A DNA stretch of 34,539 bases from contig JAATGM010000026.1 in assembly GCA_015654675.1 (NCBI GenBank), forward strand, positions 1-34,539. Reading direction: 5' to 3'. Source of the DNA: Planctomycetota bacterium. GTDB taxonomy: Bacteria; Planctomycetota; Phycisphaerae; UBA1845; UTPLA1. The notes beneath the pieces were generated by a model that did no database searches, was not told the DNA's origin, and worked only from the letters and a program-made list of their open reading frames with translations. The position numbers and the translations under genes were made by a program. Of this stretch, positions 1-34,539 are shown in pieces (position 1 is the stretch's first letter; each line of letters starts with the position of its first letter).

Positions 1-825
1 ATCGCACGCCCGACCGCCATCGAAGAACTCCACAGCGCTCTGCGCCGCCAGATCGACGACGACATCCTCGCGCAGCCCGCCGCGACCATCCAGTCCATCT
101 TCGATCAACACGCCCTGGCCGCCCGCCGCGTCTCGCGCGCCACCTTCTACCGTTACGCCCGAAGACTGCGCCTCCTCCAGGCCGCCACCGACCTCGACCA
201 GCTCCTAGGCCCCGACGGCCCCCCGCGCGCCAAACTCTTCGCCGGAATCCAGAACGGCCTGCTCTACCAGCTCGCCGAAGCCGTCAACGCCGAAGAAATC
301 GACGCCGGCCTCATCCAGAAACTAACCCAGTCCCTCAAATCCATCGTCACCACCGACATAGCCCTGCAAGAACACGCGTCGCGCAGCGACGCGCTAGTCC
401 GAACCCCAAGCGCCAGCGCGGGCCGCGAAAACCAGCAACAACGAGCGATCAGCGATGATTTACCGAACGCCTCTGACCCGGAAATCCGAGCCCGAGGCGT
501 AAGCCCGGGAACGGTGTCACCCAACCATCGCGCGATCCCCAATAGAACCCCGTCAACCCACAGCGCTTCCCCGGCCCCTGAACCAGTCGAAGGGCGGAGT
601 ACCCGATGCGCAATCCGAACCCCAGGCGCAACCGCGGGTCGCGGAGAGCCATCCCCCGACCCATCCCTACCGCTCAACAAATCCTCGTCGCGCTCCTACC
701 CGGATCGCATCACGATGGCCGCCGATGGATGCGAACATCGCGAAGTGATATGCTCCGCCCGCCGAAACGGTCCGTGTGGGCCGCCCAGGCGCGATATCCC
801 AGAAAGGCCTGACGAAAATGAATAA
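1..825 (+). CDS. Possible Mu gp27-like (DUF3486-type) protein, C-terminal part, cut by the left edge
   Basis: The frame is open from base 1 to a TAA at 823-825, so the start lies outside the window. The first 120 or so visible residues look like real coding sequence: nearly every codon ends in C or G, and the protein is helical with a helix-turn-helix-like stretch, VSRATFYRYARRLR. In order and spacing this resembles the phage Mu gp27 family (small terminase-like), which has a similar 'SR..YRYGRKL' segment followed by helices. That is recognition from memory and is weak. From about base 360 the codon pattern breaks down and the protein becomes a Ser/Pro/Arg-rich tail that runs through a repeat at 575-594. 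The true gene may end or be frameshifted near there. No other phage gene is visible. The stop overlaps the next start (818) by 8 bp. Confidence 0.4.
   Translation: MARPTAIEELHSALRRQIDDDILAQPAATIQSIFDQHALAARRVSRATFYRYARRLRLLQAATDLDQLLGPDGPPRAKLFAGIQNGLLYQLAEAVNAEEIDAGLIQKLTQSLKSIVTTDIALQEHASRSDALVRTPSASAGRENQQQRAISDDLPNASDPEIRARGVSPGTVSPNHRAIPNRTPSTHSASPAPEPVEGRSTRCAIRTPGATAGRGEPSPDPSLPLNKSSSRSYPDRITMAADGCEHREVICSARRNGPCGPPRRDIPERPDENE
575..594 (+). repeat. REP-like 20-mer, degenerate copy
   Basis: The sequence CCCCTGAACCAGTCGAAGGG is a variant of the widespread bacterial element CCTGAGCCTGTCGAAGGG. A better copy lies inverted at 12680-12698. Here it falls inside the open frame that starts at the left edge and would be read as the peptide PEPVEGR, a typical mark of a repeat read as protein. 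Confidence 0.5.
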
Positions 826-1642
826 GCATCCCCTCGCGATGAAGTCCACTCTCGGCTTTTTGCTGCTCTCGTTGTCGTTTTCGATCATCGGATGCAGCCA
901 GACAGGCGGCGCAAAAAATTACTCCGCACACGGTGATGTCTATTACCTCGACGGCGCCGGCGGCGGCGGCCTGCTCAGCAACTGGGGCCGCGGCGTGAAG
1001 TCGGGCCTTCAAATGGCCAACTTCAATGGCAAGTTCATTGAGTTCCCGTGGGAGACCGGCATGGGCGTCGTTGCCGATCAGATCGCCAGCGACAACTACA
1101 AGCGCCAGAAGGGTGGCGAAGTCGCACGCATGATCTGCAATGCCCGCGCCGCCTACCCCGATGCCCCGATCACGCTCATGGGTCTTTCCGCCGGAACGGC
1201 CGTGGCCGTCTTCGCGCTCGAAGCCATGCCGGCCGGCTGCCAGGTCGACAATGTCGTCCTCCTCGGCGCGTCGATCGGCGCCGATTACAACCTGACTAAC
1301 GCACTGCGACACGTCAGCGGCCGCATGTACGTCTTCACCTCCGACAACGACGCCATCCTGAACTATGCCGTCCCCGCCCTCGGCACCGCCGACCGCCAGA
1401 GCGGCGACGTCCCCGCCGCCGGTCTGAACGGCTTCTATATGCCGCCCGGCGCAACGCAGGAAACGCGGCGGCTCTACTCGAAGGTCACCAACATCACCTG
1501 GCGGGCGTCGTTCGAGAAAGACGGCGACTGGGGCGGCCACACCGATACGACCTATCCCAAGTTTGTTCGCGACTACATCGCGCCGCTCATCCTCCAGGAA
1601 GGGCCGCAGAACATGCACCCGAACTGGCAGCGGCCGCGCTAA
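818..1642 (+). CDS. Lipoprotein with alpha/beta-hydrolase-like nucleophile motif
   Basis: A protein of 274 aa. The ATG at 818 is preceded by AGAAAGG (801-807), 10 bases upstream. The N-terminus is a lipoprotein signal: a basic start, a hydrophobic run and the lipobox IIGC with Cys26, so it is probably a lipid-anchored envelope protein. Residues 120-128 read LMGLSAGTA, a G-x-S-x-G nucleophile elbow (Ser124) after a strand, as in esterases and lipases. A later SDNDAI segment and a His in GGHTDT near the C-terminus could complete a triad; that assignment is inference. The substrate is unknown. The next gene, a CLC channel, starts 24 bp downstream on the same strand and may be co-transcribed. I do not recognise a named family. 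Confidence 0.75.
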   Translation: MNKHPLAMKSTLGFLLLSLSFSIIGCSQTGGAKNYSAHGDVYYLDGAGGGGLLSNWGRGVKSGLQMANFNGKFIEFPWETGMGVVADQIASDNYKRQKGGEVARMICNARAAYPDAPITLMGLSAGTAVAVFALEAMPAGCQVDNVVLLGASIGADYNLTNALRHVSGRMYVFTSDNDAILNYAVPALGTADRQSGDVPAAGLNGFYMPPGATQETRRLYSKVTNITWRASFEKDGDWGGHTDTTYPKFVRDYIAPLILQEGPQNMHPNWQRPR

Positions 1643-1666
1643 GGCGACTCCGACCGCCACTCACGA

Positions 1667-2992
1667 ATGGACCGAACAAACGCGAGCGCGACTTCGTCCG
1701 GCGACGGCGGGCTGTTTTCGCTGGCGGTGCTGTCGCTCATCGCGGGTGCGGCGGCCGGACTGGTCGGCGCGCTGTTTCGGCTCGCCCTCATGCGGGCCGA
1801 CTCGTTGCGTAGCGCGCTGATCGTCTGGGCGCACGGTCTTGGATTCGTCGGGTTCTTTCTGGCGGTCGCCGTCTGCGCGGTCGCGACGGCTATGGCGGCG
1901 TGGCTCGTTCGCCGCTTCTCGCCGCGCGCATCAGGCAGCGGCATTCCTGAGGTGGAAGCCGTTCTGAATGAGGAACTGCCCGAACCGCCGTTTCGACTTA
2001 TCCCGGTTAAGTTCGTCGGTGGCGTTTTGGCGATTGGGTCGGGGTTGGCGCTGGGCCGCGAGGGCCCGAGTGTCCACATGGGCGGGAGCATCGCCCACCT
2101 GGTGGCGAAACTGGCGCGACGCAGCTGGTCCGATTGTCGCGTGCTGCTCGCGGCCGGCGCAGGCGCCGGACTCGCGACCGCGTTCGGAGCGCCGGTCGCC
2201 GGCGCGGTGTTCGTGCTGGAAGAGCTGGTTCGCAAGTTCGACACGCGCATCACAATCGCGACGTTCGGCGCGTCGGCCGCGGCCATCGCCGTGAGCCGTC
2301 GAATTCTGGGCGATGCGCCCGATTTTCAGGTGCCTCCGCTGCCATATACGCATTTGAGCATGTGGAGTGCGTTTCTGGTGCTCGGGATCGTCGCCGGGCT
2401 GCTGGGCGTTGCTTACAACCGCTCGATCATCGGAGCTCTGGCGGTTTCAGATCGGCTCGCACGCTGGCCCGTCGAATTGCGTGCCGCGGTGGTGGGCGCG
2501 CTGGTCGGAATCGTCGCATGGTTCTGGCCCGGCCTGGTTGGGGGCGGCGATCCGGTCACGCAGCGCATGCTCTCGGGCGGGGATGCGATCGGAACTGTCG
2601 CGCTTATTTTCCTGCTCCGGTTTGGGCTTGGGTCGCTGTCTTATTCCGCCCGCACGCCGGGCGGGCTCTTCGCGCCGATGCTCGTGCTGGGCACGCAGGT
2701 GGGGCTGATCTTCGGTGCGGCGTGGGCGAAATCTTTCGGAGTGACGCTGGCCCATCCGACGGCGATGGGAATCGTCGGCATGGCGGCGTTTTTCACCGCG
2801 GTGGTTCGCGCCCCGATTACCGGCATCATTCTCGTGACCGAGATGACCGGCAGCTTCACGCTGCTCTTGCCGATGCTCGCGGCCGGCTTTGCCGCGATGG
2901 CGGTGCCGACGATGCTGGGCGACGCGCCGATTTATGACGCGCTTCACGAACGGACGCTGCGCGGCCTGCGCGCGGGGCGGCGTTCAGAATAA
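1667..2992 (+). CDS. CLC-type chloride channel / H+:Cl- antiporter
   Basis: A 441-aa polytopic membrane protein of the voltage-gated chloride channel family. The family's anion-path motifs are present in order: GSGIP (90-94), GREGP (130-134, gating glutamate Glu132) and PGGLFAP (331-337). The internal proton-site region reads APVAGAVFVLEEL, keeping the Glu-Glu pair (185-186) that in E. coli ClcA contains the proton-transfer glutamate Glu203. Having both glutamates suggests an H+/Cl- exchanger rather than a passive channel (inference from family knowledge). There is no C-terminal CBS pair; the protein ends shortly after the last helix, as in short bacterial members. No clear Shine-Dalgarno precedes the ATG. 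The 3' end overlaps the convergent ABC gene by 9 bp, and no terminator is visible. Confidence 0.93.
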   Translation: MDRTNASATSSGDGGLFSLAVLSLIAGAAAGLVGALFRLALMRADSLRSALIVWAHGLGFVGFFLAVAVCAVATAMAAWLVRRFSPRASGSGIPEVEAVLNEELPEPPFRLIPVKFVGGVLAIGSGLALGREGPSVHMGGSIAHLVAKLARRSWSDCRVLLAAGAGAGLATAFGAPVAGAVFVLEELVRKFDTRITIATFGASAAAIAVSRRILGDAPDFQVPPLPYTHLSMWSAFLVLGIVAGLLGVAYNRSIIGALAVSDRLARWPVELRAAVVGALVGIVAWFWPGLVGGGDPVTQRMLSGGDAIGTVALIFLLRFGLGSLSYSARTPGGLFAPMLVLGTQVGLIFGAAWAKSFGVTLAHPTAMGIVGMAAFFTAVVRAPITGIILVTEMTGSFTLLLPMLAAGFAAMAVPTMLGDAPIYDALHERTLRGLRAGRRSE

Positions 2993-4249
2993 CCCGACGG
3001 GTTGGAGTGCTTTGGGGATCTCGACGTCGAACTGCGGGCGCTGGGGATTGGCGTCGACCTCGATGTGTGGATCAAGAAAGACACAGCCGCCCGGCGGCGG
3101 GCCGACGACTTCGAGTTCGATGGCATGCGACTGTTCGACGGCATAAAGCGACGCGTCGCGGTCGCGGACGTGGAGACCGATCGCGTAGCGGCCGGGCGGG
3201 ACGTTGAGTTCGAATGCGCATCGGACGGAGCGTGTTTCGCCGGCCTGGGCGGGGGCGAAGGCGAGGTCTTGCCGCGAGCTGCTGGTTTCGTAAAGCGTGG
3301 TCTGATCGGCCAGCGAAATGAGAGAGAAGCCGAATGACGGCGCGGGGACAGGGAGGTTGAAGCTTACGGAGTATTCGAAGGTCAACGTCTGTCCGGGGCC
3401 GGCCGCGTGGACGACGCGCCCGGATACATCGACGATTCGCGAGTTGATAACGATGGCGGCGGGTCGTCCATCGTCGGTCGATAATCGGATCGACGCCGAG
3501 GCGAGGTCGCGGTAACGGGCGACTGCCTCGGCGGGCGGGCCGTGGAAGGCGGGGCGGCCGGCGACCAGCACGAGCACGGACGAGCAGAAGCGGCGAACCG
3601 TTTCGAGGTCATGCGAGACGAAGACCACCGCCGCGCCGGCGGCGCGGGCGGCGTACATGCGATCGAGGCAGCGGGTGCGGAAGGCGCGGTCGCCGACGGA
3701 GAGCACTTCGTCGACGAGGAGGACCGGCGCGTCGAGATGGGCGGCGATCGCGAAGCCGAGCCGGGCCTGCATGCCGCTGCTATAGCGCTTGACCGGCTCG
3801 TCGAGGGCGTCGGCGATTTCGGCGAAGGCGACGATGTCGTCGAAGCGGCGGTTGATCGCACGGCGCGGCATGCCGAGGATAGCGCCGTTGAGGTGAATGT
3901 TTTCGCGGCCCGAGAGATCGGGGTGGAAGCCGGCGCCGAGTTCGATGAGGGCCGAGACGCGGCCGCTGATGTCGAGCGTGCCGCCGTCGGGCCGGAGGAT
4001 GCCGGCCATGAGTTTGAGCAGGGTGCTCTTGCCGGCGCCGTTGGGGCCGATGACGCCGAGGGCCTCGCCCGGACGAATAACAAAGCTGACTCCGTCGACG
4101 GCCCAGAAGCTGCGATTTGCCGGCTCGTTTGTTGCGCGGCGGCGCGAGGCGAGGCCGGCGATGAGGTCGCGAAGCGAGCTGTGCCGGTTCGCGGCGCGGA
4201 AGCGCTTGCGGAGGTTTTCGGCGCGGATAATCGGTTCAGCTTGCGGCAC
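2984..4249 (-). CDS. Polysaccharide/teichoic-acid export ABC transporter ATP-binding protein (Wzt/TagH-like)
   Basis: A 421-aa cytoplasmic ATPase that would energise export of a lipid-linked glycan across the inner membrane. It has Walker A GPNGAGKS (68-75), the family-typical ELGAGFHPDLSGREN block (about 103-117), signature SSGMQ (157-161), Walker B LLVDE (177-181) and the switch His in VSHD (His213). After about residue 245 comes a beta-rich region like the Wzt C-terminal domain, which in O-antigen exporters binds the end of the glycan chain. The start codon is GTG. No matching permease (Wzm/TagG) or glycan gene cluster is visible, so this looks like an orphan ATPase. The Kelch gene lies 46 bp upstream on the same strand. 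The gene ends tail-to-tail with the CLC gene, overlapping it by 9 bp. Confidence 0.9.
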   Translation of the reverse strand: MPQAEPIIRAENLRKRFRAANRHSSLRDLIAGLASRRRATNEPANRSFWAVDGVSFVIRPGEALGVIGPNGAGKSTLLKLMAGILRPDGGTLDISGRVSALIELGAGFHPDLSGRENIHLNGAILGMPRRAINRRFDDIVAFAEIADALDEPVKRYSSGMQARLGFAIAAHLDAPVLLVDEVLSVGDRAFRTRCLDRMYAARAAGAAVVFVSHDLETVRRFCSSVLVLVAGRPAFHGPPAEAVARYRDLASASIRLSTDDGRPAAIVINSRIVDVSGRVVHAAGPGQTLTFEYSVSFNLPVPAPSFGFSLISLADQTTLYETSSSRQDLAFAPAQAGETRSVRCAFELNVPPGRYAIGLHVRDRDASLYAVEQSHAIELEVVGPPPGGCVFLDPHIEVDANPQRPQFDVEIPKALQPVGLF

Positions 4250-4295
4250 GAATTTGTCTCAACGACTGTTGAGAATATCGTCGTCGCGAGCCGGG

Positions 4296-5552
4296 CTACT
4301 CGATCGAAAGCAACACGCCGGCGTGCTCGATGGCCGGGAGCGGTAGATCGACCGACGGGGTAAAGCTGTTGTCGGCGGGGCTATAGATTTCGGTGCTGGC
4401 GGGGGTGTCGCCGTTGGCGGTGAAACCGCCGGAGATGAAGACAGTCCCGTCGGCCTGGAGCACGGCGCAGTGCTGACTTCGCGGAATTGTCATGTCACCG
4501 ATTTTCGTAAACTGATTTGTGGCGGGGTCGAAGAGTTCGGCTGACGAGAGGGCATTGACATTGTGCACCGCGTCGTAGCCGCCGAGGACGAGGACGAGGC
4601 CCGAGTCGAGCTTGGTGAGGGATGAGCCGTAGCCGTGTTCGTCGGTGGTCAAGCCGACGGTGGAGAATGTGCCGGTATTGGGATCAAAGACTTCGGCCTG
4701 TTTGACCGAGTTGAAGCAGGCCACGAGCACGCGGCCGTCGTTGAGGGTGACGGCCTGGTGACCCGAGCGGATGTGGTGCATGGACCCGGTCGGGGTGAAC
4801 TGGCCGGTGGTGGGATCGTAGATCTCGGCGGTGTCGAACGAGTTAAAGCCGTCGGTGCCGCCGGCGATGAGAACACGACCATCGAGCAGCGGGGAGGCGG
4901 TGTGGTTCATGCGATGGGCCCCCAACTCGCCGGTCGGGGCGAGCTGCATGGCGACCGGGTCGAAAATCTCGCATGACGTGAGCGCGTTGGTGGGGAACGT
5001 GCCATCCCAGCCGCCGGTGATGAGGACGCGGCCGTCGAGGAGCGCGGTCACGGTGTGGCTGGTGCGCGGGTGGGCCATGGTGAAGCCGCGCCACGAGTCG
5101 GTGGGGGCGTCGTAGAGATAGGCCTGGTTGCTGGCGAACTGGGTGGTGGTCTGGCCGACGCCACCGGCGAAGAAGGCCTGGGTCGGCGCGTCGGCGGCGC
5201 TGCGAGCGGAGCGCGTGGCGCGGTCGGGGATGATGCTGCGATGGGCGGATGCACCGCGCGCCATGGCGGCGACCTTGGCCGCGCCGCCGAGGCATTTGTG
5301 CGGATCGCCGGGCGGGATGGTCCAGCTTTCGACGACCTCGTAGGCGTGGACGGAGTTGTTCCACTTCCAGTAGGCGCAAATCGTGCGTTTGCCGCCGGTG
5401 GTCATGATGAGACGGGCCGTGGTGACAAATTCGCCGGCCGGACCGAAGTCGCCGGGGACGCCCTCTTCGCCGCAGCCGGCCGCGAGAAGATAGATCAGGC
5501 CGGCGACGCAGAGGGCAGAGCGGACGGACTTTCGGCGTTTGCGCGGATGCAT
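4296..5552 (-). CDS. Kelch-repeat lipoprotein
   Basis: A protein of 418 aa. The start ATG has a good Shine-Dalgarno, GGAGG, 9 bases upstream. The N-terminus is basic, then hydrophobic, ending in LLAAGC (lipobox Cys about 27), so the product is probably anchored in the envelope. From about residue 125 to the end there are repeated blades of the form 'DGRVLI(T/A)GG ... AEIYDP.TGQFTPTG', the Kelch-type beta-propeller pattern (about five to six copies). Such propellers usually bind other proteins or glycans; no enzyme motif is seen. It lies directly upstream of the Wzt-like ATPase gene (46 bp), probably in the same transcript. A link to glycan export is only a suggestion from position. Confidence 0.85.
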   Translation of the reverse strand: MHPRKRRKSVRSALCVAGLIYLLAAGCGEEGVPGDFGPAGEFVTTARLIMTTGGKRTICAYWKWNNSVHAYEVVESWTIPPGDPHKCLGGAAKVAAMARGASAHRSIIPDRATRSARSAADAPTQAFFAGGVGQTTTQFASNQAYLYDAPTDSWRGFTMAHPRTSHTVTALLDGRVLITGGWDGTFPTNALTSCEIFDPVAMQLAPTGELGAHRMNHTASPLLDGRVLIAGGTDGFNSFDTAEIYDPTTGQFTPTGSMHHIRSGHQAVTLNDGRVLVACFNSVKQAEVFDPNTGTFSTVGLTTDEHGYGSSLTKLDSGLVLVLGGYDAVHNVNALSSAELFDPATNQFTKIGDMTIPRSQHCAVLQADGTVFISGGFTANGDTPASTEIYSPADNSFTPSVDLPLPAIEHAGVLLSIE

Positions 5553-5763
5553 GGGATTGGCCTCCAGCCATTGAATGCGAGGTCCGGGCGATTGGATCCC
5601 CCAAGCGACCCGATCGGTTTCAAATCATTGCGCCCGTTGTGGGTGGCGGGGGCCGATTTTTTTCACATTGTGTGGTTGAGGCGGCGGGGGGAGGGGCGAT
5701 TGCGGATATCGGACTGGGGGTTGCGGGTCGGCGCCTGGGGTCATCGGCGACCTGGGCTCGATC

Positions 5764-5790
5764 GTGAGATTCGTGAGATTCGTGAGATTT
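5764..5790 (+). repeat. Tandem 9-bp repeat, three copies
   Basis: GTGAGATTC occurs three times in a row (the last copy ends in T). Related words (GAGATTCGTGAG, GAGATTTGTGAGATTC) recur at about 5955-5985. Being a multiple of three, the repeat gives an ESH/SHE repeat peptide in one frame, which should not be mistaken for a gene. Confidence 0.8.
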
Positions 5791-6059
5791 CATCAGACGA
5801 CCGGAGTCTGAATTTAACTCCTCGCTGGTTCTCGGGTTAGCGCGTTCGCCCGGATCTTGCCCCCCTCGTGATTCTTGAGACAAATGAGATTCGGTGCGGT
5901 CCGGTTTGCGGGGGACTTGAGACCTGAGTCCTGGGTCTTGAGACGAGACTTGAGATGAGATTCGTGAGATGAGATTTGTGAGATTCGTTGCAAGAGCTCA
6001 ATCTCGCGGGGAACGCGCGTGGTCGGATTCACTTTTCAAAGAGCATTCGCTTACGCGAA

Positions 6060-6097
6060 CCCTCACCTCGCCCCCTTTTCCCCGAATGAGGTGAGGG
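6060..6097. repeat. Inverted repeat, 10-bp arms
   Basis: CCCTCACCTC (6060-6069) and GAGGTGAGGG (6088-6097) are perfect complements with an 18-base C-rich loop. It lies about 200 bp beyond the end of the minus-strand lipoprotein operon and could fold in its 3' transcript, but no T-run follows on either strand. A dispersed genomic repeat is as likely as a terminator. Confidence 0.55.
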
Positions 6098-6296
6098 GTT
6101 TGGGCGGGGATTCGGCGCTGGCCGCTTGGACGGCTTCTTGCGCACGGAAACCCCGGATTGCCCGCCAACATAATGACGAGCGTTCGGCAAATGTTAGTAT
6201 ATAGTTTGGATAAGTCAAGTGAGAGATCGTTCGCCATTTGCATGCTCGGGCGCTTCGAGCCCGGTCCACCGCCCACCGTCAGATTCGTTGGCGCGG

Positions 6297-7082
6297 TTAA
6301 TCGGAATCGTACATGCCGCAGGTGTGATAGAAGGATGGATAAGGGGCAGGAGAAGTCCGAGCTTTGTCAAAATCTTTGTTTGGCAGGCGTGTCACTCCTA
6401 GTAGAACGGTGTGATGAGCGGGAAACTCCTGCACGCGACTAAACACGCCGAAGACTCGTACCTGGCTCAGCTTGTCGACAATTGCAACCGGGCCGCCGGA
6501 ACAGCCATGCAGGTCGCGCGTCGGACCTGAGAGCCAAACCATGCAGGGGCCGTCGTTGGAATACTCGGGTGTCACGACGCGGGCGGTGAATATCTCCGCT
6601 TTGCGCTGGGCGTGCTCGACGGAGTCGTAGTTATTGACCGGCGGACGAACCGGGAAGCCGCCGATGAAGACCAGGTCGCCGGCGCGGAGTTCGACTGTTG
6701 GGTCGATGATGTTCGGCTTGAAGCGATCCTGCAGACCGCGAATCACGATCCAATCGTCCTGCGATTGAACGGGCTTCTTTCGACGAATCCATCCCTGGGA
6801 TTGCGGGATGCGCATCGGCGCAGCACCAGCGGAGACCTGTTCGGTGTTTCCGCTCAACGCATGGGCGGCCATGACGACGTTGCGTTTCGAGACCGGAAAA
6901 CCGGATGAGCCGCTAGTGTCAAAAATGGGGACGACCTGAAGATCGCGCTCGATGATTTTCAACGCCTCGGCCTCGGCGGGCGTCTGGGGCGTCGGCGGTT
7001 TGAGGGCAGCGCAGCCCGAAAGCGCGGCGGCGCTCAGGACAGCGAACAGGACCGGTCGATTTGTCGAGCGGCGGCGTATCAT
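6297..7082 (-). CDS. Trypsin-like serine protease lipoprotein, copy 2
   Basis: A protein of 261 aa, last gene of the four-gene operon. I place the start at the ATG at 7082, because it overlaps the stop of the upstream gene as ATGA and leads straight into a lipoprotein signal (lipobox LSGC, Cys24); a longer frame upstream has no signal. The S1-like triad can be read as His74 in MAAHA, Asp110 in DDWIVI and Ser195 in HGCSGGP, the usual order and similar to AAHC / D-I-A / GDSGGP in trypsins. The product should be a lipid-anchored, probably periplasm-facing protease; its substrate is unknown. It is a paralog of the gene at 7899-8693, with the triad at the same spacing. Downstream lies the repeat-rich gene-free region. 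Confidence 0.8.
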   Translation of the reverse strand: MIRRRSTNRPVLFAVLSAAALSGCAALKPPTPQTPAEAEALKIIERDLQVVPIFDTSGSSGFPVSKRNVVMAAHALSGNTEQVSAGAAPMRIPQSQGWIRRKKPVQSQDDWIVIRGLQDRFKPNIIDPTVELRAGDLVFIGGFPVRPPVNNYDSVEHAQRKAEIFTARVVTPEYSNDGPCMVWLSGPTRDLHGCSGGPVAIVDKLSQVRVFGVFSRVQEFPAHHTVLLGVTRLPNKDFDKARTSPAPYPSFYHTCGMYDSD

Positions 7083-7867
7083 CCTTTGACCGGGTGAATT
7101 AGACGGTTCAACGGCAGGGCGGAGAGGATCGCGCCGCGGGCGGGGTCGTTCTGAATCTGGTTGAAGATAAGGGCTGCGATGCAGGGCGGTTCGCCAGGCC
7201 GAATAACAGCGACCGGGCCGCCGCGAAAGGCGCGGTAGTCTCCCGGCGGGGCCAATAGCCATATCAGGTGTTCGTCTATCGGGGCGGATAGCAAACCGGG
7301 CGGCAACTGATCGGGCCCGATCACGGTGGCGGACTGTTCACTTGCGGGTGCCGAGAGCGATTGCGATGGAGTCGTGTCGGTGGCGGGCGGAGCAAAACCG
7401 GCGATGCGGACGCACTGGCCGGGCTCAAGCGAGGCATCGGCGCAGAAGGTGTTGGCGAGGTGCGGCCGGCGGTTGTCGTGGAAGACGTCAAGCCGTGGGA
7501 CTTCATCAGCGCGACCGGGGGCCTTGAAAAATGCCTTGTGGTTGGTGAAGCCAAACGGGGCCGGAGCGCCTTCGACGATGACGGCCCAGGGCTCGTAGTC
7601 GGGTGAGTCCACCAGGGTGGCGAAGTCACGGCGTTCGATAGGTGTGCCAGCGCGGAGACCGGATTCGCCGGTGACGTGGAGGACGACGAGGGCGGAGTCG
7701 GGGGTGGTTGGGTCGGGGCGGGGTTGGTAGCTGGCGGTTTGAGCGGCGCAGCCGGCGAGGAGGCATGCCGCAAGAGTGAAGTAACCCAGCGTGTGAAGCA
7801 AGCGAATTGGATTGGCACGATTGGAACAGTGCGCTGGCCTGGATCGTGAGTGTAGCGAACGAGGCAT
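7079..7867 (-). CDS. Pseudoprotease lipoprotein (trypsin-like fold without catalytic Ser), copy 2
   Basis: A protein of 262 aa with a long basic N-terminus and lipobox LLAGC (Cys40). A shorter start (for example a TTG near residue 23) is possible, since no Shine-Dalgarno precedes the ATG. Towards the C-terminus, LLAPPGDYRAFRGGPVAVI (residues 204-222) aligns with LLGPPGDFHGCSGGPAAIV of the neighbouring protease: the G-C-S-G-G-P active-site loop has become A-F-R-G-G-P, so the nucleophile Ser is replaced by Arg215. An upstream V-R-I-A-G-F segment also matches the protease's V-F-I-G-G-F. No equivalent of the catalytic AAH motif is seen. It is therefore probably an inactive relative that partners, protects or regulates the protease encoded next, to which it is coupled by ATGA (7079-7082). 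Confidence 0.75.
   Translation of the reverse strand: MPRSLHSRSRPAHCSNRANPIRLLHTLGYFTLAACLLAGCAAQTASYQPRPDPTTPDSALVVLHVTGESGLRAGTPIERRDFATLVDSPDYEPWAVIVEGAPAPFGFTNHKAFFKAPGRADEVPRLDVFHDNRRPHLANTFCADASLEPGQCVRIAGFAPPATDTTPSQSLSAPASEQSATVIGPDQLPPGLLSAPIDEHLIWLLAPPGDYRAFRGGPVAVIRPGEPPCIAALIFNQIQNDPARGAILSALPLNRLIHPVKG
7659..7762 (-). repeat. 104-bp near-identical block, copy in unit 2
   Basis: Pairs without gaps with 9255-9358, with four mismatches in 104 bp by eye. It encodes the lipobox region and the following 30 or so residues of the pseudoprotease. The flanking DNA of the two genes is far more diverged. Confidence 0.85.
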
Positions 7868-7898
7868 CTCGATAGATTATTAGCGCGCGAGTGAGGGG

Positions 7899-8693
7899 TC
7901 AATGCGGGACAACGAATCTTGGTTCCGTCAATACGAGGTACCCTTCGGCATGCCAAGGGGTCGGGTAGGGCGGCGGCGAGTACTGAAATTTGTCGAGCGC
8001 GCTCTGAGGCAGGCGAGTGACGCCCAATAATTGGCCGAAAGGTATCCAATAGCCAAGCGTGAAGTCGCCGAATACTCGAACCTGACCCGACTCGTCGACG
8101 ATGGCGGCTGGACCGCCCGAGCAACCGTGAAAGTCGCCGGGCGGTCCAAGCAGCCACACCATACCGCCGCCACCGTCGGAGATGGATGACGTCAGCACGC
8201 GACCCATTACAAACTCGGGCTTGCGCTGGGCGTGTTCGACGGGGTCGAAGTTATTGACGGGCGGTTTGACTGGAAAGCCCCCGATGAAGACCAAGTCGCC
8301 GACGCTGAGTTTCACGGTCGGATCGATGATGTTTGGATTGAAGCGGTCCTCGCGTGCATGAATGATGACCCAGTCCTTTTCCGGCGCAATGGAAGTGTTG
8401 TGTGGAAACGTCCCTATGTTCTGCGGCGCGACCATGGGACTGCCGGCAGCACAAACGACATCGCTCGCGCTATGGCGCGCGTGAGCCGCCATGACGGCGT
8501 TTCGCCGGCTGATCGGAAAGGCGGAAGAGCCAGTGAAGTCGAAAATGGGGAGGACCTGGAGATCTTTCTGGATAATTTTCAATGCCTCGGCCTCGGCCGG
8601 AGTCTGCGGCTTCGGCGGGCGGAGAGCGGTGCAGCCAGTCAAGGCGATCAGCATCGCGGCAGCGGCGCCTATTCTGGTTCGCAGGTTCGTCAT
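7899..8693 (-). CDS. Trypsin-like serine protease lipoprotein, copy 1
   Basis: A protein of 264 aa from the ATG at 8693. An ATG 9 bases earlier (8702) is in frame, but 8693 overlaps the upstream stop as ATGA, exactly as in the second copy of the cassette. Lipobox LTGC (Cys21). The triad is His71 (MAAHA), Asp107 (KDWVII) and Ser192 (HGCSGGP). Between Asp and Ser there is a block shared with copy 2, NIIDPTV...GDLVFIGGFPV..PPVNN, and the motif EHAQRK. The protein is roughly half identical to copy 2; the middle loop between His and Asp and the C-terminus are the most changed, which suggests different specificity. The pseudoprotease gene of the second cassette starts 31 bp downstream. Confidence 0.8.
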   Translation of the reverse strand: MTNLRTRIGAAAAMLIALTGCTALRPPKPQTPAEAEALKIIQKDLQVLPIFDFTGSSAFPISRRNAVMAAHARHSASDVVCAAGSPMVAPQNIGTFPHNTSIAPEKDWVIIHAREDRFNPNIIDPTVKLSVGDLVFIGGFPVKPPVNNFDPVEHAQRKPEFVMGRVLTSSISDGGGGMVWLLGPPGDFHGCSGGPAAIVDESGQVRVFGDFTLGYWIPFGQLLGVTRLPQSALDKFQYSPPPYPTPWHAEGYLVLTEPRFVVPH

Positions 8694-9427
8694 GGTAGCC
8701 ATCTACTCAGCGGCATCGCAGTGAGGATCGCGCCTCGTTCGGGGCTGTCCTGAAGTTGTTCGACCACGATCGCGATGAGACAGGGCGCATCTCCCGGGCG
8801 AACCAGGGCGACCGGTCCGCCGCGGAAGGCACGATAGTCACCGGGTGGGGCGGCGAGGTAGATCACGTCTGGTGTTTTCGGATGCGGGTGCAGGCCGGTC
8901 GGAATCTGCTCTGCCGACAGGATCAGTGCGGAAATTTCCACCGGCGGCGCTGTCAGCGAAGCGGCGACGCTCTGGTCAGATGCGGGCGGAAGGAAACCTG
9001 CGATTTGTACGCACTGGCCGGGGTCGAGATTGTATTCGGTGCAGGGTTGGTTGCTGAGATGGAGGCCGTGGTTGTCATGATAGATGTGGAGCGGTGCGAT
9101 GTCTTCGTATTTGGGCCGCGCGATTCGAATGCCCCGGTCCAACATTGATGTCGGCGCGGGGGCCCCTTCCACGATGATGCCGTATTGTTCGGCGTCGGCC
9201 GGCTCAACGGTTGCGGCGAACTGCTGCCAACCGAGCGGGGTTCCGGCGCGTAGGCCGGATTCGCCGGTGACGTGGAGGACGACGAGGGCGGAGTCGGGGG
9301 TGGTCGGGTCGGGCCGGGGTTGGTAGGTGGCGGTTTGGGCGGCGCAGCCGGCGAGGAGCGCCAGGGGCGCAACGACGGATTGAAGCTTGAAGCGGGCGCG
9401 CGGGCAGTTTCGTCGTTCGGCGGGCAT
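8690..9427 (-). CDS. Pseudoprotease lipoprotein (trypsin-like fold without catalytic Ser), copy 1
   Basis: A protein of 245 aa and first gene of the operon. The N-terminal signal ends in LLAGC (Cys28). AAPPGDYRAFRGGPVALV (residues 192-209) matches the active-site loop of the coupled protease but has Arg202 where the nucleophile Ser should be. No catalytic His motif is visible. About 35 residues after the lipobox are almost identical to the second copy while the rest has diverged strongly (see the 104-bp block at 9255-9358). No Shine-Dalgarno is seen; a -10-like CATAAT at 9439-9444 would place the transcript start only about five bases before the ATG, so the message may be nearly leaderless. 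Diverges from the pilin-like operon across 78 bp. Confidence 0.75.
   Translation of the reverse strand: MPAERRNCPRARFKLQSVVAPLALLAGCAAQTATYQPRPDPTTPDSALVVLHVTGESGLRAGTPLGWQQFAATVEPADAEQYGIIVEGAPAPTSMLDRGIRIARPKYEDIAPLHIYHDNHGLHLSNQPCTEYNLDPGQCVQIAGFLPPASDQSVAASLTAPPVEISALILSAEQIPTGLHPHPKTPDVIYLAAPPGDYRAFRGGPVALVRPGDAPCLIAIVVEQLQDSPERGAILTAMPLSRWLP
9255..9358 (-). repeat. 104-bp near-identical block, copy in unit 1
   Basis: Partner of 7659-7762 (about 96% identical). The sharp edges of the similarity suggest gene conversion between the two pseudoprotease genes rather than slow divergence. Confidence 0.85.
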
Positions 9428-9438
9428 GTGCGGTGGGG

Positions 9439-9490
9439 ATTATGATGTGTGGACGTTGCGTTGACCAGTGCAATGGTCCATGCGATGGTC
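9439..9490. promoter_or_regulatory. Compact divergent promoter region with inverted repeat
   Basis: On the minus strand, TGGTCA (9462-9467) and CATAAT (9439-9444) are 17 bp apart and could drive the lipoprotein operon. On the plus strand, TTGACC (9461-9466) overlaps that -35 and could serve the pilin-like operon, though its -10 is poor. The same place holds the inverted repeat GACCA-6-TGGTC (9463-9478), with a further TGGTC at 9486-9490, which could be a binding site controlling both operons. Confidence 0.4.
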
Positions 9491-9505
9491 TGGTGAGTGC
9501 ACTCG

Positions 9506-10045
9506 ATGGCAGTGAATGAGTCGGTGGTCCGTGATCGGTCCGGAGTTCCGCCGCGGGGGAACGGGACGTGGTCCATTAGGGCGACGGCGCTGCTCTTGCT
9601 GGCTGTGTTTGGTCCCATGGTCGTGGTCGCCTGGTGGTATATCAGCTTCGCCGTGTCCGCGGCCAAGTACGGGGTTTGCATGGCCAATTTGCGCGGGATC
9701 GGGCAGAGCTTGTCAGTTTACGAGCAGCGATTCGGGGCATATCCGTGGGAGTTCGATGATTTGGTTCGAGCCGGCATTGCGACACCAAAGGATTTCTGTT
9801 GCCCCATGGCGGTTTTCTCGATCGGTGATGTGGATAGATGCTTCGTGTACATCCCGGGGCAGTCGAGCGCGAGCGATCCGCGGAATGTGCTGGCGTACGA
9901 GCGGCGCGGGCATCATGAGCAGTTTGGGACAAACGTGCTCTTCGCTGATATGCATGCGGAAAATGTGAAGGGGTACGACAAGGTGATGAAGCTGGTTGCG
10001 GAGACGGATGGGCGGTTGAAGGCGGCGGAGCGAGCTGGGAAATGA
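9506..10045 (+). CDS. Pilin-like (H-X9-DG family-like) membrane protein, paralog 1
   Basis: A protein of 179 aa from the ATG at 9506; a GTG at 9512 is also possible and would give V-N-E-S-V, matching the M-S-E-S-V start of the next gene. About 25 residues precede a single membrane helix, followed by C..NLR.IG, a pattern seen in planctomycete DUF1559-type pseudopilins, then a conserved C-P, the block SDPRNVLAYE and a terminal H-x10-D segment (H.QFGTNVLFAD.H). Unlike true prepilins there is no GFTLIEL-type cleavage site; the helix is internal. It should therefore stay membrane-anchored, with the pilin-like body outside. Three Cys positions are shared by all three paralogs. First gene of a plus-strand operon; overlaps the next gene as ATGA. 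Confidence 0.75.
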   Translation: MAVNESVVRDRSGVPPRGNGTWSIRATALLLLAVFGPMVVVAWWYISFAVSAAKYGVCMANLRGIGQSLSVYEQRFGAYPWEFDDLVRAGIATPKDFCCPMAVFSIGDVDRCFVYIPGQSSASDPRNVLAYERRGHHEQFGTNVLFADMHAENVKGYDKVMKLVAETDGRLKAAERAGK

Positions 10046-10614
10046 GCGAGTCGGTGGATGGAACTGATGACGCGACCGTACTCGGTTACGCCCGGGCGAA
10101 CCAGCGGGAGCGGGCGTGGAACGTGCGGCGGGCGGTTGTGTTCGTCCTCCTGGTCGCGGCTATTGGAGGCGGTGGATACTTCGTTAAGCGGGCGCGCGAT
10201 CTCGCAGCATTGCGACTTGAGTCTTGCCGGCGTCAGCTTCAGGGAATCGTTCAAGCGGCGCACATCTATGCTCAGGATTCGGACGAGTTCCCGCCCAACT
10301 TCGACTGGCTGCTCCATCACACACTCGGCGGGGGTGACTTGATCTCGGCGTTCAAATGCCCGGCTACGAACGTGGCGATCGGCAACCTGAACGCGTGCTA
10401 CCTGTATATCCCCGGGCAGCGGCCGAATAGCGACCCGCGAAACGTGCTGGCCTATGAGAAGCGCGGACATCACGGGGGCGATGCTGCCAATGTGGTCTTC
10501 GTGGATGCGCACGCGGCAACTATCTATGGGTATGACAATGTCATGAAACTGGTCAAGGAGACGGAGGTCCGGTTGAAGACGGCGGCGACGCAGCCGGCGG
10601 GTGGGGGGCGTTAG
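10042..10614 (+). CDS. Pilin-like (H-X9-DG family-like) membrane protein, paralog 2
   Basis: A protein of 190 aa. The ATG at 10042 overlaps the previous stop as ATGA. A cytoplasmic N-terminus of about 30 residues carries YARANQRERAWN, which resembles YARTNSEYRSPWDN in the fourth gene of the operon. One membrane helix (about 31-49) follows, then the pilin-like body with C..QLQGI, a central C-P, CYLYIPGQ, SDPRNVLAYEKRGHH and NVVFVDAHA. The C-terminal helix VMKLVKETEVRLK is shared with paralog 1. The motif order equals that of planctomycete H-X9-DG pseudopilin-like proteins, but no prepilin peptidase site is present. Function unknown. Confidence 0.75.
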   Translation: MSESVDGTDDATVLGYARANQRERAWNVRRAVVFVLLVAAIGGGGYFVKRARDLAALRLESCRRQLQGIVQAAHIYAQDSDEFPPNFDWLLHHTLGGGDLISAFKCPATNVAIGNLNACYLYIPGQRPNSDPRNVLAYEKRGHHGGDAANVVFVDAHAATIYGYDNVMKLVKETEVRLKTAATQPAGGGR

Positions 10615-11155
10615 CAGCGTGCGGCGCAGGCGTACATCGTTGTCTGTTGTATTGGCAGTCGTCGGCTTCATTGTGGGGGCGATTGCCATCGGGAACTATC
10701 GCTCCATCCGGTCTGACATTTGGGGGAGGTCTCGGAAGGCATTTTGCGCGGCGCATCTTCGCGAGATCGGAAGGTTGTTGACCGCAGCGGTCGACAACTA
10801 TGGCCGGTATCCGGTGGACTTCAAACTGGCTCTTGGCGACGTCGAACGTCCGGAGGCGTTGACATGTCCGGCCGCGGATGATCCCAGGGGCGGACCGATG
10901 AGCTGCTATGCGTATGTGTCGGGTCAGCGGCCCTCCGATGATCCGAGGAACGTACTTGTGTATGAGAAGCAGGCGAATCATCCGGGCGGGGCTTCGAATG
11001 TGCTGTTTGTGGATGGGCGCGTGGAGACTTTCGTGCTTTACCGCCGAGTCCTCGAGCGGGTGGCCGAGACCGAGGCCCGATTGAAGGCGACGGCGACGCA
11101 GGCGGGAGCGGACGTGAAATCGAACGTGGACGCGACGACGCAGGGGGTGCGTTGA
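10601..11155 (+). CDS. Pilin-like (H-X9-DG family-like) membrane protein, paralog 3
   Basis: Up to 184 aa. The first in-frame start is GTG at 10601, overlapping the previous gene by 14 bp. GTG at 10619 is as likely, because a G-rich run (10602-10608) stands at ribosome-site distance before it and it falls just after the previous stop. A short basic N-terminus is followed by a membrane helix, C..HLREIG, a central C-P, CYAYVSGQ, DDPRNVLVYEK and NHPGGASNVLFVDG, the copy closest to the classical H-X9-DG motif. The C-terminus (VAETEARLKAT) matches the other two paralogs. Tandem duplication is the simplest origin of the trio. Confidence 0.75.
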   Translation: MGGVSSVRRRRTSLSVVLAVVGFIVGAIAIGNYRSIRSDIWGRSRKAFCAAHLREIGRLLTAAVDNYGRYPVDFKLALGDVERPEALTCPAADDPRGGPMSCYAYVSGQRPSDDPRNVLVYEKQANHPGGASNVLFVDGRVETFVLYRRVLERVAETEARLKATATQAGADVKSNVDATTQGVR

Positions 11156-11515
11156 ATGGGACGCGAGAAACGTGGCGAGCACGGGGACGCACCGAAGGAG
11201 CCGATCACGCTTCAGTATGCTCGTACGAATTCAGAGTATCGATCACCTTGGGATAATGTCATCCTCTTCTCGGCGATCGCATTGCTGCTCTCGCACGGTA
11301 GCTTTTTCCTGATCAACGCGCTGGCTTCCCTCACCTATGACGCGTATTTGTGCTACCTATGCTTCGGGGTTCCTATTGCCGTCGTTACGTACTTCTTTGC
11401 ATCGGTGAGCTATTGCGAATCGAAGGCGCGGGCCCGCAAGTTCTTTTGGGCCCGCATGTTGGTCGCGGTTTGGGTCGTTTCGCCGTTTGTAGTGTTCTGG
11501 TGTCTCGTGCACTAG
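11156..11515 (+). CDS. Small membrane protein, last gene of the pilin-like operon
   Basis: A protein of 119 aa whose ATG directly follows the previous stop (TTGAATG), with a G-rich ribosome-site candidate (CAGGGGGTG, from 11141) just upstream. A hydrophilic N-terminus of about 35 residues contains YARTNSEYRSPWDN, like the N-terminus of paralog 2. Then come three hydrophobic helices (about 36-60, 65-88 and 97-118). No family recognised. By position it is a membrane partner of the pilin-like proteins. Confidence 0.7.
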   Translation: MGREKRGEHGDAPKEPITLQYARTNSEYRSPWDNVILFSAIALLLSHGSFFLINALASLTYDAYLCYLCFGVPIAVVTYFFASVSYCESKARARKFFWARMLVAVWVVSPFVVFWCLVH

Positions 11516-11576
11516 TACCTGCACGGACTCAGCGCTCAGGGACCGAGTCGCTGTGGAGTTCGCTGTCAGGCACGGG

Positions 11577-12365
11577 TTAATAGTTGAGAGCGAAGCCATC
11601 GGCGAAGATCCCGATAGCCTGCTGCTTACGAAATACGACGACAACTCGAGTCAGGTTTGGGGATTCTGCGTATCGCCGTGTTTCGCGGCCGGCTGGCATT
11701 TGGCGGAATTCCAGCGGTGCACCAAGGATATGATCGACTTGGGACGGTGACATCCCGAGCTTCAATCGGTCAGGATCGTATTGGCGCTCAATCTTGTCAC
11801 GCTCGATAGCATCGCCGATTGCGCCTGGCAGCAAGACCGGCGTCATGACGGCGATGAACGGTCCCCAGTTTTCGCCCTGTTTTGAGCCGGGGCCTCGCTG
11901 GACCGCCGATCGAATCTGTAGCTCCGAGAGCTCCGAACTGGCGATCGCCGCCTTTGCGAGGTCGAACAAATCGGCGTCCCTTGGTGTTGCTGGCTGGGTT
12001 GCCGCAATCTCGCGCCAGTTCTTTTCACTCACGATACGGTAGAGGTGGCCGTTCTTGAAAATGCACAGAAATCGCGCCCATTCCCGGGCATTGCCGTTGT
12101 CGCGGCTATACATGATTTCGACGGCCTGGTAGCGGTCGGAGCCATCCAGCAGCTCGAACTGAAACACGCCGGTTTTGCCCAAGCGTTTCTGCGTTTCGGC
12201 GCGAGTGCATCCGCGCGGAACTGTGGCGATCCGATCAATAGAGTCGACGCATCGGGTGTCCGGGCTTGCACATCCGGCAAGTACCAGGGGCAGTGCGAGG
12301 ATTGCGAGTGATGCCAATTGTGCCTGGCAGGTCGATACTTTGAGCGGCTTTGGGGGTTTGTGCAC
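11577..12365 (-). CDS. Lipoprotein with two BamE/SmpA-like segments
   Basis: A protein of 262 aa with a GTG start, a hydrophobic signal and lipobox VLAGC (Cys32). The C-terminal segment (196-262) contains DPDRLKLGMSPSQVDHILG, the LK.GM...QV...LG.P pattern of BamE/SmpA/OmlA outer-membrane assembly lipoproteins. The N-terminal half has a weaker version, VPRGCTRAETQKRLG (49-63), followed by beta-strand-like sequence, so the protein may be a two-domain relative. BamE proteins are normally about 110 aa with one such domain. A role in outer-membrane protein assembly is possible but not shown. Convergent with the pilin-like operon (61 bp gap, no clear terminator). Confidence 0.65.
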   Translation of the reverse strand: MHKPPKPLKVSTCQAQLASLAILALPLVLAGCASPDTRCVDSIDRIATVPRGCTRAETQKRLGKTGVFQFELLDGSDRYQAVEIMYSRDNGNAREWARFLCIFKNGHLYRIVSEKNWREIAATQPATPRDADLFDLAKAAIASSELSELQIRSAVQRGPGSKQGENWGPFIAVMTPVLLPGAIGDAIERDKIERQYDPDRLKLGMSPSQVDHILGAPLEFRQMPAGRETRRYAESPNLTRVVVVFRKQQAIGIFADGFALNY

Positions 12366-12457
12366 AAGGGAATGATAGCCGTAATTGGTGATTGGGGATT
12401 TGCGCGCTGTTCGTTTGGCGCGCCCTTTCAGGGCTCTGGGAATTAATGCGCTACGGA

Positions 12458-12476
12458 CCCAGGGCGGTGCCCTGGG
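12458..12476. repeat. Palindromic element CCCAGGGC-3-GCCCTGGG
   Basis: A perfect 8-bp stem with loop GGT. It sits in a longer unit, beginning near CCCTTTCAGGGCTCTGGG (12423-12440) and running on through a CGCCTTTGGCG word (12490-12500), of a kind I recall as a dispersed repeat in planctomycete and related genomes. The recall is not verified. Confidence 0.7.
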
Positions 12477-12583
12477 CTATTGTGGCGCACGCCTTTGGCG
12501 TTCTGGAAAGGCAGTGCAGTTCCGCCTCTTATGTTGCAGAGGGCGGTTGCTTAGTCGTCGATTGCGGAATGAGAATGCTATTC

Positions 12584-12604
12584 CGTCCGTCGGGACGACG
12601 GACG
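12584..12604. repeat. Palindromic element, 9-bp arms, copy 1
   Basis: CGTCCGTCG-GGA-CGACGGACG, a perfect 9-bp stem with a three-base loop. Identical to 12659-12679; the same four bases (ATTC versus AATC-type) do not extend the match on the left, so the unit is about 22 bp. Confidence 0.85.
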
Positions 12605-12658
12605 CTACAACGCCGCGACGGATCGCGGACGCTACGGGCTGCGTCAAAATGCGAAATC

Positions 12659-12679
12659 CGTCCGTCGGGACGACGGACG
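12659..12679. repeat. Palindromic element, 9-bp arms, copy 2
   Basis: Exact copy of 12584-12604, 75 bp away in the same orientation. Directly abuts the REP-like element at 12680. Confidence 0.85.
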
Positions 12680-12698
12680 CCCTTCGACAGGCTCAGGG
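12680..12698 (-). repeat. REP-like element overlapping a stop codon
   Basis: On the minus strand this is CCCTGAGCCTGTCGAAGGG, a widespread bacterial repeat word. Its TGA (12693-12695) is the stop codon of the glucoamylase gene. A degenerate copy lies at 575-594. Confidence 0.75.
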
Positions 12699-15600
12699 AC
12701 CGATAGCTGCGATGAAGGGTTGGATGTCTTTGCCGTTGGGGGTGCCGTCGGCGTTCATGTCGGCGATGGCGCGGTGGATTGGGTTGGTATCGAGGCCTAG
12801 CAGGACCGCTACGAAGTCGATGGCGTCGGCGCCGTTGATAATGCCGTCGCCGGTGAAGTCGCCTCGTTTTCCGTAATACACCCGCAGGTCGGTTGATGTG
12901 CCCGCGCCGGTTCCCAGCGCCGTCGTCACCTGGTACGCGCCGATTGATGGGTTTATTGAGGCGAATGATTGCGTTGCGCCGTTTCTTGTTGCGCCGAATG
13001 CTACTACCCCCGGGGCTACGGGGATTCGCATAGTTGACGACAGGTTTATTGCGCCGCCTATCTCGTTTGTCGCCATTGTTTGGATGTACTGACTCGTTTC
13101 GTTGACCGTTACGCTTACTTTCTGGCCGGCCAGGGGGAGTTTTCGGAAGGTCATGGTGGTCCAACCCGTTGGCGGCTTGGGGGTGATTGAAATCGTGTTC
13201 GTTGTTGCGTCGGGCTTGAAGTCTATGAAGGCCATTACTGCGTCGGCGAAGGTGGACATCGACTCCCAGGCGTTGGGCCAGGCGGTTTGGAGGCGGAAGT
13301 CCAGCTGGCCGGGGTATTGGAGGGAGCCGCAGTTGGGGCAGTCGGTGGCGGGGCATGAGTCGGCGCAGGCCGGGGCGATTTGTTCGGCGCCGAGGCCGAC
13401 GGGGCCCAGCTTGTTTATGGCGAGGTCGATGCGGAACTTGTGGTTGTCGATGTCGGCCTTGTTGGGGGTGAAGTCCTGGCGCTCGGCGTAGTAGAGGCCG
13501 TACCAGAGGGTGCTGAGGAACCACGGGCCGGCGCCCCAGGGAGAGGCGGCCGAGCCGTTGCCCCAGTAGCCGTCGCCCCAGTAGCGGTTGATGAGGTTGA
13601 GCCAGCCGTAGCGGTCGTTGAAGTTGATGAGCGGGTGGCTGTTGCCGGTGGTGTCGTTCTGGATGCCGTTGATGCGATCGATAAAGCGGACGGCGCGCGG
13701 GTCGGTGGGGTCGTAGATGTTGAAGGGATAGACGAGGCCGAGTTGGGAGATGTCGGTGACTTCGGCGTTGGCGTCGAGCTTGTCGTCGAGGCCGGACTTG
13801 ATGGTGTTGGCGCGGTTGGTGAAGTCGGCGGCGTCGGCTGCGTTGCCGAGGTAGCCGGCGATGGCGGCGGCGTCGCGGAGGCCGCGGACGACGTTGGCGT
13901 TGGAGTAGATGAAGAAGTTGTACTGGTCTTCCCAGACGTTGTTGCTCCACATCAGGCGCTCGGTGGCGTTAAAGTTGAGCTGCGGGAGGTAGGCGGGGTT
14001 GCTCGGGCTACTGCTCATGGTGTAGGCGGCTTCCTTCACGGTGGCGTAGTGCGAATTGAGGAAGGTCGCGTCGCCGGTGACGAGGTAGTGATACCAGACG
14101 CCCCAGGGGAAGACGGCGGTTTCGTCGATCTGCGGCGCGCCCCAGACGGTGTAGCCGTTGGTGGTGTATTTCTGTTTCCAGAAGCCCTTGCCCCACGGCT
14201 CGGGGTCGCGATAGCAGGTGTCGCGCATCCAGGCGTAGACGCCGGCCGATTCGGGGGAGTGGCCGGTGCGGGCGAGGCAGACTGCGCCGTAGACGGCGTC
14301 GCGCGGCCAGCAGAAGGGGTACGCGCCGTTGTGGAAGCCGGCGATCATGGCGCCGGTTGCGCCGTCGAGATGGAGGGCGGTGGCGAGCAGGGCGCGGGAG
14401 AAGAGAGCGTCGTAGCGGTTGTCGGGCAGGTCGATGGTGACGCCGTTGTTGAGCCAGTCGGTCCAGTATTGGTCGGTCTGACCGTGGGCGTTTTGCATGG
14501 AGTTTTGCATGAGCCAGTTGAACGCCGGGCGGATCTGGACGTCGGCGACGTTTGCCACGTTGGGGTTGGCGTCGAAGCCGCCGGCCACGAGGACGTCGAG
14601 CTCGACGGGTTGGCCGGGCTGAAGCGTGAGCTGGCGGCCGATCCAGCCGTGGCCGGTGTCGGTGCTGGTGTCGGACCATGCGTCGGTGGCGGGGGAGCCG
14701 GCGGCTGAGCCGGGGGAGTCGCAGAGTTTGAGGGCGGTGGCGAGGAAGAGGGAGCAGTTCTTGTCGTAGTCAGAGAAGGTGGTGGGATTGTATTCGCCGC
14801 GCTGGTTGGCGGAGAGGTTGGCGTTGTCGTAGGCGACCATGGCGTTGATGGGGTTGCCGAGGACGTTGATGGTGTCGAGGTACGCGGAGTCGGAGCCGTC
14901 GCCGCCGTTGATGGCCCAGTCGCCGTAGTAGTAGAAGCTTACGGTTTTTGGCGAGGCGGATTGGTTGGTGAGAATGAAGCGCTGGATGTAGAGGCCGCGG
15001 TTGGGACCCTGTGCGGTGTTGGGGTAGCCGAGCGGGCCGTTGTCGAGCTTGGGGGAGAAGTCGTATTGCTGGATGAGGATGTTGTTGCCGGCCGCGTTAA
15101 GGCGGCGCGTGGAGACGACGGAGTTGCTGGTGGGGTGGTAGGCCTGGGTGATGTCGGTATAGCCGAGGGCGGATTCATTGGACATCCAGTAGGTGAGGCC
15201 GTCGACGCGGAGGCCGGCCATATATTGGTTGACGTGCATTTGGCCGCGGCCGGTGGTGAAGGGCGGGAAGGTGTCGTTGCCGCCGTTGTAGCCCTCGTTG
15301 CGGGTGGCGACTTTGTAGGTTGCGCCTGCGCCGGGGTAGTAGATGTCGTAGATGGTTCCGTTCTGGTCGATCTGGGCGTTGATGAAGTTGTTGCCGACGA
15401 CGGCTTCTTCTTTCCAGAAGTAGACGGGCGGGTAGCCCTCGGCGGGCGTGGGCGAGCCGGCGCCTGCGCCAGGCCAGGCGAGCTTGTTGGTGAAGGCATA
15501 GGCGGCGCCGGCGTTGGCGAAGATTTCGGGGCCGCCGTTGGTGTCCCAGCTTGAGATTTTGTAGCGGATGCTTTGGTTGTAGTTGCGCGTCGGGGCGGGG

Positions 15601-15965
15601 AGCGTGGCCTTCCACCAGTCGCGGGTGCCTTCGGGGGTGGATTCGTTGCGGAGGAATGTGACGAGGCCGTTGAAGTTGGCGAGGACCTGTGTTGAACCGG
15701 TAGGCGAGCCGAGGTTGCCGGATGGGTCGCTGCCGTCGGTGGTGTAATAGATGGCGACGCGGTCGTAGTTAAATTGGAAGGAGACGCGGAAGTAGAGGGT
15801 GACGAGTTCGGATTCGCGCGGGACGTCGGGGTCGCGCTGCGTGATGGCGGCCGGTTCGCCGAAGGTGTTGGCGCTTGGGGCGTGATCGACGGAGGTTGGT
15901 GCCGCTTGCGCAGCGCAGGCGGCTAGAGCGAGAGCAAGGGTGGCAGCGGCGACGCGTGATTGCAT
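12693..15965 (-). CDS. Secreted GH15 glucoamylase-type glycoside hydrolase with C-terminal dockerin-like repeats
   Basis: A 1090-aa exported enzyme, expected to release glucose from the non-reducing ends of alpha-glucans. The Shine-Dalgarno GGAGGGG lies a few bases before the ATG. The signal peptide is about 21 residues (cleavage after AQA; a lipobox reading of LAAC is an alternative). An N-terminal beta domain (about 45-300) precedes the (alpha/alpha)6 barrel. The barrel has WPRDA (553-557), the general acid candidate Glu679 in VWEDQYNFF and the base candidate Glu861 in GLGAEQIAP, matching the GH15 order. The C-terminus (about 1035-1090) has two Asp-rich segments, GDFTGDGIINGADAIDF and DMNADGTPNGKDI, like a planctomycete dockerin-type pair. 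A promoter is visible upstream. The stop codon lies within a REP-like element. Confidence 0.88.
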   Translation of the reverse strand: MQSRVAAATLALALAACAAQAAPTSVDHAPSANTFGEPAAITQRDPDVPRESELVTLYFRVSFQFNYDRVAIYYTTDGSDPSGNLGSPTGSTQVLANFNGLVTFLRNESTPEGTRDWWKATLPAPTRNYNQSIRYKISSWDTNGGPEIFANAGAAYAFTNKLAWPGAGAGSPTPAEGYPPVYFWKEEAVVGNNFINAQIDQNGTIYDIYYPGAGATYKVATRNEGYNGGNDTFPPFTTGRGQMHVNQYMAGLRVDGLTYWMSNESALGYTDITQAYHPTSNSVVSTRRLNAAGNNILIQQYDFSPKLDNGPLGYPNTAQGPNRGLYIQRFILTNQSASPKTVSFYYYGDWAINGGDGSDSAYLDTINVLGNPINAMVAYDNANLSANQRGEYNPTTFSDYDKNCSLFLATALKLCDSPGSAAGSPATDAWSDTSTDTGHGWIGRQLTLQPGQPVELDVLVAGGFDANPNVANVADVQIRPAFNWLMQNSMQNAHGQTDQYWTDWLNNGVTIDLPDNRYDALFSRALLATALHLDGATGAMIAGFHNGAYPFCWPRDAVYGAVCLARTGHSPESAGVYAWMRDTCYRDPEPWGKGFWKQKYTTNGYTVWGAPQIDETAVFPWGVWYHYLVTGDATFLNSHYATVKEAAYTMSSSPSNPAYLPQLNFNATERLMWSNNVWEDQYNFFIYSNANVVRGLRDAAAIAGYLGNAADAADFTNRANTIKSGLDDKLDANAEVTDISQLGLVYPFNIYDPTDPRAVRFIDRINGIQNDTTGNSHPLINFNDRYGWLNLINRYWGDGYWGNGSAASPWGAGPWFLSTLWYGLYYAERQDFTPNKADIDNHKFRIDLAINKLGPVGLGAEQIAPACADSCPATDCPNCGSLQYPGQLDFRLQTAWPNAWESMSTFADAVMAFIDFKPDATTNTISITPKPPTGWTTMTFRKLPLAGQKVSVTVNETSQYIQTMATNEIGGAINLSSTMRIPVAPGVVAFGATRNGATQSFASINPSIGAYQVTTALGTGAGTSTDLRVYYGKRGDFTGDGIINGADAIDFVAVLLGLDTNPIHRAIADMNADGTPNGKDIQPFIAAIGP

Positions 15966-16028
15966 GTACCCCTCCGGCCTTAGAGCTTATTCCCGTGCGT
16001 GACGGGTTTCTTGGTGGAACGTTTTAGC

Positions 16029-16060
16029 ATTATAGTATCGAATGCGATTGGCGAGTTCAA
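16029..16060 (-). promoter_or_regulatory. Promoter of the glucoamylase gene
   Basis: On the minus strand, TTGAAC (16055-16060) is followed after 17 bp by TACTAT (16032-16037); an overlapping perfect TATAAT (16029-16034) gives a 20-bp spacer. The AT-rich patch stands out locally. The leader would be about 55-65 nt and holds a small hairpin, CCCGT-5-ACGGG (15992-16006), just before the ribosome site. Confidence 0.6.
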
Positions 16061-16191
16061 TCGCAAGGCGGTTTGAAGCCGCAGTTGAGTGGAAGCGCAG
16101 GATGGGGCGGGGCTTGGTCCGGTCGTCGGGCCGAGTCGGGCGGGCATGCGTGGGATGGGCCGCTATACTGCGGCGCATAGAAAGGTGATTC

Positions 16192-18354
16192 ATGAATTAT
16201 CCATCGATTCTCGGCCGTGCGGCGGCATTGCGTGGCGCGGCCGTTTTTGTTGTGTGTGGGTGTCTGGCGTTTGGCTCGGCGCGGGCTGACGACGCGACGC
16301 CGGCTGCGCCGGCCAAGGGGGCGCCGCTTCAGGACAATCTGCGCGAGATGATCGAGCAGGCGCGCGATGGCGTGTTTCCGTCTTTGGTGAACATCAGCGT
16401 CGTCACGAAGCGATACTGGAATGGCAAGGAGCAGAAGGGGCGGGCGACGGGCAGCGGTACGATCATTTCGCCCGAGGGATATGTCGTTACGAATCAGCAT
16501 GTGACGTACAACGGGAAAATCTTCAAGTGCACGCTGGCGGATCGGCAGGAGATCAGCGCGACGCTTGTCGGCGAAGACCCGTTGACAGACTTGGCGGTGC
16601 TCAAGTTGAACCTGGCGGAGTTGAAAGACCCGGCGATGAAGCTGCCGGTGGCGCAGTGGGGCAACTCGGATGATCTGCATGTCGGCGATTACGTGATGGC
16701 GATGGGGTCGCCGCTGGCGCTGTCGCGGTCGGTGACGCTGGGGATTGTGTCGAACACCGAGCGGGTGTTCGCGGGCGGGATGGGGATCGATCAGGACAAT
16801 ATGGAGCTGGAGGAGGGGCAGCGGACGGGGTTGTTTACGCGGTGGATTCAGCACGATGCGCTGATCAATCCAGGCAACAGCGGCGGGCCGCTGGTGAATA
16901 TGCAGGGCAAGATTGTCGGCGTGAATGAGTTGGGCGGAAATGCGATTGGATTTGCGATTCCGAGCAATTTGGCGCGGGGGGTCGCTGACGCCTTGATCAA
17001 GGGTGGCGAGGTTCCGCGGAGTTGGCTGGGTGTGAGCATTCGGCCGATTCAGAAGACCGGATTTGATCATGGCGTGCTCGTCAACTCGGTGGTTGAGAGC
17101 GGTCCGGCCGGCAAGGCGGGATTGCAGGCGGGCGACCTGATCGTCCGGCTGAATGGCGACGCGCTGACGGTTCGATTCCCGGAGGAGATTCCACCGCTGC
17201 TGCGAAAAGTGGCCGAGCTTCCGATCGGCGACAAGCTGGTGGTGACGTATGAGCGCGACGGCAAGCCGGGCGAGCTGACGATCATCACGGAGAAGTTGCA
17301 GAAGGATCGCGGCGAGGAGAGCGCGTTCCGCGGCTGGGGGCTGACGGCGCTTGAGATTACCGACTACATGGCGCGCGAAGGCAAGCTCGATTCGACCGAG
17401 GGCGTGCTGGTATCGAGCATTCGCAATGGCGGGCCGGCGCAGCTGGCCGAGCCGCCGCTGGACGACGGAGACGTCATTCAATCGATCGACAGCGAAAAGG
17501 TGAAGGACCTGAATGACTTCATTGATCGCTATGCGACCATCATGAAGAAGAAGCCGCTGCCGGAGTATCTCACGATCGGCTTTGAGCGGCGCGGCCGAAA
17601 CTTCATCACGCTGCTCAAGCCGACGCCGGACAAGGAAGACGATCCACCGCGCGAGGTGGCCAAGGCGTGGATCGGAATCGCGACGCAACCGGTGCTGAAG
17701 GAGCTGGCGAAGCGACTGGGGCATGCCGACTCGATGGGGTTCCGCATCACGCGGGTTTATCCTAAGACGAAGGCCTCGGAGGCGGGGTTCGAGGTGGGCG
17801 ACATCATTCTGGCGGTGAACGGCGACAAGGTGACGCCACGCGGAATTCAGGACGCGGGCCTGCTCGACCGCAAGATTCGCAAACTGGCCATCGGCGAGAC
17901 GGCGAAACTGAAATTGTTGCGCGGAAAGGACACCAAGGAAGTCACCGTGCCGCTTGAGCGAACGCGGCTCACGCCCGAGGAGGCACGGCGCGAACGTAAT
18001 CGCGATTTCGAGATGACGGTTCGCGAGCTGACGTTTTTCGACCGGGACGAGAATCGCTGGGACGAAAACGTGAAGGGCGTCATGGTTCAACAGGCCGAGC
18101 CGGCGGGCTGGGCGGGATTGGCCGGCGTCTCATCCGGCGATCTGATTCAACGCATCGCGGAATATCCGATCACGGATCTGGAGTCGTTTCGCGCGGCCAT
18201 GAAGAAAGTCGCCGAGGCGCAGCCGGAACGCGTGGTGTTTGTCGTGCTGCGCGGGGTTGAGACGCGCTACCTGTTTGCGGAGCCGGACTGGAAGCCGGTG
18301 GTGGAGAAGGAAAAGGGCAAGAAGAGCGATGATGGGGCGAAGAAGTCGTCGTAG
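16192..18354 (+). CDS. HtrA/DegP-like serine protease with several PDZ domains
   Basis: A 720-aa exported protease, probably for quality control of envelope proteins. The ATG at 16192 follows AAAGG by about 7 bases; a TATACT (16164-16169) could be the -10. Signal peptide to about residue 32 (SARA/DD). The trypsin-like domain has His103 (VVTNQHV), Asp133 (LTDLAVL) and Ser230 (NPGNSGGPLV), a complete HtrA triad. After it come what read as four PDZ-like units (about 277-365, 380-470, 490-590 and 610-700), each with a G-V/G-F start and an 'AGL..GD.I...NG' core; DegP has two and DegS one. The C-terminal 20 residues are Lys-rich. A degenerate relative is encoded 41 bp downstream, probably in the same operon. 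Confidence 0.9.
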   Translation: MNYPSILGRAAALRGAAVFVVCGCLAFGSARADDATPAAPAKGAPLQDNLREMIEQARDGVFPSLVNISVVTKRYWNGKEQKGRATGSGTIISPEGYVVTNQHVTYNGKIFKCTLADRQEISATLVGEDPLTDLAVLKLNLAELKDPAMKLPVAQWGNSDDLHVGDYVMAMGSPLALSRSVTLGIVSNTERVFAGGMGIDQDNMELEEGQRTGLFTRWIQHDALINPGNSGGPLVNMQGKIVGVNELGGNAIGFAIPSNLARGVADALIKGGEVPRSWLGVSIRPIQKTGFDHGVLVNSVVESGPAGKAGLQAGDLIVRLNGDALTVRFPEEIPPLLRKVAELPIGDKLVVTYERDGKPGELTIITEKLQKDRGEESAFRGWGLTALEITDYMAREGKLDSTEGVLVSSIRNGGPAQLAEPPLDDGDVIQSIDSEKVKDLNDFIDRYATIMKKKPLPEYLTIGFERRGRNFITLLKPTPDKEDDPPREVAKAWIGIATQPVLKELAKRLGHADSMGFRITRVYPKTKASEAGFEVGDIILAVNGDKVTPRGIQDAGLLDRKIRKLAIGETAKLKLLRGKDTKEVTVPLERTRLTPEEARRERNRDFEMTVRELTFFDRDENRWDENVKGVMVQQAEPAGWAGLAGVSSGDLIQRIAEYPITDLESFRAAMKKVAEAQPERVVFVVLRGVETRYLFAEPDWKPVVEKEKGKKSDDGAKKSS

Positions 18355-18395
18355 ATGAGAGTGGACCTGGGTTGGTGGAAGCTAAAGAGGAATAC

Positions 18396-19352
18396 ATGAC
18401 TAATTCGAAACTGGCACGATCGGGATGGGTGATTGCGGCCTGCTGCGCGGTGTGTGCGGCATTCGGGTCGGCGGCGCGGGCGGACGACGCGGCGCTGTTC
18501 GACAAGCTATACAACACTTATTCGCCGTCGATCGTGACGATCAAGTTCGTGCTCAAGGTGAAGTCGAGCATGGGCGAGCAGGAGAACGAGAGCGAGACGA
18601 CCGGCGCGATGATCGACGCGAAAGGGTTGGTCATCTGCTCGAATTCGCAGATCGGCGGCTTCAGCGCGGCGGTGAAGAAGATGCTCGCACGGCGCGGCGG
18701 CGACGTGAGTGCAACGCCGACGGACATCAAGGTTCTCGTGGGGGACGACGCCGAGGGCGTTGAAGGCAAAGTGGTGGCGCGCGACAGCGACCTTGACCTT
18801 GCCTGGGTGCAGATCAAGACGCCGCCGTCCAAGCCCTACGCATTCATCGATTTCGGCAAGTCGACTAATGTTCGTCCGGGCGACCGGATCTTCTCGGTCC
18901 GCCGGCTCGACAAGTATTACGACCGCTCGATCGTCATCAGCGAAGGGTGGATCGCCGGAGCGACCAAGAAGCCGCGCGACATGTTCGCGCCGGGCGGGAC
19001 CATCGCGAATGCCGTGGGGCTGCCGGTGTATATGGGCGGCGGCGAACCGATCGGCGTCATCATCACGCAGATGGCCGAAGACGATGAAGACATGCGCAAC
19101 ATGCAACGGACGACGGGCGCATTCGTCCTGCCGGCCGGCGAAGTGATGAAGGCGACTCAGCGAGCGCGCGAAAGCGCCGCCAGCGGAAAGAGCGACGACA
19201 GCGACGACGCGGATGCGGACTCGAAAGACAAGAAGGACGACAAGAAGGCGTCGGGCAAGGACGGCGACGACGATTCGAAAAAGCCGGGTGACAAGAAGGC
19301 CGCCGACAAGCCGGCCGACGAGAAGAAATCCGGCGCTAAGAAGGCCGACTAG
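18396..19352 (+). CDS. HtrA-like pseudoprotease with acidic/lysine tail
   Basis: A protein of 318 aa. The ATG at 18396 has AGAGG five bases upstream. The signal peptide (AFGSAARA/DD) closely resembles that of the HtrA gene before it. The fold motifs of the HtrA protease domain are recognisable but dead: TGAMIDAKGLVICSNSQ (69-85) stands where the protease has TGSGTIISPEGYVVTNQHV, so the catalytic His is lost. DLDLAWVQIK (132-141) keeps the Asp region, and NAVGLPVYM (205-213) replaces GNSGGPLVN, so the nucleophile Ser is lost. No PDZ domain follows; instead there is a charged tail of about 55 residues of Lys, Asp and Ala. It could regulate or scaffold the upstream protease, or bind unfolded proteins. 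It ends 3 bp from the convergent gene. Confidence 0.8.
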   Translation: MTNSKLARSGWVIAACCAVCAAFGSAARADDAALFDKLYNTYSPSIVTIKFVLKVKSSMGEQENESETTGAMIDAKGLVICSNSQIGGFSAAVKKMLARRGGDVSATPTDIKVLVGDDAEGVEGKVVARDSDLDLAWVQIKTPPSKPYAFIDFGKSTNVRPGDRIFSVRRLDKYYDRSIVISEGWIAGATKKPRDMFAPGGTIANAVGLPVYMGGGEPIGVIITQMAEDDEDMRNMQRTTGAFVLPAGEVMKATQRARESAASGKSDDSDDADADSKDKKDDKKASGKDGDDDSKKPGDKKAADKPADEKKSGAKKAD

Positions 19353-19355
19353 CCG

Positions 19356-19931
19356 CTAGGACTTGGGCGGGAATTGGGCGAGGATTGCGCGAGCTGCGTC
19401 GTCGACGCGCTTCTGGCGCTCCTCGGGACTCGCGCTCAGCACAACCGGGCCTTCGGCAGCACCGCGCCAGAGCAGCTTTTTGGTGGCCGGGTCGACGATA
19501 TCCAGAATGAGCGATCCCTGAGAATAAGTGGTTTGAACCTGGCGGTCGGGTCCGAAGCCCCAGCGTCCGTCTTTTCCATATCCCCAGGCGTAGGTCGCGC
19601 CGTAGCCATACTTTTCGTCAAGTGTCTTGGCATCCAGGGTCGACTGGACGGCTGCGTGGTATCCGACGAGGTAGGTCGGCGATCCGGACGTTGCGGGGGT
19701 GAAGCCGCGCGTTTTCATGGCGGCTTCGACCGCGGTGTGGACACGCTGATCGAGCAATGCGCGGTCAACCTCGGGCCCGGCCTTGATGGTCGGCGGCTCC
19801 TGCATCCAGGCATAAGTACCGGATGTGGCGAACTTGGCGCCGGGGACGGGGGCGGTATTGACCTTGATGTCGGAGCAGCCGGCGGCGGCGAGAACGATCA
19901 GGGTCGCGGTCCATCGCATGCTTCGGATCAT
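19356..19931 (-). CDS. DUF4136-type lipoprotein
   Basis: A protein of 191 aa with an excellent ribosome site (AAGGAG, 8 bases before the ATG). The signal ends in LAAAGC (Cys19). The body follows the DUF4136 pattern: an early FATSGTYAW segment, a middle helix with LDQRVHTAVEAAMKTRGF, then YLVGYHAAV, a Gly/Tyr-rich loop (YGYGATYAWGYG), and a terminal GSLILDIVD..TKKLLWRG strand pair followed by a helix ending in AILAQFPP. DUF4136 lipoproteins are common in bacterial envelopes; function unknown. Convergent with the pseudoprotease gene (3 bp gap). Confidence 0.85.
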   Translation of the reverse strand: MIRSMRWTATLIVLAAAGCSDIKVNTAPVPGAKFATSGTYAWMQEPPTIKAGPEVDRALLDQRVHTAVEAAMKTRGFTPATSGSPTYLVGYHAAVQSTLDAKTLDEKYGYGATYAWGYGKDGRWGFGPDRQVQTTYSQGSLILDIVDPATKKLLWRGAAEGPVVLSASPEERQKRVDDAARAILAQFPPKS

Positions 19932-20007
19932 CGAAAAGACTCCTTTTAGTTCAACCTGATTGGCGTGCGTGTCTTACAGCCGATGCGGGCGTTTGTCACG
20001 GATAAAT

Positions 20008-20778
20008 TCAGCCGGCGCGGACGCGACGGACGAAAGCGGCGTAGTCATCGGGCGTGTCGATTCCCGCCGAAGGACGCGAGCCGATGGCGACGGCGATGTG
20101 AAACCCGTTGTAAAGCCAGCGGAGTTGTTCGAGGCGCTCGGTTTGTTCGAGCTCGGTGGGTTTTAGCTGAGCGAGCTTTAGAAGCGTCTGGCGGCGGAAG
20201 CCGTAGATGCCGAGGTGGAGGAGATAGCCGGCCGTCGGCAGTTGCGGCAAATTGCCCGCGGAGACGAGATCGCGCGGGAAGGGGATCAGGGCGCGCGAGA
20301 AGTAGAGGGCCTGGCCGCGAGCGTCGAGCACGACTTTGACGGCGTTGGGATCCTGGGGAGAGCCGGGGCCGGATGTCGGGGCGTCGGCGGGGAAGGGGCA
20401 GGCGACGGTTCCGATCTGGCAGTCGGGATTGTCACGCAGCAGGGCGACGAGGCGGTCGATGTTGTCTGGGCTCATTTCGGGTTCGTCGCCTTGAACGTTG
20501 AGGATGATGTCGGCGTCGAGTTTGGCGGCGACTTCAGCGACTCGGTCGGTGCCGCTGACGTGGTCGGGGCGGGTCATGACGAAATGGCCGCCGAAGGATT
20601 GGACGGCGTCGGCAATGCGCGGATCGTCGGTGGCGACGACGGCGTCGGAGAGGAGTTTGGCGCGGCGGGCTTGTTCGACGACGTGCTGGATGAGGTATTT
20701 GCCTGTCTCTTTGAGCAGGGGTTTGCCGGGCAGGCGGACGGCAGCGAAACGAGCTGGAATGACGGCGATTGCTTTCAT
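20008..20778 (-). CDS. kdsB: 3-deoxy-manno-octulosonate cytidylyltransferase
   Basis: A 256-aa cytoplasmic enzyme that activates Kdo with CTP to CMP-Kdo for lipopolysaccharide core synthesis. The start at 20778 fits the family N-terminus and follows GGAG by 6 bases; the frame extends further upstream without support. Motifs: IPARFAAVRLPGKPL (7-21), the nucleotide-binding signature, with Ala where many members have Ser; VATDDPRI (48-55); RPDHVSGTDR (70-79); NVQGDEPE (94-101). A C-terminal LEQLRWLYNG segment and IDTPDDY also match KdsB. Its presence implies a Kdo-containing outer membrane. Transcribed divergently from the peroxidase gene. No other Kdo gene is visible nearby. Confidence 0.93.
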   Translation of the reverse strand: MKAIAVIPARFAAVRLPGKPLLKETGKYLIQHVVEQARRAKLLSDAVVATDDPRIADAVQSFGGHFVMTRPDHVSGTDRVAEVAAKLDADIILNVQGDEPEMSPDNIDRLVALLRDNPDCQIGTVACPFPADAPTSGPGSPQDPNAVKVVLDARGQALYFSRALIPFPRDLVSAGNLPQLPTAGYLLHLGIYGFRRQTLLKLAQLKPTELEQTERLEQLRWLYNGFHIAVAIGSRPSAGIDTPDDYAAFVRRVRAG

Positions 20779-20844
20779 ACTAACTCCGAATAAGTAGGTC
20801 GCGGGGAGCGTCGGGGATGGTCGCGGTGGTGTCAATCACGCGGG

Positions 20845-20875
20845 TTGACCGGTGGTGCGAGTGGTCGACTATAAT
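20845..20875 (+). promoter_or_regulatory. Sigma70-like promoter of the peroxidase gene
   Basis: TTGACC (20845-20850) and a perfect TATAAT (20870-20875), with a 19-bp spacer. Transcription would start near 20882, about 43 nt before the ATG at 20925, leaving room for the GAGGAG ribosome site at 20911. Confidence 0.6.
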
Positions 20876-20924
20876 GCGGGTTCAGGCAGGCCGAGCAAGT
20901 TGGTTTGAGCGAGGAGATTGCACC

Positions 20925-21587
20925 ATGCGGATTCGAATGACAATTACGGCAGCGACGGGCGCAATGATTTTCTTGACGGGCATGGCGTTCGGCGGGGGCG
21001 GTCCGAACATGGGCCGCAAACCGGACGCGAAGAAGAAGGAAGAAGAAAAGGCGGATCCCGCAAAGATCAAAGAGACTGTTCTACAGTTCAAAGTGAAAGA
21101 CATCGACGGCAAGGAAGTCGACCTGGGGCAGTATTACGGCAAGGTGGTACTGATTGTGAATACTGCATCGAAGTGCGGGTATACACCGCAGTACAGCAAG
21201 TTGAATCAGCTGTATGAGAAGTATGGATCGCAGGGGTTCGTGGTGCTGGGCTTCCCGTGCGACGACTTCAACCATCAGGAGCCGGGGACCGACAAAGAGA
21301 TTAAGCAGTTCTGCACTGACAAGTACTCGGTATCATTTCCTATGTTTTCAAAGATCAAAGTCAAGGGGAATGACACATGCGAAGTCTATAAATATCTGAT
21401 TTCCAAGGAAACCGATCCGAAGTTCGCGGGCGAGATCAAGTGGAACTTCAACAAGTTCCTGCTTAATCGGCAGGGGCAGATCGTCGGCCGATATAAGAGT
21501 TCGGATGATCCACTGAAGTGCAAGGAACTGATCGAGACGATCGAGAAGTCGCTGGCGGCCAAGCCGTCGGGCGTGGCGTCGAAGTAA
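20925..21587 (+). CDS. Exported glutathione-peroxidase-family protein
   Basis: A protein of 220 aa. The ATG at 20925 follows GAGGAG by 8 bases. An N-terminal signal (to about residue 22) and a Lys/Glu-rich linker precede the thioredoxin-like peroxidase domain (about 50-215), so it probably acts outside the cytoplasm. The peroxidatic site is NTASKCGYTPQY (Cys84, cysteine form). The second motif reads GFPCDDFNHQEPG (109-121), where classical members have F-P-C-N-Q-F; the catalytic Gln position is Asp, a variant I also know from some bacterial members. The third, IKWNFNKFLL (171-180), keeps the conserved Trp173. Such enzymes reduce hydroperoxides, mostly with thioredoxin rather than glutathione. 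A sigma70-like promoter lies upstream. Confidence 0.9.
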   Translation: MRIRMTITAATGAMIFLTGMAFGGGGPNMGRKPDAKKKEEEKADPAKIKETVLQFKVKDIDGKEVDLGQYYGKVVLIVNTASKCGYTPQYSKLNQLYEKYGSQGFVVLGFPCDDFNHQEPGTDKEIKQFCTDKYSVSFPMFSKIKVKGNDTCEVYKYLISKETDPKFAGEIKWNFNKFLLNRQGQIVGRYKSSDDPLKCKELIETIEKSLAAKPSGVASK

Positions 21588-21653
21588 GCCGGCGGCGTTC
21601 GGCTGCATTGAAACGAAGTATGGCAGGCGCCTGGTCCGGCCGATAGAGATAGC

Positions 21654-22580
21654 ATGCGAATCCGCGAGCTTCTGAGCACCGGTCGGCCGAGTTTTTCGTT
21701 CGAGTTTTTCCCGCCCAAGACGGATGAGGGTCTGGTCGCGCTGCGTCAGACCGTGCAGTCGCTGCGCGATCTGCGGCCCACCTACGTGTCGGTTACTTAT
21801 GGGGCGGGCGGGAGCACGCGCGACCGGACGGTCGAGCTTGTCGCTGAAATCGAGCGCGAGGAGCCGTTTGAGGCGATGGCGCACCTGACGTGCGTCGGGG
21901 CGACGCGAGACGAGACACGGGTGGTGCTGGATAAGCTGGCGGCGGCGGGCGTTGAAAACGTGCTGACGCTGCGCGGCGATCCGCCGAAGGGTGCGACAAA
22001 GTTTGAGGTGACGCCGGACGGGTTTCGGTATGCGAATGAGCTGGCCGAGTTCGTGCGATCGCACTACAAGTTTTGCCTTGGCGGGGCCTGTTATCCGGAG
22101 GTACATCCGGAGTGCGTGAACGGGGATGGGCGGCGGGACGCGGCGCGGGACCTGGCGAACCTGAAACGGAAGGTCGACGCGGGGGTCGAATTTCTCGTCA
22201 CGCAGCTTTTCTTCGACAACAACGCTTACTTTGATTTCGTCGCGCGGGCACGGGCGACCGGGATTGGCGTGCCGATCGTGCCGGGAATCATGCCGATCAC
22301 GAATGTGGAGCAGGTGAAGCGGTTCACGTCGATGTGCGGGGCGAGCATTCCGCAGTCGCTGCTCGATGAGTTAGAGCAGTACAAGGGCGACGAGCACGCG
22401 GTGCTGTCTCTTGGAGTGGCGCATGCCGCGGCGCAGTGCCTGGAGCTATTGCAGCGCGGCGCGCCGGGAATTCATTTTTATACGTTGAACAAATCGGTGG
22501 CGACACGAACGATTCTGACGGCGCTGCGGACCGTGTGGCCGCCGGCGCGGGAACCGGCCGGCGGAACAAAGCGAGCGTGA
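21654..22580 (+). CDS. metF: Methylenetetrahydrofolate reductase
   Basis: A 308-aa flavoenzyme reducing 5,10-methylene-THF to 5-methyl-THF for methionine synthesis. It has SFEFFPPK (15-22) with the catalytic glutamate Glu17, VTYGAGGSTRDRT (47-59), LRGDPP (106-111) with the flavin-site Asp109, and VTQLFFDN in the second half, all in family order and at family length. The gap from the peroxidase gene is 66 bp; no SAM or cobalamin riboswitch can be fitted in it. A small gene follows after one base, so the two are surely co-transcribed. Confidence 0.95.
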   Translation: MRIRELLSTGRPSFSFEFFPPKTDEGLVALRQTVQSLRDLRPTYVSVTYGAGGSTRDRTVELVAEIEREEPFEAMAHLTCVGATRDETRVVLDKLAAAGVENVLTLRGDPPKGATKFEVTPDGFRYANELAEFVRSHYKFCLGGACYPEVHPECVNGDGRRDAARDLANLKRKVDAGVEFLVTQLFFDNNAYFDFVARARATGIGVPIVPGIMPITNVEQVKRFTSMCGASIPQSLLDELEQYKGDEHAVLSLGVAHAAAQCLELLQRGAPGIHFYTLNKSVATRTILTALRTVWPPAREPAGGTKRA

Positions 22581-22581
22581 G

Positions 22582-22872
22582 ATGGCAGGCGGACGCGAGT
22601 ATTCAAGCTTTCAGAAGAAGTTGATCGATCGGTATTACGACAACCGCGATTCGATCATGCTCACAAAGCTGCAGGAACTGGCGAGCGAGCTCTACCTGGC
22701 GGAGTCGGAGAAGAAGCGCGCGAAGTTGTGGGAGCGCGTTGAACTGGCGATGAAGCAATTGAAGGTGAAGGACACGATCGCGGCGCACATTCTGGAGCGG
22801 CGCGATCCGGCTGTTCTGGCCAAGAACGTCGAGGACTGGCTGAAGAACCCGCCCAGTCCGGCGAAAAAGTAA
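22582..22872 (+). CDS. Small helical protein of unknown function, coupled to metF
   Basis: A protein of 96 aa whose ATG begins one base after the metF stop (TGAGATGG). It is charged and predicted almost wholly helical: FQKKLIDRYYDNRD, then a long amphipathic run rich in Leu, Glu and Lys (about 25-75), then a short Pro/Lys tail. No signal, membrane segment or cysteine is present, so it is cytoplasmic. I recall similar small proteins in planctomycetes but can name no family. Tight coupling suggests a role tied to MetF or its expression. Confidence 0.75.
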   Translation: MAGGREYSSFQKKLIDRYYDNRDSIMLTKLQELASELYLAESEKKRAKLWERVELAMKQLKVKDTIAAHILERRDPAVLAKNVEDWLKNPPSPAKK

Positions 22873-22881
22873 GCAACAAAT

Positions 22882-23124
22882 CTATTCGATGTAGCCGAGT
22901 GCCCGCAGGCGGCGGCGGACGATGTCCATCTCGGGGGCAGAGACGTCGGCGGCTTTTTCATTGAGTTTGCCGCCGGCGGCGACGTCGCGCAGGACGTAGA
23001 TGGCGAACTCGGTGACGCTGCGGAAGCCGGTTCCGGCGATGAGCTTGCCGAGATTTTCGAAGAGTTCGGCGGGGATTTTGAGGGTGACGGGGCTGGCGGG
23101 CTTTTTCCTCCGGGCGGTGGGCAT
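22882..23124 (-). CDS. Ribbon-helix-helix (CopG/Arc-like) DNA-binding protein
   Basis: A protein of 80 aa. The start at 23124 is preceded by AGGAG (7-8 bases); the longer frame upstream has no ribosome site. After a basic tail, PVTLKIPAELFENLGKLI (12-29) gives one beta strand and the first helix, and FRSVTEFAIYVLRDVAA (34-50) the second helix, the ribbon-helix-helix pattern. The C-terminus holds a further helix (MDIVRRRLRALGY). No toxin gene neighbours it, so it is not an obvious antitoxin. An inverted repeat upstream (23137-23152) may be its own operator. Convergent with the metF operon (9 bp gap). Confidence 0.75.
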   Translation of the reverse strand: MPTARRKKPASPVTLKIPAELFENLGKLIAGTGFRSVTEFAIYVLRDVAAGGKLNEKAADVSAPEMDIVRRRLRALGYIE

Positions 23125-23136
23125 GGGCGACTCCTG

Positions 23137-23152
23137 CACTCCTGTGGGAGTG
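23137..23152. promoter_or_regulatory. Inverted repeat, possible operator of the ribbon-helix-helix gene
   Basis: CACTCC-TGTG-GGAGTG, 6-bp perfect arms, 13 bases upstream of the ATG. CTCCTG also occurs twice in direct orientation here (23131 and 23139). Proteins of this type usually bind such repeats at their own promoter; that is inference. Confidence 0.4.
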
Positions 23153-23217
23153 TATCGCCAATCGGGCACGGGTCAAGGCGGGGCGAACGTCGCGGGGCGT
23201 TCTGGTTGCGGGGCTTT

Positions 23218-26058
<2,841 letters not shown>

Positions 26059-26156
26059 GCATCATGTCCTGTCGGAAATGGGACGCGGCGCGGGGAGCCA
26101 TGAGGCACCCAGGCTGCTAGTACTTTTCTCGGACTCGGATTGTACGCCGACGCCGC

Positions 26157-26187
26157 AAAAACACCCGGCATGGAGACTGTGCCGGGT
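26157..26187 (-). terminator. Intrinsic-terminator-like hairpin in the aceE leader
   Basis: On the minus strand, ACCCGGCA (26187-26180) and TGCCGGGT (26170-26163) form a perfect 8-bp GC-rich stem with a 9-base loop, followed by G and TTTTT (26161-26157). It sits about 100 nt before the aceE start and about 35 nt after the probable transcript start. GAGAC (26190-26186) can instead pair with GTCTC (26177-26173), which would break the terminator stem. Confidence 0.65.
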
Positions 26188-26228
26188 CTCGGCTGGCGAA
26201 TCTGTTTCACTCATTCTTGTCTTCTTCC

Positions 26229-26256
26229 ATTGTATAAGATAGTGGCCGCGATGCAA
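26229..26256 (-). promoter_or_regulatory. Probable promoter upstream of aceE
   Basis: On the minus strand, TTGCAT (26256-26251) and TACAAT (26234-26229) with a 16-bp spacer. The transcript would start near 26222, giving a leader of about 165 nt, or an RNA of about 65 nt if it stops at the hairpin downstream. Confidence 0.5.
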
Positions 26257-26321
26257 GTAAAACGTTTCACCTAAAGGGTTTCCGTGCTTTCGGCGGGTGG
26301 CCATCGGATTGGTACCGGACA

Positions 26322-26346
26322 GAACCGCTTGCCGGACCTTGTGTTA
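26322..26346 (+). promoter_or_regulatory. Possible ECF-type promoter of the sigma factor operon
   Basis: GAACC (26322-26326) followed after 15 bases by GTTAT (26342-26346) resembles the -35 'GAAC' and spacing of many ECF-dependent promoters, which often drive their own sigma gene. A sigma70 reading with TATGAT (26345-26350) has no -35 partner. The rest of the 26257-26416 stretch shows nothing further. Confidence 0.25.
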
Positions 26347-26416
26347 TGATTCGTTGAACCCGCCCCGACGAGAACTTTCGGGCGAGTTGTCCGTCAAACG
26401 GAAAGGTGCCTTTCGG

Positions 26417-27028
26417 GTGAACCCGGCCAGCCGCGCGGAATCGGTCGACGAAGCCAGTCTTGTCGCGCGGTGCCGCGAGGGCGATCGCGCGGCGTTCGGT
26501 GATTTCGTTCGGGCCTTTCAGGATCGCGTGTTCGGAGTCTGTCTGCGGATCAGCGGCGACCGCAATGACGCGGCCGACGCGACGCAGGAGACGTTTGTCC
26601 GGGCGCTGGAGTCGATCGCGCGTTTCGATGAGCGGGCGGCGGTCTTCACCTGGCTGTATCGCATCGCCGTCAATCTGGCGATCGACCAGCGTCGACGGCG
26701 CGGGCGCGGCGGCGTGGTGCCGCTCGATGGCCGGCGCGGCCGCGATAATTCGGCCGGCTCGTTGGGCGACCGGCTGGCGGCCGACGGCCCGGGACCGGAC
26801 GAACGGTTGCACGCGACGGAGCGCGAGGCGGCCGTGGCGAAGGCGATCGTGGAGCTGGATGAGGAGCAGCGGGTCGTGGTGGTTTTGCGGGACATTGATG
26901 GTCTGGATTATGCTCAGATCGCCGAAGTGCTGCAGTTGCCGGTGGGAACGGTCAAGTCGCGGCTTTTTCGCGGGCGGATGATGTTGAAAGAGAAACTCAG
27001 GGCAATGGTCGAGGCCGAGCGGGCCTGA
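26417..27028 (+). CDS. ECF-type RNA polymerase sigma factor
   Basis: A protein of 203 aa. I chose the GTG at 26417, after GAAAGG with 10 bases spacing; the frame runs further upstream without a site. Region sigma2 (about 20-95) contains DATQETFVRAL (54-64) and the DNA-melting/-10 recognising segment FTWLYRIAVNLAIDQRRR (77-94). A Gly/Arg-rich linker follows. Region sigma4 (about 140-195) has YAQIAEVLQLPVGTVKSRL (165-183), the helix-turn-helix for the -35. This is the RpoE-like ECF layout without extra domains. The anti-sigma gene starts 7 bp downstream, so activity is probably held at the membrane until an envelope signal arrives. Confidence 0.93.
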   Translation: MNPASRAESVDEASLVARCREGDRAAFGDFVRAFQDRVFGVCLRISGDRNDAADATQETFVRALESIARFDERAAVFTWLYRIAVNLAIDQRRRRGRGGVVPLDGRRGRDNSAGSLGDRLAADGPGPDERLHATEREAAVAKAIVELDEEQRVVVVLRDIDGLDYAQIAEVLQLPVGTVKSRLFRGRMMLKEKLRAMVEAERA

Positions 27029-27035
27029 AGAATCG

Positions 27036-28370
27036 ATGACACCGACAAGCGAACAACTTGAGCAGCTGAGCGCCTACCTCGACAACGAGTTGCCGCCGCC
27101 GGAGCGCGCGATGGTTGAGTCGCGTTTGTCGGTCGATGCGATGCTGCGCGGCGAGCTGGAGTCGCTGCGGCGGACGGTGACGTCGGTGCGGGGGATGCCG
27201 CGCGTGACGGCGCCGGCGAGCATTGCGGATGAAGTAACGGAGCGGCTGGCGCGGCGCGAACTGCTCGGAGACGGCAATGCGCGGCGGGCCGGGGAAGTGG
27301 TTCGATTCGCGACGTTCTTACGGCGATTTGCGGTGGCAGCGGTGCTGGTGCTGGCGGCGGGGGTGGGGTGGCGGTTCTGGTATTCGGGGCGAGGCGAGAC
27401 GGTGATTGGGGGAAGCGCGTCGCCGATGGCGGGCGCGCCGGGCGCTGCCCAGCCGGCGGGACTGCCAGAATCATCGGTCGGCGGGGGCGTGCGAAGTGCA
27501 CCCAAGCGTGAGCAACTTGCAAAATCGCTGGATCGCGATGCGGCAGCGCCAGCCGACGGCAATGATCTCTCGGCGCGAGAAGAGAAATTAGCGTTTGGCA
27601 ACCAACTCCCGCCGGGCGGAGCCGCTTTCGATACGCGAGCCAAGGCGATGGGCGCGACATCGGCCACCAAGCCCGGATTCTCGGTTCGGGCTGACGCGAT
27701 GCTGCCCTCAAGCGTTGATGTCGCGGCAGCGACGCCACCCGTTCAGACGGATTCGCCGACTGCTGGAGTGCAGGCGACTCTTCCGGCTCCGCCGCTTGCG
27801 ACGGCAGCCTTGGCGAGTACTTCCCGTCCTTCGAGGACCGCCGAGTTTGGGGTGGAATCAACCGTCGTCGATGGAACGGAAGGTCTTCGGGAACCGGGAA
27901 TCACCCGGCAGCCGGTCGAGCGAGTTGGGTCCGCGGTGGTTCGTTGTGGAGATACCGCGAGTGTCAATGATGTCTGTCAGGGTTTGTTCGCAGACTTGGA
28001 GCGGCCAGAGCACCTGGCCAATGCCATGCCTCAGTGCGCGCTAACCCTATCGGCATCGCAATCGGGTGCTGCAGAAGCTGCCACCGGTCCTCGAATTCAA
28101 ATTCGCGGGCGGCGATCGGCGGTTGCGCGTTACCTGATCGCAGTTGGGGGACCATTGGCGACAACGGAATTGGGTCTCGCAGTTCCGGGAAGTGTCGTGG
28201 TGGTGAACGGACTGAGTGAATTCAAACACGGACCGGAAATTTCGATTTCGGCACGTGATGCGATCGAGCCGCAGCCGGATGGAGACCCAACAATCCAAGT
28301 GGTCGTTGTCGTCGTACCCCCAAATGCGGCAACGATTTCTCCTACGCCGAGCACCTCGCATGCCCCGTGA
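27036..28370 (+). CDS. Membrane anti-sigma factor with long variable exported part
   Basis: A 444-aa protein, 7 bp after the sigma gene. Residues 1-75 have the anti-sigma N-terminal pattern, EQLSAYLDNELPPPERAMVE (6-25) and a helix ending in LRGELESLRR, but lack the H-x3-C-x2-C zinc ligands. One membrane helix follows (about 97-114), giving a cytoplasmic sigma-binding part and an exported part of some 325 residues. The exported part is rich in Ala, Pro, Ser and Thr, probably flexible in the middle, with a more ordered, strand-rich end (IQIRGRRSAVARYLI, SVVVVNGL, IQVVVVVVP). No catalytic motif. Overlaps rsgA by 11 bp. Confidence 0.75.
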   Translation: MTPTSEQLEQLSAYLDNELPPPERAMVESRLSVDAMLRGELESLRRTVTSVRGMPRVTAPASIADEVTERLARRELLGDGNARRAGEVVRFATFLRRFAVAAVLVLAAGVGWRFWYSGRGETVIGGSASPMAGAPGAAQPAGLPESSVGGGVRSAPKREQLAKSLDRDAAAPADGNDLSAREEKLAFGNQLPPGGAAFDTRAKAMGATSATKPGFSVRADAMLPSSVDVAAATPPVQTDSPTAGVQATLPAPPLATAALASTSRPSRTAEFGVESTVVDGTEGLREPGITRQPVERVGSAVVRCGDTASVNDVCQGLFADLERPEHLANAMPQCALTLSASQSGAAEAATGPRIQIRGRRSAVARYLIAVGGPLATTELGLAVPGSVVVVNGLSEFKHGPEISISARDAIEPQPDGDPTIQVVVVVVPPNAATISPTPSTSHAP

Positions 28371-29514
28371 TGCTGACCAGTCGGGGGGCGGAAAGAAAAA
28401 AAAGGTTCGAGTCGATCTGCGCCGCAATCGCGGGAAGGTGGCGCGTGACAAGGGGGCGTGGACGCGGGGGTTTCATTCTCAAGCCGACGGGGCGCATGAT
28501 GCGGCGGGCGGTGAATCCACGCGCGGCAAGGGGAGTCTTTCGCGCAAGCGGACCATCACGGTTGGCGAGGATGAGAAGCCCGTCGAAGGGGTGTCTTTGC
28601 AATCCGGGATGATCGTCGCGGTGCGCGGATTGATCGCCGAAGTCGATGGGCCCACGCATCGCTGGAATTGCACGGTACGGCGGGTGCTCTGGTCGCGGCT
28701 GATGAGCGAGCGGCAGCCGCTGGCGGTCGGCGATCGCGTGCGGTTTCTGCCCGGGCTGTCGGGCGATGCGACGAACGAGGGTGTGATCGAGCATGTCGAA
28801 CCGCGGCAGACGACTCTGACGCGACAGTATGAAGACCGCATGCAGGTGCTGGCGGCCAATGTCGATCAGGCGCTGATTATCGCGGCGGCCGACGAGCCGA
28901 CGCTTCGGCCGCATCTGATCGACCGATTCCTCGTCGCGGCCCACAAAGGCGGGATGAAGCCGATCATCGTCATCAACAAGATTGATTTGCGGGCGGATGA
29001 TTTCATCGAGGATGTGGTGGCGCGCTATGACGAGATCGGCTACACGATTCTACCGATCAGCGTGGTGAAGAAGGCGGGCATCGCTGAGGTTCGCGAGGTG
29101 ATGAAGGGGCAGACGTCGGTGCTGGTCGGCATCAGCGGCGTGGGGAAGAGCTCGATTCTGAACGCGGTCGATCCGGAGATGAAGCTGCGCGTGGGCGAAG
29201 TGGGGGAGCAGTCGCGGCGCGGCAAGCATACGACGACGGTGGCGGTGCTTCTGAAGCTTTCGTTCGGCGGGTACGTGGTGGATACGCCGGGGATGCGGCA
29301 GTTTGAACTCGCCCACGTGCCGGCCGAGGAAGTCGAGGCCTATTTCATCGAGTTCCGCGAGCTGATCGGGAAGTGCAAGTATCACGGCTGCCGGCATATC
29401 ACCGAGGACGGTTGCGCGATCCGCGCGGCGGCCGAGGCGGATGAGATTCACCCGGAGCGATATGCGAGCTACGTGAAGATGATGACCGAGCGCATGGCGG
29501 GGGAGAAGCGCTGA
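28360..29514 (+). CDS. rsgA: Ribosome small-subunit biogenesis GTPase
   Basis: A 384-aa circularly permuted GTPase that helps the 30S subunit mature. The permuted order is visible: G4 NKID (206-209), then G1 GISGVGKSS (257-265), then G3 DTPG (308-311). An OB-fold-like segment precedes (about 82-150). The zinc knuckle is C339-x4-C344-x-H346-x5-C352. The first 75 residues are a basic, low-complexity extension (GGGKKKKVRVDLRRNRGK) absent from E. coli RsgA but, as I recall, common in planctomycetes; it may bind rRNA. I start at the ATG at 28360, inside the end of the anti-sigma gene; the longer frame upstream is shadow. Co-transcription with a stress sigma system is notable. Confidence 0.93.
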   Translation: MPRDADQSGGGKKKKVRVDLRRNRGKVARDKGAWTRGFHSQADGAHDAAGGESTRGKGSLSRKRTITVGEDEKPVEGVSLQSGMIVAVRGLIAEVDGPTHRWNCTVRRVLWSRLMSERQPLAVGDRVRFLPGLSGDATNEGVIEHVEPRQTTLTRQYEDRMQVLAANVDQALIIAAADEPTLRPHLIDRFLVAAHKGGMKPIIVINKIDLRADDFIEDVVARYDEIGYTILPISVVKKAGIAEVREVMKGQTSVLVGISGVGKSSILNAVDPEMKLRVGEVGEQSRRGKHTTTVAVLLKLSFGGYVVDTPGMRQFELAHVPAEEVEAYFIEFRELIGKCKYHGCRHITEDGCAIRAAAEADEIHPERYASYVKMMTERMAGEKR

Positions 29515-29550
29515 GTACGCTCCGCAGCGGGCTCGCTACAATCGCGGCCC

Positions 29551-31539
29551 ATGTGGTTCAGCGCGGCGGCTGCAGTTTTTTCGATCGTTCTTATCGACGG
29601 CGGCGTGGCCGCGACCATTCTTGTGGCCGCCACGGGGCTGGGTTGGCTCGCATTGCGACCATTGGGATTGCGCGGCGAACCGCCGCGGTGGCAGCTTCTG
29701 CTCTCCGCCGGGCTGGGTGTCGGGCTGCTGGCGCTGCTGGTGCTTGTTCTTGGCGTCTGCGGCGTACTGAATCGCGGCGTCTGGACCGGGTTGACGTCGC
29801 TGTTCGCTTTTTCGTGCCTGCTCGATCTCATTCGACTCAATCGCGATGAACTGCGGCGGATGCAGATGCCGCCATCGGCCGCGTCGCCGGCGGAGCCCAC
29901 GTGGCCGCGCTGGCTTTGGCTTGCGGCTGCGCCGTTTCTAGTCCTTTCACTCTGCGCGGCGGCCTGTCCGCCGGGCTATTTGTGGCCGGCGGAGGGGAAT
30001 GGGTACGACGTGCTGGAGTATCACTTCGGTGCGCCGAAGGAATTCTTCGTCGCGGGGCGGGTCGAGTTCCTGCCGCACAACATCTACTCGAATCTGCCGT
30101 TCAACGCCGAAATGCTCTACCTGCTTTCGTTCGTGCTGCGCGGGTCGCCGTTTGCGGGTGCGTTCACGGCGCAGATGTTGAATGTGCTGCTGGGTGCTTT
30201 AGCGGTGGGTGGGGCGTGGCTGGCGGGGCGGGAGTTTGGGCGGCTGGCGGGCGTCGTGTCTGGCGTGGCGATGGCGACGTGTCCGTTTCTCACCTACCTG
30301 AGCGGCGTTGCGTATGTCGAGAACGGGATGCTGGCGATGACGGCGATGTCGCTGGCGTGTGCCGTGCGCGGGGTGCGCGATGGCGGTCCGCGGGCGATGC
30401 GCTGGGCGGCGGCGAGCGGGCTGCTGGCTGGCTTCGCGTGCGGGTTCAAGTACACGGCGATTCCACTGGTTGCGCTGCCGATGCTGGCGGTGTGGCTCAT
30501 CGCCGGAAGCCGCCGCGGCAGGACCGGATTGGTCTTCGTGGCCGGCGCGGCGGTGGCGTTCGCGCCGTGGGCGATCAAGAATTTCGCGGCGACCGGCAAC
30601 CCGATATTTCCGCTGGCGCGATCGGTATTTCACGAGCGGGCGGGCATTTGGACCGACGAGGCGGCGGCACGATGGCACGAGGGGCATCTGCCCGCTCCGG
30701 CTGAGCGCGGCGCGGGGCCGAGAGCGCTGGCCGTCGTTCATGGCGTTGTCGCAAATTCGATGTTTGGGCCCGTCATCTTCGTCCTGGCGGCGATTGGTGC
30801 AATCGTCGCATTGGCGAGTTCCGACAGTCGGAGACTCGCGATTGGCTGCACACTGGCAATTGCGATCGGCTTGGGGCTTTGGGCGGCGACGACTCACCTC
30901 GTCGGCCGATTCGCAGTGGGGGTCATTCCGTTTGCGGCCGTTCTGGCGGGGCTTGGGTTGGTGGGTCTGCGGAAAAAGGCAGCCGTCATGGCGTTTTGCG
31001 GTGTGCTCCTGGTCGGAGCCGCCCGAAATCTGCATTGGGCTTTTGTGCCATTCGATGCGGAGCATGCGGCTGTCTTCAGGGTCATGGCATTTGGTGCGAT
31101 CGATCTGGTTCGCAACGGCCAGTGGCCGGGCATGGGGCATCTGCCGGCGCTCGGCCGCGCGATTTCCGCCGGGGGGCGGGTGATGATGCTGGGGGACGCG
31201 CGAGCGTTCTTCGTCGAGGGACGTCCCGACTACTTCGTTGTGTTCAATCGGAATCCGTTTGCCGAGGCCGTGGGGGCGTGGCGGACAGACCACAAGTCGG
31301 CCAGCCCGGCCGAGTGGCTTCGCGAGCGCGGATACACGCATCTTTACATCGATTGGACGGAGATCCGTCGACTGTCGCGGTCGCGCTATGGGTTCTGGCC
31401 GGGCGTGGCCGAGATGACGCCGGACGACTGGCGCGACGCCGGGCTTGTGCCGGTTGAGCTGTTCTCGTTCGGGCACGGGACGTACGGGACGTTGTTCATC
31501 GTGCCGCCAGGCGCGACGACTTCGGCGAGCACACGTTAG
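29551..31539 (+). CDS. GT-C type membrane glycosyltransferase (PMT/ArnT-like)
   Basis: A 662-aa membrane protein with about 10-12 hydrophobic helices and a soluble C-terminal part (about 540-662). The first large loop carries GNGYDVLEYHFGAPKEFF (149-166), then LPHNIYSNLPFNAEMLY, the acidic-loop pattern of GT-C enzymes that move sugars from polyprenyl-phosphate donors on the outer face of the membrane; Asp153 or Glu156 would be the metal/donor residue. The acceptor is unknown. A TACAAT (29537-29542) lies so close to the ATG that a leaderless transcript is conceivable; otherwise it reads through from rsgA, 36 bp upstream. Ends overlapping the convergent cytochrome gene by 4 bp. Confidence 0.8.
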   Translation: MWFSAAAAVFSIVLIDGGVAATILVAATGLGWLALRPLGLRGEPPRWQLLLSAGLGVGLLALLVLVLGVCGVLNRGVWTGLTSLFAFSCLLDLIRLNRDELRRMQMPPSAASPAEPTWPRWLWLAAAPFLVLSLCAAACPPGYLWPAEGNGYDVLEYHFGAPKEFFVAGRVEFLPHNIYSNLPFNAEMLYLLSFVLRGSPFAGAFTAQMLNVLLGALAVGGAWLAGREFGRLAGVVSGVAMATCPFLTYLSGVAYVENGMLAMTAMSLACAVRGVRDGGPRAMRWAAASGLLAGFACGFKYTAIPLVALPMLAVWLIAGSRRGRTGLVFVAGAAVAFAPWAIKNFAATGNPIFPLARSVFHERAGIWTDEAAARWHEGHLPAPAERGAGPRALAVVHGVVANSMFGPVIFVLAAIGAIVALASSDSRRLAIGCTLAIAIGLGLWAATTHLVGRFAVGVIPFAAVLAGLGLVGLRKKAAVMAFCGVLLVGAARNLHWAFVPFDAEHAAVFRVMAFGAIDLVRNGQWPGMGHLPALGRAISAGGRVMMLGDARAFFVEGRPDYFVVFNRNPFAEAVGAWRTDHKSASPAEWLRERGYTHLYIDWTEIRRLSRSRYGFWPGVAEMTPDDWRDAGLVPVELFSFGHGTYGTLFIVPPGATTSASTR

Positions 31540-31976
31540 TTGTCGAGCGCGCCCTGGTCGATCCAGGCCTTGATCACGTCAATCTGCTTCTGCGACAGCG
31601 CCGCGCCGAAGAAGGGCATGCGCGAGCCGACCGGCGGGCTGTTCGAGCTGACCTTCTGGTAGAGCAGACTGTTGGCCGAGTCGTTGGGGATGACGCGCGT
31701 GAGCGAGCTGTTCTGCGTGCTGGGCTGGTTGACCAGCGAAGCCCATGCATCGCCATCGGTCAGGTAGAGCCGCACGTTGTCGAGGTCGGTCAGCCCGCCG
31801 CGCACGTGACAGCTCGTGCAACTGGCGTTGAAGATGGGCTGGATGTGCTGCGCAAACGACACGGGCTCGCCCGGGCCGGGCAATGTCGAGTCGTCGACCG
31901 GCGGACCGCTTCCACCGCAGCCGGCGATGAACGCGGTGACGAGTAGGCCGAATCCGAGGTTGATTGATCGCGTCAT
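31536..31976 (-). CDS. c-type cytochrome lipoprotein (planctomycete type)
   Basis: A protein of 146 aa. The start at 31976 follows GGAGAG by 8 bases. The signal ends in FIAGC (Cys20). A single haem site, CTSCH (53-57), sits in FAQHIQPIFNASCTSCH, the I-x-P-I-F...C-x-x-C-H layout common in planctomycete cytochromes. Met120 in SRMPFFG is the likely second haem ligand. A C-terminal helix, IDVIKAWIDQGA, is also typical. It lies 14 bp downstream of the PQQ-type dehydrogenase gene and is the obvious electron acceptor for it (inference). The stop overlaps the convergent glycosyltransferase gene by 4 bp. Confidence 0.88.
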   Translation of the reverse strand: MTRSINLGFGLLVTAFIAGCGGSGPPVDDSTLPGPGEPVSFAQHIQPIFNASCTSCHVRGGLTDLDNVRLYLTDGDAWASLVNQPSTQNSSLTRVIPNDSANSLLYQKVSSNSPPVGSRMPFFGAALSQKQIDVIKAWIDQGALDN

Positions 31977-31990
31977 GTTATTGCTCTCCA

Positions 31991-33319
31991 TCAGGGGGCC
32001 GTGATTTTCCATACACGGCCGGTCGTGCCGCTGGGGCCAATGTTGCTGGAGGTCAGCAGATAGATCTCGCCATTCGAATCCTGTCCGGTGCCGAACAGAT
32101 AGGCATTCAGCGTATTACCTTGATTGCCGGCAATGCCAACTTCGACAAAGCCCCAAGAGTTGTCGAGTTGTTTTGTCGCGACGAAGAGACTGCCGGAAGT
32201 CGTGCCGCTGCGGGCGAGGTCGCCGAAGACGTAGCGGCCGGCCAGATCGGGAATGCCCGCGCCGCGATAAACGTTTCCGCCGATGACGGAGATGCCGGCC
32301 GGTCCGCCGGCCGGGTCGTCATGGGGATAGTCGAGGATGGGACCGGTCAGCCCGGAGCCATCGGCGCCGACGTTGTCGCAAGCGGCGGGCGGCGAGTTGG
32401 GCTGGTTGGGGTCGAAGCAGGCGTGGCCTTCGCGAACGTTCCAGCCGTAGTTGCCGCCTTTTTCGACGATGTCCACTTCCTCGAACAGATTCTGGCCGAC
32501 GTCGCCCACGAAGAAGCGGTGTTCGGGGCCGAGGTCGAACGAGAAGCGATAGGGGTTGCGGAAACCCCAGGCCCAGATTTCGCGGCGGGCGCTGTTCGAC
32601 GTCGCGAATGGATTGTCGGCGGGAATTCCGTAGGGGTCGCCGTTGTTCACGTCGATGCGGAGGATTTTTCCGAGCAGCGAAGTTTTGTCCTGCGCGTTAC
32701 CGATCTGGGTGGCATGACCGATGCCGACGTCGTTGGCCGCGCCGCCGTCGCCGGTTCCGATGTAGAGGAAGTCGTCGGGTCCGAAGGCGATGTCGCCGCC
32801 GTTGTGATTGAATTGCGGCTTCTGAATGCGAAGGAGGATTTTTTCCGTCGTTGCATCGCCGCGGTTGACGTCGGACGAGACGAAGAACTGCGAGACGCGG
32901 TTTTCGCAGTTGAAGGTGGGCGGCGTGAGTCCGCTGGGTGGGGCCGAGTAGAAGACGTAGAACTTGCCGTTGGACTCATAGTTCGGATGAAACGCCAGGC
33001 CGAGCAGGCCGCGCTCGTCGTAGGTGGCGCTGAGGGTGGCCATGCGATCGCGCAGGTCGAGAAAGGGCTGATCGCGGAGTGAGCCGTTGCCGTCTATCAC
33101 GCGGATGAGGCCAATCTGGTCGACCACGAAGAGCCGGCCGCTGCCATCGGGCACGGGAACGAGCTTGACGGGCGAGGTCAGTCCATCGGCGACGGGCTTG
33201 AGGCCGAGCAGCGCGCCGGAGGGAATGGGCGGCGGTGGCTGGGTGTTGCAGGCCAGTCCGATGACAGCCGCGGATGCAAGAATGGCGGCAAGACGACGAA
33301 ATACGATCGCATTGGGCAT
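31991..33319 (-). CDS. PQQ-dependent sugar dehydrogenase-like exported protein
   Basis: A protein of 442 aa from the ATG at 33319 (AGGA 9 bases upstream); a TTG three codons earlier is the frame's first start. The signal peptide ends near Cys24, which may be lipidated. The six-bladed propeller of soluble aldose/glucose dehydrogenases is shown by ERGLLGLAFHPNY (102-114), NGKFYVFYS, KPQFNHNGGDIAFGPDDFLY (167-186; the His in the HNGG motif lies at the cofactor/substrate site), GTGDGG, LLGKILRIDV and AWGFRNPYRFSFD. It would oxidise a sugar or related alcohol in the periplasm and pass electrons on; PQQ supply genes are not in view. Operon with the cytochrome gene downstream. Confidence 0.9.
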   Translation of the reverse strand: MPNAIVFRRLAAILASAAVIGLACNTQPPPPIPSGALLGLKPVADGLTSPVKLVPVPDGSGRLFVVDQIGLIRVIDGNGSLRDQPFLDLRDRMATLSATYDERGLLGLAFHPNYESNGKFYVFYSAPPSGLTPPTFNCENRVSQFFVSSDVNRGDATTEKILLRIQKPQFNHNGGDIAFGPDDFLYIGTGDGGAANDVGIGHATQIGNAQDKTSLLGKILRIDVNNGDPYGIPADNPFATSNSARREIWAWGFRNPYRFSFDLGPEHRFFVGDVGQNLFEEVDIVEKGGNYGWNVREGHACFDPNQPNSPPAACDNVGADGSGLTGPILDYPHDDPAGGPAGISVIGGNVYRGAGIPDLAGRYVFGDLARSGTTSGSLFVATKQLDNSWGFVEVGIAGNQGNTLNAYLFGTGQDSNGEIYLLTSSNIGPSGTTGRVWKITAP

Positions 33320-33355
33320 GTTGATCAATCCTGTGCGAGGAGGCGCGAGGGCGGG

Positions 33356-33378
33356 CCGCCTGCTTGGATAACAGGCGG
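33356..33378. repeat. Inverted repeat, 7-bp arms, between aceF and the dehydrogenase gene
   Basis: CCGCCTG (33356-33362) and CAGGCGG (33372-33378) with a 9-base loop. It follows the aceF stop by about 100 bp on the minus strand and could end that transcript, but there is no T-run. Confidence 0.4.
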
Positions 33379-33474
33379 ACAGACGAAGATTATTCCCGGG
33401 CGGGCACGATTAAGCAATCGCTGAGCGCAGTTTGTGCATGCCCACACGCGCGAGTGGGGCACACCACGAGGCAA

Positions 33475-34539
33475 TTACGACACCATGAGCAAATTCAGCG
33501 GGTTTTCGAGGTAGCCGATGATGGCGCGCGTGAAGCGGGCGGCGTCGGCTCCATCAACCACGCGATGATCGAACGAGAGCGAGAGCGGCAGGATCATGCG
33601 CGGGACGATCTGGCCGTTTCGCACGACCGGCTGCCATGACATCCGGCCGAGACCGAGGATGGCGACCTCCGGGTAGTTGATCATCGGGGTGACGAAGGTT
33701 CCGCCCAGGGCACCGACGTTGGTGACGGTGAACGATCCGCCGCGGAGCTCGGCCAGATCGAATTTGGCAGCGCGAGCGCGGTCGGCGAGGTCGTTCAGGT
33801 CCTTCGTGATGCGCAGGAGACTCTTGCGCTCGCAGTCGCGAATGACCGGGACGACCAGCCCGCGCGGCGTGTCGACCGCCACGCCGACGTGGACGTAGTC
33901 CTTATAGATGATTTCGCCGGCCTGATCGTCGAACGAGGAGTTGAGCTGCGGAAACTGCTGCAGGGCGCCGGCGACGGCCTTGATCACGAAAGTCGTGAGG
34001 GTGAGCTTGGTGCCCTTGTCCTTGAAGACCTCGCCGTGCTGTTTGCGAAACGTTTCGAGGTCGGTCACGTCGGCGTTGTCGCAGTGCGTGACGTGAGGGA
34101 CGATCGAATAGGAGCGGACCATCTGGCGGGCGATGGCCTTGCGAATTTGCGTGATCGGCTCGCGGCGGATCGGGCCCCACTGAGCGAAATCGGGCAGGGC
34201 TTCGGATGCGATCGCCGGGCGCGGTGCGCCATCAGCGGGGGCCGAGGGCGCGCTTCGCGCCGGAGCCTGCTCGGTGCGGCCGGGACCGCCGGTGCCGGTC
34301 GGGCCGGCGATGCGATAGCGCTCGAGGTCTTCGCGGACGATGCGTCCGCCCGGGCCTGTGCCATGCACTTCGGCCAGTTCGATATTCATCTCGCGGGCCA
34401 GTTTGCGGATGGCGGGAGCAGCGGGCACCGGACTGCGATTGCCATCGTCCGGGTCGGAACGGCGCGCGGCCGGGGCCTCCGCAGCGACGCGAGCAGGCGC
34501 GGCTGGGGCGCGTGGCGCGGGGGCTTGCGCGGCGACCTG
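33475..34539 (-). CDS. aceF: Pyruvate dehydrogenase E2 (dihydrolipoyl acetyltransferase), C-terminal part, cut by the right edge
   Basis: The frame stays open to the window end (354 visible residues), so the start and lipoyl domain(s) lie outside. The first visible 37 residues are an Ala/Pro linker. Then comes the peripheral-subunit-binding domain (PAIRKLAREMNIELAEVHGTG and GRIVREDLERY), a second Ala/Pro linker and the catalytic acyltransferase domain with IRKAIARQMV, SFTVTNVGALGGTF and the active-site DHRVVDG (33550-33570; H-x3-D-G). It builds the complex core and transfers acetyl groups to CoA. Pairing with the homodimeric aceE in this window suggests pyruvate as substrate, though a branched-chain or 2-oxoglutarate E2 cannot be excluded from this part alone. 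Confidence 0.93.
   Translation of the reverse strand, partial: QVAAQAPAPRAPAAPARVAAEAPAARRSDPDDGNRSPVPAAPAIRKLAREMNIELAEVHGTGPGGRIVREDLERYRIAGPTGTGGPGRTEQAPARSAPSAPADGAPRPAIASEALPDFAQWGPIRREPITQIRKAIARQMVRSYSIVPHVTHCDNADVTDLETFRKQHGEVFKDKGTKLTLTTFVIKAVAGALQQFPQLNSSFDDQAGEIIYKDYVHVGVAVDTPRGLVVPVIRDCERKSLLRITKDLNDLADRARAAKFDLAELRGGSFTVTNVGALGGTFVTPMINYPEVAILGLGRMSWQPVVRNGQIVPRMILPLSLSFDHRVVDGADAARFTRAIIGYLENPLNLLMVS

Follow-up and report, generated by a model that had tools for sequence, protein, structure and literature searches.

To our knowledge, few bacterial pairs of a protease and a pseudoprotease are understood. The magnetosome island of magnetotactic bacteria encodes both MamE and MamO, and MamO, a dead trypsin-like protein, is reported to be required non-catalytically for MamE-dependent proteolysis (PMC4794232). 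The authors of that report detected no physical interaction between MamO and MamE, and found that activation required the C-terminal transporter domain of MamO (PMC4794232). In Clostridioides difficile, the active protease CspB is made as a fusion with its dead relative CspA (PMC5241399), while a further dead relative, CspC, is described as sensing the germinant and activating CspB (PMC4619724).

Here a duplicated cassette of a Trypsin_2-like protease (B) and its triad-less paralog (A) from a Planctomycetota bacterium was analyzed. The first-pass annotation of the locus knew of no named system with this layout. A literature search likewise found no description of the A-B pair, but MamE/MamO and CspBA/CspC do provide functional precedents.

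Organization of the cassette

The window, i.e. the whole stretch of DNA analyzed, is 34,539 nucleotides long (contig JAATGM010000026.1). Its minus strand carries four lipoprotein-like genes at 6297-9427 in the order A1-B1-A2-B2 (Table 1). The open reading frames confirmed the order pseudoprotease-protease-pseudoprotease-protease given in the first-pass annotation, and the ATGA coupling noted there was found in both pairs. The first ATG of the B1 open reading frame is situated at 8702, and the coupled start is the one in the ATGA overlap instead. As the gap between B1 and A2 is just 31 bases, the four genes look like a single operon. A lipobox-like cysteine was read by eye in all four proteins (LAGC in A1, LTGC in B1, LAGC in A2 and LSGC in B2); in A2, an automated lipobox pattern picked LAAC first. 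The pattern was present in 7 of the 15 sequences of A, B and a third protein, C, that were tested. At the start of the mature protein, A1 and A2 hardly differ.

Table 1. Features of the A-B cassette in the window.
Feature	Position	Strand	Basis
A1, 245 aa, lipoprotein-like pseudoprotease (trypsin-fold paralog without the triad)	8690..9427	-	ORF, translation, hhalign of A and B families, triad columns
A1 Arg codon at nucleophile position (AFRGGP)	8822..8824	-	Translation and Ser column; hand-counted
ATGA overlap, A1 stop / B1 start	8690..8693	-	Sequence and translations
B1, Trypsin_2-like family serine protease by sequence, full triad, lipoprotein-like, 264 aa	7899..8693	-	Translation, triad columns
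B1 catalytic His codon	8481..8483	-	His alignment column; hand-counted
B1 catalytic Asp codon	8373..8375	-	Asp alignment column; hand-counted
B1 catalytic Ser codon (HGCSGGP)	8118..8120	-	Ser column; hand-counted, checked on sequence
A2, 262 aa, a further paralog without the triad, 54% identity to A1	7079..7867	-	Translation, triad columns
A2 Arg codon at nucleophile position (AFRGGP)	7223..7225	-	Translation and Ser column; hand-counted
ATGA overlap, A2 stop / B2 start	7079..7082	-	Sequence and translations
B2, 261 aa, lipoprotein-like, Trypsin_2-like serine protease by sequence with full triad, 55% identity to B1	6297..7082	-	Translation, triad columns
B2 catalytic His codon, residue 74	6861..6863	-	His alignment column
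B2 catalytic Asp codon, residue 110	6753..6755	-	Asp alignment column
B2 catalytic Ser codon, residue 195	6498..6500	-	Ser alignment column

Loss of the catalytic triad in A

The alignment distinguished the two families at all three catalytic positions. B1 and B2 possess the His, Asp and Ser that had been read in them, with the Ser in the motif HGCSGGP, while the corresponding columns hold E/D, gap/R and R/R in A1/A2. The catalytic His said to be missing from the pseudoproteases is accordingly Glu or Asp in these two copies. The same contrast extends to the relatives. All three residues are present in 7/7 B rows, from which the B of genome G004, ending at a contig end, was left out, and His and Asp are absent from every A row that has a residue there (6/6 each). 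The nucleophile column of the seven A rows shows Ile in four, Arg in two and Val in one. Ser in the loop of pseudoprotease homologs, the outcome named in advance as contrary to the proposal, did not occur (0/7). The replacement of Ser by Arg in AFRGGP stood for A1 and A2 but not as a wider feature, the other five A rows having Ile or Val, and it was dropped as the key feature. Among the seven A rows, Arg in the loop is peculiar to the window genome. Judged from the alignment, the general trait of A is the loss of the whole triad and not the Arg loop.

Homology, fold and family

The family profiles of A and B matched each other with an hhalign probability of 99.6% (E 1.8e-23), and mature A against mature B scored above 500 of 500 shuffles in all four comparisons (z 4.9-9.5). 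The two had been called alignable at first sight, and these values bear it out; the opposite outcome, unrelated predicted folds, did not occur. On these comparisons A is homologous to B and is its paralog. A phylogenetic tree placed A on one side of a branch (support 95/91), with A1 and A2 as sisters (100/99) and B1 and B2 as sisters (99/94). B as a single group was weakly supported (64/83), and many branches were long. As the tree unites the A copies, a single loss of catalysis is probable, predating the duplication of the pair in the window.

Trypsin_2 of Pfam was matched by five of seven members of the B family at E up to 1, the best at 4.5e-12. B2 matched it at E 1.9e-4 with 22.7 bits, short of the curated 27.6-bit cut-off; no match to it was obtained with B1. 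Seven members of A had no match in Pfam save for one member's chance match at E 0.24. The four window proteins matched neither the NCBIfam HtrA, MamE and MamO models nor subtilisin models. Search of PDB sequences gave one chance match for A (E 0.18), weak matches for B, with a serine protease first (E 0.016), and no match for C.

Single-protein models were built by AlphaFold2 from three alignment rows each and were of poor quality, with a mean pLDDT of 43.1 for A and 42.7 for B, the control. Using the weak A model, the best 50 of 509 Foldseek matches were S1-type proteases or their complexes by title; the best E was 7.9e-4, the sole one below 0.001 among the 50 listed (TM about 0.3). The weak B model matched the fold less well than that of A did, with a best E of 0.053 and unrelated rows among the 50 listed. 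Structure prediction, which had been proposed as a check, thus led to the trypsin fold in what the models match, but the models are too weak to settle the fold alone.

Distribution and linkage

A search that covered 114 genomes of the order found A in six, with B adjoining it in 6/6. Among 392 genomes drawn from the phylum, A was found solely in the window's own genome. The A-B system is therefore rare and patchily distributed, and its linkage is known from few related lineages, mostly draft genomes. Wherever the downstream side of an A copy is readable, B follows directly (7/7), so the expected co-occurrence of pseudoprotease and protease was found and its reverse, homologs occurring mostly without the protease, did not occur. 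Six of these seven junctions are overlaps of 4 or 13 bases and one is a fusion. The ATGA overlap, whose constancy was to be checked, is found at four of them (twice in the window, once each in G003 and G004), but G002 has a GTGA overlap and G016 an overlap of 13 bases. In G066, A and B are joined in one continuous protein with A N-terminal to B, and this fusion supports a physical association between the two. The open reading frame of A is intact in each complete copy read. Across genomes, the A sequences have only short blocks in common.

G103 possesses two tandem family copies, both of which retain the triad. Weak single matches in G026, G084 and G077, all of the order, stayed short of E 0.001 in profile searches, and a weak single match was seen in G124 too. 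When genome contigs were scanned with P0003, 39 stretches matched a pattern and no relative was found; scanning with alignment A4 found one record. In G003, a repeat of 116 bases (89%) lies on either side of the cassette.

The possibility that the cassette is mobile or phage cargo gained no support from the plasmid, phage, viral-contig and PHROG searches and was set aside. The B of G002 had no match among plasmids and phages. A scan of viral contigs with alignment A4 turned up no relative; 25 stretches fitted a pattern, and none of them was confirmed. Against PHROG, six proteins remained without a match up to an E of 0.01. In PADLOC, the four window proteins together with C and B of G002 matched no anti-phage model, the sole weak match being that of B2 to LmuA (E 0.02, 12.2 bits).

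A third gene in some relatives

C was found in 5 of the 114 genomes of the order, every one of them with B, and is situated upstream of A at four loci in four genomes. Its profile had no match in the window genome (G000) at E up to 0.001 and was not found in G004. C and A are unrelated by hhalign (0.1%). In the window, the neighboring lipoprotein at 11577-12365 and the three tandem genes at 9497-11155 show no resemblance to C by eye. The protein downstream of the tandem trypsins of G103 looked similar by eye, yet its hhalign probability was 0.4% and its hmmsearch E 0.11, and it was rejected; just one of its four rows clearly exceeded the shuffles, and the remaining 59 of 60 genomes contained no match to it. 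In G066, a stray copy of C adjoins an open reading frame on the opposite strand, named by eye as tyrosine-recombinase-like.

Duplication and selection

In the window genome the whole A-B pair was duplicated, so that what looks like a single operon contains two such units. Fourfold sites of A1 and A2 are alike at 19 of 28 positions in alignment columns 40-79 and at 30 of 64 elsewhere. A gene conversion between A1 and A2 is suggestive only. The dN/dS of A1/A2 was about 0.46 by NG86 and 0.55 by LWL85, and that of B1/B2 was 0.25 and 0.27 respectively; dS was high. As the ratio is below 1 by two methods, A is constrained and is not a decaying copy.

Proposed function and alternatives

We propose, with a probability of about 0.6, that A is a non-catalytic partner which binds B and controls it at the envelope. 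A and B would descend from one trypsin-fold ancestor at the envelope, B having kept the triad and A having lost it, probably once, to be retained as an obligate non-catalytic partner. Made from overlapping genes, both proteins would be exported from the cytoplasm and probably lipid-anchored next to each other. A would then bind B, a putative active protease, and set where, when or on what it cuts; its likeliest role is that of a positioning or allosteric subunit. C, encoded just upstream in some relatives, may be a substrate or ligand. Linkage and fusion are compatible with A activating, inhibiting or positioning B alike. A tentative extension, possible but less than probable, is a three-part envelope device in which C would be the ligand, substrate or reporter, A the dead-protease sensor and B the protease switched on by A. 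If true, the device would be the trypsin-fold equivalent of CspC/CspA/CspB, the sensor of C. difficile, independently arisen, patchy in distribution and duplicated into two parallel units in the window genome.

Control by A could also take the form of a detached pro-region, with A folding B or blocking its active site until removed, as an inhibitor or chaperone and not an activator or sensor. The constant gene order suits this idea, A being encoded before B in 7/7 readable loci and N-terminal in the fusion; A also retains the substrate-loop frame around GGP without the nucleophile and could occupy or mimic the cleft, and the live/dead fusion CspBA is cut between its domains (PMC5241399). We nevertheless hold it rather unlikely, as A, a trypsin-like paralog of B, is of full length and not a short pro-region, and the trypsin-fold precedent, MamO, promotes proteolysis (PMC4794232). 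It is more doubtful still that A has a function of its own, such as metal, ligand or surface binding, and shares the operon for joint expression only. MamO does have a distinct metal-binding role, and no contact of it with MamE was observed (PMC4794232); A seemingly evolves faster than B by the NG86 ratios, and little of its sequence is common across genomes. Against this, overlap or fusion at 7/7 readable junctions, with no B-less A there, favors stoichiometric production and physical association. It is very improbable that an ordinary tandem duplication left one copy to decay, with no joint function. The family does duplicate in tandem, as in the two window pairs and the triad-bearing copies of G103, but the triad-less form is one group retained in six genomes, with an open frame and dN/dS below 1, so that decay is already largely contradicted.

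Comparison with known systems

A protease adjoining its own dead relative is found once more in the window, at 16192-19352, where an HtrA/Do protease is followed by an HtrA-like protein that by eye lacks the His and Ser of the triad. This tandem resembles B/A in that respect, but it belongs to the HtrA family with PDZ domains and is unrelated to, and no part of, the A/B cassette. Counting the window genome, 12 of 21 genomes have relatives of its dead partner; at the other nine loci examined, the GNSGGP frame was absent from the same-strand flanks. Another protease/dead-protease tandem is present in G421, elsewhere in the phylum, and because of these two tandems such a layout may have had more than one origin within the phylum.

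Insects and crustaceans have serine protease homologs (SPHs), described, like A, as non-catalytic trypsin-fold proteins in protease pathways, but these are animal proteins and are not known to share overlapping genes with their protease. The A/B family offers a clean evolutionary set, with separate genes, a natural single-chain fusion and a duplicated one-operon version, all of short proteins. The way in which a dead protease controls its live partner could be tested directly with soluble A and B proteins, comparing cognate with swapped partners.

The best reading by analogy is that A would work like MamO with MamE or like C. difficile CspBA. CspBA shares with the A-B protein of G066 a live and a dead protease in one chain (PMC5241399), but CspBA/CspC are reported as subtilisin-like proteins of a spore system while B is Trypsin_2-like, and, as its name implies, CspBA has its active domain in front while the G066 fusion has the dead one there. 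MamE/MamO, like A/B, combine a trypsin-like protease with a trypsin-like relative having a degenerate active site, but they are HtrA-type and MamO has a transporter domain (PMC4794232), while A and B are short, lipoprotein-like and encoded by overlapping or fused genes, and A, judged from its length, has no such domain. A/B may work like MamE/MamO, yet they are no member of that system.

Organization of the cassette in the window

Two pseudoprotease genes (A1 and A2) alternate in the window with two genes for Trypsin_2-like proteases (B1 and B2). ATGA overlaps are found at both the A1/B1 and A2/B2 junctions and the gap from B1 to A2 is 31 bases, so that A1-B1-A2-B2 reads as one four-gene operon. 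By eye, all four proteins begin with a hydrophobic stretch, after which comes a lipobox-like cysteine. In the alignment columns, His, Asp and Ser are present in trypsin order in B1 and B2; in A1 and A2 the Ser position is occupied by Arg, and the His and Asp positions hold no catalytic residue. The first-pass annotation had described a live triad in B1 and B2, Arg in A1 and A2 and ATGA coupling, and this description proved essentially correct. Divergent from A1 lie three short tandem proteins with overlapping ends, related to each other by eye. The third matched the H-X9-DG domain below threshold (E 0.039, 13.8 bits, threshold 19).

Coordinates of the cassette genes and of other features
Feature	Sequence	Coordinates	Strand
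A1-B1-A2-B2 cassette	window	6297-9427	minus
A1	window	8690-9427	minus
B1	window	7899-8693	minus
A2	window	7079-7867	minus
B2	window	6297-7082	minus
Three short tandem proteins	window	9497-11155	plus
HtrA/Do protease	window	16192-18354	plus
HtrA-like protein	window	18372-19352	plus
A-B fusion of genome G066	locus L019	730-2085	
Second C-like gene of G066	locus L076 (G066:C190)	1690-3868	
Repeat flanking the cassette of genome G003	locus L028 (G003:C36)	3635-3750 and 5943-6058	

Homology and predicted fold of A and B

A and B are related. BLASTP of A2 against B2, a single comparison with the signal parts included, gave an E value of 4e-7 with 24% identity over 240 columns, and without signal peptides all four A versus B comparisons scored higher than all 500 shuffles (z 4.9 to 9.5). 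The family profiles aligned over 215 columns with 99.6% probability (E 1.8e-23). Pfam Trypsin_2 was matched at E up to 1 by five of the seven B members (best 4.5e-12), B1 of the window being without match and B2 under the curated cut-off; A members matched nothing meaningful. AlphaFold2 models, with three sequences each, were poor (mean pLDDT 43.1 for A2 and 42.7 for B2). In Foldseek, the best 50 of 509 matches of the poor A2 model were all trypsin-type proteases or their complexes by title, and the best (E 7.9e-4) was the sole one below 0.001 among the matches listed. The B2 model, also poor and searched as a control, hit this fold less strongly (best E 0.053), and its best 50 included unrelated rows. 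The Foldseek matches lend mild support to a trypsin fold for A.

Phylogeny, triad loss and constraint

In a tree of 18 rows, many of whose branches are long, one branch (95/91) separated all A members from the other rows. A1 and A2 were sisters (100/99), as were B1 and B2 (99/94), and B as a single group was weakly supported (64/83). From these groupings, the triad was probably lost in A in a single early event, and the A-B pair was duplicated as a unit in the lineage of the window. The Ser column holds R, R, I, I, V, I and I in the A rows and S in all seven B rows; His and Asp are missing from every A row with a residue there (6/6 each). The four outside rows (two from genome G103, one from genome G093 and the window HtrA) all keep the three triad residues. 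By NG86, dN and dS were 0.43 and 0.95 for A1/A2 and 0.37 and 1.50 for B1/B2, and the LWL85 ratios were 0.55 and 0.27, respectively. As judged from the sequences, A is under constraint.

Co-occurrence of A and B across genomes

Single-protein searches of 150 relatives, in which some matches were weak, gave A2 matches in 7 genomes and B2 matches in 10. Among 114 genomes of the order, the A profile identified A in the window's genome (G000) and in G002, G003, G004, G016 and G066. B adjoins A in all six, the G004 contig holding just its first ~60 residues. G006 was matched by the A profile through its B gene only, which lies at a contig start. Seven A-B junctions were readable: four ATGA (two in the window, one each in G003 and G004), one GTGA (G002), one 13-base overlap (G016) and one fusion (G066). 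The fusion is of 451 residues, with A (GFIGGP) first, followed by B with His, Asp and GVSGGP. G016 has an extra A fragment at a contig end, its downstream side cut off by the contig edge. There, locus L035 ends and locus L030 begins inside A, with a 113-base overlap (97/113 bases alike by hand count); they represent either one broken locus or two cassette copies.

Within the order, B relatives lacking A were two tandem copies with the triad kept in G103 and a weak match in G093. Searches of 392 genomes drawn from the phylum and 397 drawn from the class were less sensitive because just six or seven candidates were scored per genome. At this depth, the A profile found G000 alone in the phylum set, and the B profile found G000 and two weak matches reading as ordinary proteases. 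In the class set, the single addition by the A profile was a weakly matching protein in which His, Asp and Ser can be read by eye.

A third gene, C, upstream of A

Directly upstream of A in G002, G003, G016 and G066 lies a gene, C, of ~140 to 240 residues as read. C of G002 and of G006 shows a signal-like start, and the starts in G003, G016 and G066 are uncertain. A profile built from four C rows found C in five of the 114 genomes of the order, all five with B, and gave no match in the window's genome or G004. In the fifth genome, G006, C stops at one contig edge and B starts at a different one, which would fit A lying in the gap between them. As C is restricted to genomes with B, it is a candidate substrate or ligand. 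C had no meaningful Pfam, NCBIfam or PDB match (best chance match E 0.007).

G066 carries a second C copy elsewhere in its genome, beside an opposite-strand ORF that by eye looks like a tyrosine recombinase; a further nearby ORF resembles one beside its A-B cassette. In G003, the C-A-B cassette sits between two copies of a 116-base repeat (89%), and by eye the opening part of the C frame looks like the beginning of the following gene; insertion, rearrangement or an assembly effect is possible for both.

Other protease and dead-protease tandems

The window also contains an HtrA/Do protease with PDZ domains, directly followed by an HtrA-like protein without His and Ser (by eye). Twelve of 21 genomes, among them that of the window, have relatives of this dead protein. 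Ten loci were examined; the six displayed in frame, including the window's, all lack His and Ser by eye. A GNSGGP frame occurs in the flanks of the window's locus alone among the ten, making it the one locus of this family where the tandem was seen. On the minus strand of locus L079 (G421:C556), an HtrA-type protease (GNSGGP) stands in tandem with an HtrA-like relative which by eye has Val in place of the nucleophile (GNVGGP) and lacks a His where one is expected.

Possible function and comparison with known systems

The fused gene, the overlap of A with B at all readable junctions of separate genes and the absence of any A seen without B suggest that A and B would form a physical complex and be produced in similar amounts. 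These observations strengthen the association part of the paired complex proposed in the first-pass annotation. Since A has lost every catalytic residue and kept the loop frame, it probably contributes a binding or allosteric surface. The leading rival is that A acts as a pro-region-like inhibitor of B. Control of B by A, which may take the form of activation, positioning or sensing, is favoured over inhibition. The pair is both rare and well defined, and would be easy to test.

No account resembling the A-B operon was found in the open-licence literature, judged from listings. Unlike MamE/MamO, the pair is without any HtrA, MamE or MamO profile match, and unlike the Csp proteins of C. difficile it is without subtilisin match; by these searches it belongs to neither. 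It may work like both. In magnetotactic bacteria, MamO, a trypsin-like relative with a degenerate active site, is needed for MamE-dependent proteolysis; its transporter domain is required for this, and the authors did not detect physical contact of MamO with MamE (PMC4794232). In C. difficile, CspB is fused to dead CspA, and dead CspC senses the germinant and activates CspB (PMC5241399, PMC4619724).
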